From the NCBI RefSeq assembly GCF_902168435.1, contig NZ_LR656166.1, forward strand, positions 248,001-312,000: DNA of 64,000 nucleotides, read 5' to 3'. Positions within the stretch are counted from its first letter, which is position 1. Each line of letters opens with the position of its first letter. Shown here piece after piece: positions 1-64,000 of this stretch. The position numbers were made by a program, and so were the translations under genes. The notes beneath the pieces were generated by a model. It was not told the DNA's origin, ran no database searches, and saw nothing but the letters and a program-made list of their open reading frames with translations. Source of the DNA: Bacillus marasmi (GTDB lineage Bacteria; Bacillota; Bacilli; Bacillales; Cytobacillaceae).

Positions 1-123
1 AAGTATTATGTATTAAGTGGTTATGGGTTGGAAGTGTATGAACAATTAAAAAGTGAATGGAAAAAGATGACACTCGAATTAAAGTCCTTACTGGAAGGGG
101 ATGACAACATTGAATCTAATTGA
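1..123 (+). CDS. PadR-family transcriptional regulator, C-terminal end (partial)
   Basis: The window opens inside an open frame that ends in TGA at 121-123. The 40 visible residues begin KYYVLSGYGLEVYEQLKSEW, the wing and last helix typical of PadR winged-helix regulators; the second PadR in this window (1746-2075) has KYYSLTEKGEMELNEF at the same place. The last 23 bases overlap the next gene, the usual tight coupling of a PadR repressor to the HAAS-type membrane protein it is co-transcribed with. The DNA-binding helices lie outside the window, so only the family is supported. Confidence 0.75.
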   Translation, partial: KYYVLSGYGLEVYEQLKSEWKKMTLELKSLLEGDDNIESN

Positions 124-1117
124 CACTTATATATATGAAGTCACGAGGAGGCTTCCGGAAAAAAATCGAGAAGATATCGCACTTGAGTTAAAATCTACTA
201 TTGAGGATATGCTGCCTGAAAATTTTAGCGAAGAAGATGTGATGGAGCAGTTAGAAAAGTTAGGAAATCCAGCAGTACTAGCCGCGAGCTATCGAGATAC
301 CCCTAATTATTTAATCGGTCCAAAAGTATATGATGCTTATATTCATACGATTAAACTCATCATTCCGTGGGCAATTTTGTTTACCATTTTAGCTCATGTT
401 GTTGAAAGCATTGTTCTATTTAATGGTGAGCAGTCAATCCTTAATGTGATTATCGAAAGCTTTGCCAACATTATTCCTAGTGTAATCATGACTTTAATTC
501 AGCTTTTCTTTTGGGTTACCATGGTCTTTATCGTTATTGAACGAGTGGGATTATCAAAAACAGACTTACCGCTGACTAAAAATGGGGTGTCGTGGTCACC
601 TAAAGATCTAAAGGATATCGTCATGATTCCTAAGAAGAAAATAATATCTAAATCTGAGATTATATTTGGCTTAATTTGGGTTGTCATATGGGCACTGGTT
701 TATTTTAATGCGGATCGTCTTGTGGGAATATATCATTCTATTAACGGTGATGGGTTGGAGTTTGTCATGCCAATATTTAATCAGAAGGTTCTCCTTTCTT
801 ATTGGCCAATAATCGTAGCATTTATCGTTTTGGAAGTAGCTTTAATTTTGTATAAATTAAAAATTGGAAAATGGACTATGTCAGTGGCTTGGATCAATAC
901 AATTATTCATACTGCGAGCATCATCGTACTATTTGTCATTGCTAGTAATCCAAATTTATATAATCCAGATGTTATTTCTTATTTTGCGGATATCATTGAA
1001 ACAAATGAGGGTTCGGTGAAGAATACCATTACATGGATTTGGTGGAGCATGATTATAACGTTTGTCATTACAATCGCTATTGAAATTTATGACTCGTTTC
1101 GGAAAGCGCGAATGTAG
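101..1117 (+). CDS. HAAS-type signalling-domain membrane protein
   Basis: A 338-residue protein. Residues 1-65 form a charged helical domain (LIDTYIYEVTRRLP, then an ALELKSTIEDML helix and a LGNPAVLAASYR segment) of the HAAS/DUF1700 type found in proteins partnered with PadR regulators. About six hydrophobic membrane segments follow (roughly residues 85-105, 120-145, 185-205, 225-250, 265-285, 310-330). It starts inside the end of the upstream padR-like gene and ends just before a strong terminator, so the two form one operon. The biochemical role is not known; similar pairs are thought to sense envelope conditions. Confidence 0.65.
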   Translation: MTTLNLIDTYIYEVTRRLPEKNREDIALELKSTIEDMLPENFSEEDVMEQLEKLGNPAVLAASYRDTPNYLIGPKVYDAYIHTIKLIIPWAILFTILAHVVESIVLFNGEQSILNVIIESFANIIPSVIMTLIQLFFWVTMVFIVIERVGLSKTDLPLTKNGVSWSPKDLKDIVMIPKKKIISKSEIIFGLIWVVIWALVYFNADRLVGIYHSINGDGLEFVMPIFNQKVLLSYWPIIVAFIVLEVALILYKLKIGKWTMSVAWINTIIHTASIIVLFVIASNPNLYNPDVISYFADIIETNEGSVKNTITWIWWSMIITFVITIAIEIYDSFRKARM

Positions 1118-1144
1118 TTTGTTAATTTTTAGATATGGATATAG

Positions 1145-1180
1145 AAAAGCTGGAATCTTCGTGTTGGATTCCAGCTTTTT
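1145..1180. terminator. Intrinsic terminator after the HAAS gene
   Basis: A 13-bp perfect stem (1145-1157 with 1167-1179, AAAAGCTGGAATC) has a 9-nt loop and T/A tracts on both sides. It can therefore end the rightward HAAS transcript and also the leftward small gene at 1188-1412. Confidence 0.85.
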
Positions 1181-1187
1181 GTCGTAG

Positions 1188-1412
1188 TCAAAGTAGTTTA
1201 TTTTTTTCTAAGGGGTTCTCAAGCTTAATTTGCTCAAGTTCAAGTTGCATTTTTTTAGTTTCAAGAAGATAGTTTTCATGCTTGATCTTTTCAAGTTCCA
1301 ACTGGGATTCTAGCATTTTGAGTTTATATTTGGTCTGTTTTTGAGAATGTGATGTTAAAATTGCAATAATCGGAATGGAAAACACCATTATCACCGCAAT
1401 GACTCCTGCCAT
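1188..1412 (-). CDS. Small membrane protein with coiled-coil tail
   Basis: 74 residues: a single N-terminal membrane helix (about residues 3-20) followed by a highly charged helix rich in Glu, Lys and Leu (residues 27-70) that should form a coiled coil. A ribosome binding site AGAGGTGAGG precedes the ATG. The layout resembles PspB-like or other small envelope-stress proteins, but I cannot assign it to a family. It converges on the HAAS gene and shares its terminator. Confidence 0.6.
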   Translation of the reverse strand: MAGVIAVIMVFSIPIIAILTSHSQKQTKYKLKMLESQLELEKIKHENYLLETKKMQLELEQIKLENPLEKNKLL

Positions 1413-1578
1413 AAAATCCTCACCTCTTTACGTTTTCTATAGTATAATCGTCAACATTTTACTTTGTTTGTTTGCATTTCCTATATATTAATCATAACAA
1501 ATTTACACGTTAAGGTGGACAGGATTTATGGAAAATGTAAGGCTGCTCCAAAATCGAATTGTAACACGTGAATTTGTT

Positions 1579-1625
1579 GTGAAACATTATTGTGAAACAA
1601 GAAAATTCGGGTGGTGCCAGGCACC
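1579..1625 (+). repeat. Dispersed GTGAAACA/GGCACC repeat, copy 1
   Basis: First of about ten copies. Layout: GTGAAACA, 4-6 variable bases, a second GTGAAACA followed by AGAAAATTCGGG, then the near-palindrome GGTGCCAGGCACC. This copy lies about 120 bp upstream of a padR gene. All copies in the window run in the same (+) direction. Confidence 0.85.
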
Positions 1626-1637
1626 TTTTTTAATTAC

Positions 1638-1724
1638 CTTGTATTACATGATAGCTTGGTTTATATTATTAGTATATCTTGTATTGCAAGGTATTTCTTT
1701 TGTAGATATGTCTTGCAATACAAG
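1638..1724. promoter_or_regulatory. Candidate PadR operator cluster
   Basis: Three related sites precede the padR gene: CTTGTATTACATG (1638-1650), CTTGTATTGCAAG (about 1678-1690) and its inverse CTTGCAATACAAG (about 1712-1724). The second and third are exact inverted copies of each other and each is nearly palindromic (CTTG-N5-CAAG). This is what one expects of an autoregulated PadR promoter, but the promoter elements themselves are not clear. Confidence 0.5.
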
Positions 1725-1745
1725 GTATTGAGAGGAGTAGAATTT

Positions 1746-2075
1746 ATGGCAGATACGACTCAGATGCTAAAAGGGATTTTAGACGGTTGCCTTTTAGCCA
1801 TTATTAAAGATGGTGAAATTTATGGCTACGAATTAGCTGCTAAATTAGAATCCTATGGATTTCAATCCTTCAGTGAAGGCACAATCTACCCACTATTGCT
1901 TCGGATGCAAAAGGAAGGTTTAGTCAGTACAACTCTAAGAAAATCAACAGCAGGTCCAAAGAGAAAATACTACTCACTAACCGAAAAAGGGGAAATGGAG
2001 CTAAATGAATTTATCGAGCGCTGGCAACACGTAAGCGGAGCTGTAAATAACGTCTTAACCAAGAAGGAGTTGTAA
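1746..2075 (+). CDS. PadR-family transcriptional regulator
   Basis: 109 residues from ATG 1746, chosen because GAGAGGAG lies just upstream; the open frame extends further 5' but only through repeat and operator DNA. Residues 10-85 form the PadR winged helix: LDGCLLAIIKDGEIYGYEL, then EGTIYPLLLRMQKEGLV, then KRKYYSLTEKG. The protein probably represses its own operon, with the HAAS-type protein 5 bp downstream, through the inverted repeats at 1678-1724. Effector unknown. Confidence 0.85.
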   Translation: MADTTQMLKGILDGCLLAIIKDGEIYGYELAAKLESYGFQSFSEGTIYPLLLRMQKEGLVSTTLRKSTAGPKRKYYSLTEKGEMELNEFIERWQHVSGAVNNVLTKKEL

Positions 2076-2080
2076 GAAAT

Positions 2081-2854
2081 ATGCTTTCAAAGGAATCAGA
2101 ACAATTTTTAGTTGAACTACGTCTTTACTTAATATCAAAAGGAAAAAATGATCAAGAGATTAATGAGATAACGGAGGAACTCGAGGTACATCTAATTGAA
2201 GCTGAAGCAGCAGGAAAAGATATTACCCATATCATTGGTGAAAGTCCTAAGCAATATATGAAAAGTATTGGTCGTTCTATGGAAACCGATTCACGACAAA
2301 TATTTGTTTTAGTCCCGATGATGATTCTTCTATTAGCTTCATATTTTAGCATAGGACCAGCGATTGAAGGGAAGTTTTCTTTGTCAAAAGAAATTCTAAT
2401 GATCGCAATATTAGCAGGACTTATAGGAATAGTCATATACAGCTTTTTATTATTTAAAGTGGTACCAAAAGTATTTCAATCAAAATGGATGTATTTCCTT
2501 GTCTTCGGGGCGATGCTTCTCGTTACAGGATTCAGTGTAGCCATTTTATTTTGGTTCAATAAGCAAGGTTTTGAGCCGACATTTGTCGCAACAAGCCTTC
2601 AAAATAATTTGATTGTCTTAGGCTGTATCATCATATTTATTGTATCAGCCATCTACACAAAAACGTGGATTACGATTATTATTCCGATATTGACATCATT
2701 TGGTCCGCTAGCAAATCGATTTTTGCCTGAAGAAATAAACAACAATCCAACCTATATTATATTTACCATTCTAATATTATTGGTACTAGGAGCAGGTGGC
2801 AGCCTGATGTACTATAAAAAACGAAAAACAGGTGGACTAAAAGATAATCTATAA
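2081..2854 (+). CDS. HAAS-type signalling-domain membrane protein
   Basis: 257 residues. Residues 1-65 form the helical HAAS/DUF1700-like domain (FLVELRLYLISKGK, EINEITEELEVHLIEAE, SPKQYMKSIGRSM). The rest is about six membrane segments ending in a Lys/Arg-rich tail. AAGGAG lies within the last codons of the upstream padR gene, so translation is coupled. This is the second PadR-HAAS pair in 3 kb, with little sequence identity to the first in its membrane part. Molecular function unknown. Confidence 0.65.
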   Translation: MLSKESEQFLVELRLYLISKGKNDQEINEITEELEVHLIEAEAAGKDITHIIGESPKQYMKSIGRSMETDSRQIFVLVPMMILLLASYFSIGPAIEGKFSLSKEILMIAILAGLIGIVIYSFLLFKVVPKVFQSKWMYFLVFGAMLLVTGFSVAILFWFNKQGFEPTFVATSLQNNLIVLGCIIIFIVSAIYTKTWITIIIPILTSFGPLANRFLPEEINNNPTYIIFTILILLVLGAGGSLMYYKKRKTGGLKDNL

Positions 2855-2910
2855 CCACAAAAAGAAAACTGGTATGGCGCCAAAGGTCATACCAGTTTTT
2901 CTTTTGTGGT
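2854..2910. terminator. Strong bidirectional terminator
   Basis: A long stem (about 2854-2876 with 2888-2910, ACCACAAAAAGAAAACTGG paired with its inverse) has internal A- and T-rich tracts. It sits just after the stop codon of the HAAS gene. Confidence 0.85.
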
Positions 2911-2942
2911 AGCTCACTGCATAACAATTTGCGCATTGCGTT

Positions 2943-2989
2943 GTGAAACACCACCGTGAAACAAGAAAATTCGGGGCGTGACAGGCACC
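2943..2989 (+). repeat. Dispersed GTGAAACA/GGCACC repeat, copy 2
   Basis: GTGAAACACCACC, then GTGAAACAAGAAAATTCGGG and GCGTGACAGGCACC. The last base of the copy is the first base of the complementary stop codon of the diguanylate cyclase gene (2989-2991), so the repeat abuts that reading frame exactly. Confidence 0.85.
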
Positions 2990-4065
2990 TAGTTGTATAT
3001 TGCAAAGGTGTTTTTTCCTTTTATTTTAGCTTGGTACATGGCGATATCGGCATTTTTAATGAGTGTATCAACATCATTACCGCCTTCACCATAAAAGGCA
3101 ATGCCGATACTAGTTGAAACGCATATTGTCTGGTTATGGATTGTAAATGGTTTGTTTATATCCTCGATGATTCGCTTTGCAATGGCGATTGCCTTATTTT
3201 CATCGACATTCGGTAAAAATGCTATAAATTCATCTCCTCCTAGTCTTGAAAAGGTATCATTTGATCTAAAACACGATGATATGCGATTTCCGACCTCTAT
3301 TAACATTGAGTCTCCAATTTCATGACCATAAGAATCATTCACTGCCTTGAATCCATCTAAATCAAAAAACATAATGGCGGCATTATTTAACATCGAAACT
3401 GAGTTTTTGAAATTTTCCTTAAAATACCTTCGATTAGTTAGATTTGTAAGTGAATCCCTATACGCTAAGTCTTTCAGGAGTTTCTCGTTCAGTTTTCTTC
3501 CGGAATTATCCAAGACGGAACCTAAAATTTGTGGCTTCCCATTGCAATTGATAACGGTACCATAAATTTCGACATCAATGATACTATGATCTTTTTTTAC
3601 ACCCCTAATCTCTAAAGGTGTAGATTGTAGTTCTCCGCTAAGTTTGCGTCTCAATGAATCCTGTGCTGTTGGTAAATCCTCAGGATGCACGAAATCAAAG
3701 ATAGACTTACCGATAAGTTCATCGCTCGCATATCCTGACATTTCTAAAAACCTTTGATTGGTATAGGTTATTTTCCCATCGTCAATAGTATAGATGCCAA
3801 TCAATGAATCCTCAGCTAATATCCTATATTTTTTCTCTGCGTTTTGTATCGTTTTCTTTTGTTTTGTAACAATGTAGGTGAAGGGGGTCATTATTATAAT
3901 AAATACAATAATATCAACCAGCTCTTCATTAATATCTCCGCTCCAAAACCAGTGGATTAATTTTTGAAATACGATCATCTCAACAAGTTTGAGAGTTAGA
4001 ACTCCGATAATGTTAATAAAAATCATAGAGTTCCAGCGAGAGTATTTCTTTTTCCAAAAATCCAT
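2989..4065 (-). CDS. Membrane-anchored PAS-GGDEF diguanylate cyclase
   Basis: 358 residues from the ATG at 4065, chosen because AAGGAGGT lies 6 bp upstream; a longer GTG-started frame would have this Shine-Dalgarno inside it. Two membrane helices (about residues 10-32 and 45-63) precede a PAS domain (about 75-190, with the SLIGIYTIDDGKI and GYASDELIGKSIFDFVHPED segments). A GGDEF domain follows with an intact GGDEF active-site motif and an RxxD (RSND) product-inhibition site five residues before it. It should make cyclic di-GMP from two GTP. It stands alone between two terminator/repeat regions. Confidence 0.92.
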   Translation of the reverse strand: MDFWKKKYSRWNSMIFINIIGVLTLKLVEMIVFQKLIHWFWSGDINEELVDIIVFIIIMTPFTYIVTKQKKTIQNAEKKYRILAEDSLIGIYTIDDGKITYTNQRFLEMSGYASDELIGKSIFDFVHPEDLPTAQDSLRRKLSGELQSTPLEIRGVKKDHSIIDVEIYGTVINCNGKPQILGSVLDNSGRKLNEKLLKDLAYRDSLTNLTNRRYFKENFKNSVSMLNNAAIMFFDLDGFKAVNDSYGHEIGDSMLIEVGNRISSCFRSNDTFSRLGGDEFIAFLPNVDENKAIAIAKRIIEDINKPFTIHNQTICVSTSIGIAFYGEGGNDVDTLIKNADIAMYQAKIKGKNTFAIYN

Positions 4066-4298
4066 CAAATACCTCCTTAGCACCCGGAGTTATTTCGAGA
4101 TAATAGTTACCTTAATAGTAATGAATATTATCGCAAATACAATAGTAAATTTATGACATTTTTTACGCAATTCTATCTATCTATTTAATTCACCAATGCA
4201 ATCATATCGAGATGTTCTTCCAAACATATGGTAATAGCCGTATGGCTTAAGACCAAACAGCTATTAATGAAACATTCTTTTTGGAAAAATAAATATTA

Positions 4299-4628
4299 CT
4301 AAACTAACCATCTAAACGGAAAAAATAAGAAAGCATCATCAATATTTTTGATGCTAAAGTACCAAATTATCCCTCCAATAGCGATAAACGGGATGTTATT
4401 CCAATATCTTTTTACCCAGCCAAATGAATGCGCAATTGCCAACGCAAAAAGCATAAATGGAAAAACCAACAAGTAAAGCCCAATCGACCAACTACCAAGA
4501 AAGCTAAGAATATACATAATTATTCCTGCCAACCAATACTTCTTCGGATCGTTCTTAAAAAAAGCAGCACATATAAATACAAGTATGATTCCTATTAGCA
4601 AGAAACCATAAACCATAAGAATGTACAT
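4299..4628 (-). CDS. Hypothetical four-helix membrane protein
   Basis: 109 residues, almost entirely hydrophobic, with about four membrane segments (residues 3-23, 31-48, 50-70, 80-95). AAGGAGA lies well placed before the ATG. No family recognised. It is monocistronic, and the 323-bp AT-rich gap upstream separates it from a divergent gene. Confidence 0.6.
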   Translation of the reverse strand: MYILMVYGFLLIGIILVFICAAFFKNDPKKYWLAGIIMYILSFLGSWSIGLYLLVFPFMLFALAIAHSFGWVKRYWNNIPFIAIGGIIWYFSIKNIDDAFLFFPFRWLV

Positions 4629-4819
4629 AAAGCTGTTCTCCTTTATCTAATGTTCCAGTTATTTTTATACTACTCCTAATGGAGGTAATATATATAACTA
4701 TTATAAACAATATTTTCTCATGCAGAAGGATTTAGTAACTTTAAGCAGCCACATGTGTTCTGTAATTATCTATATTGGAAAAATTTTTATGTATTGTAAA
4801 AAAATAATTTGCAAATTTT

Positions 4820-4849
4820 TATTCTAAATATTTAAAATTTTGATATAAT
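4820..4849 (+). promoter_or_regulatory. Candidate extended -10 promoter
   Basis: TGATATAAT at 4841-4849 is a perfect extended -10 (TGnTATAAT) in an AT-rich stretch, with no good -35 hexamer. It would give a leader of about 120 bp to the gene at 4976. The rest of the 4629-4951 gap shows nothing else recognisable. Confidence 0.4.
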
Positions 4850-4975
4850 TAATTCGAACTTGATAGATGCAAACTTATAATACGTTTTTCCTAATTACAG
4901 TTGTCTGGGGTATGTCGTTTTTGAAAAAGGGGTATATGGGGTTATTTTACATTGAACAAAGGGGAGACGGGAGAA

Positions 4976-5299
4976 ATGTATGTTAGTAGTTGGATCAGAG
5001 CGTATATGTCAAGAAGTATGAAAAATGAAGAATTCCTAATTCGGGTTGCGAATGTCGTAGAGCAACAACTTAAAGAATGGGATGAAAATTATGAAGTTTA
5101 TGTTTTGAAACTTAAAGACTATGAATTTAATGTTAAAAATGGTGATTGTTATTATGATGTAATGATTTCTGAGGAAGAACTCGATTCTCTACAAAAGCAG
5201 GCGCCATTTTCGCTGGACATTAAACTATGGAAAGATCTAGAACAAAAAGGGGTAGAGATTATTAAGGGTGATAGTAGTTATTTAGACTCAATCCTTTAA
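4976..5299 (+). CDS. Hypothetical cytoplasmic protein
   Basis: 107 residues from ATG 4976. The frame opens at TTG 4952, but AAAGGGGAGA lies 8 bp before the ATG, which fits better. It is acidic and soluble, with no membrane segment; the C-terminal half has several Lys/Asp/Leu-rich helices. I do not recognise a family. It precedes spoVG by 76 bp on the same strand, which may mean co-transcription, though nothing else links them. Confidence 0.6.
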   Translation: MYVSSWIRAYMSRSMKNEEFLIRVANVVEQQLKEWDENYEVYVLKLKDYEFNVKNGDCYYDVMISEEELDSLQKQAPFSLDIKLWKDLEQKGVEIIKGDSSYLDSIL

Positions 5300-5375
5300 T
5301 AACTTCATTTCATCACTTCTCTAGCTAGTTAATTATTTTGGTAATTATTCTATATAATATAAAGGGGCGAGCATG

Positions 5376-5672
5376 ATGGAAGTGACAGATGTTAGATTAC
5401 ACCGGGTTAACACAGATGGACGTATGAGAGCAATCGCTTCAATTACGTTAGACAATGAATTCGTAGTTCATGATATCCGTGTAATTGATGGAAATGAAGG
5501 TTTATTTGTAGCGATGCCAAGCAAGCGAACAAAAGATGGCGAGTTCCGTGATGTATGCCATCCAATTAATTCAATGGTTCGAGGCAAAATTCAAGAGGCC
5601 GTTTTGGGAGAATACCATCGCCTTGGAGAATTAGAAAGTCAAGTTGAGGAAGCTGGAGCTGGCGTATTTTAA
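5376..5672 (+). CDS. spoVG: Septation/sporulation regulator SpoVG
   Basis: 98 residues starting [17 protein letters not shown], followed by [37 protein letters not shown] and AVLGEYHRL, all hallmarks of SpoVG. The family is a small dimeric nucleic-acid-binding regulator of septation, sporulation and secondary functions. The second of two adjacent ATGs is chosen because it gives the conserved MEVTDVR start. In B. subtilis spoVG lies between yabJ and glmU; neither is here, so this may be an extra copy or a moved gene. A terminator follows at 5727. Confidence 0.93.
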
Positions 5673-5726
5673 TAGTTTTATATATGAAAATAGTTTTATA
5701 TATGAAAAAATAGAGATATGGAATGG

Positions 5727-5757
5727 ACGGGTGTAGCGAAGTGCTGCGCCTGTTTTG
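5727..5757 (+). terminator. Probable terminator after spoVG
   Basis: An 11-bp stem with some G-U pairs (ACGGGTGTAGC with GCTGCGCCTGT), a 5-nt loop and a short T run. Just upstream (5671-5706) is an 18-bp direct duplication containing TTTTATATATGAAAA. Confidence 0.6.
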
Positions 5758-5813
5758 CTATGCGCAAAAGAAAATTGCAAAAGCTGTCTTTTAAAGAATA
5801 TTCATTCGAGCGT

Positions 5814-5860
5814 TGTGAAACATCAATGTGAAACAAGAAATTCGGGCGGTGACAGGCACC
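5814..5860 (+). repeat. Dispersed GTGAAACA/GGCACC repeat, copy 3
   Basis: GTGAAACATCAAT, then GTGAAACAAGAAATTCGGG (one A shorter than the consensus), then GGTGACAGGCACC. It lies 58 bp upstream of the cwlJ start. Confidence 0.85.
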
Positions 5861-5918
5861 CTATAGAGTTAGACATCAATTTCGGTATTTGTTCATACGA
5901 TATATTTGGGGTGAGAAA

Positions 5919-6362
5919 ATGCCGAGAGTAAATTACCGAAGCTCAGATATTGATTTGATGGCGAGGATGATGAGAGCAGAAGCAGAAGGTGAAGGAAAAC
6001 AGGGGATGTTGTATGTTGGAAATGTCATTGTGAATCGTGTAAAAGCAAATTGTTCAGACTTTAAAAATGTAAGAACTGTTCCCCAAGTAATTTTTCAAGT
6101 GCAAGGAGGAAATTATTCTTTTGAAGCTGTGCAAAAGGGAAATGTATTTTACCAAAGAGCGAGAAGTGCTGAAAAAAGATTGGCAAAGCAGAATCTCGAT
6201 TATTGGAGACAACATCCAGGGAAATTTGCCCTTTGGTATTTTAATCCATATGCACCATGTCCTCCAACATGGTATGGTCAAATTTTAACAGGTAAGTTTA
6301 AAAATCATTGTTATTATGAACCAAAAGCCGGAACATGTGATAGTGTTTATAGTGGAGGATAG
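5919..6362 (+). CDS. cwlJ: Spore cortex-lytic enzyme CwlJ (SleB-family hydrolase)
   Basis: 147 residues from ATG 5919 (GGGGTGAG upstream); the frame opens 30 bp earlier without a better site. DIDLMARMMRAEAEGEGKQG, then VGNVIVNRVKANCSDFKN and FALWYFNPYAPCP, match CwlJ over its whole length (about 142 residues in B. subtilis). The glutamate in the RAEAEGE segment is the likely catalytic residue. CwlJ helps degrade the spore cortex during germination and has no signal peptide, consistent with assembly in the spore coat. It is often co-encoded with GerQ; no gerQ is seen here. Confidence 0.92.
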   Translation: MPRVNYRSSDIDLMARMMRAEAEGEGKQGMLYVGNVIVNRVKANCSDFKNVRTVPQVIFQVQGGNYSFEAVQKGNVFYQRARSAEKRLAKQNLDYWRQHPGKFALWYFNPYAPCPPTWYGQILTGKFKNHCYYEPKAGTCDSVYSGG

Positions 6363-6408
6363 CAAATCAAATTGGCACGAAAAGCCACGCCAATCCATAA
6401 ATATTTAC

Positions 6409-6454
6409 GTGAAACAACACGTGAAACAAGAAAATTCGGGCGGTGACAGGCACC
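6409..6454 (+). repeat. Dispersed GTGAAACA/GGCACC repeat, copy 4
   Basis: GTGAAACAACAC, then GTGAAACAAGAAAATTCGGG and GGTGACAGGCACC. It lies between the converging cwlJ and enoyl-CoA hydratase genes, 26 bp from the stop codon of the latter. Confidence 0.85.
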
Positions 6455-6480
6455 TCCCGAGTTTTTTTATCTGCTTTAAA

Positions 6481-7287
6481 TTATTTAAACAATTTTTCAC
6501 TATTTTTCACATAGTCTGCTTCACGTTTTTCCAGAAAGGCTGAAATTCCTTCTTTACCCTCGGCGCTGCTCGCTCTTTCTGCAATCAGTAATGACTCCAT
6601 ACTCATTTGCGATTCAAGGGTTTCCTGAAGAGAGTGTAGGAATAGCCTTTTCGTTACTCCGTAGGCATTCTTTGGTCCGTTTGCTAGTTTAGTAGCTAAA
6701 TCAATAACAAATGGCTTTAGTTTTTCGCTCGGTAATACATCATTAACGAGTCCCCATTCTTTTGCCTCGTTCGCAGCCAATACTCGATTCGTATACAATA
6801 ATTCAAATGCACGTCGCATGCCGATAAGACGTGGCAAGAAATAACTTCCCGATCCGTCAGGTGTTAATCCAATATTATTGTAAGCGGTAACAAATTTTGC
6901 ATTCTCTGAGGAATAAACAAGATCACATGCGCATGCCAGACTCATTCCTCCTCCGGCAGCCACACCATTAACTGCTGCAATAATTGGTTTATTCATTCTC
7001 GCAAAAAGAGATACTGCCTGATGGAAATAGCCTGTAACAATTTTAAGATGTGCACCAACTTCATCGCCATGACTCGCAAAACTCTTTAAATCCCCGCCAA
7101 CTGAAAATTTGTTTCCAGCCCCTGTTAGTACTACTGCTCTGACTTTTTCATTTTCTGAACAAAAAACGGCAGCTTTCATTAATTGCTTTGCCATCTGATA
7201 ATCTAGTGAATTACCGGCTTCAGGGCGGTTTAATGTAATGATTGCTACATGATTTTCGATTGTTAGTTGAACATAATTATTTTCCAT
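6481..7287 (-). CDS. Enoyl-CoA hydratase/isomerase family protein (PaaG-like)
   Basis: 268 residues of the crotonase fold. The CoA-binding and oxyanion-hole segments are visible: LTGAGNKFSVGGDLKSF (about residues 54-70) and AAVNGVAAGGGMSLACACD (about 104-122), then the PDGSGSYFLPRLIG segment that holds the usual catalytic acid region. It resembles PaaG-type hydratase/isomerases more than short-chain crotonases, because an Asp (TPDGSG) stands where many hydratases have Glu. It is monocistronic with AAGGAGG before the ATG. Substrate not predictable from context. Confidence 0.85.
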   Translation of the reverse strand: MENNYVQLTIENHVAIITLNRPEAGNSLDYQMAKQLMKAAVFCSENEKVRAVVLTGAGNKFSVGGDLKSFASHGDEVGAHLKIVTGYFHQAVSLFARMNKPIIAAVNGVAAGGGMSLACACDLVYSSENAKFVTAYNNIGLTPDGSGSYFLPRLIGMRRAFELLYTNRVLAANEAKEWGLVNDVLPSEKLKPFVIDLATKLANGPKNAYGVTKRLFLHSLQETLESQMSMESLLIAERASSAEGKEGISAFLEKREADYVKNSEKLFK

Positions 7288-7420
7288 GCTGTTGCCTCCT
7301 TAAAATGTCTAATCATTAATTACAATTCTAATAAAACAAATCTAGTCTATTAATATGTAATTTCTTTTATTTTATCAGAAAATTAAAAACTTTCAAACAA
7401 AAACATGGATTGATTTTTTG

Positions 7421-8090
7421 GAGGACACAGAATGCCTTATTTGATCAAAATTTCTAATATCCGCAATTAAGAGGACCCCACAGCCCTTATTTTGATAAAA
7501 TAAACACTCGTTGCTGTTTAAACTGAAGAATAGAGGCTCCTGTGTCCGTAAAACATCGAAACCCAACAAAATTAGGGTAAATAGCGGAACGGTTGTCCGC
7601 TAAAAATCAGAGCCACCGTCGATCCAGCTAGAGTGTTTTGTTAGCGGACATAGAATACCTTATTTAATCAGAATGTCTAATTTCCGCAATTAAGAGAACA
7701 CCACAGCCCTTATTTTGCAAAAATAAACACTCTTTGCTGTGTAAACAGGAGAATAGAGGCTTCTGTGTCCGCAAAACATCGAAACCCAACAAAATTAGGG
7801 TAAACAGTGGAACCATTGTCCGCTAAAAATCAGAGCCACCGTCGGTCCGGCTAGAGTGTATTGTTAGCGGACACAGAATGCCTTATTTGATCAAAATTTC
7901 TAATATCCGCAATTAAGAGGACCCCACAGCCCTTATTTTGATAAAATAAACACTTTTTGCTGTTTAAACTGGAGAATAGAGGCTTCTGTGTCCGCAAAAC
8001 ATCGCAACCCAACAAAATGAGGACAAATAGCGGAACGAATGTCCGCAAAAAAATCAGATTCACCCTTCGCGCCAGCATGAGGATGTAGTG
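7421..8090. repeat. Three tandem 223-bp GCGGACA-type units
   Basis: Three head-to-tail units begin at 7421, 7644 and 7867 with GAGGACACAG or GCGGACAYAG, followed by AATRCCTTATTT. Each contains a TGTCCG-type inverse match about 110 bp in and a TGTCCGC about 180 bp in. The period is 223 bp both times. The third unit decays at its 3' end and matches unit 1 better than unit 2 in its first half. No convincing gene lies in 7288-8111; the short frames there are chance. Confidence 0.85.
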
Positions 8091-8111
8091 TCAGCAAAAA
8101 TACCAGAATGG

Positions 8112-8759
8112 TCATCTTAATCTGTATGTCCGAGCTCGCTTATTACCACTCGCTACACATATATGTTCCGAATTTACTAGATTACGTAGTATGCGTCTTG
8201 CGTGACGGTCGCTAATTTTTAAGTGGGATGCAATTTCACGAGGAGCAAATGGTCGAAGTAGTCTGAGCCCGAAGCGTAATACTTCTGCTTCAAACCAGGA
8301 CAATTGTGACGGAGTATCGATACTTGCGAATTTACCTATAAAGGCTAGTACGAGTTGTTGACATTGTTTAGGTTCGTCATGAATAGATAAATAAGCAATT
8401 GTTAATATGGTCCATCCATCAAGTGCTAATAATGACTGGCGCCAGCATAAATCCTTGAATCGTCTAACATCAAGGTCTCTAGCATGTGGTCCATATCCCT
8501 GATTTTCAATACAACCCTTCGAATCCTCGGGTCTAAAGGCAAGATCTAGATAACGATGGCCGTTGTTGAAATCACGGACTTCCCATTCGGGATATAAAAA
8601 ATCAAAATTTCCTACTGCAGGAAACCAAATTTTCCTCAGAAATTCAACTGTCCCGTGACCTAATCCCTTTTCTAAAATTTCACGTCTCCTGTGGTTTGTC
8701 TCCTCGGAAATTTTCTCATTAAGCCATTCTTCGTATTTTTGCTCGAATTTTCCTATCAT
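8112..8759 (-). CDS. Nuclease-like (DUF559/PD-(D/E)XK-like) protein with winged-helix tail
   Basis: 215 residues. Residues about 50-125 read like a DUF559/Vsr-type restriction-nuclease core: RYLDLAF (acidic residue), CIENQGYGPHARDLDVRR (an E-x-Q in place of E-x-K) and LLALDGWTILTIAY. The last 60 residues (PFAPREIASHLKISDRHARR) look like a helix-turn-helix. AAAGGA precedes the ATG. The family is common in Bacillus as an uncharacterised protein. Whether it cuts DNA or has become a regulator is open; the Lys-to-Gln change suggests reduced or altered catalysis. Confidence 0.6.
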   Translation of the reverse strand: MIGKFEQKYEEWLNEKISEETNHRRREILEKGLGHGTVEFLRKIWFPAVGNFDFLYPEWEVRDFNNGHRYLDLAFRPEDSKGCIENQGYGPHARDLDVRRFKDLCWRQSLLALDGWTILTIAYLSIHDEPKQCQQLVLAFIGKFASIDTPSQLSWFEAEVLRFGLRLLRPFAPREIASHLKISDRHARRILRNLVNSEHICVASGNKRARTYRLR

Positions 8760-9281
8760 TACGCCTTCAATCCTTTCTGATAATTAAGTGTTCTTCTACA
8801 AAGGATACTGACACTATCGGACACTGGTTCCTTTATCCAACTCAAATTTACAAAATTGAAATGCTGAAAGGACATTGAATCCTCTATTAAACAATAGCTC
8901 TTCAATATTTCTTATTTTTAAAATAAATAAGGGATTAATTGTCCTTGGAAAATAACAAAATGGAGTTTAAGGAGGAAATAAGAAGCTTCGTGTCCTCAAC
9001 GGGCCACTATAGAGGGAAATTTAGTGGTGTATCACTCACAAATTCCACATGCGAATTTAATTTCCTTCAATAATTTTTAGAAATTTTCTTAACAGTAGAA
9101 TTCAAGAGATAATCCTATTCCGGCTGTTCAAATTATTGGAGCGGCTTATTTGTCTTCGTGTGCTTTAGAAAAATTTACAAAACTTATGTTAAGTTTTATT
9201 ACATCATATGTTAAACTAAGCTACGTATAATTTAGATAAATAAAAATTTTCCAATTATTTAATAAAAAGTGAGGTGTTTTT
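8760..9281. other. 522-bp intergenic region
   Basis: AT-rich DNA between the divergently read nuclease-like gene and the IclR gene. It holds a TATCGGACAC fragment reminiscent of the GCGGACA elements (about 8814-8824), the near-palindrome ACTTATGTTAAGT (about 9182-9194), and a TATAAT at 9226-9231 that may serve the IclR gene but has no clear -35. No further gene seen. Confidence 0.4.
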
Positions 9282-10043
9282 GTGTCAGAGGTCATTAATA
9301 AATCAGTTAAATTAATTCATGCACTTAAACCGGATGAATTTGAAAATGAATGGAGTGCCACCGAAATTAGTAAGAAGGTGGGGATGCCTGTCCAAACAGT
9401 TCATAGATTGTTATCGAGCTTAGAAAAAAACGGTTTAGTTTTTAAGAATAATGAGAATCGTAAATTCAGATTGGGCTTAGGTTTGATGCAATTAGGCCTG
9501 ACGATTTGGGAAGGTTTGTCGATATTAAATATTGCCAGACCCTTTATGGAAAAGCTTGCTGAAACAACGAAGGAAAGCATTTATTTAACTGTAAGGGAAG
9601 GCAACGACGGGATCTTTGTTGAGTGCATCAACTCTCCGCAAATGCTTAGAATTGCAGAACCAATCGGCATGAGGCTACCACTGTGCCACGGTGCTTCGAA
9701 GAAGGTTATTCTTGCTTATCTTAAACCTGCTGCTCAAAGGAAAGTGCTTGAAGATTTAATTGATTCGAAGGCTATTAAATCACGCGGAGAACTCAATGCA
9801 TTGATGGAGGAATTAAACATGATAAAACAACAAGGATTTGCGATAAGTACGAGTGAGACAACAAGAGGTACGAGCGGTGTCGCAGCTCCGGTTTTTTCAT
9901 GGAGTGGCCAGGTTGAAGGGGCAATCAGCGTAGCAGGGCCAGAAATAAGGTTTAGTTCCAATTATTTAAATAAAATTAGTGAACTTGTGAAGAAAACTTC
10001 CATAGAAATTTCTAAAGAAATGGGTTGGGTTAGTGGCAAATGA
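9282..10043 (+). CDS. IclR-family transcriptional regulator
   Basis: 253 residues from GTG 9282, with GTGAGGTG upstream. Residues 1-65 form a winged helix (SATEISKKVGMPVQTVHRLL, then EKNGLVFKNNENRKFRLG). Residues about 75-245 form the IclR effector domain (IARPFMEKLAETTKESIYL, PLCHGASKKVILAYL, GFAISTSETTRGTSGVAAPVF). It heads the nitrogen block and is transcribed in the same direction, so it probably controls the amidohydrolase and perhaps the genes beyond it. The effector is likely a small carboxylate such as a ureide breakdown product (inference). Confidence 0.9.
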   Translation: MSEVINKSVKLIHALKPDEFENEWSATEISKKVGMPVQTVHRLLSSLEKNGLVFKNNENRKFRLGLGLMQLGLTIWEGLSILNIARPFMEKLAETTKESIYLTVREGNDGIFVECINSPQMLRIAEPIGMRLPLCHGASKKVILAYLKPAAQRKVLEDLIDSKAIKSRGELNALMEELNMIKQQGFAISTSETTRGTSGVAAPVFSWSGQVEGAISVAGPEIRFSSNYLNKISELVKKTSIEISKEMGWVSGK

Positions 10044-10195
10044 TGAAAATAATCAAATGATGTAAGAATTTCTGACATAAATTTTTGAGTTATCCCAATA
10101 TGTGGGATATCCACCTTTTTACTCGAGAAAAAATAAGGCATGATAAGAGCAACCAAAAAACACCAACACTGGTTTGAAAGGAGGATTTATAAATA

Positions 10196-11461
10196 ATGCC
10201 CATAACGAAACACAAAATTAATATTGAAAGATTAGCATCCTCAATCAACGAGCTTTCAAGATTTGGACTGAATGAAAATAATGGGTTAGATCGCACAACC
10301 TTTACTGAATCTGAATTAGAAGCTCGCGAATGGTTGAAAAGTGAACTACAAAAAATCAATCTAAATGTAAGAGTGGATGAAGCAGCCAATATTTGGGCAA
10401 CAAGACAAGGAACAAATAATGCGTTGCCTGTCATCGTATTTGGTTCACATATCGACACAGTTCCAAATGGCGGAAAATATGATGGAGCTCTAGGGGTATT
10501 GATGGCACTCGAAGTCATGAAGGTACTTGAGGAAAATCAAATTCGCACGAGGCATCCTTTTGAAATCGTCTCCTTTAGTGCTGAAGAGCCAAATCCGTTT
10601 GGGTTATCAACCTTTGGTAGTAGAGCGATTACTGGAAAATTGAATGCCAATGATTTAATAGGTGTAAAAGACCCGCAGGGAAAGTTGTTAACTGAAGCTG
10701 TAAAAAGTGCTGGAGGGGATCCGGAAAAATTCGAGGCCGCAGTTCGTCATCCACATGAAATTAGTGCCTACGTTGAGGTACATATTGAACAAGGTAAGAG
10801 ATTATTAAAGCGTAACATTCCTGTTGGCGTTGTGACGGCAATTACAGGAATTTATCGAGAAGAGGTGACGATTTTTGGAGAAGCTAACCATTCTGGCACA
10901 ACCTTAATGGAGGATCGAAAGGATGCTCTTGCAGTGGCATCAGAGTTGATATTGTCCTTAGAAAAAATTTGTAAGAGCTATCCGGTAAAGGAAGTTGTGG
11001 GGACGGTTGGAAAACTAAGCCTTCAACCGAATTCACCGAATATTATTCCAGCTCAGGTTGATTTTACCCTAGAAATTAGAGGTGCGACAAAAAATGAAAT
11101 TAATGAAGTCCTACTGCAGTGGAGTAATAAGGTTGAAGAAATAAAGAACAATCGTTCCGTCGCAGTAAAAAGAGAAATATTGCTAAATCAAGCACCCGCG
11201 CCGATGGATGACAAAGTTATTGAGGTAATGATGGAGCAAGCGAAACAACTATACTATGAGCCATTATTATTAGGAAGTATGGCTGGACATGATGCAACTC
11301 ACATGGCGTCTATTACTAAAAGCGGGATGTTGTTTGTTCCAAGTCTTGATGGGAAAAGCCACTGCCCTGAGGAAGAAAGTCGATTAGAGGATATTGAAAT
11401 TGTTGCCAATGTATTGTTGAACACACTTTTAGCTTTGGATAAGAGATTCGATGTGTGGTAG
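10196..11461 (+). CDS. M20-family amidohydrolase (allantoate amidohydrolase / N-carbamoyl-amino-acid hydrolase)
   Basis: 421 residues of the Zn-dependent hydantoinase/carbamoylase type. Visible metal and catalytic segments: FGSHIDTVPNGGKYDGALGV, FSAEEPNPFG, YVEVHIEQGKRL, GEANHSGTTLMEDRKDAL and, near the end, GSMAGHDATHMASITKSGM and FVPSLDGKSHCPEE. Such enzymes split carbamoyl or ureido groups, releasing ammonia and CO2. AAAGGAGG precedes the ATG. It sits just after the IclR gene and ahead of amide-nitrogen and urease genes, which fits ureide catabolism. Allantoate, carbamoyl-amino acids and carbamoyl-sarcosine are all possible substrates. Confidence 0.85.
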   Translation: MPITKHKINIERLASSINELSRFGLNENNGLDRTTFTESELEAREWLKSELQKINLNVRVDEAANIWATRQGTNNALPVIVFGSHIDTVPNGGKYDGALGVLMALEVMKVLEENQIRTRHPFEIVSFSAEEPNPFGLSTFGSRAITGKLNANDLIGVKDPQGKLLTEAVKSAGGDPEKFEAAVRHPHEISAYVEVHIEQGKRLLKRNIPVGVVTAITGIYREEVTIFGEANHSGTTLMEDRKDALAVASELILSLEKICKSYPVKEVVGTVGKLSLQPNSPNIIPAQVDFTLEIRGATKNEINEVLLQWSNKVEEIKNNRSVAVKREILLNQAPAPMDDKVIEVMMEQAKQLYYEPLLLGSMAGHDATHMASITKSGMLFVPSLDGKSHCPEEESRLEDIEIVANVLLNTLLALDKRFDVW

Positions 11462-11536
11462 CCATGTGTTGAATTTAAAAAACTGAATATTGAAATTACT
11501 TTTGATTTTTTAAAAATATAAATGAGGTGATTGAAA

Positions 11537-12433
11537 ATGTGTGGTATTGGAGGGCTTATTTATAAAAATCCAGTTCATGAGAAAAAAACAGGAGAAATTG
11601 TTTTAAAAATGCTTGAGGGCTTAGGGAGAAGGGGACCTGATTCAACAGGTGTGGCCCTGCTCCATCCAAAAGCTGAAAATCGATTATACATCGATGTCAA
11701 TTACGATAAGGGAGGTAACGGTCAAAAGGTTATTCATCTATTAACGGAATTTTCGACGGTGATATGCTCAACAGATCACTGTAATTATGTAAGAGCCTTA
11801 ATTAAGGATGTTACAGATGAGGGCATGTTAATCAATGCGATAAACAATATCGATAGTGATGTTTCGGTCGCTAGCTTCGGTGAACAAATAGAAGTATTGA
11901 AGTTTTTAGGGGGAGCTCAAAACCTAGAAACACAATATAAAATTTCAGAATATGACGGCAAGGTTGCCATCGGTCATACAAGAATGGCAACAGAAAGTAA
12001 GGTAGACATTTCTCATTCACAGCCTTTATGCTGCCACAATGGCAAGGACTTAACGATCATCCATAATGGCCATATTACCAACTATATTAAACTACGAAGC
12101 AAGTACGAAAATCTGGGCTACAACTTTATCACTGGCAATGATTCAGAAGTAATAGCCGTATTTTTAGTTGATAAAATGAAGGCCGGATTAGATTTAAAAG
12201 AGGCGATGGAGCAATCACTTCAAGAGTTAGACGGGTCCTTTAGTTATATTGCCATTACACCTGAGCTGGTTGGATTAGCAAAAGAGCCGTTTGGCATGAA
12301 ACCGATGGTCATTGCCGAGACAGAGGATTTTGTTGCTTTCGCATCAGAAAGCCAAGCGATTACAAATGGTTTTGGTAAAAATTTAAAAGTAATTGAACCT
12401 GGTTCAGAGGAGGTTATGGTATGGAATCTGTAA
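11537..12433 (+). CDS. Class II glutamine amidotransferase subunit (MgsA/GlxB-like)
   Basis: 298 residues from ATG 11537, chosen so that the protein begins MCGIGG with the nucleophile Cys2 exposed after Met removal; GAGGTGA lies upstream. Ntn-hydrolase landmarks: GRRGPDSTG, AIGHTRMATES, IIHNGHITNY and TGNDSEVIAVFL. It is the glutaminase part of glutamate synthase as a separate subunit, about the size of N-methylglutamate synthase MgsA. It overlaps the next gene by 13 bp. Together with the two following genes it should form a three-subunit enzyme moving amide nitrogen or methylamine from glutamine-type donors. Confidence 0.85.
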   Translation: MCGIGGLIYKNPVHEKKTGEIVLKMLEGLGRRGPDSTGVALLHPKAENRLYIDVNYDKGGNGQKVIHLLTEFSTVICSTDHCNYVRALIKDVTDEGMLINAINNIDSDVSVASFGEQIEVLKFLGGAQNLETQYKISEYDGKVAIGHTRMATESKVDISHSQPLCCHNGKDLTIIHNGHITNYIKLRSKYENLGYNFITGNDSEVIAVFLVDKMKAGLDLKEAMEQSLQELDGSFSYIAITPELVGLAKEPFGMKPMVIAETEDFVAFASESQAITNGFGKNLKVIEPGSEEVMVWNL

Positions 12434-13128
12434 AACAGCAATTGGTAATTGATTGTAACGAAACTTCTCAAAAAGAGCTAAATGAGCAAATTAGAGAAGC
12501 AGCCAAAAAAGGAATAAAGGAAGTCGTTATTAAGAACCCATATGCCCGTCATAATTTAGGTGTTGGAATTACAGATCCCATTCATCTCGTTTACGAAGGC
12601 GATGTAGGCTATTACGCCTCAAGTCTTTGTGATTTGATTTCGGCTATCGTAAAAGGCAATGCTGGTTGGGCAATTGGTGAGAATCTAATGAATGGTGAAA
12701 TTATTGTTGAAGGAAATGCAGCATCCTCAACAGCAGCTTCGATGCGCGGGGGGACCGTTGTAGTAAAAGGAAGCTCTGGTGCCCGCACTGGTATTGGCCT
12801 CAAAGGTGGCACGCTCATTGTTGGCGGTGATGTCGGATATATGACAGGTTTTATGATGCAAAAAGGGAAAATGATTATTTGTGGAAACGCTGGAAAAGCA
12901 TTAGGTGATTCGATGTATGACGGCACAATTTATGTGGCAGGTGAAATTGCCGAGCTAGGCAATGGCACTGAAATCGTAGAATGTGAGAAAAAAGAGTATG
13001 AAGAGATTAAGAGCTTACTTGAATTCTACGGAGTGGCAGTCCCAGCAAGTTTTAAAAAGATTGTTTGCAACGGAATGCTTCACAATTTTAATAAAAAGGA
13101 GTTTGGCGTATGGAAAACAGTATTATAA
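12421..13128 (+). CDS. GXGXG-domain subunit (GltB C-terminal-like; MgsB/GlxC-like)
   Basis: 235 residues. The right-handed beta-helix typical of the glutamate synthase C-terminal domain shows as repeated glycine turns: LGVGITDPIHLVYEGDVGYY, GWAIGENLMNGEIIVEGNA, SSGARTGIGLKGGTLIVGGD and KALGDSMYDGTIYVAGEIAE. GAGGAGG precedes the ATG inside the upstream gene. It overlaps the FMN subunit gene by 19 bp. It is a structural subunit without its own active site; the partition into three genes matches N-methylglutamate synthase and rhizobial glx sets. Confidence 0.85.
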   Translation: MESVKQQLVIDCNETSQKELNEQIREAAKKGIKEVVIKNPYARHNLGVGITDPIHLVYEGDVGYYASSLCDLISAIVKGNAGWAIGENLMNGEIIVEGNAASSTAASMRGGTVVVKGSSGARTGIGLKGGTLIVGGDVGYMTGFMMQKGKMIICGNAGKALGDSMYDGTIYVAGEIAELGNGTEIVECEKKEYEEIKSLLEFYGVAVPASFKKIVCNGMLHNFNKKEFGVWKTVL

Positions 13129-14468
13129 GAAAAAGCAAAGTATGGAGTCCGGAGAAAATAGAAGAAATTCAAGAGAAAGCACAGCTAGGTCGCTATCGCA
13201 TAAGAGGTCAAGCTACGAAAAGAATGGATTTACCGTCTTTTGATGATTTAGTTTTTACACCTGCTGGATTATCACGTGTTGCACTTGAGGGCTACCGTGA
13301 AAAATGTGATACAAGAGTGGTAATTGGTGAAGGAAGAGTTAAACGACCATTAGTGTTAGAAACACCGATTATGGTCGCAGGGATGAGCTTTGGCGCGATT
13401 AACTCCAATGCGAAAAAAGCATTAGGAATGGCAGCCACACGCTGCGGAATCAGTACTTGTACCGGAGACGGTGGGATGCATCCGGTTGAACGTGAAGCTT
13501 CTGACAAATTAGTTTATCAACTACTACCTAGTCGCTACGGTTTGAATCCGTATGATTTAAAACGTGCTGATGCGGTGGAAATCGTCGTCAGTCAGGGCGC
13601 AAAACCGGGTACAGGGGGAACTTTACTCGGACAAAAGGTTTCGGAAGAAGTCGCAACAATGCGTGATTTACCAGTGGGTGTCGACCAACGTAGTCCTTGT
13701 CGTCATCCTGATTGGATGGGTCCTGATGATTTAGGGGTAAAAATCGACCAAGTCCGGATTGCAACCAATTATGAGGTTCCTATTTTTATTAAAATAGGCG
13801 CAGGTCGAGTCTATGATGATACGAAACTAGCAGCAAAGGCTGGCGCTGATGCGATTGTCATTGATGGCATGGAAGGTGGAACGGCTGCCTCTCCAGAAAT
13901 CCAGCTTGATCATACAGGCATTCCTACTGTGGCAGCTGTTGTGGAAGCGGCTGAAGCACTACATGAAATTGGGATGAAGGATGAAATCAAGCTGATTATC
14001 GGTGGTGGAATTAGCAATGGAGCCGATGCGGCAAAAGCAATCGCACTTGGTGCTGACGTTGTGTACATTGGTACGGCAATGTTGGTTGCGTTAAATTGCA
14101 ATAAGGCCTTGTATGTTGAGGACTATAAAGCGCTTGGTACGATTCCATCAGCTTGTCACCACTGTCATACCGGAAAATGTCCAGTCGGTATTGCCACACA
14201 AGATCCAGATTTAATGCTCCGTCTTAATCCAAATGAAGCTGCAGATCGAGTTGAAAACTATATCAATTCGATTACGATGGAGCTGCAAATCTTCGCGCGT
14301 TCTTGTGGAAAAAGTAAAGTAGGTGACTTAGACCCAACCGATTTACGTTCACTTACCATGAACACTTCGATGATTACAGGTGTTCCGATTGTCGGAATGG
14401 GCACGCGTAAGCCGTATTGGGCGAACTATCATACTTCAACCCAAGCGGGAGAACTTTTGTCTAGATAA
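13110..14468 (+). CDS. FMN-binding glutamate synthase-like subunit (MgsC/GlxD-like)
   Basis: 452 residues. TIM-barrel FMN and 2-oxoglutarate site landmarks: MSFGAINSNAKKALGMAA, GDGGMH, SQGAKPGTGG, FIKIGAGRVYDD, VIDGMEGGTAASP, IIGGGISNGADAAKAIALGA. The 3Fe-4S cluster motif CHHCHTGKCPVG follows. A free-standing subunit of this size together with separate amidotransferase and GXGXG genes is the N-methylglutamate synthase / glx organisation rather than ordinary GltB. Ammonia or methylamine produced by the partner would be added to 2-oxoglutarate here. About 185 bp of a GCGGACA element separate it from the next gene. Confidence 0.87.
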   Translation: MENSIIRKSKVWSPEKIEEIQEKAQLGRYRIRGQATKRMDLPSFDDLVFTPAGLSRVALEGYREKCDTRVVIGEGRVKRPLVLETPIMVAGMSFGAINSNAKKALGMAATRCGISTCTGDGGMHPVEREASDKLVYQLLPSRYGLNPYDLKRADAVEIVVSQGAKPGTGGTLLGQKVSEEVATMRDLPVGVDQRSPCRHPDWMGPDDLGVKIDQVRIATNYEVPIFIKIGAGRVYDDTKLAAKAGADAIVIDGMEGGTAASPEIQLDHTGIPTVAAVVEAAEALHEIGMKDEIKLIIGGGISNGADAAKAIALGADVVYIGTAMLVALNCNKALYVEDYKALGTIPSACHHCHTGKCPVGIATQDPDLMLRLNPNEAADRVENYINSITMELQIFARSCGKSKVGDLDPTDLRSLTMNTSMITGVPIVGMGTRKPYWANYHTSTQAGELLSR

Positions 14469-14492
14469 GATTGTCGTGTTTGATGGGAAATT

Positions 14493-14677
14493 TAGCGGAC
14501 ACAGAATCCGCTATTTGTGAAAAAAACAACATTTTTGAGGTGGAAGCGGACGTAGAATCCTCTATTTGCCCAAAAATCCGTCTAATAGTCTAGATTTTGG
14601 CTGAATAAGGGATCTGATGTCCGCCAACCTTTTAAATGAAACCATTTTATTGAAAATAAGGTCCGCTGTGTCCGCTA
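14493..14677. repeat. 185-bp GCGGACA element with nested inverted repeats
   Basis: The ends are exact inverse copies (TAGCGGACACAG at the left, CTGTGTCCGCTA at the right). A second nested pair lies inside (AGCGGACGTAGAATCCTCTA near 14545; GGGATCTGATGTCCGC near 14610). It would fold into a long hairpin in RNA or single-stranded DNA. The same architecture and length recur at 57364-57548. It lies between the FMN subunit and glutamine synthetase genes and may affect read-through between them. Confidence 0.8.
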
Positions 14678-14713
14678 AAAATCAAAACAAAATAATAAAG
14701 GAAGGTGTTAATA

Positions 14714-16069
14714 ATGAACGGAGTAGTCTCCAGTAATACACTGCTATTAGAAGAAATTCAAAAGAAAATGGAAGAGGAAAAAGTCCAATTTTTATTAGCA
14801 TCTTTTTCAGATATGAATGGAACTTCAAGAGCAAAGCTGGTTCCTGCAAAAAGATTATCGTCGGTATGTGAAAGTGGAGCCGGTTTTGCCGGCTTTGCTA
14901 TAGGCGACCTGGGGCACGGACCAACTGATCCAGACATTTTATGTATTCCTGATTTACGATCGATGACAATCCTACCTTGGCAAAAGAATTTGGCATGGTT
15001 TGCAGGGACGTTAACGGAAGATGGGACACCTTGGTCCTACTGCACTAGAACGATTTTACTAAATGTAATGGAAAAAGCAAAAAAGCTTGGCTACGAGATG
15101 AAGACAGGTGTAGAACCGGAGTTCTTCTTATTAAATGAAGACGAACAGGGAGGAATTTCACCTTCTGATTCTTTAGATGTCGCAAAGAAGCCTTGTTATA
15201 ATCAGCTTGCCTTGATGAGAAATTATGATTTCTTATCTACTTTAATCAACTATATGGAGGAATTAGACTGGAATGTTGCGCAGGCTGATCATGAGGATGC
15301 GAATGGACAATTTGAGATAAACTTTGAGTTTGCCGATGCACTTACTTCTGCGGATCGTTTAACCTTTTTTAAATACATGGTTCGAAGCATGGCCGAGGAG
15401 CGAAATCTAGTCGCTACGTTTATGCCAAAGCCCTTTTCACATTTAACCGGTAATGGCTGCCATATGCATTTAAGCCTTTGGGATGGTGCGAAGAATATTT
15501 TTAGTAATGAAAAAGACATTAAGGGAAATGGGTTATCTGAGACAGGTTATCACTTTATCGGAGGATTACTAAAACATGCGCGTGCTTTGTCTGCCATCGT
15601 TTGTCCGACTGTAAACTCCTATAAACGCTTGACGGCGATGTCAACGAGCTCAGGTCAAACATGGGCCCCCAATCAAATTTCTTATGGTGGAAATAATCGT
15701 ACTCAGCTCGTAAGGATTCCAGGCTCAGGAAGAATTGAGTTCCGAGCAATGGATAATAATGCAAATCCCTATCTTGCAACTGCTGCAATTTTAGCCGCTG
15801 GATTAGATGGAATTGAACAAAAGGTCGATCCAGACGTAATAATATCAGAATTTTCTGGAATTAACGAGGTTTTCGGGATTCAGATTAACACTCTTCCTGC
15901 CACTTTGCAAGAAGCCATTATTGAACTAGAGCAGGATTCAGTTTTGCTTGAAGCTTTGGGAAAAGATTTTATGAAAACTTATATTAATAGAAAGAAAGAG
16001 GAATGGTCAGAGTATCATGACTTTATCAGTTCTTGGGAAATCGAAAAATATTTAAAAGAAACAAATTAA
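14714..16069 (+). CDS. Type III glutamine synthetase / gamma-glutamylmethylamide synthetase-like
   Basis: 451 residues from ATG 14714 (AAAGGAAGGTG upstream). GS-family landmarks: FSDMNGTSRAKLVP, GVEPEFFL, DHEDANGQFEINF, GNGCHMHLSLW, NSYKRL, RIPGSGRIEFRAMDNNANPY. The PWQKNLAWFAGTL segment and overall length are those of the GlnT/GMAS branch rather than GlnA. Such enzymes join ammonia, methylamine or another amine to glutamate using ATP. Position right after the mgsABC-like trio favours gamma-glutamylmethylamide synthesis, with true glutamine synthesis as the alternative. Confidence 0.85.
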   Translation: MNGVVSSNTLLLEEIQKKMEEEKVQFLLASFSDMNGTSRAKLVPAKRLSSVCESGAGFAGFAIGDLGHGPTDPDILCIPDLRSMTILPWQKNLAWFAGTLTEDGTPWSYCTRTILLNVMEKAKKLGYEMKTGVEPEFFLLNEDEQGGISPSDSLDVAKKPCYNQLALMRNYDFLSTLINYMEELDWNVAQADHEDANGQFEINFEFADALTSADRLTFFKYMVRSMAEERNLVATFMPKPFSHLTGNGCHMHLSLWDGAKNIFSNEKDIKGNGLSETGYHFIGGLLKHARALSAIVCPTVNSYKRLTAMSTSSGQTWAPNQISYGGNNRTQLVRIPGSGRIEFRAMDNNANPYLATAAILAAGLDGIEQKVDPDVIISEFSGINEVFGIQINTLPATLQEAIIELEQDSVLLEALGKDFMKTYINRKKEEWSEYHDFISSWEIEKYLKETN

Positions 16070-16088
16070 ATTTTAGAGGGTGGAAGTT

Positions 16089-17237
16089 ATGGGGAAAAAG
16101 TATGATGTGATTGTTTTAGGAGGCGGCACAATGGGAGTTGCCGCTGCCTTTTACTTAGCAAAAGAAGGAAAAAAGGTGTTGGTCATTGATCAATACTCGA
16201 TTCCAAATACTTACGGTAGTCATCATGGACACACTAGAATGTTTCGTCTAGGGAATGGTAATGGTGGACAATACGTTCCGCTTGGAAAAGAATCGCTTCG
16301 TTTGTGGAAGGACCTGGAAGAAGTAAGCGGAAAAACTCTTTATCAACGAGTAGGTGCCTTAACAGTGGGGCATCCAAAATCAGAGTATGTAAGTGAAGCA
16401 ATTAAGAGTTCTGTAATTAATGATCTTACTTACGAGGAAATGACTGCAAGCATGATACGTGAGCGCTGGCCTGGTATCGAAATTCCCGATGATTATTACG
16501 GTTGCTATGATCCAGAAGCAGGATTTCTTTTTAGTGAGGAGTGTATTCAAACATACAAGGAAGAAGCCATTAAGCTAGGAGCTGTTGTCCTGGAAAATCA
16601 AGCTGTAGTAGATTTAGATATAAAAAGTGAGCAAGTAACTGTCTTCACCACTAGTGCCGATTTTACAGCTGAGAAACTTATCGTTACTGCTGGGGCTTGG
16701 ATTCCTAAGTTGCTACGATCAATAGACATTCCAATTAAACCACTGCGTAAAACAATTGGCTGGTTTAAACCAACAGTCGAAAAATTATATAGTGAAGGTT
16801 TTCCTTGCTTTATTTTTGATACTGACACAATTGGTCATTATTATGGCTTCCCAGATTTTGATGGAGGCGGGGTGAAGTTAGGTCGGATGGATTTAGGCTA
16901 TGACTGCGATCCGGATACAGTAAACCGAGAATTTGGCGCATACGAAGATGATGAAAGTGATATTCGAAATTTCCTAGAACAGTATCTTCCAGGCGCTGCC
17001 GGTGAACTCGTTAAAGGAGCAGCTAGTATGTTTGCGATGACGCCTGATGAAGATTTTATTATCGACATTCATCCAGAATATCAAAATGTATGTGTTGCTG
17101 GGGGGTTCTCTGGCCATGGTTTCAAATTTGCGAGTGTAGTTGGAAAAATTTTAACAGAATTAGCCACTAAAGGAGAAACACAATACGATATTTCATTTCT
17201 TCGCCTAAATCGTTTTTCCGAAGTTGAGAAAGTATAA
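16089..17237 (+). CDS. FAD-dependent amine oxidase of the monomeric sarcosine oxidase family
   Basis: 382 residues from ATG 16089 (AGAGGGTGG upstream). DVIVLGGGTMGVAAAFYLA binds FAD. HGHTRMFRL, GGVKLG and GFSGHGFKF align with the MSOX active-site His, Arg, Arg, Lys and Lys, and the C-terminal half closely tracks Bacillus MSOX (DPDTVNREFGAY). The residue that carries covalent FAD in MSOX (Cys315, in VCMYT) is Ser here (ASMFA), the neighbouring Tyr is Phe, and the His four residues after the Lys is Met. FAD is therefore probably non-covalent and the substrate probably not simple sarcosine. In this cluster N-methylglutamate is a plausible substrate (inference). Confidence 0.85.
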   Translation: MGKKYDVIVLGGGTMGVAAAFYLAKEGKKVLVIDQYSIPNTYGSHHGHTRMFRLGNGNGGQYVPLGKESLRLWKDLEEVSGKTLYQRVGALTVGHPKSEYVSEAIKSSVINDLTYEEMTASMIRERWPGIEIPDDYYGCYDPEAGFLFSEECIQTYKEEAIKLGAVVLENQAVVDLDIKSEQVTVFTTSADFTAEKLIVTAGAWIPKLLRSIDIPIKPLRKTIGWFKPTVEKLYSEGFPCFIFDTDTIGHYYGFPDFDGGGVKLGRMDLGYDCDPDTVNREFGAYEDDESDIRNFLEQYLPGAAGELVKGAASMFAMTPDEDFIIDIHPEYQNVCVAGGFSGHGFKFASVVGKILTELATKGETQYDISFLRLNRFSEVEKV

Positions 17238-17253
17238 AGAGGGGGAGGATTTT

Positions 17254-18606
17254 ATGAAGCGTTTATTGAACACGCGATCATTATTATTTAGTGCACTGGT
17301 TTTATTATTTCTTATTTTACCTTCAAGTGTCTTTGCAGCAGAGAAAGAAGCTGTCATAGATACGGGTGATACGGCTTGGATGCTAGTAGCTACTGCGATT
17401 GTCATCTTCATGCATGTCCCTGGTTTAGCGTTATTTTATGGTGGATTAGTTAGTGAACGAAACGTTGTGTCGACGATGATGCATAGTTTTGTAAGTTTAC
17501 TAGTCGTTACAATTGTCTGGGTTTTATGGGGCTATAGTTTAAGCTTTGGTGGTGATATTGCCGGTTTGATTGGCGGCCTGGATTTCTTAGGCTTCAACAA
17601 TGTCGGTGAAGAAGCGTTTGGGACGATTCCTCATTATGTTTTCGCGATTTTCCAGGGAGCATTTGCAGCGATTACCGTTGCAATTATTTCAGGGGGGATT
17701 GCCGGAAGGATTGCCTTTCCAGCCTGGATCCTGTTCTCGATTCTGTGGGTAACCTTCATTTATGCCCCGATGGCTCATTGGGTTTGGGGTGGCGGCTGGC
17801 TGTATAAGCTTGGTGAATTAGATTTTGCCGGAGGTACCGTCGTTCATATACTTTCAGGGGTTAGTGCATTAACCGCAGCCATCGTGATTGGGCCACGTTA
17901 TGAACATTTGAAAAAAGAACTAGTGCCACATAATATTGTGCTGTTTTTAATCGGTGCAGCCACGCTTTGGTTTGGCTGGTTTGCCTTTAATGCCGGTAGT
18001 GCACTTTCAGCAAACGGGTTAACTTCACTTGTTTTTGCCAACACACAAGTAGCTGCTGCAGCAGGTGGTCTCGGGTGGTTAGTGATTGAGTGGAGTATTC
18101 GAAAAAGACCTACTTTAGTAGGGGCTGCAACAGGTGCAATTGCTGGTTTAGTAGGGATTACACCGGCTGCTGGCTTCGTTACGGTTCTATCAGCATTAGT
18201 GATTGGGTTGATTTCAGCTCCGGTCAGTTATTTCGGTATTCACTTTATCAAGAGACGCTTTAGATATGATGATACATTAGATGCATTTGGAGTCCATGGT
18301 ATTGCCGGGATTTGGGGTGCCATCGCCACTGGTTTATTTGCAACTAAAACGGTCAATTCTGCTGGGAATAATGGTTTATTTTACGGAAATGCTGAACAGC
18401 TCCTGCATCAATTAATCGGAGTAGGTACTGCCGTTGTTTTAGCAACAGTGGGGACATTTATTATCTTAAAAGTTATTGGCTTATTCACTCAGTTACGAGT
18501 AAGCAGAGAGGAAGAACTGATGGGCTTGGATTTAAGCTTTCATGAAGAACCTGCATATTCAACCGTGAAAGACATAGATATTAAATCAGAAAAGGTTTCT
18601 TCGTAA
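17254..18606 (+). CDS. amt: Amt-family ammonium transporter
   Basis: 450 residues from ATG 17254 (AGGGGGAGG upstream). A signal-like first segment (residues 1-28) is followed by eleven membrane helices. Both pore histidines are visible, in GGTVVHILSG and in DAFGVHGIAGIWG. It conducts ammonia or ammonium across the membrane. No glnK follows, unusual for amt and suggesting it serves this pathway rather than general nitrogen control. A hairpin separates it from urease. Confidence 0.93.
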   Translation: MKRLLNTRSLLFSALVLLFLILPSSVFAAEKEAVIDTGDTAWMLVATAIVIFMHVPGLALFYGGLVSERNVVSTMMHSFVSLLVVTIVWVLWGYSLSFGGDIAGLIGGLDFLGFNNVGEEAFGTIPHYVFAIFQGAFAAITVAIISGGIAGRIAFPAWILFSILWVTFIYAPMAHWVWGGGWLYKLGELDFAGGTVVHILSGVSALTAAIVIGPRYEHLKKELVPHNIVLFLIGAATLWFGWFAFNAGSALSANGLTSLVFANTQVAAAAGGLGWLVIEWSIRKRPTLVGAATGAIAGLVGITPAAGFVTVLSALVIGLISAPVSYFGIHFIKRRFRYDDTLDAFGVHGIAGIWGAIATGLFATKTVNSAGNNGLFYGNAEQLLHQLIGVGTAVVLATVGTFIILKVIGLFTQLRVSREEELMGLDLSFHEEPAYSTVKDIDIKSEKVSS

Positions 18607-18623
18607 AATAACGCAACTCTTGT

Positions 18624-18651
18624 AGTTCCTAAGTCTTTTGGCTTAGGAACT
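18624..18651 (+). terminator. Hairpin between amt and ureA (weak terminator or attenuator)
   Basis: A 10-bp perfect stem AGTTCCTAAG with its inverse and an 8-nt loop. Only a broken T run follows, so it may only partly stop transcription or stabilise the upstream mRNA. Confidence 0.5.
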
Positions 18652-18694
18652 CAATTGCTTGTTTAAAGAATAGTAGGATATGGGAGGGAAAAGA

Positions 18695-18997
18695 ATGAAG
18701 CTTACCTTACGTGAGCAGGAAAAACTGATGATTGTCGTAGCTAGTGATTTAGCAAGGAGACGGAAAAGCCGAGGTCTAAAGCTAAATTATCCTGAGGCGA
18801 TTGCCATCATTACATATGAAGTAATGGAAGGAGCGAGGGATGGGAAATCTGTACCGGAATTAATGCAATTCGGTCAACACATCTTATCTCGAGAGGACGT
18901 CATGGAAGGTATTCCTGAAATGATTCATGATATCCAGGTCGAAGCAACATTTCCTGATGGGACAAAGCTAGTTACGATACACAATCCGATTCAATAG
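18695..18997 (+). CDS. ureA: Urease gamma subunit
   Basis: 100 residues from ATG 18695 (GGGAGGG upstream). [43 protein letters not shown]-type segments and [18 protein letters not shown] are diagnostic of UreA, the usual 100-residue length. First gene of a complete urease operon; it assembles with UreB and UreC into the nickel enzyme that splits urea into ammonia and carbamate. Confidence 0.96.
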
Positions 18998-19033
18998 TAT
19001 GAATAACCACGGTGGGAAGTAGGGGGAAAAAAG

Positions 19034-19351
19034 ATGATACCTGGGGAGTACAGGCTAAAACAAACACCGATTATCTGTAATGAAGGTAAGAAGCCAATTA
19101 AAGTAGCGGTTATGAATAAGGGAGATCGTCCTGTCCAAGTGGGGTCACATTTTCACTTTTATGAAATTAATAGTTTGTTATATTTTGAAAGAGAAAAGGC
19201 TTGGGGAAGGCGATTAAATATTCCTGCTGGCACGGCTGTGCGTTTTGAACCAGGTGACAAGAAGCTGGTGGAGCTGATTCCCTTAAGTGGTGAAAGGAAG
19301 ATATATGGATTAAATAACCTGACCAATTCGGCTTTAGATACGGGGGAATAG
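19034..19351 (+). CDS. ureB: Urease beta subunit
   Basis: 105 residues. MIPGEYRL at the start, [11 protein letters not shown] in the middle and [16 protein letters not shown] are characteristic of UreB. A separate ureB is the usual bacterial (non-Helicobacter) arrangement. Structural subunit that caps the active-site flap of UreC. Two bases separate its stop from ureC. Confidence 0.96.
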
Positions 19352-19353
19352 CA

Positions 19354-21060
19354 ATGAGCTTTAAAATGTCACGTCAAGCATACGCTGAGATGTTCGGTCC
19401 AACGATTGGAGACCAAGTGAGACTTGGCGATACAGAGCTGTTTATTGAAATTGAAAAAGACTATACCACCTATGGAGATGAAGTGAAGTTTGGTGGAGGA
19501 AAAGTGATAAGAGACGGGATGGGACAACATCCTTTAGCAACTAGAAAAGATGCTGTCGATCTTGTCATCACTAATGCTTTGATTGTGGATTATACAGGAA
19601 TTGTAAAAGCCGATATCGGGATTAAGGATGGGATGATTGCAGGAATTGGGAAGGCGGGTAATCCGCTAATCATGGACCATGTTGACATTATCATCGGTGC
19701 TGCAACAGAAGTCGTCGCAGCTGAAGGGATGATAGTGACTGCTGGTGGAATCGATGCTCATATTCATTTTATCAGTCCGCAGCAGATTCAAACTGCGATT
19801 GAGTCTGGCATCACTACAATGATAGGCGGTGGTACAGGTCCTGCTACAGGTACGAATGCCACCACTTGCACGCCAGGAGCTTGGAATATTGCCCAAATGC
19901 TGAAAAGTGCAGAAGAATTTCCGATGAATCTTGGCTTTCTAGCTAAAGGTAATGCTTCAAGCGAGGCAGCTCTGATTGAGCAAATTGAAGCCGGGGCAAT
20001 CGGATTAAAGTTGCATGAAGATTGGGGAACGAATTCGTCCAATATTGATAAGGCGTTAAAGGTCGCAGATCAATATGATGTTCAAGTGGCGATACATACA
20101 GATACGCTGAATGAAGGTGGATTTGTAGAGGATACGCTTCGGGCCATTAACGGTCGAGTAATTCATACCTATCATACAGAAGGTGCGGGCGGTGGGCATG
20201 CACCTGATATCATCAAAGCGGCTTCCTACCCAAACATTCTACCTTCATCCACCAATCCAACTAGACCTTTTACCGTCAATACGATTGCAGAGCATTTAGA
20301 TATGCTGATGGTTTGCCACCATTTAGACCCTTCCGTACCTGAGGATTTAGCTTTTGCCGATTCAAGAATTCGGAAAGAAACGATTGCTGCTGAGGATATT
20401 CTTCATGATCTGGGTGTGTTCAGTATGATTAGCTCGGATTCTCAAGCGATGGGAAGAGTTGGTGAAGTGATTATCCGAACGTGGCAAACGGCCGATAAAA
20501 TGAAACGCCAACGAGGTGAAATGGTGAAAGGTGAGGAAAATGATAATGCGAGGGTGAAAAGATACATTGCTAAATATACGATAAACCCGGCAATTACGCA
20601 TGGAATTTCCGATTATGTCGGTTCAATAGAAATTGGAAAGTTTGCGGATCTAGTTCTGTGGAAGCCGGCCTTTTTTGGAGCAAAGCCTGAAATTGTTTTA
20701 AAAGGAGGGATGATTGCTTGGAGTGTAATGGGCGACCCTAATGCTTCAATCCCGACCCCAGAGCCTTGCATCTATCGTCCGATGTTTGCAAGCTTCGGAA
20801 AAGCAAGATACACCACTTCTATCACTTTCCTATCTAAAGCTGCGATGGAGAAGAAAGTCCATGAAAAGCTAGGATTGCAAAAGAATATTCGTCCGGTTGG
20901 GAATGTTCGAAGTCTTACTAAGAAGGATATGGTTTTAAACGGCGAGACTCCTAACATTGAGGTGGATCCCGAGACTTATGAGGTAAAAGTAAATGGTAAA
21001 TTGATTACCTGTGAACCAGATCAAAGAGTAGCTTTAGCACAACGATATTTCTTATTTTGA
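19354..21060 (+). CDS. ureC: Urease alpha subunit (catalytic)
   Basis: 568 residues, normal length. The nickel ligands are in place: HIH (GGIDAHIHF), the carbamylated lysine in [29 protein letters not shown], the flap [20 protein letters not shown] and the aspartate in [12 protein letters not shown]. It should be fully active once loaded with nickel by UreDEFG. No nickel transporter or ureI is encoded in the window, so nickel must enter by another route. Confidence 0.97.
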
Positions 21061-21067
21061 GGTGATG

Positions 21068-21517
21068 ATGTTGATTATTGAACAAGTGTTGGGAAATATT
21101 CGTAGTATTGAAAAATTGCCTCCCCATATTGAACGTGTCTATTTAAGAAGCGACTTGCTCTTGAAGAAAATTCAACGAGTAAAAACTGATCATGGAAATG
21201 AGCTAGGTATTCGTTTGAAAAATGGTGAAGAGCTTCGGGATGGCGATATATTATATCGTGATGAGAAAAATGCGATTGTTATCAGTGTGTTAGAGGATGA
21301 AGTAATCGCAATAAGACCGACCACAATCAAGCAAATGGGGGAGATCGCTCATCAGCTTGGTAATCGTCATCTACCGGCTCAGTTTACGAACGATGAGATG
21401 CTTGTTCAATACGATTATTTAGTAGAAAAATTACTTCAAGATGAAGGGATCCCATACGTTTGTGAAAAAAGGAAATTAGCTCAAGCCTTTAAACATATTG
21501 GACATTCTCATGAATAA
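21068..21517 (+). CDS. ureE: Urease accessory protein UreE (nickel chaperone)
   Basis: About 149 residues; three in-frame starts (21062, 21065, 21068) are crowded against the SD GAGGTGA, and I chose the one starting MLIIEQVLG. It has the UreE N-terminal peptide-binding half (RVKTDHGNELGIRL) and metal-binding half (HQLGNRHLPAQF). The tail is short (KHIGHSHE) rather than His-rich as in some species. It delivers nickel to the UreG-UreD-UreF complex. Confidence 0.93.
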   Translation: MLIIEQVLGNIRSIEKLPPHIERVYLRSDLLLKKIQRVKTDHGNELGIRLKNGEELRDGDILYRDEKNAIVISVLEDEVIAIRPTTIKQMGEIAHQLGNRHLPAQFTNDEMLVQYDYLVEKLLQDEGIPYVCEKRKLAQAFKHIGHSHE

Positions 21518-22196
21518 CGCGATTTATCAAATTATGCAAATATGCGATTCAAATTTTCCAACAGGTGCCTTTAGTCATTCGTTTGGACTGGAAACTTATA
21601 TCCAAGAAGGGAAAATCAAAGATAAAGAAACGTTTCAATATGCCTTACAGCAATATATAAAAAATCAGTTTGTGTATAGTGATGGCTTAGCCTGCCGCTT
21701 AGGTTATGAAGCCATTAATAGTGGAAACGAGCAGAGGATATGGGAAATTGATCAAGAACTATTTGCCTTAGTAGGGAGCAGGGAGTCTAGAGAAGGGAAC
21801 CAACGGATTGGACGGCAATTTATTAAAGTCATGAATGTACTTTATCCTAATGAGCTGTTAAAAGTCTATGAATCTAAAATAAGGGCAAAAGAATTATATG
21901 GGCATTCTTCGCTTGTATTCGCGATTGGATTGGAAAATCTCGAAATTGACCTAAATATGATTCTATTTTGCTATCTTCATTCAACAGTCTCTACCCTTAT
22001 TCAAAATGGGGTTAGAGGAATTCCGATTGGGCAAACAGATGGACAAATGATCCTTCGAGACCTTCATACCTATATGCAAGAACAGGTTTCGAAAATATTG
22101 GAGGTACCTGAGAATGACTTCGGTGGAAGTGTTCCAGGTCTGGAAATTGCCCAAATGAGACATGAACAGCTTTCAGTGCGGCTGTTTTCCTCTTAA
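21510..22196 (+). CDS. ureF: Urease accessory protein UreF
   Basis: 228 residues from ATG 21510, overlapping the ureE stop by 8 bp. CDSNFPTGAFSHSFGLETYI is diagnostic for UreF, as is the late RGIPIGQTDGQMIL. It helps activate urease as part of the UreD-UreF-UreG complex, gating GTP hydrolysis. Confidence 0.94.
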   Translation: MNNAIYQIMQICDSNFPTGAFSHSFGLETYIQEGKIKDKETFQYALQQYIKNQFVYSDGLACRLGYEAINSGNEQRIWEIDQELFALVGSRESREGNQRIGRQFIKVMNVLYPNELLKVYESKIRAKELYGHSSLVFAIGLENLEIDLNMILFCYLHSTVSTLIQNGVRGIPIGQTDGQMILRDLHTYMQEQVSKILEVPENDFGGSVPGLEIAQMRHEQLSVRLFSS

Positions 22197-22214
22197 TAGA
22201 AAGGTAGTGGTTAA

Positions 22215-22832
22215 ATGGGAGAGCCAATCAAAATTGGAGTGGGTGGTCCGGTTGGGGCTGGAAAAACCCTTTTAGTAGATAAACTCACGAGAGGACTAAT
22301 GCATGAATTCGAGTTAGCGGTTATTACGAACGATATTTATACGAAAGAGGATGCGTTATTTCTAATCAAAAATGGCGTGTTACCTGAGGAAAGAATCATT
22401 GGGGTAGAAACTGGTGGTTGCCCACATACAGCGATACGTGAAGATGCCTCGATGAATTTCGCCGCCATTGATGAATTAAACGAACGTCATCCGAGTCTTG
22501 ATTTGATATTTATCGAAAGTGGTGGTGATAATCTCGCTGCTACTTTCTCTCCAGAACTTGTTGATTTTTCAATATATATCATTGATGTTGCCCAAGGGGA
22601 GAAAATTCCACGGAAGGGCGGGCAGGGAATGATTAAGTCCGATTTATTCATTATCAACAAAACGGACCTTGCCCCACATGTTGGCGCAGATCTTGAGGTG
22701 ATGCGAAAGGATACATTGGTAACACGTGGTGAAAAACCGTTCTTTTTTACAAATTTAAAAAGTGGTTCAGGTGTTAGCGATGTAGTGGAATGGATTAAAC
22801 GGGAAGCTTTTTTGATTGGTCTCGACACATGA
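22215..22832 (+). CDS. ureG: Urease accessory protein UreG (GTPase)
   Basis: 205 residues. P-loop [11 protein letters not shown] at the start, then the nickel-binding Cys-Pro-His in [33 protein letters not shown], and [16 protein letters not shown] for guanine recognition. It couples GTP hydrolysis to nickel insertion. Its stop overlaps the next start as ATGA. Confidence 0.96.
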
Positions 22833-23644
22833 CGTACACCGGACTATTGAAAATCGTGATGGAAAAGCGGTTTAACAAATCTGTCATTACAAACAGTTTT
22901 TTTGATGGGGTTTTGAAAATCACAAGACCTTCATATGTAAGTGAAAACCTCCCCTTACTTACACTCATTCATGTCGGGGGAGGTTATGTCGATGGTGACA
23001 CCTATTTGACTGAAGTCACGCTAAATGAATCAACCGCACTGGCTTTAACAACCCAAGCAGCCACAAAAATTTATAAATCACCCCGTTATGGTGCCACGCA
23101 AACGATGAATTTTGTCTTGAAAGAGGAGAGTGCCCTATATGTCAAACAAGATAGCTTAATTTTATACAAGGATGCTAAATTCTTCCAAAATACAAATGTA
23201 TTCATGAGTTCAATGGCCACTTTCTCCTATATAGATATTATCACCCCTGGTTGGTCGCGAGATGGTAAGCTTTTTCAATATGAAAAACTTTCATCTAGGC
23301 TAAAGGTGTTTGTCGATGGGAGGTTAGCTGTTTTTGATCATTTACTTCTGCAGCCATCTGAACAGTTGGAAGAAATCATGTATTTAGAGGGGTATACTCA
23401 TGTTGGAACGATGTTTTTTATAAATGAAAAGGTAAATGCAACATTCGTTGATATGTTGAGAGAAGAATTATCGAGCAACACGGACGATGGTGTCAGAATC
23501 GGCATTAGTTTACTTAGTATCAATGGTCTCTCAATTAGAATTTTAGCAAATTCCACGGACTGTATCGAATCAATCCTTTCAAATTGTGAGTCTTATATAA
23601 ATCAAAATTTGATAAAGAGAGAAAAGCTTGAATGGAGAAAATAA
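22829..23644 (+). CDS. ureD: Urease accessory protein UreD (UreH)
   Basis: 271 residues. [38 protein letters not shown] and [17 protein letters not shown] mark UreD, the scaffold that binds apo-urease. Last gene of the operon; order ABCEFGD is the common Bacillus order. A terminator follows at 23711. Confidence 0.94.
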
Positions 23645-23710
23645 GTACCGTAAGCTTGAAATCATCTATCATTATGTATTTACAGGCCTTTTGCCAAGGC
23701 TGTTACAATA

Positions 23711-23763
23711 AAAAAGTACTCATCTCGAGACTTCTTCCTCGTCTACAAGATAGAGTACTTTTT
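23711..23763. terminator. Bidirectional terminator between ureD and the TusA-like gene
   Basis: An 11-bp stem AAAAAGTACTC (23711-23721) pairs with GAGTACTTTTT (23753-23763), with a smaller inner stem in the 31-nt loop. It can end both the urease operon and the leftward tusA-like transcript. Confidence 0.8.
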
Positions 23764-23768
23764 GAGTT

Positions 23769-24017
23769 TTACGATGGGACCACTTTTATATAAAAATAAA
23801 TATCCTGTCCGAGCTTTTTAGGCTCAGCTAAAAGCTGATAGCCATGTTTGACAGCTTCCTCTGGCACACTGCGAAAAGATTGCGGACAATCGGCGATGAC
23901 CTGAAGTACTTCCCCAATTTTCATCGTTTTTAGCGCATCCAGCGCATAAATGACTGGGTACGGTCAAGGCTCACCACGTATATCTAAAGTGTAGTTTACA
24001 TCAATTACTTGTGACAT
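23769..24017 (-). CDS. TusA/YeeD-like sulfur-carrier protein with in-frame UGA at the catalytic Cys (candidate selenoprotein)
   Basis: Reading from ATG 24017 gives 82 residues with one in-frame TGA (23964-23966) at codon 18. The flanks are DIRGEP-(TGA)-PYPVIYALDALK, so TGA falls exactly on the conserved CPxP cysteine of TusA/SirA-like proteins. The rest is intact to a TAA at 23769: IADCPQSFRSVPEEAVKHGY and KLGQDIYFYIKV, as in YeeD/YedF partners of YedE. AAGGAGG lies 10 bp before the ATG, inside the end of yedE, so the gene is translationally coupled. A GCGC-stem hairpin follows the TGA (see 23928-23950). I infer selenocysteine; a nonsense mutation of a Cys codon is the alternative. Confidence 0.7.
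23928..23950 (-). promoter_or_regulatory. Candidate bacterial SECIS hairpin
   Basis: In the minus-strand mRNA, GCGC-UGGAU-GCGC forms a 4-bp GC stem with a 5-nt loop. It is extended by three A-U pairs across a 2x2 internal loop. The first loop G lies 24 nt after the UGA. Bacterial SECIS elements are small hairpins about 16-37 nt after UGA with G near the start of the loop, so position and loop fit. The stem is short, and folding was done by eye. Confidence 0.5.
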
Positions 24018-24022
24018 GAGTT

Positions 24023-25252
24023 TTAAGCCTCCTTAGGAACATGTGAATTGCGTTTTCCTGATATATTTTTCATACCAGAACCATAACGGAATCTTTTTTC
24101 CCACCAATTTGATAGGAAGAACCAAGCAGCAAGCATTGCCATCGTTCCAAATAGTGCTCCCATTGGTCCCCATTCTTGAATTAAGTCAACTTTATTCCAA
24201 TTTTTCGCAAGTGCATTAAAAATACCGAGGTGATCCCAGCCGTAAGCAAGAACAGTAGCTCCAACAATATTCCCAGCGCCGACTACCCAGTATAATAATT
24301 GACCTTCCATTGCTCGATACATCATGCCAGTTTCACATCCCCCGGCAAGTACAATTCCAAAACCGAAGAGGACGCCACCAATGGCAGTACTTGGAGCAGC
24401 AACTTTAATCAGCGAAATTGCACCGCTTTGAATATAGAAAAAAGTTACCACAACGCTAATCATCATCCCAACAGCAATGGCCTTGGACATGACCGCTCGG
24501 CCGCTAATCCATAAATCGCGGAAGGCAGACGTGAAACAAATTTGTCCTCGTTCAATCAGAATCCCGAATAGTGCTCCGGCAATACAGGCAACCGCAAGCA
24601 TCGTTTTGCCAGTTACGAAAAAGTAGAGGATAAGTACGAGATACAAACTAGCAAAAATAAGTCCTAACAGCGGCTGAACGCTTCTCTTTGTGTCATTTTC
24701 GGAGACAACAGGATTCATCGAACCTTTCATCAAGGCTGGTTTTCCGCGCCACCACTTTGTGCTCACTAGTTTCACGCCAAAGTACGTTCCAATCGCTGTC
24801 GTTAGCATGAAAACCCAAGCATGGAATGAAAACTGTGGCACCCCAGTAAAAAAGGCAGCCAAGTTGCAGCCAAGTGCAAGTCGTGCGCCAAATCCGGCGA
24901 TAATTCCTCCGGCAAATCCCTGAACTAAACGACGCTTCTGTTTCGGTACGCGAATCTTAAAGCTGTTACTAAGCAGTATCGTAATCATTGCACCAACAAG
25001 CATCCCGATGACAATCCAACCGTCCGTACGGCTGATGGGAGTGCCTTCAAGGCCGACAAGTTGGAAATAGGCCCAATCTGATACATCCAATCCAAACCAT
25101 TTTAGGATGTGACCACCAAATCTAGTGAATTCCCCAGTCACTGCCCACACCGTTCCAGTAATCCCAAAATACAACGCACTGACAAGCCCAGCGATACCCA
25201 TTGCTACATAGGGATTCCAATACTCTTTGAAGATTTTTTGATAAAGCTGCAT
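24023..25252 (-). CDS. YeeE/YedE-family transporter (sulfur/selenium)
   Basis: 409 residues, about ten to twelve membrane segments. Two repeats carry the conserved cysteine motifs of the family: RLALGCNLAAFFTGVPQFS in the first half and ERGQICFTSAFRDLWISGR plus VLAGGCETGMMYRAMEG in the second. These long YedE proteins are linked to selenium metabolism by comparative genomics, whereas shorter ones (TsuA) import thiosulfate. GAAGGAG precedes the ATG. It lies directly upstream of the UGA-containing tusA-like gene, its usual partner type. Confidence 0.85.
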   Translation of the reverse strand: MQLYQKIFKEYWNPYVAMGIAGLVSALYFGITGTVWAVTGEFTRFGGHILKWFGLDVSDWAYFQLVGLEGTPISRTDGWIVIGMLVGAMITILLSNSFKIRVPKQKRRLVQGFAGGIIAGFGARLALGCNLAAFFTGVPQFSFHAWVFMLTTAIGTYFGVKLVSTKWWRGKPALMKGSMNPVVSENDTKRSVQPLLGLIFASLYLVLILYFFVTGKTMLAVACIAGALFGILIERGQICFTSAFRDLWISGRAVMSKAIAVGMMISVVVTFFYIQSGAISLIKVAAPSTAIGGVLFGFGIVLAGGCETGMMYRAMEGQLLYWVVGAGNIVGATVLAYGWDHLGIFNALAKNWNKVDLIQEWGPMGALFGTMAMLAAWFFLSNWWEKRFRYGSGMKNISGKRNSHVPKEA

Positions 25253-25352
25253 GTTGTTAACTCCTTCTTCCTTAATAAAAGTATTAGCACTTTATGTAGT
25301 TAAACACGGTGAGAAACTCTTTCGTGTAGAAATTTCCCAAAATGCATCCTAC

Positions 25353-25384
25353 AAATAAAAAATGCCTGAGATATCAATCTCGGC
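25353..25384 (-). terminator. Probable leftward terminator after the flavin monooxygenase gene
   Basis: The minus strand reads GCCGAGAT, a short loop, ATCTCAGGC with one bulge, then ATTTTTTATTTG. It lies about 160 bp beyond the monooxygenase stop and upstream of yedE, so yedE-tusA may have its own promoter. Confidence 0.55.
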
Positions 25385-25429
25385 ACTCTATCTATCACTA
25401 ATGTATTGGTAAAACGGAGATATAACAAT

Positions 25430-25484
25430 TCATAAAATCGATAAATGAATTTAAAATGTATCGGAAAAATCGATACTAAAACGC
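25430..25484. promoter_or_regulatory. Candidate ATCGATA-type operator upstream of yedE
   Basis: AAAATCGATAAATGAAT and TATCGGAAAAATCGATA lie about 30 bp apart, upstream of yedE. A matching pair (TTAATCGATAACAAACA, TATTGATAAAATCGATA) lies at 30186-30227 upstream of the binding-protein gene. The shared spacing and sequence suggest one regulator for both transcription units; its identity is unknown. Confidence 0.4.
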
Positions 25485-25546
25485 GGCAGAGTATGTGTAA
25501 TGACATGGACTGCATACCACCACTGTCATTTGGAGTGCAGTTTTGG

Positions 25547-26656
25547 TCAAAGCACAACCCCATTAAAATTTTCCTTATATGATTTTTCGATAATAATTTG
25601 CTGCTCTTGAAGCAATTCTACTTTATCTCGGCGGAGAACCTCAAACTCACTTAATGTTTCTTTGTCAAATTGCCTGGTTTTAATAGCCCTTGAAAGAAGA
25701 GGGGCCAACACATATGCATCAATCATTCCGGTGTTAATTCCTATTGCGGCTGTTGGAGTCATCGTGTGAGCGGCATCGCCAATAATCATAAGTCCGTCCT
25801 TTACCCAGGTCGGACTTTTTGAACTAAATACATCTAAAGAAATGAGGTCATTCCAGGTATGAAGTTCGCGTTCGACTGTTTTTTTTAACTCAGGAACATT
25901 CTCAACAAGCGGCTGTATAAAGTCTCTAAAAGGGGCTTTTTTGAGTTCCGAAAATGAACCCTTTTCGATGTTCCAGCCGATTTGAACAAAGCCACCAGTT
26001 TGAGTGAAAAGAGCAAGCTGTGCATCGTTTACAAGTAGCATCCTAACAGTCGGTTTCCATTCAAATAGAGCTGTAATTTTTGCCCATAGGACATCATAGC
26101 CATGCTGAAAGAACTCAACCGGAATGTTAGCCAGCTTCCGTACTGTTGAAAAGCGACCATCAGCACCGGTCACAACCGAACAGTTTATCGTTACTTCAGT
26201 CTGATTGAGTGTGGCCTTTACACCACAGTAGCGTAGATGATCATCTTGTATTAAACCAGTGGCCTTGGCGTTAAACAAGATCTGAAAATGTTGTTTATAG
26301 TGCTTTGCCTCCTGGATGATTGTGCTCATTAAATGTGCTTGGGGCACATGAATTCCAACATGTTCTTCATCGCCTCGTGGAGCGATTTCTTTAATAACTC
26401 GATTTTGAACTATGTACTCAACCTTTTTCATTCGAAGTAAGCCTTTTTCTTCAATTTTATCGAACAACCCCAGTTCCGTTAAGATTCCTTCCGTTTCGGC
26501 ACTGATATGTTCACCCCTAAACTCGGGTGATTTTCCGGAGGTTCGTTCAAGGACTAAGGTAGACACACCGTTTTTCGCTAATAACAAACCTAACAAAGCT
26601 CCACTTGGTCCTGCGCCAACAATACAAACATCTACATTAAATGTGTTTTGACCCAT
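25547..26656 (-). CDS. FAD-dependent monooxygenase (PHBH/UbiH-like)
   Basis: 369 residues of the class A flavoprotein hydroxylase fold. VCIVGAGPSGALLGLLLA binds ADP, RGEHISAETEGIL contacts flavin, TGADGRFSTVRKLA is the DG motif and MIIGDAAHTMTPTAAIGIN the GD motif. AAAGGGAG precedes the ATG. It lies between a PhnCDE-like importer and yedE on the same strand, so it may oxidise an imported organoselenium or organosulfur compound. That role is inference; the fold also covers aromatic hydroxylases and geranylgeranyl reductases. Confidence 0.8.
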   Translation of the reverse strand: MGQNTFNVDVCIVGAGPSGALLGLLLAKNGVSTLVLERTSGKSPEFRGEHISAETEGILTELGLFDKIEEKGLLRMKKVEYIVQNRVIKEIAPRGDEEHVGIHVPQAHLMSTIIQEAKHYKQHFQILFNAKATGLIQDDHLRYCGVKATLNQTEVTINCSVVTGADGRFSTVRKLANIPVEFFQHGYDVLWAKITALFEWKPTVRMLLVNDAQLALFTQTGGFVQIGWNIEKGSFSELKKAPFRDFIQPLVENVPELKKTVERELHTWNDLISLDVFSSKSPTWVKDGLMIIGDAAHTMTPTAAIGINTGMIDAYVLAPLLSRAIKTRQFDKETLSEFEVLRRDKVELLQEQQIIIEKSYKENFNGVVL

Positions 26657-26790
26657 ATTCCACCGCTCCCTTTATCGTAGTTTGCCATTAATGGGAATGA
26701 ATATAATTGCAAAAGCGGAGGATGATTTTGGAAGAATGCATACACATAGGGGAAACCACAAGACCGAATAAAAGTGCCACAATGCGCGCT

Positions 26791-26837
26791 GTGAAACACA
26801 CATGTGAAACAAGAAAATTCGGGTGGTGACAGGCACC
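26791..26837 (+). repeat. Dispersed GTGAAACA/GGCACC repeat, copy 5
   Basis: GTGAAACACACAT, then GTGAAACAAGAAAATTCGGG, TGGTGACAGGCACC. It ends 4 bp before the complementary stop codon of the second permease gene (26842), and separates that gene from the monooxygenase. Confidence 0.85.
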
Positions 26838-26841
26838 CGAA

Positions 26842-27678
26842 TCATTTTACGAAGTATCTGGATTTTTCGGAGATGTAGTCGGCGATTGTGACCAGGATGA
26901 TGTAGCAAATAAGAATCAAGGTTATTTCGGTATAGTGGAAGAAGCTCATACTAAGCTTGAATTGCTGGCCTAATCCGCCGGCCCCAACAAATCCAACGAC
27001 TATGGTCGTTCTCATAATGACTTCCCATCGATAAAGAATATAAGTGAGAAATTGTGGCAGAACGGAAGGCAGCACGCCGTACAAAAGAATCTGTGCCCGC
27101 CCAGCTCCAGCTGAAGCAAGATTACGGATGGGACGTGAATCAGTATCCTCAATGACTTCCGCACAAAGCTTACCGAGAATTCCAAAATTGTGTAGGGCAA
27201 GAGCGATTGCACCCGGAAGAATACCTGGTTTAAAAATAAAAATGACAATCATTGCCCACACCAACTCAGGCACTGCCCTGCTGAAAATATAAAGCCCTCT
27301 AATTAGACCGAAAACAAACCAGCGATACCATTTACGGGATAATGTGAGCGTTCCATCTGCTACATTACGAGCAGCAGGAATAACCGTCAGAAACATCACA
27401 ATTGTTGAGAATCCAATTGCCATAATACTCATTTGCAGTGTTTCAACGGTAAGTGTAAAAGCATCAGACCAGCTATCCTGATTCAAAAAAGCTACTTCCT
27501 CTTCACCGAAACCGAGCATCCCTTTGAAAAACTTACTTGCATAGTGCATATTGTCCCGCGAAAAAACGTCCAGTAAACTTGCCTTTTCCACACCAATGAT
27601 AAAATACCAAGACGACGCAATTAAAAGAATGGTTAAGTAAAATGAAAGGGTAACAAAATTTAATTTTCTTTTCCTCAT
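26842..27678 (-). CDS. ABC transporter permease (PhnE-like), second
   Basis: 278 residues with about six membrane helices. The cytoplasmic EAA-type loop reads NLASAGAGRAQILLYGVLPSVLP. VGFVGAGGLGQQFKLSMSFF near the end is typical of PhnE. The start overlaps the previous gene's stop by 4 bp. It should pair with the other permease as a heterodimer in a PhnCDE-type importer; the context points to an oxyanion such as selenate or selenite. Confidence 0.87.
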   Translation of the reverse strand: MRKRKLNFVTLSFYLTILLIASSWYFIIGVEKASLLDVFSRDNMHYASKFFKGMLGFGEEEVAFLNQDSWSDAFTLTVETLQMSIMAIGFSTIVMFLTVIPAARNVADGTLTLSRKWYRWFVFGLIRGLYIFSRAVPELVWAMIVIFIFKPGILPGAIALALHNFGILGKLCAEVIEDTDSRPIRNLASAGAGRAQILLYGVLPSVLPQFLTYILYRWEVIMRTTIVVGFVGAGGLGQQFKLSMSFFHYTEITLILICYIILVTIADYISEKSRYFVK

Positions 27679-28463
27679 TGTGCCATCCTCTTTCTAAGCA
27701 TACTGCTCCAACCGTCAATAGCAACAACCATCAATATCAAAAAGAATACAAAGGTCCAAACCTCATTGTAATTCAAATCATTAAGCGATAGCTGAATTTG
27801 GTAACCAAGTCCGCCAAGCCCAACAAAACTCATAATCGCAGAGGACCGAACAGCACATTCAAAACGGTACATCGTATAACTGATAATGCTCATCTTTACG
27901 CTTGGAAAATAACCATAAAACAGGCATTCCCACCTTGAAGCACCGGTTGCGACCAAGGCTTGAATAGGCTCTTTTGGGACATCATTTAACATATCAGCAA
28001 AAATCCTCCCAAGAATTCCCCCATAAGGAATCGCAAGGGCAAACACAGCTGCATAAGGTGATAAACCAAACGAAGCTACAAAAAGCCATGCCCATACTAG
28101 TTCGTGGACAGCACGCATAAAACCAAGTAATCCTCGGAAAGTACTCATCATAAATGCCCTTGATCGACTCCCAGATGCTAAAACCCCGGAAGCAAAAATT
28201 CCGAAAATAAGTGCTATTATAATAGCTAGACTCATCCCAGCAGTCGCATAGGCAAGAGTAAGCCAGGCTGATTCCAGCGCTAAAACAAGAATATCTGAGG
28301 AAAGGTCAGGTTGAAGAATGGCTGCAAATATATCCGAGGCTGTACTAAGGCCTTTCGCATGCAACACATTAGGACCCCATTCCACTGCAAAAAGACTCCA
28401 GGTAAAAATCAAAAGCAAGAATATCGTTAAAATTTTTCTTTTATGCAAATCCACAAAGAGCAT
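27675..28463 (-). CDS. ABC transporter permease (PhnE-like), first
   Basis: 262 residues, about six membrane helices. The coupling loop ALVATGASRWECLFYGYFPS and the terminal SFVGLGGLGYQIQLSLNDLNY match PhnE. AAGGAGCT precedes the ATG, which lies 1 bp after the ATPase gene. It is 25% or so similar to its partner by eye, implying an old duplication. Confidence 0.87.
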   Translation of the reverse strand: MLFVDLHKRKILTIFLLLIFTWSLFAVEWGPNVLHAKGLSTASDIFAAILQPDLSSDILVLALESAWLTLAYATAGMSLAIIIALIFGIFASGVLASGSRSRAFMMSTFRGLLGFMRAVHELVWAWLFVASFGLSPYAAVFALAIPYGGILGRIFADMLNDVPKEPIQALVATGASRWECLFYGYFPSVKMSIISYTMYRFECAVRSSAIMSFVGLGGLGYQIQLSLNDLNYNEVWTFVFFLILMVVAIDGWSSMLRKRMAQ

Positions 28464-28464
28464 C

Positions 28465-29217
28465 TTAGTCCAGCTCCTTTAGCTGATAAAGCTCTTTGAG
28501 AAGCTTGTCTGTTACTTGGTCCGCCGGAAGGTCAAAGAGCAACTCACCATTTTTTAAGGCAATCAACCTTGTAAAATATTTTTTGGCGTACTCGACGGAA
28601 TGCAGGCTCGCTATGACAGTTTGATTTTCTTCCACAGCAAGTCTAGATAACATACCAAGAATATCCTCAGCCCGCGCCGGGTCAAGCGAAGCTACTGGTT
28701 CATCGGCGAGAACGATTTCTGGTTTTTGAATAAGGAGTCTAGCGAGTGCTACACGCTGTTGTTCTCCGCCAGATAAAGTCGAGGTGCGCTCATACAATTT
28801 TTCAGATAACCCAACTCGTTCCAACGCTTTTATGACTGATTGTTTTTCTTGAGGTACGAACAAAGACAATAAAGATTTAAAGAAACTCCAATGGGCAAGC
28901 CGCCCTGCAAGAACATTGTGGATCACAGCAAGCTGCCCGACAAGGTCAAACTGCTGACGAATCATTCCAATTTTTTTTGCTCTAATTTTTTGATTGGCAT
29001 AATGCTGGAGAGGCTTGCCATCGATTAATAATTCACCACTGTCAGGTTGGAGAGTTGCACCAAGGATATTGAGCAAAGTGGTTTTTCCAGCTCCACTAGG
29101 GCCAATTAAGGCAATTAATTCACCTTTTTCGACAGCAAAAGAAAGGGAAGATAAGGCTATCTTCCGGTCATATTGTTTCACTATTTGATTTAATACAATC
29201 ATTTTCTCTCTAGACAC
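28465..29217 (-). CDS. ABC transporter ATP-binding protein (PhnC-like)
   Basis: 250 residues. Walker A GPSGAGKTT, signature LSGGEQQRVALARLL, Walker B IVLADEPVASLD, then H-loop IASLHSVEYA. The spacing and the MIRQQFDLVGQLAVIHNVLAGRL segment are PhnC-type. The GTG at 29217 is used; an in-frame ATG at 29202 is a fair alternative because neither has a strong ribosome site. It energises the two permeases downstream. Confidence 0.9.
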   Translation of the reverse strand: MSREKMIVLNQIVKQYDRKIALSSLSFAVEKGELIALIGPSGAGKTTLLNILGATLQPDSGELLIDGKPLQHYANQKIRAKKIGMIRQQFDLVGQLAVIHNVLAGRLAHWSFFKSLLSLFVPQEKQSVIKALERVGLSEKLYERTSTLSGGEQQRVALARLLIQKPEIVLADEPVASLDPARAEDILGMLSRLAVEENQTVIASLHSVEYAKKYFTRLIALKNGELLFDLPADQVTDKLLKELYQLKELD

Positions 29218-29227
29218 AAGGTGTCAC

Positions 29228-30115
29228 CTACTTGATTATCTTAAGTTCTTTTGCAACTTCTTCAATTGCTTTGTAATTGTCATTATTTGTTTCAATGAAT
29301 TTATCAGTTTGAAGGAGGTTCATAACCTCATTGTCCCCAGCCTTCATAGAAAGAATCGCATCTTTAATTTTTGTTTTTGTCTCTTTATCCATTTTATTTA
29401 CAGTCCAGTTATAGTCATAATACTCTGGCGTCGTATAGAAGACCTTCACTTTAGTTGTATCAACTTTTCCTTCTTTGACAGCTGCTTCCCAAACAGAAAT
29501 GTTGAGAGCACCAGTTTGATAGGCTCCTGATTCCACTAATTTATAAGTTTTATCGTGGGATCCAGAATAATTAGGGGTACCATCAAGGTCTTTCTCTGGA
29601 TTAATTCCGGCTTCCATCACAAAATAGCGTGGCATTAAGTGTCCAGATGTTGAGCTTTCACTACCAAAGGTAAAAGTTTTACCCTTCAGTTCTTCCAACG
29701 AATTGATTTTTACCTCACTGTTTGCGATAAATACCGATTTAAATTGTTGATCTATTGGTCTTTGGGCGATTGCTTCAGATTCAGGTACAAGGTTTCTTGC
29801 TTGTACACCAGTAAGTCCACCAAACCAAGCGAGATGGATTTCACCGCGCTCAAAAGCAGTCACTAGTGCCGCGTAATCAACAGAAGGAACGAATTCAACC
29901 TCAAGCCCTGTTTTTTCGCCAAGGTCTTTCGCAAAATCATCCATACTACGATTTAAATCTGCAGTGTTTTGATCGGGAATCATTCCAATCTTAATCTTTG
30001 TTATTTCCGCTTCCTTTTCATTCGTGTTATCTTTAGCTTGTTCAGTTTGATCTGTGCAGGCCGTAATGAAAAAAATCATCATGATGCCTAACATAATTGG
30101 TAGTAGTTTTTTCAA
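29228..30115 (-). CDS. PhnD-like substrate-binding lipoprotein, putative selenium oxyanion binder
   Basis: 295 residues from TTG 30115 (AAGGGGCG upstream). A lipoprotein signal ends ...FFITACTDQ, placing the lipid on Cys20. The mature part is a type II periplasmic-binding fold of the PhnD family: GMIPDQN, VPSVDYAALVTAFERGEIHL, AWFGGLTGVQAR and FGSESSTSGHLMPRYF. The WFGGLTGVQAR form is the one I associate with PhnD-like proteins annotated as putative selenate binders rather than phosphonate binders. Gene order binding protein-ATPase-two permeases-oxidoreductase-YedE-TusA supports a selenium role. Confidence 0.8.
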   Translation of the reverse strand: MKKLLPIMLGIMMIFFITACTDQTEQAKDNTNEKEAEITKIKIGMIPDQNTADLNRSMDDFAKDLGEKTGLEVEFVPSVDYAALVTAFERGEIHLAWFGGLTGVQARNLVPESEAIAQRPIDQQFKSVFIANSEVKINSLEELKGKTFTFGSESSTSGHLMPRYFVMEAGINPEKDLDGTPNYSGSHDKTYKLVESGAYQTGALNISVWEAAVKEGKVDTTKVKVFYTTPEYYDYNWTVNKMDKETKTKIKDAILSMKAGDNEVMNLLQTDKFIETNNDNYKAIEEVAKELKIIK

Positions 30116-30185
30116 TTAAAACGCCCCTTAATATATATAGTGGAATCTTAATATTACATGTTATATCAGAATAATTCCAAATCAT

Positions 30186-30227
30186 TTAATCGATAACAAA
30201 CACGCTAACCTATTGATAAAATCGATA
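30186..30227. promoter_or_regulatory. Candidate ATCGATA-type operator upstream of the binding-protein operon
   Basis: TTAATCGATAACAAACA, then TATTGATAAAATCGATA, matching the pair upstream of yedE (25430-25484). It lies between the divergent binding-protein and cyclase genes and may control either. Confidence 0.4.
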
Positions 30228-30266
30228 CATGCAGAAAATGAAAAAACGTTGCACAAAGAGCGAAAT

Positions 30267-30313
30267 GTGAAACAAACCTGTGAAACAAGAAAATTCGGGT
30301 GGTGCCAGGCACC
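30267..30313 (+). repeat. Dispersed GTGAAACA/GGCACC repeat, copy 6
   Basis: GTGAAACAAACCT, then GTGAAACAAGAAAATTCGGG and TGGTGCCAGGCACC. ATAGGAGG follows at once and serves as the ribosome binding site of the cyclase-family gene. Confidence 0.85.
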
Positions 30314-30328
30314 ATAGGAGGTCTTAAG

Positions 30329-30985
30329 ATGAAGATTATTGATTTGACTCATACGATTTCAGAAAGAATGCCTGTTTATCCAGGTGATGACTCGCCAAAA
30401 TTAGAAGCAACTTGCTCATATGATGACCATGGTTTCAAAGGAACGTTACTAACTTTATTTTCCCATGCTGGTACTCATATGGATGCACCTTCCCACGTTT
30501 TTCCACAAAGAACTACTCTAGACGCCTTCCCAGTGGAGCAGTTCATCGGCAAGGGATTAGTGATAAATTGTAGTGAATTACACGAAGGCCAACAAATTTC
30601 AATGAAATATTTAGAAGCAGTCAAAGAAAAGGCGGAACAAGCCGAATTCATTTTGTTCTATACTGGATGGGATCAGTATTGGGGTGCAGATACCTATTTT
30701 GGAGACTACCCGACAATCACAGAGGAAGTCGCTGAATATTTAATTCACAGCAAGAAGAAGGGGATAGGCTTAGATGTGATGGGGATTGATGCCATCTCTG
30801 ATGAAAAACTGACCATCCACCGCAAAATTTTTGCTGAAACCGATATCGTTGTCATCGAGAATCTGACAAAATTAGGTGAGATTGGATCAGAGCTCTTTAC
30901 ATATTGTGCATTTCCGCTAAAATACGAGAACGCTGACGGTGCTCCGGTCCGAGCGGTGGCTATATTGGATAATTTAAACAATTGA
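30329..30985 (+). CDS. Cyclase-family metal hydrolase (kynurenine formamidase-like)
   Basis: 218 residues from ATG 30329, with ATAGGAGGT upstream; the longer GTG frame runs into the repeat. The metal motif HAGTHMDAPSH, DLTHTISERMPVYPGDD at the start and GIDAISDEKLTIHRKIF place it in the cyclase family (PF04199), which includes KynB. Function could be amide or lactone hydrolysis, not fixed by context. A second, broken copy lies at 38530-39170 beyond the Wadjet genes, in the same orientation. Confidence 0.85.
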   Translation: MKIIDLTHTISERMPVYPGDDSPKLEATCSYDDHGFKGTLLTLFSHAGTHMDAPSHVFPQRTTLDAFPVEQFIGKGLVINCSELHEGQQISMKYLEAVKEKAEQAEFILFYTGWDQYWGADTYFGDYPTITEEVAEYLIHSKKKGIGLDVMGIDAISDEKLTIHRKIFAETDIVVIENLTKLGEIGSELFTYCAFPLKYENADGAPVRAVAILDNLNN

Positions 30986-31083
30986 AATTTGAATCTTTAA
31001 GTAAGCTGCCTATGAGTTACAATCCACTAACTGATAATTATTTTGATAAAATAGTAGTAAAGAAAATAACGGGGAATTGAATT

Positions 31084-32400
31084 ATGTTGATAAGCAATGA
31101 ACTAGATTATATTAAAAATTTCATATTAAAAAGTGGTGAACAGCTGGATTTAGATACACCCCCCGCAGATACATCCTTTTTTACCGATGTTAAAATTGTA
31201 AAAAGGACAGCGAGAAAATATCGAATCGTCGGTCTTATAACGTTTTCCGAAGATACTAACGCTGATGCTCCTGACGAAGAATTACTCAAACTTAAATTAA
31301 CACCCAATAAGAAAATCCAATTGAATGATCATGATCCAAATACCACCTATTGGTTTGAACAAGGCTGGATTATGAAAGAGATTCGTTTCAAAAAAGATGG
31401 TAGAACTCCTGAATCCATGCATTATCGGATGGGATTTAAACTGTACCAATACATACAAAATCTCCAAAGAGAAAGAGAACAAGGATGGGAACTAGAATTT
31501 AACGAGATTAAAAATAAATTCAACTTGATGAGAGATTCTCAATCACAGCAAATGCCAAAGCTACGGGAAAAAGGAATTAACTCATGCACGAATGTAATGA
31601 ATGAAATTTTCAATCAAGAAGCATCTCAGCTTCATGAGTCAGTTCATTTTCCTAGCCAATGGTCTATCAATAAAAAAATGAAATTTCTTCATTTTATGGT
31701 GGCATTCCTTCAAATCTGTCGGAGTAAATCAGAATTTGATTGGAAAGAAATCGGAGCTAATTATTATAGAGAAATCGGTGGTTCGAAAGAATTTGATACA
31801 TATAAAGAGGGGTTTATTGATCAACTTGAAAATCTCTCACAATGCCCTGCAGCAATACTCGGATTAACAAGTCTTGGCAAAATTACGCCATTATATTTTT
31901 CAGGGCCAATCAAAGGGAAATACTCTTCTTATTCTTTTGGACCAATCCATGCATTGACCGACATTTCCATTTATCAAGAAGAATACACAACGATGGCAAC
32001 CACGTTATGGCTTGTTGAAAACCGAGCAATATTAACAAGAATCGCTTCAGAAAAGGGATTTCTTCAGGATACTAACTCATTAATGCTTTGCATTGACGGT
32101 CATCTTCGTTCCTCGCATAAGCAATGCATTAACAAGTTATTAATAAATAGTGCCATAGAAGTGGTTATTCTTTGGACAGATTATGATCCTGATGGACTGC
32201 AAATTTCTAAAGAATTGTTTGAAACTGTATCACAAGCCAATTCAGAGTTGCATCTAAAATGGATTTCTGCAGAGCATAAGGTATATGATACTTGGAATAG
32301 TTACCAAGAATATATGCATGATTTTCTAAAAATGAAGAAGATGGAACAAGAAGAAGTTTTGGGAGGTGCAGATATTTGGAAAAAATGGGTTCGTCATTAA
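31084..32400 (+). CDS. Wadjet system nuclease subunit JetD-like (Toprim domain)
   Basis: 438 residues. The C-terminal half carries a Toprim-like fold: WLVENRAILTRIA provides the acidic residue and LWTDYDPDGLQISKELF the DxD motif, as in the topoisomerase-VI-like nuclease JetD. GGGGAA precedes the ATG. In Wadjet, JetD cleaves small circular DNA that the SMC complex has reeled in. Here jetD is first in the operon rather than last, unlike the classical jetABCD order. The next gene starts within its last codons. Confidence 0.8.
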   Translation: MLISNELDYIKNFILKSGEQLDLDTPPADTSFFTDVKIVKRTARKYRIVGLITFSEDTNADAPDEELLKLKLTPNKKIQLNDHDPNTTYWFEQGWIMKEIRFKKDGRTPESMHYRMGFKLYQYIQNLQREREQGWELEFNEIKNKFNLMRDSQSQQMPKLREKGINSCTNVMNEIFNQEASQLHESVHFPSQWSINKKMKFLHFMVAFLQICRSKSEFDWKEIGANYYREIGGSKEFDTYKEGFIDQLENLSQCPAAILGLTSLGKITPLYFSGPIKGKYSSYSFGPIHALTDISIYQEEYTTMATTLWLVENRAILTRIASEKGFLQDTNSLMLCIDGHLRSSHKQCINKLLINSAIEVVILWTDYDPDGLQISKELFETVSQANSELHLKWISAEHKVYDTWNSYQEYMHDFLKMKKMEQEEVLGGADIWKKWVRH

Positions 32401-33800
32401 TCTCAATTTTTCATACAAAAGATTCGGCACCGGAAGTACTACAATCTATGAAAGATATCGCCACTCTATCAGGTGTATTAAGTGAACTAGGCTCTCAAAG
32501 TTCATTTCAATCACCAATCGAGATTCTTCGCTTTTTAAAAATCATCCAATTAATCAATGAAGCGGCACTTGGTTTAGATGATCCAATCGATCATGCAGAG
32601 ACTGTCTATTATCGCTATCGTAATCGTTACCAAGATCATGAGCCTCCTACTAAAAAGCGGGTCGAGCAAGTCATAAATGTACTAGTGAAATATAATTGGA
32701 TCTCAAAACAGTCCAGACAAATTAAAATGCGCGATACTGGAAAAAGGATGATGGATGCGTTAATCCGATTAGCGAATGATTCGATGGCTTATTATATGAA
32801 TGATGATATCGGGCGTTCTCTATTTCAAGCTAGGCGGGATGCTGAATTGAGCGAAGCCTACGATGATCAGGGCATCTCGGGCGGAAATAAGATAGCGAGC
32901 ATGATTCGTAATGTAGAGGACGCGATTCAACTCATGAAAGAACGTGAATTGGAAATGCTCGCAGATCGCAATGCTCTGCCGCAACTTGAATTAATTCATC
33001 GTCTAATGGAGGACTTAGAGGAGAAAATCCAAGAACGATTTCGTCAGTTTCAGACATTGGAAGAAAGTCTAGTCCTTTCCAATTTAATGCAAAAGGGGAC
33101 AGCATCACTTGCTGAAGGGACTAACCTTAGCTTGGGGATGATTAATAAATATTTAAAGTTTACGCATATGCAAAAAACACCTTTATCAACTACGATTCAA
33201 CCGGAGAAGGTTCGAGAGTTTATCGTGAAAATGTATGATCCCCCGCTTGATTCAGATATACCGAATGTGTATCAATTATTTAGCTTTATTGAACAAGGTC
33301 AATATGAAGATGAGGCAATCGACGGATTATGGATACCAGTGAAATTCGCAGCACCAATTTCGCCAATCGCGATTGATGAAGCTGTAAATTTCTTAGAAAC
33401 GTATGAGCCGGTAATAGCACCTGTTATTGATCAAGACGAGGAAGTTGAATATTCTTCTGAACATGTTTCAGAGCAGGAACTTGATGAAATCCTGGGTCAA
33501 TCTCAATGGTTAATGGCTAAATCGATGATTGAGACCGAAGCAATTGAAGCATATTTAGTAGAACATGAGGAAGCACCGATGGAGCAAGTAGTGGTTGAAG
33601 CAACTTCAACGCAGTGGTGTGATGCTGTAAATGCCGTTACGGCAATTGCAGCCTTAGTCGGGAATAAAAAAATAACTATATTAAAGCCAACTGACAAAAT
33701 AACTCTTCCTAAATACGAACGGAATTGGGAGTGGATGAACTCAGATGATGGACGAAACATTATCCGCAAACGAACATCAAGAACAGAGCACCGAGACTAA
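32376..33800 (+). CDS. Wadjet kleisin-like subunit JetA
   Basis: 474 residues from TTG 32376: GGGAGGTG lies 8 bp upstream, whereas the ATG at 32385 is too far. The protein is mostly helical, with a winged-helix-like N-terminus (about residues 60-125), a long charged helix (about 180-240) and an acidic linker (about 350-400), the MukF/JetA kleisin pattern. It overlaps jetD by 25 bp and jetB by 56 bp. It should bridge the SMC heads; the assignment rests on layout and neighbours more than on a motif. Confidence 0.72.
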   Translation: MEKMGSSLISIFHTKDSAPEVLQSMKDIATLSGVLSELGSQSSFQSPIEILRFLKIIQLINEAALGLDDPIDHAETVYYRYRNRYQDHEPPTKKRVEQVINVLVKYNWISKQSRQIKMRDTGKRMMDALIRLANDSMAYYMNDDIGRSLFQARRDAELSEAYDDQGISGGNKIASMIRNVEDAIQLMKERELEMLADRNALPQLELIHRLMEDLEEKIQERFRQFQTLEESLVLSNLMQKGTASLAEGTNLSLGMINKYLKFTHMQKTPLSTTIQPEKVREFIVKMYDPPLDSDIPNVYQLFSFIEQGQYEDEAIDGLWIPVKFAAPISPIAIDEAVNFLETYEPVIAPVIDQDEEVEYSSEHVSEQELDEILGQSQWLMAKSMIETEAIEAYLVEHEEAPMEQVVVEATSTQWCDAVNAVTAIAALVGNKKITILKPTDKITLPKYERNWEWMNSDDGRNIIRKRTSRTEHRD

Positions 33801-34476
33801 TAAAATAGATCAAGAAACCGGGTCAAATTTCAACCCCCTTAATGTAATGCAATCGTTAAAGGGCATGCTTACTGAAACAGAAGAATTAACGTTTATGAAT
33901 ATTTTATTCTCATCTTCAGCTTCGATACGTTCGGGAAATTTCGGACTATCCCGAAAAGAAGTGGAAAAACAGTTGCAGATTCAAGAGGACGATGAGCGAT
34001 TTTATTCTTTTATTACTAGGGTGAATCAAGCAATTAGCCGTTATATGAAGGTGATTTATGATGAACGTCGTGATCAAGTCATTGTGATGATGAGGGTTCC
34101 GGCCCGTGCGGCACGGAATACATTATCTAAAGAAAGTCTATCGATTTTGTTATATATGTTTTACCAGCAAGAAGTACTGCAGCATGAATTTACACTGTTT
34201 GACCAGATTCTTGAAGCATTTGGCCATGAAACAACGAAAGCAAACCAGCGAATATTATTAAATCTTGACCAACTGCGAAAAATTGGAGCGATTGAAGAAT
34301 ATGAGCACGCTTCACAAGAAAAAGCGTATCAGTTAACGACCATTGGAGTTCATATGTTCTCGGACTCGTTCTTAAGAAGGACGGCAGAATTTAGTCAATC
34401 CAATCAATTAAATAAAGAGGAAGTGTTGAAGTTCTTCAAACGGTACAACCTTTATCAAAGAGGTGATACGGAATGA
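33745..34476 (+). CDS. Wadjet KITE-like subunit JetB
   Basis: 243 residues with an acidic, disordered N-terminus (1-35) and then paired winged-helix-like regions (about 40-120 and 125-225), as in MukE/JetB KITE proteins. It starts inside jetA and its stop overlaps the jetC start as ATGA, so expression is coupled. Two adjacent ATGs are possible starts. It would bind the kleisin near the DNA. Confidence 0.72.
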   Translation: MMDETLSANEHQEQSTETNKIDQETGSNFNPLNVMQSLKGMLTETEELTFMNILFSSSASIRSGNFGLSRKEVEKQLQIQEDDERFYSFITRVNQAISRYMKVIYDERRDQVIVMMRVPARAARNTLSKESLSILLYMFYQQEVLQHEFTLFDQILEAFGHETTKANQRILLNLDQLRKIGAIEEYEHASQEKAYQLTTIGVHMFSDSFLRRTAEFSQSNQLNKEEVLKFFKRYNLYQRGDTE

Positions 34477-37400
34477 TTCCTTGGAGACTGACTTTTTCTG
34501 GGATTCGGGATTATCCGCCAACACTATTAGACCTTTCTGGTGCTGACGAACACGTGATGATTACAGGTCCAAACGGTGCGGGAAAATCAACGATTACCTT
34601 TTGTATGGGAGCAGTATTATATTCTTCAAAGGTGGATATCGAGGGGCTAAAATCTCGAAATCTACCAGTTGATCAAACATGGAAGGCCAAAGTTTCTTTG
34701 TTATTTCATAACGAAGGCATGATGAAAATTGATGCTCCCGCGTTTATTGAATTCACTTTGAAAATTACGCAGGACCCTGGACAGCCAATGAAAAAAGAGT
34801 TCAGTATCGCTGCAGGTGATGTAATCGATGAGTGGGAATATACAGATCGGTATACTTCCGGCGATAAGGTTTTTAGTTTTTCAACCTATAAAAAAGACCT
34901 CCAATACAAATACAAGGTCGATCCAGACCTTTACTATCTCATTTGGTACCAACAAGAGGTAAACCAGTTTGCTGTCATGAATCCCGAGGAGCGTTTCCGT
35001 ATTTTTAGTGAAATGCATGGCATTGATAAAGTACAGCGTGATTGGGAAGAAAGTATGGAAAAAGTAAAGGACACTGAAGAAACGCTTCGAAGTGCTGAGA
35101 CAAATGTCAAATTAATGAAGCAAGAACTTTCAATGAAAAAATCGGCATTGGATCGGTTTATCGATAACCAAAATCGGCTTTCTGATGGCGGGCAGCTCTA
35201 TATCCTTTCGTTATTGCAATTAGAGACTTATTATAAAATCGAAAAGGAACGACTAGGTGCAGTCATACTTCAACTAGAGGATGATCTTGAGGAAGCGAAG
35301 GATGATGTGGCTTTAAAGATAAGTTTAAAAGAGCGGAAGATAACAGAATTAGAAGAAACGAAATTATCTCTACGACATCTTGACGAAAAGTATGAAGCTA
35401 GTATTGAAATAAGACAAAATATAGATGATAAAATAACTCTACTTCAAGAGCAAATTGACGAGCTTGACCAGGAATTAGCCTCGATTACTCAAAGGAAAAA
35501 TCAAATTTCCAGAACAGAAGCAGAGGTGAAAACTGCTTTAGAAAAATTAATCATTTCAGAAACACAAACCAATAACGAATTAGAGCAAATACAGCAAAGC
35601 TTAAAGGACCAAAAGGCACTTCAGCAGAAAAATGTAGAAGAAATTGCGAGACTAAAATTGGAAGTTGAACATGATGAACAGGCACACCGTCTTCATTTTG
35701 AAAGATTAAATCAATATCAAAGCAGTCATGCAGTTCAATCTACAATTGAGCACCTTAACACAAAGGTAGTGGAAAAAAAGAATACACAATTTGAAAAAAA
35801 GCAAAAAGAGAAGGCATTGGAAGAAGAATTAGAATTACTGGAAGAAAATCGAGATTTGTCAGTGCGTCAGCTCGAATCTCTGAAGTTTTTCCGAACCCAG
35901 CAAATAAAAGCATATGCTCTTCGTGAATTATTGGAGTTGGATGAGGAAGCTTCAATAAAAGCAGAACAGCTTTTTAATGCAATCAAATATACAATGTTTT
36001 TCGATGGAAAGCACGCTACACCTCCGAACGACTTGTATCATGTCCCGTTGATGGCCATTGTGCCAGACCGGATGGTGAACCATTTACCAACGCTTCATTT
36101 AAAAGTGAGAAATGATTTAGTAGAGAAAGAATTGGCCTTCGCGATGAAGGCGCTATGGTGGGTGGAACAGTTTTTCAAAGAAGGTGCGGTTTCTATTAAA
36201 AATGGTATCTTAATCGATTCAAAGGGACTTCGTGGTCCGCAGGAAAAAAATCGCTATATTTTAAGTGTAAAAGCTTTAATGGCACGAAAGCTTGAAGTTC
36301 AAAAGTCACTAGAAGTTCTTCGTCATCAACTATCAGTATTGGAACAGGACATTGATAGGGAAACAAAGCGATTCCAAGAACTGAATAGCATAATACATCA
36401 GGTGAAGGAATCGGAAGCGTTCATGACAAATGAGTATGAAAGGATTTTACGAAAGAAGAAATTAATTGAAGCAAATGTGGAAAAAGAGGCAATCAAAGCT
36501 GAAATACAAAAGTTAGAAAGTGAAAAATCAATTCTTGACCGTCAGCAATTGAAGCAAGAACAACAAAGGGAAACTCTGGAAAATGAAGCTAGCTTTTATG
36601 TTGAGCTTGGTAAGCTGAAAGACAAGTATGAAAAGCGAAACGAATTACATACAGAATTGGATGAACAAAAAGCAGCGTTAAAGCACCAACTAACGGCGAT
36701 TGAAAAAATGGAAGATGGTTTGGATCTACTCAAACGAACGATAACAAGACTCACCCGAGATTGCGAGCATATGGATGACGCTATCGAATCTCAACAGGGA
36801 AAATTAGATTCGATAAAAAGGCAAAGGACTTCAGGAATAGAAGATCAAGATGTAGCGAAACAGGAACTCGTGCAGATTATTAAGGAATTAGAAGATATGA
36901 AACATATGATTCCAGACCTTTATAAAAGAGTTTCTATGGATAACACGTTTGAAAAGCTCCCTTCAGTGAAGCTTATAAAGCAAGCTTGCGAAAACGGCAG
37001 AGTAAAATTTGAGCATGCTCGCAATGAATCCGGAATCGACCCAGCAGCACCGGAAAATTATCAAACTGTAAAACAAGAATACGAGCGATTGGATGACGAT
37101 TACAAGCGAACCAAAATATTGCTTGATCAAGATAAGGAACGGATGGAAGGCCTAAAAGATCAGCTTGAAACGACTATAAATATGAGAGTACTTGAACTGC
37201 AGCAGCGATTTAAATCTTACATGGGTCAATTTCAATTTGAAGGGGATATTAGCTGGGAATCCTATGAGGATCGTAGAAATCGAACGCATTTTAATTTGTA
37301 TATTAAAGCAAGAAAAGAAGGTCATCGAGGTACCATGGAGGATGTGAGTACAAAAGCTCGCGGCGGCCGAGTGGGTAAAGGTGTTTCTGGCGGAGAGGAA

Positions 37401-37676
37401 TCTCTTAGCTCATTGTTATTTGCACTTGCACTTCTACAAAATCTGCAGACAACTCCTGGCTTTATTGTTTTGGATGAATTTGATAGTGCTTTAGATGAAA
37501 ATCGTAAAGTGAAAGTCTTCGATTTGTATGTTCTTGAATTACAAAGGAAACTAATCATTCTCACCCCAAAATCTCATGAAGAAACCTATCTGAATAAATT
37601 TTCAAAAGCGTTTGTCGTTCAGCATGATCCAACCGTCCCAAAAAGTAAGGTAGTAGGTATTATTAAAAAAGCATAA
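34473..37676 (+). CDS. Wadjet SMC-like ATPase JetC
   Basis: 1067 residues. N-terminal head with Walker A GPNGAGKSTITF. Two long coiled-coil arms (about residues 190-470 and 610-900) flank a globular hinge-like part (about 480-600). The C-terminal head has signature KGVSGGEESLSSLLFALAL and Walker B FIVLDEFDSALDE. It is an SMC motor that extrudes loops on plasmid DNA in Wadjet. A terminator follows at 37683. Base composition is like the surroundings. Confidence 0.9.
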   Translation: MIPWRLTFSGIRDYPPTLLDLSGADEHVMITGPNGAGKSTITFCMGAVLYSSKVDIEGLKSRNLPVDQTWKAKVSLLFHNEGMMKIDAPAFIEFTLKITQDPGQPMKKEFSIAAGDVIDEWEYTDRYTSGDKVFSFSTYKKDLQYKYKVDPDLYYLIWYQQEVNQFAVMNPEERFRIFSEMHGIDKVQRDWEESMEKVKDTEETLRSAETNVKLMKQELSMKKSALDRFIDNQNRLSDGGQLYILSLLQLETYYKIEKERLGAVILQLEDDLEEAKDDVALKISLKERKITELEETKLSLRHLDEKYEASIEIRQNIDDKITLLQEQIDELDQELASITQRKNQISRTEAEVKTALEKLIISETQTNNELEQIQQSLKDQKALQQKNVEEIARLKLEVEHDEQAHRLHFERLNQYQSSHAVQSTIEHLNTKVVEKKNTQFEKKQKEKALEEELELLEENRDLSVRQLESLKFFRTQQIKAYALRELLELDEEASIKAEQLFNAIKYTMFFDGKHATPPNDLYHVPLMAIVPDRMVNHLPTLHLKVRNDLVEKELAFAMKALWWVEQFFKEGAVSIKNGILIDSKGLRGPQEKNRYILSVKALMARKLEVQKSLEVLRHQLSVLEQDIDRETKRFQELNSIIHQVKESEAFMTNEYERILRKKKLIEANVEKEAIKAEIQKLESEKSILDRQQLKQEQQRETLENEASFYVELGKLKDKYEKRNELHTELDEQKAALKHQLTAIEKMEDGLDLLKRTITRLTRDCEHMDDAIESQQGKLDSIKRQRTSGIEDQDVAKQELVQIIKELEDMKHMIPDLYKRVSMDNTFEKLPSVKLIKQACENGRVKFEHARNESGIDPAAPENYQTVKQEYERLDDDYKRTKILLDQDKERMEGLKDQLETTINMRVLELQQRFKSYMGQFQFEGDISWESYEDRRNRTHFNLYIKARKEGHRGTMEDVSTKARGGRVGKGVSGGEESLSSLLFALALLQNLQTTPGFIVLDEFDSALDENRKVKVFDLYVLELQRKLIILTPKSHEETYLNKFSKAFVVQHDPTVPKSKVVGIIKKA

Positions 37677-37682
37677 GTAACG

Positions 37683-37722
37683 CAAGACATCCACCGGTAA
37701 GATGGGTGTCTTGATTTTTTTT
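37683..37722 (+). terminator. Terminator after jetC
   Basis: A 10-bp stem CAAGACATCC with GGGTGTCTTG (one G-U pair), loop of 11 nt, followed by a run of eight T. Confidence 0.85.
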
Positions 37723-37807
37723 GAATATATTTAATTTCCATAATATAACAATCACGTGGAACACATCCACAAATTCTCATTAAATAGGCCGAAAAGGAGG
37801 TATGACA

Positions 37808-38056
37808 ATGAAATGGGAAGAAGTAAGAAATTTGTTTCCAAATCAATTCGTGTTAGTCACAATTCTAGATTCCCATATTGAGGGCGAGAAAAAAATTGTA
37901 GATGAAGTCGCTCCGATACGACCAATTGCAAATGAGGACGCAAATAAAGAGTTTTTTAACGTTTCTCCAGGAAATATTGTTTATCACACTTCAAATGAAA
38001 AATTTATCATCCACATCCGTAAAGATCCATTAATGAGGGTGAGGTGGGGCTCATGA
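37808..38056 (+). CDS. Small hypothetical protein next to a broken retropepsin-like gene
   Basis: 82 residues from ATG 37808 (AAGGAGG 7 bp upstream; the ATG at 37802 is too close). Soluble, mixed alpha/beta. It overlaps the retropepsin-like pseudogene start by 4 bp (ATGA), so the two were a translation-coupled pair. No family recognised. It may be a partner or regulator of the protease and is probably orphaned now. Confidence 0.6.
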   Translation: MKWEEVRNLFPNQFVLVTILDSHIEGEKKIVDEVAPIRPIANEDANKEFFNVSPGNIVYHTSNEKFIIHIRKDPLMRVRWGS

Positions 38057-38448
38057 AAATTAATCTTGATGGACAACTACATACTACCTCATTAATAATC
38101 ACTTTTCGTGGAAACTCCCTTCAAATTAACGATGTTGTTATAGATACGGGTTCACCCACACAATAATAACCTCTGACCTTTTGGAAAAAATTCAAATTTT
38201 TTATGAAAACGGAGATCCAATCTATGAAGCCTATGGTATAGGTGGTTCAATCCCCTTCTACGCAAAAAAATGTAAATAAAATCCAGATTGGAACATTTGA
38301 AATAAACGATATAGAAATAGATGTTGGAACACTACCAAAAGATCATAGCGGGTTACTGGCTTTGGACATCCTGAAAAATTACAATTTTATTATTGACATG
38401 GCAATGCTAGAATTACATACCAATAGACTAAACAATAACCTATCATGA
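38053..38448 (+). pseudogene. Retropepsin-like aspartic protease, frameshifted
   Basis: Starts at ATG 38053. VVIDTGSP carries the aspartic-protease DTGS motif. At about 38157 one base is missing: the frame hits TAA, while the next frame gives TIITSDLLEKIQ. A second shift in a run of seven A (about 38264-38270) restores NKIQIGTFEINDIEI and DHSGLLALDIL. With both shifts corrected the protein would be about 130 residues, like clan AA single-domain proteases of Bacillus. Two separate shifts argue for real decay rather than sequencing error, though both lie in short runs. Confidence 0.75.
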
Positions 38449-38529
38449 TGAAGTAGTTTAGCATATTTTGTTCACGGGCGGTTTAGAGAATGAAGATGAA
38501 TTCCATCGTTCGGAAAGAGAGGTTGTTCG

Positions 38530-39170
38530 ATTAAAATAATTGATTTAACACATTCCATATCAGAAAAAATGCCTGTTTATCCAGGCGATGACACTCCTAA
38601 ACTTGAAGCTACTTGTACATATGATGAACATGGCTTTAAAGGCACGCTGTTGACGATGTTTTCCCATATCGGTACGCATATGGATGCTCCATTACATATA
38701 TTTGAAAATAGAACATCATTAGGTGACTTTCCAATTGACCATTTCATTGACAAAGGATTAGTCATTAATTGTAGTAATCTGGCTGAAGGTCATCAAATCA
38801 CAATGAAGGATATGGAAGCTGTCAAAGAAAGGCGGAGCAGGCTGAATTCATTTTGTTCTATACAGGCTGGGACAAATATTGGGGAACGGATACCTATTTT
38901 GGAGATTATCCGACTATTACAGGGAAAGTGGTTGCATATATAATTAGCAGTCAAAAGAAAGGGGTAGGTATAGATGTGATGGGCATTGATGCCATCTCTG
39001 ATGAAAAGCTGATCATCCATCGCAAGCTATTTGCACAATCAGATATTGTAGTCATTGAAAATCTCAAAATTTTAGGGAGTGTTGGAGCAGACATATTTAC
39101 CTTTTGTGCATTTCCAATTAAATTTGAGAACGCTAATGGGGCACCTGTTCGTGCAGTTGCTATTTTGTAA
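38530..39170 (+). pseudogene. Cyclase-family hydrolase, second copy, frameshifted
   Basis: Aligns end to end with the intact gene at 30329-30985 (DLTHSISEKMPVYPGDDTP, HIGTHMDAPLH, FYTGWDKYWGTDTYFGDYP, GIDAISDEKLIIHRKLF). The start codon position reads ATT instead of ATG. In the GTCAAAGAAAGGCGG segment near 38828 one A is missing compared with the intact copy, which shifts the frame. The two copies are direct repeats on either side of the jet operon. Confidence 0.85.
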
Positions 39171-39173
39171 ATA

Positions 39174-39217
39174 AAGACCCGAGAAAGCCGTATATACTAC
39201 GCTTTCTCGGGTCTTTT
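39174..39217. terminator. Terminator after the second cyclase copy
   Basis: A 15-bp perfect stem AAGACCCGAGAAAGC with its inverse (39201-39215), a 12-nt loop and a T run. Confidence 0.88.
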
Positions 39218-39276
39218 TTCTGTTGAGTGAAAGCTTGCTTAATGAATAAAATGGGTTTCAAGAAATTAAAACATAC

Positions 39277-39320
39277 TTGACTGATGGGAATTATATGTTT
39301 TATAATGAGATTAATAATAA
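39277..39320 (+). promoter_or_regulatory. Sigma-A promoter with overlapping Fur-box-like site, fbpA
   Basis: TTGACT (39277-39282), 18-bp spacer, TATAAT (39301-39306). TGAGATTAATAATAA at 39306-39320 matches the 15-bp Fur consensus at 10 of 14 informative positions and would block RNA polymerase. This fits iron control of the small FbpA-like gene that follows. Confidence 0.55.
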
Positions 39321-39353
39321 AATAGCATTCAAAGGAACAAAGGGGTGTTTCGA

Positions 39354-39530
39354 ATGAAAGATAAAAAAGAAAAAAAACGTCAAAAGCTAATTAATAAATT
39401 AATTTTTCTTAATGTTTATAAAGAAGATGATCAACAACTTTACGAGCTACCATTATATAAACTTGAATCAGAGTACAAAAATTTACGTTCACATCCACAT
39501 GGTGAATTTGGATCAATCCAGTTCGTTTAA
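39354..39530 (+). CDS. fbpA: Fur-regulated basic protein FbpA-like
   Basis: 58 residues from ATG 39354 (AAAGGGGTG upstream). A very basic N-terminus (KDKKEKKRQK) precedes LINKLIFLNVYKEDDQQLYE and LPLYKLESEYKNL, the FbpA pattern. In B. subtilis FbpA-C assist the FsrA small RNA in the iron-sparing response under Fur control; a Fur-like box lies at the promoter here. Length and sequence fit well. Followed by its own terminator. Confidence 0.8.
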   Translation: MKDKKEKKRQKLINKLIFLNVYKEDDQQLYELPLYKLESEYKNLRSHPHGEFGSIQFV

Positions 39531-39584
39531 TCTGGTAAACTTAGGAAAGCGTTAAATTTAAAACACCAAATATCGTTTAAAATG

Positions 39585-39613
39585 AGACAACTCTAACTTG
39601 GAGTTGTTTTTTT
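39585..39613 (+). terminator. Terminator after fbpA
   Basis: ACAACTC (39587-39593), 7-nt loop, GAGTTGT (39601-39607) and a T run to 39613. Confidence 0.75.
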
Positions 39614-39748
39614 GTGCGATAAATTATTCTGAGGACCAACTTCTGTAGGAATCAATAATAATATTATGTAAACTAAATTGATTTGTATTTCCATGAATGC
39701 CTTCCATATACTAAAAGTAAGTTAATGAAATATACATAATTTAAATTC

Positions 39749-39796
39749 GTGAAACAAAACCTGTGAAACAAGAAAATTCGGGCGGTGCCTGTCACC
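39749..39796 (+). repeat. Dispersed GTGAAACA/GGCACC repeat, copy 7 (inverted tip)
   Basis: GTGAAACAAAACCT, then GTGAAACAAGAAAATTCGGG, then GGTGCCTGTCACC. The last 13 bases are the exact inverse complement of the usual GGTGACAGGCACC tip. ATAGGAGG follows directly and serves the next gene, as at copy 6. Confidence 0.85.
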
Positions 39797-39812
39797 ATAG
39801 GAGGTGCGTTTT

Positions 39813-40907
39813 ATGGGGTTGAGGTTTCGAAAGAGTTTTAAGATTGCCCCTGGAATTCGAATGAATGTTGGTAAAAAAGGTGTTGGCGTGAGCTTTGGCG
39901 GGAAAGGGCTTAGGTATTCGATACACAGCAGTGGGAAACGAACGGCAACCGCTGGTATACCAGGCTCAGGATTGTATTATACATCCTCAACCAATTCACG
40001 TTCTTATAAAACAGACGCCTATAAACGAAAAAGTGAATTGAATCGCCGTATAAAGGAACAACAAAAGCTAGAGCAGCTAGAATATGCTCGACTCCAGGTG
40101 GACCTCTTCGAAAATCGACTAGACCAAATCAAATCTATCCATGATGAATGTGATGACCAAGTCGATTGGGATGAAGTATCTAATCGCCGACCACCGTTTG
40201 AAAAAGGGCAGGTAGGACCTAATGAACGGAAAGCAACACAAGCATTAAATGATTATATACCTGGCTTTTTCGACCGTTTGTTTAAAAAAGATCAGAGAAT
40301 CATCCAACGACTAAAGGAAGAAGTAAACGAAGCGATTCAGAAGGATGCTGAACTATATGAAGAATGGCAGCGGATGGTGACCATTGCCAAAAGAATGGTA
40401 GCTCATGACATCGACGCCTATTTTGAGGTCATTGAGGAGTTTGGACCATTAGATGACCTGGTTGAATTTGGGAGTGGCTTTGAATTTGGAACAGACCAGG
40501 AAGATTCTATTCATGTTTCTTTTGACGTAAATGCGGAAAATGTGATTCCGGAAAAAGTTTTATCATTAACGAAAACAGGAAAGCTCTCTGAAAAGGCAAT
40601 GGCAAAAACGAGATATTTTGATTTATGTCAAGACTATGTATGTGGTTGTTCACTTAGAATTGCTCGCGATATGTTTGCCTTATTACCGATAAAGTACGTT
40701 TTTGTACATGCTTATGATAATAAAATGAATACTGCAACAGGACATCAAGAGAGGGAATCGATTCTATCCGTAAAATTTGACAAACCCACATTGAATAGTT
40801 TGAACTTTAGCAATTTAGACCCATCCGATGCGTTAAGTAATTTTAAGCACAATATGAATTTTAAAAAGACGAAAGGGTTTGAAGAAGTAGAAGTAATCAC
40901 ATCCTAA
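39813..40907 (+). CDS. DUF4236 domain protein
   Basis: 364 residues from ATG 39813 (ATAGGAGGTG upstream, right after the repeat). Residues 1-60 are the DUF4236 domain: LRFRKSFKIAPGIRMNVGKK, then GVSFGGKGLRYSIHSSGKR and TAGIPGSGLYYTSS, a small beta domain often joined to membrane or helical regions. Residues 70-210 are highly charged and helical (coiled coil likely). The C-terminal third is globular with a VCGCSLRIARDMFALLP segment. First gene of the Ycf46-Ycf35-radical SAM module; role unknown. Confidence 0.75.
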   Translation: MGLRFRKSFKIAPGIRMNVGKKGVGVSFGGKGLRYSIHSSGKRTATAGIPGSGLYYTSSTNSRSYKTDAYKRKSELNRRIKEQQKLEQLEYARLQVDLFENRLDQIKSIHDECDDQVDWDEVSNRRPPFEKGQVGPNERKATQALNDYIPGFFDRLFKKDQRIIQRLKEEVNEAIQKDAELYEEWQRMVTIAKRMVAHDIDAYFEVIEEFGPLDDLVEFGSGFEFGTDQEDSIHVSFDVNAENVIPEKVLSLTKTGKLSEKAMAKTRYFDLCQDYVCGCSLRIARDMFALLPIKYVFVHAYDNKMNTATGHQERESILSVKFDKPTLNSLNFSNLDPSDALSNFKHNMNFKKTKGFEEVEVITS

Positions 40908-40943
40908 TAGTGAAAACTTTTCATAAGGGGATTCAATTCAAAT

Positions 40944-42599
40944 ATGAGTATAGAATTCAGAATGCAAATGGCTAATTTATTTCGAGCAAGATTTCCATTT
41001 GTCTATATCTCTTCTTGGGAAGAAGAGCGGGTGATTGATGAATTAATGCGTCTTTCTGCTGATTTAGAGCTTATTAAGACGAAGCGAGATTTTTTTACAT
41101 GGAGTCAAACGGAAGGATTTAAAGGGGAAGGAGGATCTAAAGGCAGTGATACAAAAGCTGCACTTAAAGCATTGGAGTTTATCCAAAAATATGAACCTCC
41201 AGCACTGTTTATATTAAAAGACTTCCATGTTTTTTTTGGAACGGAAGGAAGACCAGTAGAAACTGTTGTAGTTCGAAAACTCCGTGACTTGGTGTCCGTA
41301 TTAGAAAGCAGTTCGAACCCCAAAAATGTTGTATTTATATCGCCAACCCTAGTCATCCCGAATGATTTACAAAAGGATATGACGATTATGGATTTTGGAT
41401 TTCCATCTTTTGAAGAATTAAATGAAGTTTTGGACAAAATTTTAATAGCCAATCAAAATAACAGTCGAATCGTGATTGATTTATCAAAAGAAGAAAAGGA
41501 GCTTATCGTAAGGGCAGCTCAAGGATTAACAATTCAAGAGGCTGAAAATGCTTTTGCTTTAGCATTAGTAAGTAGAGGACGCTTAGATATTGAAAGTGTT
41601 GACCAAATCCTTAAAGAAAAGCAGCAAACCATCAAAAAGACAGGAATTCTTGAATTTATTAATAGTGAACCGAATATGCAGGACGTCGGGGGACTTGGAA
41701 ATTTAAAACGATGGTTGAAAAAACGAAATAAATCCTGGCTCGATCAAGCAAAGGAATATAATCTTCCAGCACCTAAAGGGGTGTTAATTACGGGGGTCCC
41801 AGGATGTGGAAAGAGTTTAACCGCTAAAGCTGTGAGCTCTATGTGGCATTTACCTTTGTTGAAGCTCGATATGGGAAAAATTTTTAGTGGAATTGTTGGT
41901 AGCAGCGAGGAGAATATGAGAAAAGCGATATCAAATGCGGAAGCATTAGCTCCTTGTATCCTTTGGATTGATGAGATTGAAAAAGGTCTTAGTGGAGCAG
42001 GCAGAGAAGGCGATGGGGGTACATCGACGAGAATTTTTGGAACATTGTTAACGTGGATGCAAGAAAAAACAAAGCCAGTGTTTGTCATAGCAACCGCTAA
42101 TAACATACAAGCCTTGCCTCCAGAATTGCTAAGAAAAGGACGCTTCGATGAAATCTTTTTCGTTGACCTTCCTACTAAAAAAGAGCGGATGGAAATCTTT
42201 AAAATTCACTTATCTAGACGACTGAATAACCCTAAGATTCAAGGCGATTTTACCTACGATCATAGTACCCTCGAGCATTTAGCGGACATAACGGAAACCT
42301 TTATTGGTGCTGAAATTGAAGAAGTCGTGAATGCTGCACTGTTTGAGGCGTTTTCTGAGGACAGAAGCCTGCAACTGCAAGATTTAGAGAAAGTCATTCA
42401 AAATGTGGTCCCTTTGTCGGTTACCCAAGCGGAACAAATTCTCAAAATTAGGGAATGGGCCAATGTCAGAGCAGTAGCTGCCACTCCAAGAGAAGATCGT
42501 TTTGAATATCAATCATCAAAATCAGTTAAAAAAAGCGATAGCCCAGCTGCAGCAGAGGAAATTCGTTTCACTAGAGGCGGAAGGACGTTAGATTTTTAG
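40944..42599 (+). CDS. Ycf46-like AAA ATPase
   Basis: 551 residues. Residues 1-230 are the Ycf46-type N-terminal part (FPFVYISSWEEERVIDEL, ALFILKDFHVFF, SPTLVIPNDLQKDMTIMDF). Residues about 250-480 are an AAA core: LITGVPGCGKSLTAKAVSS (Walker A), LWIDEIEKGLSG (Walker B), FVIATANNIQALPPELLRKG (sensor 1 and arginine-finger region). Ycf46 ATPases are found in cyanobacteria, plastids and scattered bacteria; roles in carbon uptake or remodelling have been suggested. The downstream Ycf35/DUF1257-like and DUF2997 genes are its known companions. Confidence 0.85.
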   Translation: MSIEFRMQMANLFRARFPFVYISSWEEERVIDELMRLSADLELIKTKRDFFTWSQTEGFKGEGGSKGSDTKAALKALEFIQKYEPPALFILKDFHVFFGTEGRPVETVVVRKLRDLVSVLESSSNPKNVVFISPTLVIPNDLQKDMTIMDFGFPSFEELNEVLDKILIANQNNSRIVIDLSKEEKELIVRAAQGLTIQEAENAFALALVSRGRLDIESVDQILKEKQQTIKKTGILEFINSEPNMQDVGGLGNLKRWLKKRNKSWLDQAKEYNLPAPKGVLITGVPGCGKSLTAKAVSSMWHLPLLKLDMGKIFSGIVGSSEENMRKAISNAEALAPCILWIDEIEKGLSGAGREGDGGTSTRIFGTLLTWMQEKTKPVFVIATANNIQALPPELLRKGRFDEIFFVDLPTKKERMEIFKIHLSRRLNNPKIQGDFTYDHSTLEHLADITETFIGAEIEEVVNAALFEAFSEDRSLQLQDLEKVIQNVVPLSVTQAEQILKIREWANVRAVAATPREDRFEYQSSKSVKKSDSPAAAEEIRFTRGGRTLDF

Positions 42600-42610
42600 G
42601 AGGTTTGTGG

Positions 42611-43063
42611 GTGAGTATAGAACTAGCATTAATTCCGATTGCGATTGCCGTTGGGCAAACGATTGCGACTAGGTTAGATTCAAAAATAGAAAAGAAACCA
42701 TCACGTACCTATAAAACCATCATGAAAGAGGAAAGATTATTAGCAAGAGCTCTAAAAGCTTATGGGTGTAGCGTCACGAATCTAGATAATCAAGTATCGT
42801 CGTCAATTGGTGATATTGGCATTATTTTTCAAAAAGACGAAGAAGGCGTCATTCGTGCGATTTTTTCAAACGAAATTGGTGAAGAGCATGCGCTACAGTT
42901 TTTGGATAATATCTCAACCGAATATAGAAGGCTCGTCCAGGAGGACACCTACCAGAAGCTTTTACAAAGAGCTAAAGATAAAGGGTATATCCTTGAGTCT
43001 GAAGAAATCAACGAACAAAATTCCATTGTATTGACCTTTCAAATCAATCAGGAACAACGGTGA
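42611..43063 (+). CDS. Ycf35/DUF1257-like protein
   Basis: 150 residues from GTG 42611 (AGGAGG 7 bp upstream; TTG 42605 is too near). A hydrophobic start (residues 2-18) precedes KEERLLARALKAYGC, GDIGIIFQKDEEGVIRAIFS and a C-terminal part (FLDNISTEYRRLVQEDTYQ, then LLQRAKDKGYILESEEINE) that resembles the DUF1257 ending. Together with the AAA ATPase and DUF2997 it forms a set seen in cyanobacteria and other phyla. The similarity is moderate by eye. No catalytic residues evident. Confidence 0.6.
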   Translation: MSIELALIPIAIAVGQTIATRLDSKIEKKPSRTYKTIMKEERLLARALKAYGCSVTNLDNQVSSSIGDIGIIFQKDEEGVIRAIFSNEIGEEHALQFLDNISTEYRRLVQEDTYQKLLQRAKDKGYILESEEINEQNSIVLTFQINQEQR

Positions 43064-43068
43064 TTAGA

Positions 43069-43281
43069 ATGAAAAAAGTAAAGATTGAAATCACTCCTGA
43101 CGGAAAAATTTTTGCTGAAACTCTGGGAATAAAGGGAAAGGATTGTACGAAAATGATTGAAATTCTAGAAAAGCTTCTAGATGCTGAGACCACTGATTCT
43201 GCATATACAGAGGAATATCACCAAGTGGAAAAGCAATACGAGCGCACTCGAAATCAACAAGTGCTTAAAGGGGAAGGTTAA
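43069..43281 (+). CDS. DUF2997 small protein
   Basis: 70 residues from ATG 43069. KIEITPDGKIFAETLGIKGK followed by DCTKMIEILEKLL is the DUF2997 pattern (a beta-hairpin, then a G-x-x-C turn and a helix). The conserved cysteine (Cys in KDC) is kept; it could be modified or bind a cluster, which is notable next to a radical SAM gene. It starts just after the upstream stop codon and precedes the next gene by 1 bp. Confidence 0.75.
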   Translation: MKKVKIEITPDGKIFAETLGIKGKDCTKMIEILEKLLDAETTDSAYTEEYHQVEKQYERTRNQQVLKGEG

Positions 43282-43282
43282 G

Positions 43283-44032
43283 GTGGCATATACAGGAATT
43301 ACATCCAAGGGGAAAGTGTGGGAGATTGCAAATTCAATTTGGATACTCTGGGCAATTTTAACGGTTGGATTTTTTAATTATATCTCCTTCTTTTATATTA
43401 GTTACCGGGTCAAACAACGTAAATGGTTTTATTTTGGGCTTATATATTCTATTCCTTTTATCATTATCATGCTTACGATTGAAAATACCGAGCATTGGTC
43501 TTCTGATGTAGGGATGGTTTTACTATTGTTATCATGGATATTTTCCATTTTTCATGCGTTTAAAATTAGACCAGAGTATTTGTTACGATTAGAAGCAAGA
43601 CAAAAGCTCGCTCCAAATGAAATAGCATCATTAAGAGATAGTATCAAAAAAGAATATGGTGTTTCACCGGTAACTGAAAATGCTTCGTTTAAAAAAGAAG
43701 AAAAGCGTAACATCCAAGCCAATGATAGGAAAGGCCCAGTAAAACATCAAGAATCGGAACAGGATATGAAACCGATTGATATTAATACAGCAACTGAAGA
43801 AGAGTTTGCGGCAGTTCCAGGATTGGGCCTGATTATCGCGAAAAAAATTATCACTATCCGTCAAGAAATAAGGTCTTTTCAATCGATAGAACATTTTGGA
43901 GAAAGTTTGGGTTTAAAACCTCACACGCTTGAGAGAGTCAGACCCTATTTGTATGTTAGTGGGAGCAATTCTACGCCGACTACCCCACCTTCCGATGATC
44001 CAGAAACTTCTGGACGTGTCTTGGATATATGA
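43283..44032 (+). CDS. Membrane protein with ComEA-like helix-hairpin-helix domain
   Basis: 249 residues from GTG 43283 (AAGGGGAAGG upstream); a longer open frame overlaps the DUF2997 gene and is not used. Residues 20-45, 53-70 and 77-95 are membrane helices. A charged linker follows. The end (DINTATEEEFAAVPGLGLII, then AKKIITIRQEIRSFQSIEHF) is a ComEA-type double helix-hairpin-helix that normally binds DNA without sequence preference. Orientation of the domain suggests the cytoplasm if three helices are right. Its stop overlaps the radical SAM start as ATGA. Confidence 0.75.
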   Translation: MAYTGITSKGKVWEIANSIWILWAILTVGFFNYISFFYISYRVKQRKWFYFGLIYSIPFIIIMLTIENTEHWSSDVGMVLLLLSWIFSIFHAFKIRPEYLLRLEARQKLAPNEIASLRDSIKKEYGVSPVTENASFKKEEKRNIQANDRKGPVKHQESEQDMKPIDINTATEEEFAAVPGLGLIIAKKIITIRQEIRSFQSIEHFGESLGLKPHTLERVRPYLYVSGSNSTPTTPPSDDPETSGRVLDI

Positions 44033-44673
44033 AGGCTCAACTAAGAATACATAGAATTCTCCCCCTTACGAATGCGGAAGGACCAGGGATGAGATTTTGC
44101 ATATGGGTTCAAGGCTGCCCCATTCAATGTAAGGGCTGCGGTGTTCCATGGACTTGGTCAGATTCTGGTGGAAAGCTTATTGATGTGGAGGGAATTTTCA
44201 GAAAAATAACAGAAAGCGTCAGCGAAAATGGCATAGAAGGTATCACGTTTCTTGGTGGTGAACCCTTTGCACAAGCGAAAAGCTTAGCAATTTTAGCAAA
44301 GAAATGCAAAGAAATCGGTCTTTCAATCATGACCTTCACAGGCTATACGATTGAAAAAATTAGAAAAGAAAACAATGCAAACTGGATTGAACTACTAAAT
44401 CAAACTGATTTATTAATTGATGGACCATTTTTAGAGACAAAGCTTGATTTAAGTAGACCTTGGGTGGGGTCTTCAAACCAGCGATATCATTTCTTGACTG
44501 AGCGATACCGGCATTTAGAAGGAAAGGTGTCTACCATTCCTAATCGGCTCGAAGTCAGAATTTCAAATCGGGGCATAGTAGAAATTAATGGAATGATAAC
44601 CCAAATGGGTATCAGTGAATTGTTCGAAAATGTGGCATTAAGTCAGAGAATCAATCCCAATATAGGCAAATAG
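44029..44673 (+). CDS. NrdG/PFL-activase-like radical SAM protein
   Basis: 214 residues. The cluster motif CPIQCKGC (CX3CX2C) lies at about residues 31-38, preceded by NAEGPGMRFCIWVQG as in activating enzymes of the NrdG type. FLGGEPFAQAKSLAILAKKC is the GGEP SAM-binding motif. LLIDGPFLETKLDL is the usual NrdG-like substrate-side segment. It lacks the extra ferredoxin-like domain of PflA. No glycyl-radical enzyme is encoded nearby, so the target may be a protein of this operon, such as the DUF2997 protein (inference). Confidence 0.85.
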   Translation: MKAQLRIHRILPLTNAEGPGMRFCIWVQGCPIQCKGCGVPWTWSDSGGKLIDVEGIFRKITESVSENGIEGITFLGGEPFAQAKSLAILAKKCKEIGLSIMTFTGYTIEKIRKENNANWIELLNQTDLLIDGPFLETKLDLSRPWVGSSNQRYHFLTERYRHLEGKVSTIPNRLEVRISNRGIVEINGMITQMGISELFENVALSQRINPNIGK

Positions 44674-44684
44674 GTTATTCATAA

Positions 44685-44712
44685 AAACGCTTGGGTGAAG
44701 ATCCAAGCGTTT
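44685..44712 (+). terminator. Hairpin after the radical SAM gene
   Basis: AAACGCTTGG, 8-nt loop, CCAAGCGTTT. The T run is only three bases long, so termination strength is uncertain. Confidence 0.55.
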
Positions 44713-44767
44713 GTGGTGTAGTAAATATCGGTTGGGTTTTTCAAGGGTCCTGTAAGTCAATTCACGT

Positions 44768-44911
44768 TTAAAGACCGTCGGTACTTATATTTGGAGTTAG
44801 TGGTTCTAGCTCTGCTGCAGCCTTAGCATTCTGACTATGCCGATCAGTTTCGTAGCTTTCGGAATTACTGTTACTGTCTATCGGTTTAGCTGCCTCCTTT
44901 TTATCAGCCAC
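44768..44911 (-). CDS. Small hydrophilic hypothetical protein
   Basis: 47 residues from GTG 44911, supported by AGGAGGTGATAA just upstream; the longer frame has no such site. Rich in Ser, Asn, Glu and Lys, with no hydrophobic stretch. It could be a small spore or stress protein; no family recognised. It diverges from the gene at 45116. Confidence 0.5.
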   Translation of the reverse strand: MADKKEAAKPIDSNSNSESYETDRHSQNAKAAAELEPLTPNISTDGL

Positions 44912-45115
44912 ATTATCACCTCCTAGGGTTAATATGTCCAGATGATATGTAAATTTCCCCAAAACGCCTCCATTTTAAAATTTACCGAAAAAACTCTGTT
45001 AATTTCAATCCTTCCTGGCAATCAAATTTGTTTGTTTTCCCTTAAACTTGTCTACACTCAACCCTTTGTGAAGAAATATATTGATAGTATCGAGGGTAAA
45101 AGGGGTGAAAAAGAT

Positions 45116-45538
45116 ATGTCAAGCAAAAGAAAAAAGCATAAAGAACATTCCAAGCACCAAGATGAGCTGGTGGAAACAGAAGTAAAGAAACATGAGTGTG
45201 ATGGTTGTTCCATCAATATCAACATTTCTTACACCATTAATATAGGCAATAAAGAAATCCACGTAGACCAACGAGCTGAGGGAGGCGGACAAATAAATAA
45301 ACACGTCGGAACAAACGCAAACCAAGGTGGGCAAAATGCGATTGATCACAGCTCAACCCGAAATGATCAATCAAATTTCGCAGATGGAAATGGCAGAAGT
45401 GGTATTGCTGGAAATGATAATGATGAAGCGGGTGGACAGCAAGGAATTAAGGTAAGAGACAGTATCGTGAAAAAGAGCATTATAGAATCATCTTCTGAGC
45501 ACAGCGAAGGCTTGGCTCAGCAAGATGAAGAAAATTAA
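45116..45538 (+). CDS. Hydrophilic hypothetical protein
   Basis: 140 residues from ATG 45116 (AAAAGGGGTG upstream); the frame extends 5' without ribosome sites. Basic start (SSKRKKHKEHSKHQDE), a CDGCSININISYTINIGNK beta-like core, and a long Gly/Asn/Asp/Gln-rich tail. No signal peptide or membrane segment. The pattern resembles spore-surface or exosporium proteins of Bacillus but I cannot name a family. Confidence 0.55.
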   Translation: MSSKRKKHKEHSKHQDELVETEVKKHECDGCSININISYTINIGNKEIHVDQRAEGGGQINKHVGTNANQGGQNAIDHSSTRNDQSNFADGNGRSGIAGNDNDEAGGQQGIKVRDSIVKKSIIESSSEHSEGLAQQDEEN

Positions 45539-45699
45539 ATATACATTATGAATCAGCACGACTCTTCGGTACCCGCAATCCAAATGGTTGCGGGATTCAA
45601 TATGATTCTGATAAGGAAGTGGATACTGGTATTTGAAAATTAAACTAATATTTTTTTCTAATTAAATACTATATGGGAGATGATTGGATAAGTGGGCCT

Positions 45700-45746
45700 G
45701 TGAAACAAAACCGTGAAACAAGAAAATTCGGGCGGTGACAGGCACC
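45700..45746 (+). repeat. Dispersed GTGAAACA/GGCACC repeat, copy 8
   Basis: GTGAAACAAAACC, then GTGAAACAAGAAAATTCGGG and CGGTGACAGGCACC. It ends exactly one base before the complementary stop codon of the sirtuin gene. Upstream (45572-45594) a CCCGCAA/TTGCGGG hairpin lies after the gene at 45116. Confidence 0.85.
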
Positions 45747-46502
45747 TTACACCATTTGTTTCAGGGTTTCTCCAATTGATTCACGAATGACATAGGTGTC
45801 ATCTTGAATATCATACCTTGTTTCTCCTATATTAATGATGATCAAAGGGACACCAGCCGATCTGTATTCTGGAAAATAGGAAAAGGGTGTGACCTTTAAG
45901 CTACTGCCTAGAACCAATAACAAATCAGCTTGTTCGATTTGTGAGAGAATCGTGTGAAATCCTTTATCCGAAAACCATTCACCTGTATCGCCGAACAGGA
46001 CAACATCCGGTTTAATATAGCGCTCCCGTTTATCGCGAGTATTACACTTGTCGCATACATAATAGTCAGGCATCACACGTTTGCGCTCAACCATTTGTTC
46101 TGCGCTATATTTACTCCCACAATTTTGACAGGACGCTGTTTTCATCGTCCCGTGAAATTCAATCACATGCGCGCTGCCTGCCTTTTGATGAAGTCCATCA
46201 ATGTTTTGGGTAATGATCGTTGAAACGCGGCCTTCTTTTTCCCATTTTGCTAAAATCTTGTGGCCATCGTTTGGCTCAGCATCTGGGTGATAAAGATGCT
46301 CAAAAGCAAATTGATAAAATTCGTCAGGATGTTGATAAAAATAATCAATCGACAGTATCGTTTCCGGTGCTTTTTGATAAAGACCAGTACGGGAACGAAA
46401 ATCGTTAATTCCTGACTCTGTACTAATACCTGCACCCGTCAACACCACGATGTTTTTGGCTCTTTGAATAATATCTGTACATAATCTTGTTTGCTCGTTC
46501 AA
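45747..46502 (-). CDS. Sirtuin-type NAD-dependent protein deacylase
   Basis: 251 residues from TTG 46502, chosen because AAGGAG lies 9-10 bp upstream; the GTG at 46514 overlaps that site. VVLTGAGISTESGINDFRS binds NAD, ITQNIDGLHQKAG and EFHGTM hold the catalytic His, CQNC and CDKC bind zinc, and RYIKPDVVLFGDTGEW, VLGSSLKVTPFSYFP complete the class. It should remove acyl groups from protein lysines, like CobB/SrtN. No acetyltransferase or acetyl-CoA synthetase gene lies next to it. Confidence 0.93.
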   Translation of the reverse strand: MNEQTRLCTDIIQRAKNIVVLTGAGISTESGINDFRSRTGLYQKAPETILSIDYFYQHPDEFYQFAFEHLYHPDAEPNDGHKILAKWEKEGRVSTIITQNIDGLHQKAGSAHVIEFHGTMKTASCQNCGSKYSAEQMVERKRVMPDYYVCDKCNTRDKRERYIKPDVVLFGDTGEWFSDKGFHTILSQIEQADLLLVLGSSLKVTPFSYFPEYRSAGVPLIIINIGETRYDIQDDTYVIRESIGETLKQMV

Positions 46503-46650
46503 CCTAATGCACACTCCTTAAAAATAAAACGTTTATCCTACAATCATATTATCTCAATGTGCTGTGAATGAAAATGCATCTGAAAGGAGTATTCATCGTT
46601 ACAAAATTTATGATGAAATAATTGTGTTACCAAATGAATTATTTTTTTGT

Positions 46651-46681
46651 TTGACTCTGACCTTAGAGGATACCTTATCAT
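46651..46681 (+). promoter_or_regulatory. MerR-type promoter with 19-bp spacer
   Basis: TTGACT (46651-46656), a 19-bp spacer and TATCAT (46676-46681). The long spacer holds the small dyad CCTTAGAGG. MerR-family activators untwist such over-long spacers, so this looks autoregulated by the protein that follows. Confidence 0.65.
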
Positions 46682-46706
46682 CAAATCAATGAGAGGAGAG
46701 AGAAGA

Positions 46707-47450
46707 ATGTTCACAGTTCAAGAAGTTGCTAACATATCTCACACGACTGTAAAAACGCTGCATCATTATCATAAAATCGGCCTGTTAATCCCTGAAAAAA
46801 CGACGGAAGCCGGCTATCGTTTATATGGGAGAAAGGATCTCGAACGCTTGCAGCATATTCTCTTTTACAAAGAGCTAGATTTTCCTCTCAAAGAAATCAA
46901 ACAATTACTTGATGGCAAGGTCGATTTGGGACAAACGTTGATAAGTCAAAAGCAGTTATTCCTGCAAAAAATAACGCGATTGAACCAATTAGTCGAAACG
47001 ATTGATTTATCAATCGACAGTGCCAAAGAAGGAGTCGAACTAGAAATGGAAAAAATGTTTAAAGGTTTCGAAACAGAAAAAGAATGGCAACAAGCATTAC
47101 AGGAGCAAAATGAATATCTCATTAACGAGTATGAGGTTGATTTATTTAAACAACCACTAGATGTTCAAGCGATGAATGAAGCTGCGATGGAAGCACAGGC
47201 ATTTAATCAGGAGATGATCCATTTCTTGAAAGAAGGGCATCCAGTAAATGATACGAAAGTACTTAATCGAATTGAGAAGCATCTATCATTTTTAGAAAAA
47301 ATGGGTCATCCTTCAACACCACAGGATTTTCTAAATCAAACTGAATTTTTCCTTTCGGACGGATTTCACAGAAATATGCTAGAACAACAGCAAACTGGCT
47401 TTGCCTATTTTCTGAATAAAGCAGCTGCATTCTATGTATCCAATCACTAA
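46707..47450 (+). CDS. MerR-family regulator with TipAS-like domain
   Basis: 247 residues from ATG 46707 (AGAGGAGAG upstream). Residues 1-70 are a MerR winged helix (FTVQEVANISHTTVKTLHHY, GLLIPEKTTEAGYRLYGRKD). A coiled-coil dimer helix follows (about 75-120), then a helical TipAS-like effector domain (about 135-245; FLSDGFHRNMLEQQQTGFA). TipA proteins bind thiopeptide and other antibiotics and switch on resistance. A 19-bp-spacer promoter precedes it; the adjoining genes are not obvious resistance genes. Confidence 0.85.
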   Translation: MFTVQEVANISHTTVKTLHHYHKIGLLIPEKTTEAGYRLYGRKDLERLQHILFYKELDFPLKEIKQLLDGKVDLGQTLISQKQLFLQKITRLNQLVETIDLSIDSAKEGVELEMEKMFKGFETEKEWQQALQEQNEYLINEYEVDLFKQPLDVQAMNEAAMEAQAFNQEMIHFLKEGHPVNDTKVLNRIEKHLSFLEKMGHPSTPQDFLNQTEFFLSDGFHRNMLEQQQTGFAYFLNKAAAFYVSNH

Positions 47451-47457
47451 ACAAGAG

Positions 47458-47492
47458 GGCACCTAAGAAAAGAAGTCTTAGGTGCCTTTTTT
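47458..47492 (+). terminator. Terminator after the MerR/TipA gene
   Basis: An 11-bp perfect stem GGCACCTAAGA with its inverse, a 7-nt loop and a run of six T. Confidence 0.88.
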
Positions 47493-47537
47493 AAAAAAAT
47501 TTTTCAAACCGAAAGGACATCAATTCAGGAAAAAGCC

Positions 47538-47584
47538 GTGAAACAAAACTGTGAAACAAGAAAATTCGGGCGGTGACAGGCACC
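47538..47584 (+). repeat. Dispersed GTGAAACA/GGCACC repeat, copy 9
   Basis: GTGAAACAAAACT, then GTGAAACAAGAAAATTCGGG and CGGTGACAGGCACC, 61 bp upstream of the DUF378 gene. Confidence 0.85.
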
Positions 47585-47645
47585 GTATGATATCCCCAAT
47601 TTTAGAGATGATAATAATATAACTTAATTTAAAGGAGACGTGTAT

Positions 47646-47966
47646 ATGAAAGTTCTTCAAAGAATTGCCTTAACATTAGTTATCATTGGAGCTATTAATT
47701 GGGGATTGATTGGTTTATTTGATTTTGACTTGGTAGCGACACTATTTGGTGGTCAGGACGCTTTTTTATCAAGAGTTATTTATAGCCTAGTAGGACTAAG
47801 TGGTTTAATCTGTTTATCGCTATTATTTAAACAATGGGGAGAAACTAATTCAACAGAAGAGGCTAATAATAGGAGTAACTACGGTAAGCTTAATTATGGA
47901 ACTGAATTCGGTGAAGAAGCGGACATATCTCAATTAAAAAACTCTAATAGAGAAGATGGAAAGTAA
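47646..47966 (+). CDS. DUF378 membrane protein
   Basis: 106 residues from ATG 47646 (AAAGGAGA 8 bp upstream). Two membrane helices carry the DUF378 pattern: ALTLVIIGAINWGLIGLFDF, then VATLFGGQDAFLSRVIYSLVG. The hydrophilic tail (residues 65-106) is longer than in most family members, e.g. YuzA of B. subtilis. Function unknown; likely a small inner-membrane protein. A terminator follows. Confidence 0.85.
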   Translation: MKVLQRIALTLVIIGAINWGLIGLFDFDLVATLFGGQDAFLSRVIYSLVGLSGLICLSLLFKQWGETNSTEEANNRSNYGKLNYGTEFGEEADISQLKNSNREDGK

Positions 47967-47993
47967 GGAAAACAAAGAAAGTCATCCAAAAGC

Positions 47994-48023
47994 AAAAGTC
48001 ATGCAAAAGCATGACTTTTTTTT
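47994..48023 (+). terminator. Terminator after the DUF378 gene
   Basis: AAAAGTCATGC, 4-nt loop, GCATGACTTTT, then further T. Confidence 0.85.
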
Positions 48024-48038
48024 CCAGGTAAAAACATA

Positions 48039-48108
48039 CTACCTAATTGGAAACCAAATTTCACACGATGGTTTCGGGTACTCGCCAATATATACCACTA
48101 ATGATAAT
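48039..48108 (-). pseudogene. Remnant of an AraC/GyrI-like regulator C-terminus
   Basis: The minus strand reads VVYIGEYPKPSCEIWFPIR then TAG. It corresponds to the last residues of the intact regulator at 48866-49717 (VYIGEYPNPSCEIWVSIK). Only about 20 codons survive, and the remnant is cut on its 5' side by a partial copy of the dispersed repeat. Confidence 0.75.
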
Positions 48109-48126
48109 TCGGGCGGTGACAGCACC
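48106..48126 (+). repeat. Dispersed repeat, partial copy 10
   Basis: AATTCGGGCGGTGACAGCACC: only the right half, with one G missing from GGCACC. It interrupts the AraC/GyrI remnant, so the repeat or a deletion at its edge probably destroyed that gene. Confidence 0.75.
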
Positions 48127-48209
48127 CAAGTTGCACACATGTTTAGGGTGTTTCCTTAAAGAAAATAATGGTAAAATATAAGAAACGAATGGCTAAGGAG
48201 AAGGTTGAG

Positions 48210-48776
48210 ATGAATCATCTGTACCAAAATAGCCCCATGTCTGTTCATGAATATTATAATATCAGAGAGAAGTCTGAGAATCTGTTAGAGTACATAGATG
48301 GAATGGTTTATATGCCACCTTCACTATCAACAGCCCATCAACGAATATCAAGAAAACTTCTCATTCAATTGGATCATTATTTAGAAGGAAAGTCCTGTGA
48401 AGTGTTTCATGCACCGTTTGATATTGAACTAAAAGTTGATCATAGTGAAGAGGCGAAAATTGTCATTCCAGACCTCAGCGTCATCTGTGATAAGAGTGGT
48501 TTTACAGACTCTCGTTATATAGGGGTACCAACGCTAATCGTTGAAATCCTAAGCCCTTCAAACCAAGCGCATGACTTAATTACAAAATTAAACATTTATA
48601 TGAAATCCGGAGTAAAAGAATATTGGATTGTGAATCCAATGCTCCATTCAGTGACCGTATACTCACTCAATCTAGAAGGATTATATGAACAACATGATAT
48701 CCAAACAAAACAAGGATACATTACTTCAAAAATCTTACAGGGTTTCTCAGTCGATTTAAAAGAGATATTTGAATAG
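48210..48776 (+). CDS. Uma2-family (DUF820) putative endonuclease
   Basis: 188 residues from ATG 48210, since AAGGAGAAGG is correctly placed only for this start; in-frame ATGs at 48168 and 48189 are poorer. Uma2 pattern: MSVHEYYNIREKSENLLEYI, GMVYMPPSLSTAHQRISRKL, VIPDLSVICDKSGF, then PTLIVEILSPSNQAHDLITK and YMKSGVKEYWIVNP. The D...E-x-L core belongs to the PD-(D/E)XK nuclease fold. Such genes are abundant in cyanobacteria and some Bacilli; biological role unclear. Confidence 0.87.
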   Translation: MNHLYQNSPMSVHEYYNIREKSENLLEYIDGMVYMPPSLSTAHQRISRKLLIQLDHYLEGKSCEVFHAPFDIELKVDHSEEAKIVIPDLSVICDKSGFTDSRYIGVPTLIVEILSPSNQAHDLITKLNIYMKSGVKEYWIVNPMLHSVTVYSLNLEGLYEQHDIQTKQGYITSKILQGFSVDLKEIFE

Positions 48777-48806
48777 AGAGAATTCAAAGTCGTCTTACTA
48801 TCATAA

Positions 48807-48840
48807 AAGAAGTCTAATTCACCCACGAATTAGACTTCTT
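48807..48840. terminator. Bidirectional terminator between converging genes
   Basis: A 14-bp perfect stem AAGAAGTCTAATTC with its inverse, 6-nt loop, A/T runs on both sides. Confidence 0.88.
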
Positions 48841-48865
48841 TGCATATAATCTGCCAAACGCCAAG

Positions 48866-49717
48866 CTATTTAATCGATACCCAAATTTCACATGATGGAT
48901 TCGGGTATTCACCAATGTATACTTCTAACGAAGGGGCACTCGAAGGCTGGTACCCATTAGACGGGAACCACTCTGAAAAAATTCGTTTCCAAGTGTCTGT
49001 GATAGCCTCTGGAATCGGGCCTTCCACCTCAAATACAACCCATTTTGAAGCAGGGATTTCTAGGCTCCGAAGACCATCAGGCACATGCTCTCCGCTAAAG
49101 GCTGTGGCGATCCAATAATCCATCGTGTCGTCACTCTCACGATAATTATCAGTTATCCCCAATACACCTTCAACAGGACCATTATTAAGCCTAGCTAATG
49201 TCTCAAGCGTTCCATCTTGAGCGACTTTTCCCCACAGCTTTGGAATCGTCGCATCAGTATCCTTAGTACCACATGAAATGTTCTCTTTAATCCCGACCAC
49301 TTGGAAAGCTTCAGCTTCTATCATTTTGTACTTCATTGGTTGAGCTCCTTTCAGACTTACCTGTATCATCAGGCGGTTATAAGATTTAATACTTCCAATT
49401 CCTTTTCGTGCATCTCTTGGTGTAAAGCCGTGCTGCTTGCGAAACGCTTTTGAAAATGCTTCAGGAGTTTCGTAGCCATACTTATAGGCAATCTCAATCA
49501 CCTTGCTATCAGTATTGACCAATTCTTGAGCTGCCAATGTCAAACGGCGTCGCCGAAGATAATCTCCAACAGATAAGTCTGTTAAAATCATAAACGTGCG
49601 CTGGAAGTGATAAGGAGATAGATTTGCCTCGTTAGCAATATCCTCAATCGTGATTTTATCCAGAATATGATCCTCCATGTAATCAATCGCCATCTGCAAT
49701 GATTCTACTAATGCCAC
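48866..49717 (-). CDS. AraC-family regulator with GyrI-like effector domain
   Basis: 283 residues from GTG 49717, which has AAGGAG 9 bp upstream; the TTG at 49726 directly touches that site. Residues 1-110 hold two AraC helix-turn-helices (ITIEDIANEANLSPYHFQRT, then VIEIAYKYGYETPEAFSKAF and HGFTPRDARKG). Residues about 130-283 are a GyrI-like small-molecule domain ending IGEYPNPSCEIWVSI. Related to Rob/BmrR-type sensors of hydrophobic drugs. A short remnant of a second such gene lies at 48039. Confidence 0.9.
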   Translation of the reverse strand: MALVESLQMAIDYMEDHILDKITIEDIANEANLSPYHFQRTFMILTDLSVGDYLRRRRLTLAAQELVNTDSKVIEIAYKYGYETPEAFSKAFRKQHGFTPRDARKGIGSIKSYNRLMIQVSLKGAQPMKYKMIEAEAFQVVGIKENISCGTKDTDATIPKLWGKVAQDGTLETLARLNNGPVEGVLGITDNYRESDDTMDYWIATAFSGEHVPDGLRSLEIPASKWVVFEVEGPIPEAITDTWKRIFSEWFPSNGYQPSSAPSLEVYIGEYPNPSCEIWVSIK

Positions 49718-49863
49718 CCAACTCAACTCCTTAACATCATATTAACATCGTAAATTTTTCAAATCCTGTCTTTTTATGCTTTATTTGAACAGAATTATTA
49801 TACCTAATAAACAGACTGAAACCCATTAGGCGCGGGATTGTTTGAAATTACCGATAATTCATT

Positions 49864-49961
49864 GAGGTCCTTTAAGTCTTGTAGTATGTTAGTCATAGAG
49901 AATGTTACTGAGAGTCTCGTCCGCACATCATTTTTTCGTTGATGGAGCGGACGTTTTTTTT
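49864..49961 (+). promoter_or_regulatory. Possible short leader ending in an intrinsic terminator
   Basis: TTGAGG (49864-49869), a 17-bp spacer and TATGTT could start a transcript at about 49899. At 49919-49953 CGTCCGC...GCGGACG forms a stem with an 8-T run (49954-49961). No gene lies before it, so it may be a small RNA or an attenuator in front of the lipoprotein gene. Promoter match is modest; the terminator is clear. Confidence 0.45.
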
Positions 49962-49988
49962 GTAAATAAACCTGAGGAGGGAATTGAT

Positions 49989-50456
49989 TTGAGGAAGTAC
50001 GGGCTGCTAGTAATAGTATTCACACTTTTAACTGTATTATTTGGGTGCGGGACGGATAAAGGGGAAATTTATGATAGTGACTTAGAGATTGCTAAGGAAG
50101 GAGATAGCTATACATTTGTGGGGAGAATTGGGAATCAAAGAAAAAATCAGGTTGATTTTAGATTTAAAAAGTTTTCCGGGATGCAATCGCAATGGTTAAT
50201 TGAGGCTAAAGAAAATAGTGAGATAAAGCTACGTTATGATACCGAGATTGAAAAAGGTGATTTCAAGATTGTGCTAGTAACGCCAAAACAGGAAGTTACT
50301 AACATTGCCCAGAATACCAGCAAAGGGAATTATAAAGTGAAGACTTCTAAAGGAAAGTATCGTATCAAAATCGTAGGCAGGAATGCCAAGGGGAAAATCA
50401 AAATGGATTTAGAAACTAAGGGAGTAAAGAGGGTGTCACATCAGGAAGACAATTGA
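49989..50456 (+). CDS. Hypothetical lipoprotein
   Basis: 155 residues from TTG 49989 (GAGGAGGG upstream); the longer frame would run through the terminator. Signal peptide LVIVFTLLTVLFGCG with lipidation at the Cys. The mature part is rich in Lys, Glu and beta-strand residues, with FKIVLVTPKQEVTNI and KGKYRIKIVGRNAKGKIKMD resembling a small beta-sandwich. No catalytic motif. It precedes the S41 protease gene by 60 bp and may be co-transcribed. Confidence 0.7.
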   Translation: MRKYGLLVIVFTLLTVLFGCGTDKGEIYDSDLEIAKEGDSYTFVGRIGNQRKNQVDFRFKKFSGMQSQWLIEAKENSEIKLRYDTEIEKGDFKIVLVTPKQEVTNIAQNTSKGNYKVKTSKGKYRIKIVGRNAKGKIKMDLETKGVKRVSHQEDN

Positions 50457-50515
50457 TGAACGCGGAGGGGATTTATAAAAATAGATCTTGGTCATAAAGC
50501 TGATAGGAGGTTGTC

Positions 50516-51997
50516 ATGCCTATGATATTTTCAGCAAATAAATCGTATATAATCTTTCCAATGGATACTATCATTTTGTTCGTGATCCTATTTTTACTAA
50601 TTTCTTTTGTTGGTATCGTGGTGTTCAGGAAACGATTTAAAGGAAAAAGAATAAAGGTATTTGGGATATGGGTAGGAGCGTGGCTTCTCATTGGTGGTTT
50701 TCTATTTTGGGTTGGGGCATTCGGGAAATTCGTCGACTCGCAAACAATCAACATTAAAGAATATACGAAGGTGGAGCTTACACAGGATTTACAGGAGCTT
50801 GAAAAGCACATTCTCGAGGAGAATCCGCTTTATTTTGCCGATAAAATTAAGCTGAATGAACTTTTTAACAATGCTTATAACAATATTGAGGATGGGATGT
50901 CGGAGCTTGAATTCTATCGTTTGATTAATCCAATTGTCGCAGCCGTTAATTGCGGTCATACGAATTTATCCATATCAAAAGCGTTATATGAGAATCGTAA
51001 GGATACAGCAAAATTTTTTCCATTAAAGGTAACACTTGTCGATAATCATTTATATGTAATAGAGAATGATCCATCTTCTGGGATTTTCGCTGGTGATGAA
51101 CTTCTCACAATTAACGGAAAAACTAGTGAGGAAATAATCAGCATACTTATTAACAATACAAGTGGTGATGGAGATTATGAATCCAAACGCCGCTTTTTGA
51201 TTAGTAAACATTTTAACTCTAAATTTTATGATTTTGTCGATAGCAGCGACAGGTTTGAAGTGGATTTGGTAGGTGCTGATGGAGAAACTAAGAATGCTAA
51301 ATTGCAAGCTATACCCCGAAAGGATTTCAATACTACTGCGTGGGATGCGCACTTTGTAGAAACTAAAGATGGGAATTACTTTGAGAGTAAGATCTTCGAG
51401 GATTATGCAGTGCTCACCATCAAAATGTTTGCAAACGAAAACGAAAATAAGTTTGATGGATTTTTGGCCGATTTCTTTGAGAAACTTAAAGCAGAGAAAA
51501 TTGACCATTTAATAATTGACCTGAGAGGGAATTTTGGTGGAGATTCCTTTTTGGCAAAGAAGTTACTGTCCTATTTGACCACACAAAAATTTGACTATAT
51601 AAGCTCAGAATTGCCCTATTATTATCGTTGGCTAGGGTTTACGAAGCCTGTAACACCAAAGAACAATTTGCCGAATTTAGAAGTGGTGGTATTAACTGAT
51701 GGAGCAGTGTTTTCAACGGCTGCCCACTTTACCGCGCTTATGAAATATCATCAATTGGGGACGGTTGTAGGCGCTGAAACAGGAGGGACCTATATTTGTA
51801 CGGATGGATCAAAGGACGTAGCTTTAAAGAATACACGTCTTCGCCTGCATTATTCAACCCAACTTTTTAAAGTCAAAGTTAAAGGGATGTCAGAAAACAG
51901 TGGAGTCACGCCAGATATTGAAGTACGACCAAGTATTGAGGATATTTTGAAAAATAAGGATGTGGTGATGGTGGCTGGAGTAGGGCAGTTTAAATAA
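50516..51997 (+). CDS. S41-family (CtpA/tricorn-like) membrane protease
   Basis: 493 residues, TAGGAGG before the ATG. Two membrane helices (about residues 19-38 and 50-70), a helical cap with NCGHTNLSI, a PDZ-like part (GIFAGDELLTINGKTSEEII) and the S41 core: HLIIDLRGNFGGDSFLAKKL, VVVLTDGAVFSTAAHFTALM with the likely catalytic Ser, and VVGAETGG. The catalytic domain should lie outside the cell. Substrate unknown. Confidence 0.88.
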   Translation: MPMIFSANKSYIIFPMDTIILFVILFLLISFVGIVVFRKRFKGKRIKVFGIWVGAWLLIGGFLFWVGAFGKFVDSQTINIKEYTKVELTQDLQELEKHILEENPLYFADKIKLNELFNNAYNNIEDGMSELEFYRLINPIVAAVNCGHTNLSISKALYENRKDTAKFFPLKVTLVDNHLYVIENDPSSGIFAGDELLTINGKTSEEIISILINNTSGDGDYESKRRFLISKHFNSKFYDFVDSSDRFEVDLVGADGETKNAKLQAIPRKDFNTTAWDAHFVETKDGNYFESKIFEDYAVLTIKMFANENENKFDGFLADFFEKLKAEKIDHLIIDLRGNFGGDSFLAKKLLSYLTTQKFDYISSELPYYYRWLGFTKPVTPKNNLPNLEVVVLTDGAVFSTAAHFTALMKYHQLGTVVGAETGGTYICTDGSKDVALKNTRLRLHYSTQLFKVKVKGMSENSGVTPDIEVRPSIEDILKNKDVVMVAGVGQFK

Positions 51998-52127
51998 AAT
52001 GTCGACTTGGTCTCAAACAACAAAAAGTCTCGTCATGATTTCCAAAATCTTGAATAGAATATCACGTTCAGAAGAAAAATATCTCCAATTGTTTCCGTAA
52101 AAATAAAGAAGCAAAGGAGATATCAAA

Positions 52128-52352
52128 ATGGCACTAGATTTCAATCTACTTCTAGCCACTGAACGTTTTCACTACGACCATCCAGCTTGTGGTGTATTAG
52201 TTGATGTGTTTCTGAACGGCCATCATTGGCATGCAGTCGCCACTGCCGAAAGATCAGAATGGTTTTGCCATAATGGATTTGGTGAAACAAAAGAACAAGC
52301 AATCAAGGAGGCAGTCAGTGGACTATTGGTGTTGGTGAAGGATATTGATTAA
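52128..52352 (+). CDS. Small hypothetical protein
   Basis: 74 residues; AAAGGAGAT precedes the ATG. His- and aromatic-rich (FHYDHPACGVLVDVFL, HHWHAVATAERSEWFCHNGF), followed by a TKEQAIKEAVSGLLVLVK helix. The pattern of a short beta domain with a C-terminal helix suggests a dsRNA-binding-like or small regulatory fold, but this is not established. No family recognised. Confidence 0.55.
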   Translation: MALDFNLLLATERFHYDHPACGVLVDVFLNGHHWHAVATAERSEWFCHNGFGETKEQAIKEAVSGLLVLVKDID

Positions 52353-52734
52353 CATTTAGCAAAAGTAAAACATAAGTCACACAACGTAAAGGCACTACCT
52401 TACAGGGAGTGTCTTTTGTTGTTTGTATCCATCACAATAGGGAGCAATCTACTGACGTAGTTCGTATAAACAAAAACAGGAAAGAATCGTCTGTGAGGTT
52501 TTTAACTAAATGATTTTTTGTCACGAAGTGTTCAAATGTTATCGACCTATTTATGAACAGGTGCACAAGGAACTCCAAATTCCAGATGATTGAATCTATA
52601 ATAACGAAGTAAACAAGTTGGTTATATTGCAATCACTTGTGTTACAAGATCAAATTCATTCTAAAAATGAGAAATGCTTATTTATTTTAGAAGAATTAGA
52701 AAATGTAAAAATCAGCAATGGGGGAACGTATAAA
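52353..52734. other. Intergenic region upstream of hcp
   Basis: 382 bp. AAGGCACTACC/GGGAGTGTCTTTT near 52390 could be a weak terminator for the small gene. TGTTCA and TGAACA (52529-52534 and 52554-52559) are inverse copies 19 bp apart. TATAAT at 52597-52602 is a plausible -10 with no -35, fitting an activator-dependent promoter. No clear Fnr, NsrR or Rex site. Confidence 0.4.
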
Positions 52735-54393
52735 ATGAGTATGTTTTGTTATCAATGTCAAGAAACATCAAAAGGTACAGGCTGTACAATCGTTGGAGTA
52801 TGTGGGAAAAAAGACGATTTAGCTAATATGCAAGATTTATTAATCTATACGCTTAAGGGCGTAGCGATTGTGAACAATATGGCTCGTGAAATCGGGATAA
52901 ATCAAAATAAAACTGATCGCTATATCGTAAATAGCCTTTTCATGACGATTACAAATGCCAACTGGGATAAAAATGAATTCTTCAAAACAGTAAGTGAAGG
53001 ATTAAAACTCCGTGAGGAAATTATAGCGGCTATCGTTGCAGCTGGTCACACTGTAAACAACGATAGCGATTTTGTCACTTGGTCAGCAGAAACAAATGAA
53101 CAACTAGAAATCAAATCTGCTTCACAAGAAGTTAGCATTCTAGCGACAAGAGATGAAGATATTCGTTCATTAAGAGAGTTAGTGACTTACGGTCTGAAAG
53201 GAATGGCTGCTTACCTAAAGCATGCTGAAGCCCTTGCTTATGAAAACGAAGAGCTAAATGCGTTCATGCAAAAAGCACTTTCACTGATCACTGATGATTC
53301 TTTAGGCTTAGAGCAATTGATTGAGCTATCCATGGAATGTGGTAAGTACGGCGTTCATGCGATGGAGCTTTTAGATACTGCCAATACTTCAACTTATGGT
53401 CACCCTGAAATGACGAAAGTAAACATTGGTGTACGTCAAAATCCTGGTATTTTAATCAGCGGACATGACCTAAAAGATATGGAACAATTATTAAAACAAA
53501 CAGAAGGCACAGGCGTAGATGTGTATACACATAGTGAAATGCTACCAGCAAACTACTATCCTGCTTTCAAAAAGTATGACCACTTTGTCGGTAACTATGG
53601 AAACGCATGGTGGGAACAAACTCGTGAATTCGAGAGCTTCAACGGTCCAATTTTAATGACAACAAACTGTATCGTACCACCGAAGGATTCTTATAAAGGA
53701 AGAATGTACACAACTGGAGCAACGGCTGTTGAAGGTGTAACATATATTCCTAAAAATGAAGATGGTACAAAAGACTTCTCTGTAATGATCGAGCATGCCA
53801 AGAAATGCCAGCCACCAGTAGAAATTGAAAAAGGTGAAATTATTGGCGGCTTTGCCCATAATCAAGTGGCTCAAGTAGCGGATCAAGTGGTAGAAGCTGT
53901 GAAAAACGGTGATATCAAACGCTTCTTCGTTATGGCAGGCTGTGATGGACGCCATAAGAGCAGAACTTATTATAGTGATTTTGCTGAAGAGCTTCCAAAA
54001 GATACAATTATCTTAACAGCTGGTTGTGCAAAATATCGTTACAACAAGCTAGAGTTAGGCGATATCAACGGAATTCCTCGTGTTCTTGATGCCGGTCAAT
54101 GTAACGACTCTTACTCACTTGTTATGACTGCATTGAAGTTGAAGGACGCATTTGGATTAGAAAGTGTCAACGAATTACCTTTATCTTACAATATCGCATG
54201 GTATGAGCAAAAAGCGGTAATCGTATTCTTATCTTTACTGTACCTAGGTGTGAAAAATATTCACGTGGGTCCAACATTACCAGCATTCTTATCTCCAAAC
54301 GTAACAAACTATTTAGTTGAAAACTTTGGTGTAGGCGGGATTTCTACAACTACAGAAGACGTGGAAATGTTCATGAATGGTGCATTAGTTTAA
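52735..54393 (+). CDS. hcp: Hydroxylamine reductase / hybrid-cluster protein
   Basis: 552 residues from ATG 52735; a longer TTG frame is possible but the protein family starts [11 protein letters not shown]-terminal Fe-S cluster cysteines [14 protein letters not shown]. The hybrid cluster ligands lie in [38 protein letters not shown] and [10 protein letters not shown]. It reduces hydroxylamine or nitric oxide under low oxygen and handles nitrosative stress. The usual reductase partner Hcr is absent. Confidence 0.95.
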
Positions 54394-54401
54394 TAGCAAA
54401 T

Positions 54402-54450
54402 GGAGACAGGTACCATCCACAAAATAGGGATGGTGCCTGTCTCCTTTTTT
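54402..54450 (+). terminator. Terminator after hcp
   Basis: GGAGACAGGTACCATCC with GGATGGTGCCTGTCTCC (one internal mismatch), 9-nt loop and six T. The stem contains GGTGCCTGTC, which resembles the tip of the dispersed repeat family. Confidence 0.88.
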
Positions 54451-54637
54451 ATGGATTGGGGTTTAAGGAAATTTCTAAAAATCCGATGCTATTCTTCTCA
54501 TTTTAATGGAAATATTTTCATGGTAAGCCAATCTTTATGACAAAAAAATGAAAGATTTCAACTTTTAGATGTTTTATACAGTATGTTTATTTAATATTTA
54601 ACTATACTGTTTTTAGGCATTGAGGAGTTGAATTCCA

Positions 54638-56902
54638 TTGAGTAAAAAAAGTAAATATAATGTTGATAAAAAAGGCTTTTTAATACCAATCACCATTTTC
54701 TCCTTAATCTTTATTATTATTTGTTATTTAACAATTAATAACATAAATAGAGTTTATTATCAGCATTTAGAAGAGATGTCAAAAGATTTAGCAAGCAGCT
54801 ACTCGCTTAGTATTTCAAAGTCAGCTGAGGCCACAGTCATAGTAAATAATTTGCTTCAAGATAAGCTGCTTGTAGCGAGTAGAACAATTGGCTTATATCC
54901 TGAAAGCTATAGTAACCAATTATTTGAAGAGCTTGCTGCAACACTAGAGGTTGATGAAATCAATTTTTTCAATTCTCAAGGCGAAATCATTTTTTCTAAT
55001 TTAAAAGATTTCCGTGGCTGGAAAACCCATGAGGGTCAACCTTCCTATGATTTCTTGAAAAGCAATGAATTAAAACAAGTGGAGGAAATACGACCTAGCG
55101 CTGAAAGTGGTATCCAATATAAATATGGTTATTTTCGCGTTTCTGAAAGTGGTTTTATTCAAATTGGTGTTCGAGCAGACAAAATTTTTCAGTTTCTTGA
55201 TCGATTTGAAATGAATCAATTACTCTATGAAATGCAAGTAGGCGGCATTGTTAATCAGATCTATTTTATTGATAATCAAAATAAAGTAATTGGCAGTACG
55301 GTTAACAAACTTATTGGTAGCAAGGTGACAAATAATGAAGTAATAAAGGCTATAAATAAGAATAAAGAATTCGGGCACAAAATTAAACAAAATGGGGAAG
55401 AGATGTACGAAGTTTTTGTTCCAATCTATTCTAATGAAAAAAAGATAGGCACTTTAGCTATGATTAAGACATTAAATGAGGCTAAAGTAATTATGTGGCA
55501 AATCTATGTTACAGGAATTTCGATCGTAATCACTATATTCACCTTGATATTTTTCATCATTATTTCGACTAATAAAAAAAATAATCGGCTTGTGAAATTG
55601 GCCTATTTCGATAAACTAACAAATTTGCCAAATGAACAATATTTAAAAAGTTATCTAAAAGAAGCGACAATAAAAAAGGGAAAAAACAATGCCGTTCTGC
55701 TCGTGAATTTTATTAATTTTCATCTTATTAACGAAGCTTATGGTTATGAAAATGGAGATGATTTACTAAAAGAAGTAAGTCGAAAGTTTAAAGAGTTAGA
55801 AGATGGCAACATGAAGGTTTTTCGATTTTCCTCCGAAGGGTTTGTGTTTTATGTGGAAAATTATGATAGTCGTGAAAGCTTGGTGTTAATCGCGAACATC
55901 ATTAGCCATTTATTTGATACCCCTTTAAGAATTCATGACGCCGAACTTAATATAAAAGTAAAAATTGGAATAAGTGAATTTCAAATTGAATTAACAAAAA
56001 TTGATCAAGTTCTCAAGGAAGCTTTGATTTCGATGAAGCATATAAGAAATAATGATGCCATCAACTATGCATTTTTTGATGAAGTAATGGAGAGTAAAAT
56101 CCAAAGGGAACGACTCATTGATAAAGAGCTTAGAAAATCGATTGCTGAAGAAAATACTGAGAATATTTATTTAGAATTCCAACCTCAGATTGATTTACGT
56201 AAGGATAAAGTTATTTGTTTTGAAGCCTTAGCAAGAATGAAGACCGAAAGCAATGGATTCGTATCGCCAGTTGAGTTCATTGATGTTGCAGAAAAGAATC
56301 AACTAATTGTTCCCCTCGGTAAATTGATATTACAAAAGGCTTGTAGTTTTCTCAGGAGATTAAGTGATGAAGGTTACGAAGATATTAAAGTTGCTGTTAA
56401 TATCTCAGGAATTCAAATTCTCCGTGATGATTTTTTAAGTACGGTTATGGATATCATTCACGAAACAGGTGTTAATGGCTCCAATCTTGAATTAGAAATC
56501 ACTGAATCAGTACTTATGGGGAATTATCAGATTGTAACCGAAAAACTACAAATATTAAAAGAACACAATATAGCTATTGCGCTAGATGATTTTGGAACTG
56601 GATACTCGTCTTTTGCTAGAATAAGGGAGCTTCCCATTGATACATTAAAAATAGACCGATATTTCATCACAAAAATAACTAGTACAGATGACAAATTTCT
56701 GTTAATAGATGATATTATCTCTATGGCCCATAAGCTTGGACTAACAATTGTTGCCGAAGGTGTAGAGCTTCAGGTACAAAAGGATTATCTGTTAAAAAAT
56801 AACTGCGATATTATCCAAGGGTATTTATTCAGCAAACCGATATCAGAAGTTCGGTCTATTGAATTGTTACGAGAGGAAAACCGGAGAAGTATCTGTCTTT
56901 AA
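54638..56902 (+). CDS. Membrane cyclic-di-GMP phosphodiesterase with degenerate GGDEF and EAL domains
   Basis: 754 residues from TTG 54638 (GAGGAG 10 bp upstream). Membrane helix (13-33), extracytoplasmic Cache-like sensor (about 40-285), second helix (about 288-312), GGDEF-like domain (about 325-480) and EAL domain (about 495-745). In the GGDEF domain the active-site motif reads SSEGF, so it cannot make cyclic di-GMP, though it may bind GTP. The EAL domain keeps FEALARM, NISG, LELEITES, DDFGTGYSSF, KIDR and AEGVE, so it should hydrolyse cyclic di-GMP. It opposes the cyclase at 2989-4065. Confidence 0.9.
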   Translation: MSKKSKYNVDKKGFLIPITIFSLIFIIICYLTINNINRVYYQHLEEMSKDLASSYSLSISKSAEATVIVNNLLQDKLLVASRTIGLYPESYSNQLFEELAATLEVDEINFFNSQGEIIFSNLKDFRGWKTHEGQPSYDFLKSNELKQVEEIRPSAESGIQYKYGYFRVSESGFIQIGVRADKIFQFLDRFEMNQLLYEMQVGGIVNQIYFIDNQNKVIGSTVNKLIGSKVTNNEVIKAINKNKEFGHKIKQNGEEMYEVFVPIYSNEKKIGTLAMIKTLNEAKVIMWQIYVTGISIVITIFTLIFFIIISTNKKNNRLVKLAYFDKLTNLPNEQYLKSYLKEATIKKGKNNAVLLVNFINFHLINEAYGYENGDDLLKEVSRKFKELEDGNMKVFRFSSEGFVFYVENYDSRESLVLIANIISHLFDTPLRIHDAELNIKVKIGISEFQIELTKIDQVLKEALISMKHIRNNDAINYAFFDEVMESKIQRERLIDKELRKSIAEENTENIYLEFQPQIDLRKDKVICFEALARMKTESNGFVSPVEFIDVAEKNQLIVPLGKLILQKACSFLRRLSDEGYEDIKVAVNISGIQILRDDFLSTVMDIIHETGVNGSNLELEITESVLMGNYQIVTEKLQILKEHNIAIALDDFGTGYSSFARIRELPIDTLKIDRYFITKITSTDDKFLLIDDIISMAHKLGLTIVAEGVELQVQKDYLLKNNCDIIQGYLFSKPISEVRSIELLREENRRSICL

Positions 56903-56911
56903 AAAGCAAAA

Positions 56912-56957
56912 GGTGACCGCACTATCAAAGGAATGGATGGTGCCGGTCACCCTTTTT
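56912..56957 (+). terminator. Terminator after the EAL gene
   Basis: GGTGACCG and CGGTCACC form the base of the stem, followed by a T run. The GGTGACCG stem base again resembles the repeat-tip sequence. Confidence 0.8.
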
Positions 56958-57014
56958 TACTCGTTAAGGATTTTTTTTCATTTACAGTAGAAAGCATAAG
57001 TAAGTTCGGTTGCT

Positions 57015-57236
57015 TTAATTCTCTTGGGAATCTACCCAATCCTTTACTTCATATATTCCAACGATTTCCTTCTTCGCTTTTTCAATGACATCAACATTTT
57101 CGCCATCCCCCTTATAAAAGATAAAATGGGAGGGCGTTTCTGCGAGCACCCTATATCTATCAACGTTCCCGTTTTGTGATTCAACTATGTATATTTTTCC
57201 AGAAACGAATTCTTGTGTTTGAGCTAAATTTTTCAT
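57015..57236 (-). CDS. Small hypothetical protein
   Basis: 73 residues from ATG 57236 (AGGAGGTT upstream); the longer frame lacks a ribosome site. Mostly beta-strand: SGKIYIVESQNGNVDRYRVL, AETPSHFIFYKGDG, then a short helix EKAKKEIVGIYEVKDWV. Could be a small SH3-like or regulatory fold; no family recognised. Its AT-rich upstream region holds no obvious promoter. Confidence 0.6.
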   Translation of the reverse strand: MKNLAQTQEFVSGKIYIVESQNGNVDRYRVLAETPSHFIFYKGDGENVDVIEKAKKEIVGIYEVKDWVDSQEN

Positions 57237-57363
57237 TATCAAACCAACCTCCTGATCTGTACTTAATCCTATTTTAGTAGAAAACATCTGTTAAAGCAGT
57301 TTCAAAAATGTGAATAATCGGGTATATCATTTCAGAGGGGAGTTTGAATTAGAAGGTGATCGT

Positions 57364-57548
57364 TAGCGGACTTCCAAGCCTTTATTTGTGACAAAAACCG
57401 TATATTTGAGCTGGGAGCGGACACAGAATACGCTATTGGCCCAAACAACCGTCTGAGTAGCAAGATTTGGGCGAAATAAGGAATCTGCTGTCCGCAAAAC
57501 TTTGAAATGATGGTATTTTTCCGCAAATAATGTCTTCTGTGTCCGCTT
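57364..57548. repeat. 185-bp GCGGACA element, second copy
   Basis: Same length and layout as 14493-14677: outer pair TAGCGGACTTCC / TTCTGTGTCCGCT and inner pair AGCGGACACAGAATACGC / GGAATCTGCTGTCCGC. It lies in the 376-bp gap between two leftward genes, just beyond the end of the BceB-like gene. Confidence 0.8.
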
Positions 57549-57612
57549 TAATTAATACCAAATCGCTTCAAGGGTATACCTAGGATAGAGTAAAGCAAAT
57601 ATACAGCCATTT

Positions 57613-59526
57613 TTATTTGTTCACAATCTGATTGTACGTATTTACTGTCATCACATAATAAACAACATAAATGAACACAAACGCTGCCATAGCTGTAAAC
57701 ATCGGAACAAACATATTGGCTCCGATTAGGTTTGACATAAAGTTACTAACAAAGTGGAGGATTGCACTTCCGTGTAATATACCAACAATTAATGGTAATC
57801 CGAATACGAAGAGCATCTGTTTGCTGATCGTTTTGCGAATTTGCTTTTTGCCGACACCAATTTTTCTTAATATTTCATAGTTTGGCTTCACTTCGTTTGC
57901 TTCTGTTAATTGTTTAAAATAAAGAATGCTTCCCGTCGCTGTCAAAAATACCAGTCCTAAAAACCCGAGTATAAATAGATTCAGTGCATTTCCTTCTTTT
58001 CCTTCCTTATATTCTACATAAAAGGAAGCAGAAGCCTGGAAGTCATCACGAGTGAGTTCGTCGATTTTCAATCCAGTTTCTTCAGTCCTTTTTTCATCCT
58101 CTACTTCATACAACTTATAAGTTAATGGAGCAACTTGCTCGGAAACTTCTTGGAAAACATCATCACTAACGACGACAAAGAAGTCCGGATAATCGAATGG
58201 AAGCAAACTGCCTTCCACCATTTCTGTAAAGATAAGTTCTTGATTTTGTAACGCTAACTTTTGAGCTTTAAAGGTACTATCGGTAAATTCTGTTGCTCTC
58301 GGTTTGATCACCGCAGCCTCGTTACCTGAAAGTGACAACTTTATTTTTCTATCCAAAGCCAAAGAAGCCTCATTAAAAGAACTTATAGGTATTAATTTTA
58401 TAGGATCAGTTAGATAATCGAATTCAAATGAGAGTTTCCCTTTCACTTCAATAACCGAGAGATCAAGTTGCGCCAATACAGGATGGCTTTTATCGTTCAA
58501 AATCATATTTTCTATCTGACCATCAAAAGCCTCATCCCTTGATAAATGAGAATAACTAAATGCTGCATCCTCAATTGCTTGCTTTTCATTGCCATAATAT
58601 CCACCGTATGTTGCTCCGAACAAGCTAATAGTAAAAGCGCTGGATAAGGCAATCATCGTAAACGTCCGAGCATTACCTTTAATTCGATGAAGATGTTGTG
58701 CCGTTTCAATTAAGTTTGTGCCTCGGTAATAACGCGCTTTATTTCTTTGCGCTAGCTTTAATAAAAATACAGTGACAGAGCGGAAAAAGAGTTGAGAACC
58801 AATGATAAGTAAAACTAATGCGATCCCATAATTCAATTGGATATATTCAATTGTTAATTCATCCGGAAATGGTCTTAGGATTAGCAGGTAACTTGCTATA
58901 AGAAAAATAAGTCCGATTGCAATGGATAGAGGGGAAACCTTAGGAACTTCTTCGCCTTTTTTCTCGGCATTAAATAATTCGATTAATTTAAAACGATACA
59001 CTAAACGATAACCTTGAACAGATGTAAATAGGATAATTACCATAAATACAAGCGCTGTTTGGATTATTGCTTTTAAAGAAAAGCCAAAGCCTATTTCGAC
59101 GGTTGAGCCCATTAAATGGATTAATATATATGAAAATAAACTTGAAATAATCGTACCAAGACCAATTCCGATCACTAGAGCGATGATACCCATGATGAGA
59201 TTTTCATAAAACAACATTTTCCCGATGGTTTTCTTTCGCAAGCCTAGCATCGAATAAAGCCCAACTTCTCTTTTCCTCTGCCTGGTGAAAAATGTATTTG
59301 AATATAAAATAAACACAGCAACAAAGATAATTAATACGACGGATGCCGCTAGAAACATAAAATTCATCGTATCCGATAGCAAAATGCTACTTTGGATATC
59401 ATCACTATATTGTAAAGAAACAAATGTATAGTAAATGACCATACAAAAAACCAATGAACTAAAATAGACGAGATAATTGCTGAAATTCCCTTTAATGTTT
59501 TTCCACGCCAAACTATATAACGTCAC
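57613..59526 (-). CDS. BceB-type ABC transporter permease (FtsX-like)
   Basis: 637 residues with about ten membrane helices in a 4+... arrangement: FtsX-like repeats near both ends (TRQRKREVGLYSMLGLRKKT and EILRKIGVGKKQIRKTISKQ) and a large extracytoplasmic domain in between (about residues 300-510), the hallmark of antimicrobial-peptide detoxification permeases. It overlaps the ATPase gene by 14 bp. The BceRS two-component system that usually flanks such genes is absent here. Confidence 0.9.
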   Translation of the reverse strand: MTLYSLAWKNIKGNFSNYLVYFSSLVFCMVIYYTFVSLQYSDDIQSSILLSDTMNFMFLAASVVLIIFVAVFILYSNTFFTRQRKREVGLYSMLGLRKKTIGKMLFYENLIMGIIALVIGIGLGTIISSLFSYILIHLMGSTVEIGFGFSLKAIIQTALVFMVIILFTSVQGYRLVYRFKLIELFNAEKKGEEVPKVSPLSIAIGLIFLIASYLLILRPFPDELTIEYIQLNYGIALVLLIIGSQLFFRSVTVFLLKLAQRNKARYYRGTNLIETAQHLHRIKGNARTFTMIALSSAFTISLFGATYGGYYGNEKQAIEDAAFSYSHLSRDEAFDGQIENMILNDKSHPVLAQLDLSVIEVKGKLSFEFDYLTDPIKLIPISSFNEASLALDRKIKLSLSGNEAAVIKPRATEFTDSTFKAQKLALQNQELIFTEMVEGSLLPFDYPDFFVVVSDDVFQEVSEQVAPLTYKLYEVEDEKRTEETGLKIDELTRDDFQASASFYVEYKEGKEGNALNLFILGFLGLVFLTATGSILYFKQLTEANEVKPNYEILRKIGVGKKQIRKTISKQMLFVFGLPLIVGILHGSAILHFVSNFMSNLIGANMFVPMFTAMAAFVFIYVVYYVMTVNTYNQIVNK

Positions 59527-60280
59527 TTACGCCACCTCCAAGTGTAGCTAGTACATCTAAAACTCTATTGAAAAATTGCTTACGGGAACTTTCGCCCTTA
59601 ATAAGTTCAGTAAACAATTTCCCGTCTTTTATAAAAATCACCCTCTGACAATAACTCGCGGCAAAGGCATCGTGTGTAACCATTAAGATCGTAGCTTGGT
59701 CATGTTCACTTAAACCCTTTAAACCTTCCAATAAATCAGTTGCCGATTTGGAATCTAGTGCACCAGTAGGTTCGTCGGCTAGGATTAAACTTGGCTTTGC
59801 CACAATCGCCCGTGCAGCAGCCGTTCGCTGTTTTTGTCCTCCAGAGATTTGATAGGGGTACTTTTCTAATATTTCAACAATCCCAAACTTAACCGCAACT
59901 TCATTCACTCTTTTTTCAAGCTCCTGAACATTCATTTTTGCCAGTGCTAGTGGGAGTAGGATATTTTCTTTTACCGTTAAAGTATTTAATAAATTATAAT
60001 CTTGAAAAATGAATCCAAGCTTATCTCGGCGAAAAGCGGATAATTTCTCTTCATTCATCTTTACAATGCTTGTTCCATCAATCTTTACGTCTCCTCCAGT
60101 AGGTTCATCAATCGTCGCTAAAATGTTGAGCAATGTTGATTTTCCAGCACCAGAAGGGCCCATAATTCCAACGAATTCACCTTGCCTGACAGTTAAGTTA
60201 AATTCATCGATTGCCGTAAATACATTTTCTTTTGTTCCATATGTTTTTTTGACTTGTTTTGCTTCTATAATAGTTTTCAT
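59513..60280 (-). CDS. BceA-type ABC transporter ATP-binding protein
   Basis: 255 residues from ATG 60280 (GGAGGG upstream). Walker A GIMGPSGAGKSTLLNILA, Q-loop FQDYNLLNTL, signature ISGGQKQRTAAARAI, Walker B LILADEPTGALDSKS. MacB/BceA class. It works with the adjacent permease to give resistance to cell-wall-active peptides such as bacitracin-like compounds. The N-terminal MKTIIEAKQVKKTYG matches the family start. Confidence 0.92.
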   Translation of the reverse strand: MKTIIEAKQVKKTYGTKENVFTAIDEFNLTVRQGEFVGIMGPSGAGKSTLLNILATIDEPTGGDVKIDGTSIVKMNEEKLSAFRRDKLGFIFQDYNLLNTLTVKENILLPLALAKMNVQELEKRVNEVAVKFGIVEILEKYPYQISGGQKQRTAAARAIVAKPSLILADEPTGALDSKSATDLLEGLKGLSEHDQATILMVTHDAFAASYCQRVIFIKDGKLFTELIKGESSRKQFFNRVLDVLATLGGGVSDVI

Positions 60281-60579
60281 ATATTTGCCCTCCATAAATT
60301 ACGCCTTTGAAATCACGAACGAATTATTTCTATTATTAATATTTTCAAATTGAGTGGTCACTTAGTCTCGGCATCCGAAACCGTATATTAAGCATACGAA
60401 TTTTATTGGATATTAAAAACCGCCTCAAGCCTTTATAAAATTTAAGACCATAGACCTAGTCCATAGTAATCCGAGTTAATAAAGTGTAAACATGTGGGTG
60501 ATTTTTTCGCAAAGAAGGCAATATTAATGGAAGAATTGCGGAAAATAAAATGGAATCATGGGGGAGGATGGTGTACCAA

Positions 60580-60807
60580 ATGAGAAAATTTGTGCTAGAG
60601 GACAGGGAGTTTAAGTACCATGGTCCAAGAAGTGTAATCGAAAAACTTCGCTCAATGCAAGGGCAGGACATGTCCTATGAGGAGTTTTTCAAGATCTTAA
60701 AAAGACGATTAAGAATGTGGACGGGGAAGGAAGAAGTCGCGTTCTATAACGAAGACCAGGTAGTAGACCTGTTACAGGAATTAAACGAGGTGACCATTTT
60801 CGATTAA
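60580..60807 (+). CDS. Small hypothetical protein
   Basis: 75 residues from ATG 60580 (GGGGAGG about 12 bp upstream; a GTG at 60571 and an ATG at 60568 are closer). Highly charged and helical: REFKYHGPRSVIEKLRSMQG, EEFFKILKRRLRMWTGKEEV, DQVVDLLQELNEV. Acidic and basic patches suggest a small nucleic-acid- or protein-binding protein. Not assigned. Confidence 0.55.
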   Translation: MRKFVLEDREFKYHGPRSVIEKLRSMQGQDMSYEEFFKILKRRLRMWTGKEEVAFYNEDQVVDLLQELNEVTIFD

Positions 60808-61002
60808 CATCGGGAATGGTATTTTTTTGATTGAAAAACCTTGATTAAAAGAACTCCTATCGACAATACAGGTATTTATGATTTACATGTTGAATACATA
60901 TAATGGGAATTTTCCCAAGAAACCTTTATTGCAATAAAAATAATGATGACCAAGCTTTTGTACTAGTTTGATTTTAATCATATAAAAAGGACCGTGAAAA
61001 AC

Positions 61003-61902
61003 ATGACTAGTTTCATAAATGTGGAAGGTTTGTATAAATCATTTGGTGAACAAAACGTACTAAAAAATGTGAACTTTAAGGTGGAAAAAGGAGAAATAGT
61101 CGGGTTACTTGGTCCCAATGGCTCTGGGAAAACGACCTTTATCCGGATCTTGAATGGTGTAATCAAACCAGAAAAAGGAACGATTTTATTAAACGGAATG
61201 GATCCTGCCACAGAGGGTGATACCATTAGAAAAATATCCGGAATTGTGACGGAGAGTGCGGGACTTTATCATCAGATGAGCGGCAAAGAGAATCTAGAAT
61301 TATTCGCTGATTTATATGGGGTAAAGGATAAAAAGAGATTGACTGAGCTACTTGACCTGTTTGATTTGACTGAACATCAGGATAAACCAGTAGGTAAGTA
61401 TAGTACCGGAATGAAAAAGCGGTTAGCTCTGGCTAAAGCGCTGTTACACAAGCCGGACATTCTTTTTTTAGATGAACCGACAAATGGCTTAGACCCCGAT
61501 GGGATTCAAATGGTCTTATCCTATTTGAAAAAATACAATCAGGAAACAGGGACGACGATGATTATTTGTTCTCATGTCCTGCATCAATTGGAGACAATCT
61601 GCGATACTTTTGCGTTTATCGAAAATGGGACAATAGCTGAACAAGGAACACTAACAGAATTAGAGGAAAAATATGTTCAAAACGTCGTCGTAAAAGTGAA
61701 TACGACATTCAAGCCGCAAGATAACCATTTCTCCGGGTTTCCTTGCAAATTGGAAGAAGAATCCATGGTCGTTTTCGAGCTGCCTAGTAAAAAAGACATC
61801 CCAAGTTTGCTTAATAACCTGCTGAAAACAGATCCTGTTTATTCAGTTACGATTATGAATAATGACCTACAATCGATTTATTTTAAGGTAAGGGGGATGT
61901 AA
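61003..61902 (+). CDS. ABC transporter ATP-binding protein (CcmA/NatA class)
   Basis: 299 residues from ATG 61003 (AAAAGGA upstream); GTG 60994 is too near the ribosome site. Walker A GLLGPNGSGKTTFI, signature KYSTGMKKRLALAKALL, Walker B ILFLDEPTNGLDPDG, H-loop CSHVLHQLET. The C-terminal 80 residues are the accessory domain of the multidrug/NatA class. Acts with the permease 3 bp downstream as an exporter of unknown substrate. Confidence 0.9.
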   Translation: MTSFINVEGLYKSFGEQNVLKNVNFKVEKGEIVGLLGPNGSGKTTFIRILNGVIKPEKGTILLNGMDPATEGDTIRKISGIVTESAGLYHQMSGKENLELFADLYGVKDKKRLTELLDLFDLTEHQDKPVGKYSTGMKKRLALAKALLHKPDILFLDEPTNGLDPDGIQMVLSYLKKYNQETGTTMIICSHVLHQLETICDTFAFIENGTIAEQGTLTELEEKYVQNVVVKVNTTFKPQDNHFSGFPCKLEEESMVVFELPSKKDIPSLLNNLLKTDPVYSVTIMNNDLQSIYFKVRGM

Positions 61903-61905
61903 ATC

Positions 61906-62733
61906 ATGGGCACTTATATAAGCAAAGCCTTAATAAAAAAAGATATTAAAGATATTTTTAGAAGTAAAACATTGCTGGTAACGATGATTATCATCCCGAT
62001 TATCTTTTCTGTGATTTTCCCTTCCATTTTAGTGGGAGGAGCTGTATTTTTCGATGCCGAAAAAATCGCCGGAAATGATGTACAGAAACTAATCGATGCT
62101 TTTCTAAAAAGTACAACAGGTGATCAGTTTTCTTCCTATTCAATGGAACAACAAATAATTTATATGTTCATCAATTTTATGCTGCCAAACTTATTTTTGC
62201 TCGTTCCGATCATTACAGCGATGTCAGTGGCCGCGAACAGCTTTGTTGGTGAAAAGGAAAACCGCACACTCGAAAGCTTATTATTTTCACCGATTTCGAT
62301 TAAAACGCTATTCCTGAGCAAAACAATCGCAGCTTTCATCCCGCCATTTTTTGTGTCTATCATCAGTTTTGTGCTAATTGGAATCATCATCAATTCTTTG
62401 GGCTATAACTTGTTTGGCGAACTCATCTTCCCATCAGGTAACTGGGTTGCGTTAATCGTCTGTCTTTCGCCAATGGTAATCTTGCTGACAGTGCTGCTCA
62501 ATGTCCTTATTTCATCAAGGGTAAAGACGTATCAAGAAGCCCAGAACTTCGGTGGCATCATCCTTTTACCAGTCATCGCCCTACTGATTGGCCAGGTTAG
62601 TGGACTATTTTTACTAGGAGTTCAGCTCATCATCCTCATTTCCGTAGCATTACTAATCATAAACTTTGTCTTATGGATATTCATTTCAAAAAATAATGAT
62701 AGATACGTGTTGTTCGAAAAGCAAATCCATTAA
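61906..62733 (+). CDS. ABC-2-type permease (NatB-like)
   Basis: 275 residues. One N-terminal helix after IKKDIKDIFRSKTLLVTMII, then an extracytoplasmic loop and five further helices, with FVGEKENRTLESLLFSPIS as the ABC-2 coupling segment. It starts 3 bp after the ATPase gene. Family members export sodium, antibiotics or lipids; the substrate cannot be told from the sequence. Confidence 0.87.
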   Translation: MGTYISKALIKKDIKDIFRSKTLLVTMIIIPIIFSVIFPSILVGGAVFFDAEKIAGNDVQKLIDAFLKSTTGDQFSSYSMEQQIIYMFINFMLPNLFLLVPIITAMSVAANSFVGEKENRTLESLLFSPISIKTLFLSKTIAAFIPPFFVSIISFVLIGIIINSLGYNLFGELIFPSGNWVALIVCLSPMVILLTVLLNVLISSRVKTYQEAQNFGGIILLPVIALLIGQVSGLFLLGVQLIILISVALLIINFVLWIFISKNNDRYVLFEKQIH

Positions 62734-62760
62734 GAATCTGAAAGAGATATCACTCCCAAA

Positions 62761-62808
62761 AAAATAAAACCTTCTAAACAAAAACTTCTTTGTTTAAGGG
62801 TTTTATTT
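62761..62808. terminator. Bidirectional terminator after the ABC-2 permease
   Basis: AAAATAAAACCTTCTAAACA (62761-62780) pairs with TGTTTAAGGGTTTTATTTTT over about 20 bp with one mismatch, and A/T runs flank it on both sides. Confidence 0.82.
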
Positions 62809-62853
62809 TTTTGTGCTGCATCACATTATCAATATCAATTGATTCTGGAACAA

Positions 62854-63042
62854 TTAATTGACAAAATCGAAAACATACCTCATCAAACCTCTAAACATCC
62901 AAAACAGCATTCTGAAAGGCAAAAATAATAATTCTGGCACCCAAATAAGTACATCCAAAAGGAAATCTACGACCGTATACTTATTACTATCTTTGTTGCT
63001 CTTTCTTGACGCTGCTTTCTTCTTTCTCCACCATTCCTTCAT
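62854..63042 (-). CDS. Small membrane-associated hypothetical protein
   Basis: 62 residues from ATG 63042 (AAAAGGA 9 bp upstream; the TTG at 63051 touches that site). A basic start (MKEWWRKKKAASRKSNKD) leads into one or two aromatic-rich hydrophobic segments (VVDFLLDVLIWVPELLFLP, FRMLFWMFRGLMRYVF). Likely a small peripheral or single-span membrane protein; no family recognised. Confidence 0.55.
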   Translation of the reverse strand: MKEWWRKKKAASRKSNKDSNKYTVVDFLLDVLIWVPELLFLPFRMLFWMFRGLMRYVFDFVN

Positions 63043-63183
63043 TGTGCTCAATCCTTTTTATCATTTTATATTGTATATTCTGCTTATTTAAAAATATTTA
63101 CGTTTAGGATTACATTAAGTTTCGTTTTTATCAACAAGATCTGTTGAAGTTCAGTGTTGATTTTCGTGTAGATATAATGATAG

Positions 63184-63360
63184 GGGGAGAATTTCCGCTT
63201 AATATAGTTAGGTGAGGCAAAATGAGCAGATATAAGAGGAGAAAATCCGCTTAACTACTCCAAAATAGGCAAAATCCAAAGATTTTTATGAAATAAGCGG
63301 AAAAACTCCTGTTATTTTTAGGGAAATATAGGTATTTCCCGTTTTAAGGGGAATTTCTCC
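63184..63360. repeat. TCCGCTTA-type nested inverted-repeat element
   Basis: Outer arms GGAGAATTTCCGCTTAA and TTAAGGGGAATTTCTCC, inner arms GGAGAAAATCCGCTTA (63238-63253) and TAAGCGGAAAAACTCC (63294-63309), and a small perfect stem GGGAAATA/TATTTCCC (63321-63340). It resembles the GCGGACA elements in layout but not in sequence. The rest of the gap 63043-63626 holds no gene I can support. Confidence 0.65.
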
Positions 63361-63626
63361 ACTTATTACTCATACACAAGGAAATCAACTATTGGGTTTA
63401 ACAGCGCCCATCAATCTACAGAATGGTAACAATTAAAAATTTCTGTCGAGTAGTATCGAGTATATGTATAACAATTCTTAGTTTTCTATAAAGGACACAA
63501 AAAAGGTGTTCTTTTTGCTACAATCCTATGAAATAAATAACAAAAACACTAAGGATTTTAATAAAATCAAATTAAGTTAAAATCTATAAATATGCACCGG
63601 AAAAGATATCAGGAGGTAGAATCGAT

Positions 63627-64000
63627 ATGTATGAAAACAAAACGATTGATGAACTTTTGGATATGGAACAGGAGCTACTTGATGCCGAGGAAGATGAGAA
63701 TAATGGTATCGTTTATATGCGTATCTCTATTTATAAAGCACTCCTATCCAAAATATCAGCCGACAAGACTAGTGAATATATCACCAGTTTAGAAAAAATC
63801 AAAACAAAATTAATCTCCTATCTTATTCAACACGGTACATACTTAAAGACTGTATATCAAAAGGACGACCATGCTGCAGAGTCTACCTTAAAGGATGCAC
63901 TTAAGTATGAACGACATCTGCCAATTGTCCATTATCGTCTTGGGTTCCTAAACTATAAAAAAAGGAAATTCACTACAGCTCTAATCCATTTTGAAAATGC
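63627..64000 (+). CDS. Possible TPR-like protein, N-terminal part (cut by window end)
   Basis: AGGAGGT precedes ATG 63627, and the frame stays open for 124 codons to the window edge. It starts MYENKTIDELLDMEQELLD and is wholly helical and charged. LKDALKYERHLPIVHYRLGF followed by LNYKKRKFTTALIHFENA has the spacing of tetratricopeptide repeats (A-x-x-Y/F-E-x-A). A TPR scaffold or regulator is likely; the function would have to come from the missing C-terminus. Confidence 0.7.
   Translation, partial: MYENKTIDELLDMEQELLDAEEDENNGIVYMRISIYKALLSKISADKTSEYITSLEKIKTKLISYLIQHGTYLKTVYQKDDHAAESTLKDALKYERHLPIVHYRLGFLNYKKRKFTTALIHFEN

Follow-up and report, generated by a model that had tools for sequence, protein, structure and literature searches.

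The described system closest to the locus reported here is the YedE/YedF (FdhT/FdhU) pair, whose soluble member is represented by E. coli YedF (NF008242; PDB 1JE3). YedE and SirA-like genes have been tied to selenium traits by comparative genomics, as given in the available parts of PMC5322559 and PMC2432076, and Campylobacter FdhTU contribute to selenium acquisition or use for formate dehydrogenase, according to the accessible portion of a review (PMC6682613). In a second system, YeeD/TsuB acts with YeeE/TsuA in thiosulfate uptake (8J4C/8K1R). In the sections of PMC11073785 at hand, residue C17 of YeeD, in the CPxP motif, is described as the catalytic centre of thiosulfate decomposition, thiosulfate is thought to be relayed to C17 from the YeeE path, and YeeE-mediated uptake needs YeeD as an essential partner. 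Further relatives are the TusA sulfur carrier (3LVJ, 1DCJ), the two-domain SirA/DsrE form of YedF (TIGR03527), and a selenocysteine (Sec)-containing YeeE/YedE transporter with a GUxSG motif, tabulated in 2026 (PMC13188914). The in vivo form of selenium used by the selenophosphate synthetase SelD, and its donor system, are incompletely elucidated (PMC13188914, section 7).

Here, we describe a yedF-like gene of Bacillus marasmi with one in-frame UGA codon, which is very likely an intact selenoprotein gene. It belongs to the same equivalog as E. coli YedF and has the same YedE/FdhT neighbour, but differs in a predicted Sec (UGA) in place of the CPxP cysteine and in a SECIS-like hairpin within the coding sequence. 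With YeeD/TsuB it shares the fold, an adjoining gene for a membrane-channel partner and the CPxP nucleophile site, whereas its score lies far under the YeeD cut-off, its partner is YedE/FdhT rather than YeeE, and Sec would replace Cys. The TusA fold and CPxP site are also common to TusA itself, but our protein falls under the TusA equivalog cut-off, is linked to yedE and has the putative Sec. In the Sec-containing YeeE/YedE transporter, Sec occurs in the same transporter/partner system but in the membrane protein; here, the soluble partner would carry it and the membrane protein has three Cys. The two-domain YedF shares the N-terminal SirA/TusA-like domain and the selenium link, and differs in its DsrE domain, which our protein lacks.

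Genomes and Comparisons

The window, meaning the whole stretch of 64,000 nt that was analysed, spans positions 248,001–312,000 (forward strand) of contig NZ_LR656166.1 in the B. marasmi assembly GCF_902168435.1, which consists of 46 contigs (genome G000). Homologues were sought in 193 genomes of its own GTDB family, 397 of the order and 398 of the class, the last set including the own genome and G211. The total of 69 genomes with the UGA form is the sum of 47 (family), 6 (order) and 16 (class), with one genome per species; 79 genes from named contigs overlap these sets and were kept out of that total. In the family scan, stop-free matches with E values of 3e-8 to 8e-7 were classed as generic TusA relatives. 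Three class matches (G719, G793 and G809; E about 1e-13, longer frames) were left out of the close homologues and the selA counts. G749 was counted as Cys-like for its absence of a stop, the codons having been read in 24 of the 25 stop-free homologues. Codons and hairpins were compared in 92 distinct genes, 61 with TGA and 31 with TGC/TGT. The Sec machinery of relatives was scored by selA, and selB, selD and tRNA-Sec were scored in the own genome only; among 14 control genomes, the selA search gave a match only in E. coli. The tree was built from 84 protein rows chosen from the loci, with the frameshifted Cys gene of L189 omitted. Values of pN/pS were computed position by position without gaps, and a few sequences with a one-codon deletion inflate pN.

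The yedF-like Gene and Its Product

The gene and its immediate surroundings comprise the following features.

23769–24017, minus strand: yedF-like gene of 82 codons with one in-frame TGA, for a putative Sec-containing TusA/YedF-family protein; UGA form in 69 genomes including the own
23964–23966, minus strand: UGA codon 18, at the CPxP catalytic Cys position, predicted to be read as Sec
23933–23945, minus strand: SECIS-like hairpin GCGC-UGGAU-GCGC, with an 18-nt spacer after the UGA; in 61 of 61 UGA and 0 of 31 Cys genes
24028–24034, minus strand: Shine-Dalgarno sequence AAGGAGG, within the 3' end (last codons) of yedE
23711–23763, minus strand: terminator-like hairpin and T-run right after the stop codon (RNAfold, −23.8 kcal/mol for 75 nt)
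24023–25252, minus strand: yedE/fdhT, selenium-metabolism membrane protein (NF033796, 565 bits, cut-off 350)

A preliminary description of this DNA, made from the letters alone, had claimed an intact leftward frame broken by a single TGA at the position of the CPxP cysteine and preceded by AAGGAGG. All three claims were confirmed. The frame runs from the ATG at 24017 to the TAA stop at 23771–23769, the TGA at 23966–23964 is its sole interruption and lies exactly at the CPxP cysteine (codon 18) in the match to the TusA/YedF family, and AAGGAGG is found at 24034–24028. The readthrough protein, MSQVIDVNYTLDIRGEP-U-PYPVIYALDALKTMKIGEVLQV..., has 82 residues and matches Pfam TusA (E 9.1e-20). With C substituted for U, it scores 102.9 bits against a cut-off of 79 for the YedF equivalog NF008242 ('sulfurtransferase-like selenium metabolism protein'), a model matched by 33 of the 33 members of homologue set A1 at E 1e-5 or better. 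Other memberships were rejected. The scores were 35.2 bits for TusA (NF001423, cut-off 78), 30.6 bits for YeeD/TsuB (NF041048, cut-off 147.5; a YeeE/TsuA-type partner was likewise below the cut-offs), and 24.4 against 110 bits for the two-domain SirA + DsrE YedF (TIGR03527), the product being only 82 aa long and without a C-terminal DsrE-like domain.

The position of the Shine-Dalgarno sequence inside the end of yedE suggests translational coupling of yedF to yedE. Given this placement in the last codons of yedE and the terminator-like hairpin after the stop, the gene probably closes a transcription unit with yedE; the terminator-like hairpin at 23711–23763 is absent from the output of a consensus terminator scan. 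In an AlphaFold2 model (pLDDT 89), residue 18 lies immediately before helix 1, and it corresponds to the CPxP position held by C17 in YeeD. The best structural match in the PDB was the YeeE-YeeD complex 8J4C (TM 0.87). By sequence, the best match among solved structures was 1JE3 (E 9.6e-25), which, going by its description, is E. coli YedF.

Selenocysteine Machinery

The Sec reading put forward in the preliminary description depended on a decoding apparatus, and all four components looked for (selA, selB, selD and tRNA-Sec) are present in the own genome. The tRNA-Sec scores 62.2 bits, over the Rfam cut-off, and ARAGORN reports it as tRNA-SeC with anticodon tca (UCA). Scores above the cut-offs were likewise obtained for selA (562.3 bits), selB (361.5 bits) and selD (392.5 bits), the last with one in-frame TGA. 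Two formate dehydrogenase-type genes have one in-frame TGA each; one scores 802 bits, above the Fdh-alpha cut-off, and the other 215 bits, below it. Stems with a GGUCU loop are visible by eye after both of these UGAs, and in the second gene the stem differs from the predicted minimum-energy fold.

The Codon in Relatives

Alignment of relatives bore out the expectation that the codon would be TGA or a cysteine codon exactly at this place. Within the family, matches were found in 61 of the 193 genomes, and TGA stood at the codon in 48 matches from 47 genomes, own included. There was no further internal stop in the family UGA genes, the TAG listed for G113 being its normal end. The order added six UGA and four Cys genomes, and the class 16 UGA genomes and 13 with a close stop-free match, 12 of which were read, all as TGC or TGT. 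Altogether, a close stop-free homologue occurred in 25 genomes, and the 24 codons read were TGC or TGT. The 69 UGA genomes span 12 family codes (f1, f17, f20, f58, f60, f66, f68, f70, f74, f80, f81 and f83). Among the 79 genes from named contigs, 52 had TGA, 16 TGC and 11 TGT. The UGA form was seen in Neobacillus, Mesobacillus, Robertmurraya, Cytobacillus, Litchfieldia, Schinkia, Calidifontibacillus and Siminovitchia, among others, and also in Brevibacillus, Aneurinibacillus and Tumebacillus. One locus titled as an Actinomycetes MAG (L160) had TGC. Matches in 21 plasmid records (Escherichia, Salmonella, Ligilactobacillus, Klebsiella and Proteus) were all below 60% identity.

This distribution bears on the simplest alternative, namely a pseudogene or a sequencing or assembly error, the true gene having TGC/TGT or being dead. 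One base change from TGC or TGT suffices to give TGA, and Cys homologues do exist. Against this, the same TGA recurs in 69 genomes, each of a different species, with no other internal stop. Downstream of the UGA, median pS was 0.69 (near saturation) and median pN 0.098 (1830 pairs); with pN so far below pS, selection evidently continues past the codon. Together with a hairpin confined to the UGA forms (see below), these results rule out a pseudogene or an error, whose probability we consider negligible.

The selA gene was found in 45 of 47 UGA genomes of the family, 6 of 6 of the order and 16 of 16 of the class (67 of 69), and the two UGA genomes without a match, G179 and G183, are 81% and 80% complete. 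Among genomes with the close stop-free form, selA was present in all eight of the family, in none of the four of the order and in 3 of the 13 of the class. Because selA is common in the own family (172 of 193 genomes), its co-occurrence with UGA there says little, and the contrast comes from the order and class, in which selA accompanies 22 of 22 UGA but 3 of 17 Cys genomes (Fisher p 4.5e-8, with relatedness ignored). In named outgroup genomes, several of them shared with the class set, selA was present in 8 of 8 with UGA and 5 of 19 with Cys. Two incomplete genomes aside, the UGA form was thus seen in selA-bearing genomes alone, and the Cys form in both kinds. Since Cys forms also occur where selA is present, function does not depend on Sec.

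A tree of 84 proteins needed three Sec/Cys changes, although it has few columns and many unresolved forks. A recent switch separates Aneurinibacillus terranovensis (Sec) from Aneurinibacillus sp. Ricciae_BoGa-3 (Cys), with support of 98/93, and in the latter the hairpin is lost too, with 2 of 4 pairs left (L190, identical protein). The second conserved cysteine is kept in 59 of 61 distinct UGA genes.

Some loci were irregular. In L079 and L080 (G099 and G098), the second conserved cysteine is lost, IADCPQSF having become IAGPQSC or IVGANSC. L083 (G021) contains two near-identical UGA copies about 2.4 kb apart, both with UGA and hairpin; the second differs in its N-terminal extension and lacks an adjoining yedE. 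The Cys-form gene of Paenibacillus sp. D2_2 (L189) shifts frame in mid-gene in its assembly.

The Hairpin Downstream of UGA

In bacteria, a SECIS element is a hairpin just downstream of the UGA with a G in the first two bases of its loop. The GCGC-UGGAU-GCGC hairpin that had been proposed 18 nt after the UGA, with the first loop G at +24, was located at 23945–23933, that G being the 24th nucleotide after the UGA. With its 4-bp stem and UGGAU loop it fits the rule. Taken singly, such a hairpin carries little weight. Counting both strands and all frames, the window contains 2662 TGAs; the exact geometry is found at 11 of them, and 280 are followed by a 4-bp hairpin of some kind that begins 16–29 nt from the U and has G as its first or second loop base. 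The hairpin was consequently dropped as stand-alone evidence.

Comparison across genes was more informative. Codons +7 to +10 after the UGA read GCG CTG GAT GCG across the 61 distinct UGA genes, with Ala as GCG in 56 of 57, Leu as CTG in 61 of 61, Asp as GAT in 58 of 58 and Ala as GCG in 60 of 60 cases; in contrast, Ala at +24 is spelled by any of its four codons (22/19/10/9). For codons +7 to +10, normalised synonymous entropy was 0.016 in the UGA genes, the minimum among 45 four-codon windows (gene median 0.79); in the 31 Cys genes it was 0.80. The complete stem of four pairs forms in every one of the 61 UGA genes and in none of the 31 Cys genes; in the class set, it forms in all 16 additional UGA genes and in none of 12 with Cys. 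Pair 1 was G-C in 56 genes, A-U in four and G-U in one, pair 3 was G-C in 60 and A-U in one, and pairs 2 and 4 were invariant. Compensatory G-C to A-U changes, affecting both sides, therefore occur at two of the four pairs.

Folding gave a mixed result. A conserved SECIS-like hairpin is restricted to the UGA forms, in favour of the reading in the preliminary description. The 4-bp stem is a short one. The hairpin lies within the minimum-energy fold in 48 of 61 UGA sequences and not in the other 13, the window included; in the window's own 48 nt, it is not the minimum-energy fold and its pair probability is 0.57. The case for a predicted SECIS function is one of comparison, that is, of conservation beyond chance, and not of energy. 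The UGGAU loop is unlike the GGUCU loop of the formate dehydrogenase-type genes, and its recognition by SelB is assumed.

These patterns also weigh on a second alternative, in which the UGA truly terminates translation, leaving a 17-residue leader peptide, and any downstream frame is made from an internal start, with a regulatory role. A Sec UGA does terminate when selenium or SelB is missing, and bacterial Sec insertion is inefficient, both in favour of this alternative. However, the residues from PYP onwards are conserved, the Cys homologues form an uninterrupted protein, the hairpin occurs in UGA forms only, and UGA forms accompany selA. Beyond the UGA, ATG first occurs at codon 32, and neither GTG nor TTG comes earlier, so that a protein restarted there would be without strand 1, helix 1 and the active site. 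On the grounds of conservation, of pN/pS and of a hairpin limited to UGA forms, we reject true termination and regard it as very improbable. The identification of the residue as Sec, first made in the preliminary description, is strongly supported by the Sec machinery, the exchange of Cys and Sec among relatives and the hairpin conserved in UGA forms only. As judged from these comparisons, Sec is almost certainly inserted at codon 18.

The YedE Partner and Its Neighbourhood

A yedE gene stands upstream on the same strand at 117 of the 117 loci compared (L071–L108, L111–L189), whether the codon is UGA or Cys. Two of these loci, L150 and L180, are truncated by a contig end; the additional gene copy of L083 is separated from yedE. 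In L108 (G014) and L170, the tblastn match to yedE is split or shortened, from a frameshift or a poorly alignable stretch. The YedE cysteines C129, C239 and C306 are invariant in 77 aligned homologues. The B. marasmi neighbour scored 78.4 bits with the TsuA/YeeE model (cut-off 645) and 123.3 bits with the Spirochaeta TsuA model (cut-off 400). YedE positions 267, 271 and 377 differ between Sec- and Cys-partnered proteins; this difference is confounded by phylogeny and was not used as evidence of co-evolution.

Upstream of yedE, at 25547–30115 on the minus strand, the window holds an FAD-dependent oxidoreductase and a putative selenate ABC transporter, the latter with these parts.

29228–30115, minus strand: putative selenate ABC transporter substrate-binding protein (TIGR04553, 316.6 bits, cut-off 250)
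28465–29217, minus strand: ATPase of the ABC cluster, below the cut-off of its best model
27675–28463 and 26842–27678, minus strand: two PhnE-like permeases, below the cut-offs of their best models

Neither the cluster nor the oxidoreductase found support as a conserved part of the system. The substrate-binding protein, permeases and oxidoreductase were unmatched in the relatives' flanks (3–4 kb, some shorter), in which only distant ATPase matches of 25–32% identity were found. Elsewhere in the window, Rfam 5_ureB_sRNA (RF02514) matched at 19508–19795 (minus strand; 105.9 bits), antisense within the urease alpha-subunit gene; the match possibly reflects merely conserved coding sequence.

Selenium or Sulfur

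The earlier proposal of a sulfur or selenium carrier for YedE agrees with the neighbouring yedE gene and with the YeeE-YeeD structure, and we infer that the product, Sec-YedF, is probably a chalcogen carrier working with YedE. In the proposed mechanism, the host SelB and tRNA-Sec would decode UGA codon 18 as Sec, helped by the SECIS hairpin 18 nt downstream, to give an 82-residue TusA-fold protein with Sec in place of the CPxP cysteine. By analogy with YeeE-YeeD, Sec-YedF would most likely dock where the YedE channel opens into the cytoplasm, and its selenol could attack a selenium-containing (or Se/S) substrate emerging from YedE. Selenium would be retained as a Sec-bound perselenide or selenosulfide and then passed on, probably towards SelD, whose gene here has its own in-frame TGA, for selenophosphate synthesis. 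Selenium rather than sulfur as the cargo, with SelD as its recipient, is quite possible, if short of probable; the link to selenium comes from the two best-scoring models (YedF NF008242 and YedE NF033796), both of which are selenium-linked, and from the selenium associations of YedE, SirA-like genes and Campylobacter FdhTU cited above.

Should the protein be a selenoprotein, it may nevertheless work on sulfur, as a thiosulfate or persulfide carrier or a YeeD/TusA-like redox protein in which Sec merely gives faster or oxidation-reversible chemistry. The thiosulfate-decomposing C17 of YeeD (as described in the available text of PMC11073785), the closeness of the predicted fold to the YeeE-YeeD complex, and the Cys forms that adjoin yedE even in genomes without selA all favour this reading, and in those genomes a sulfur role, or a Sec-free selenium role, is possible. 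The profile scores point the other way, with YedF well above TusA and YeeD for the protein itself and YedE/FdhT well above both TsuA models for its neighbour. We treat a sulfur function as a considerable but doubtful possibility.

On the same premise, Sec-YedF could be mainly a sensor or regulator of selenium status, made only when selenium suffices and gating import or export by YedE. Its translation would depend on the pathway's own product, YeeD is an essential partner in YeeE-mediated uptake (PMC11073785, in the part available), and YedE has also been proposed as a selenium exporter in the accessible part of PMC5322559. The conserved nucleophile position argues instead for chemistry, and we consider a sensor improbable.

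Extending the carrier mechanism, the selenium supply of these Bacilli could itself be selenium-dependent, through a relay from YedE to Sec-YedF (as perselenide or selenosulfide) and on to a Sec-containing SelD. We advance this full relay as a speculative and rather unlikely extension.

A Candidate Selenoprotein Family

Sec-containing YedF is missing from the published selenoprotein lists examined, and dozens of related bacteria share the arrangement. The 119 prokaryotic selenoprotein families and subfamilies inventoried in 2026 (PMC13188914) include YeeE/YedE, DsrE-like and rhodanese selenoproteins, with no TusA/SirA/YedF family in the table or text. The names TusA, SirA and YedF are absent from the deep-Sep paper (PMC12013277), from PMC5029168 and from the GOS study (PMC2398784). 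In the portions available, a 2022 review (PMC9312934) mentions YedF just as a selenium-related redox protein, and PMC4607533 and PMC4210487 mention YedF or SirA without Sec. No report of a Sec-containing YedF was found in the accessible part of the full-text literature on selenoproteins with TusA, SirA, YedF or Bacillaceae. Ordinary gene calling can miss the Sec-YedF family; the finding would add a selenoprotein family and a codon-level SECIS signature by which its members can be found and annotated.

The finding addresses the question of how selenium is told from sulfur and delivered to selenophosphate synthetase, and Sec-YedF, beside YedE in many named Bacilli strains, offers a small soluble protein for a direct test. 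If the relay is true, Sec would be required at successive steps of the very machinery that supplies its synthesis, which would form a positive-feedback, selenium-selective relay able to discriminate selenium from sulfur.
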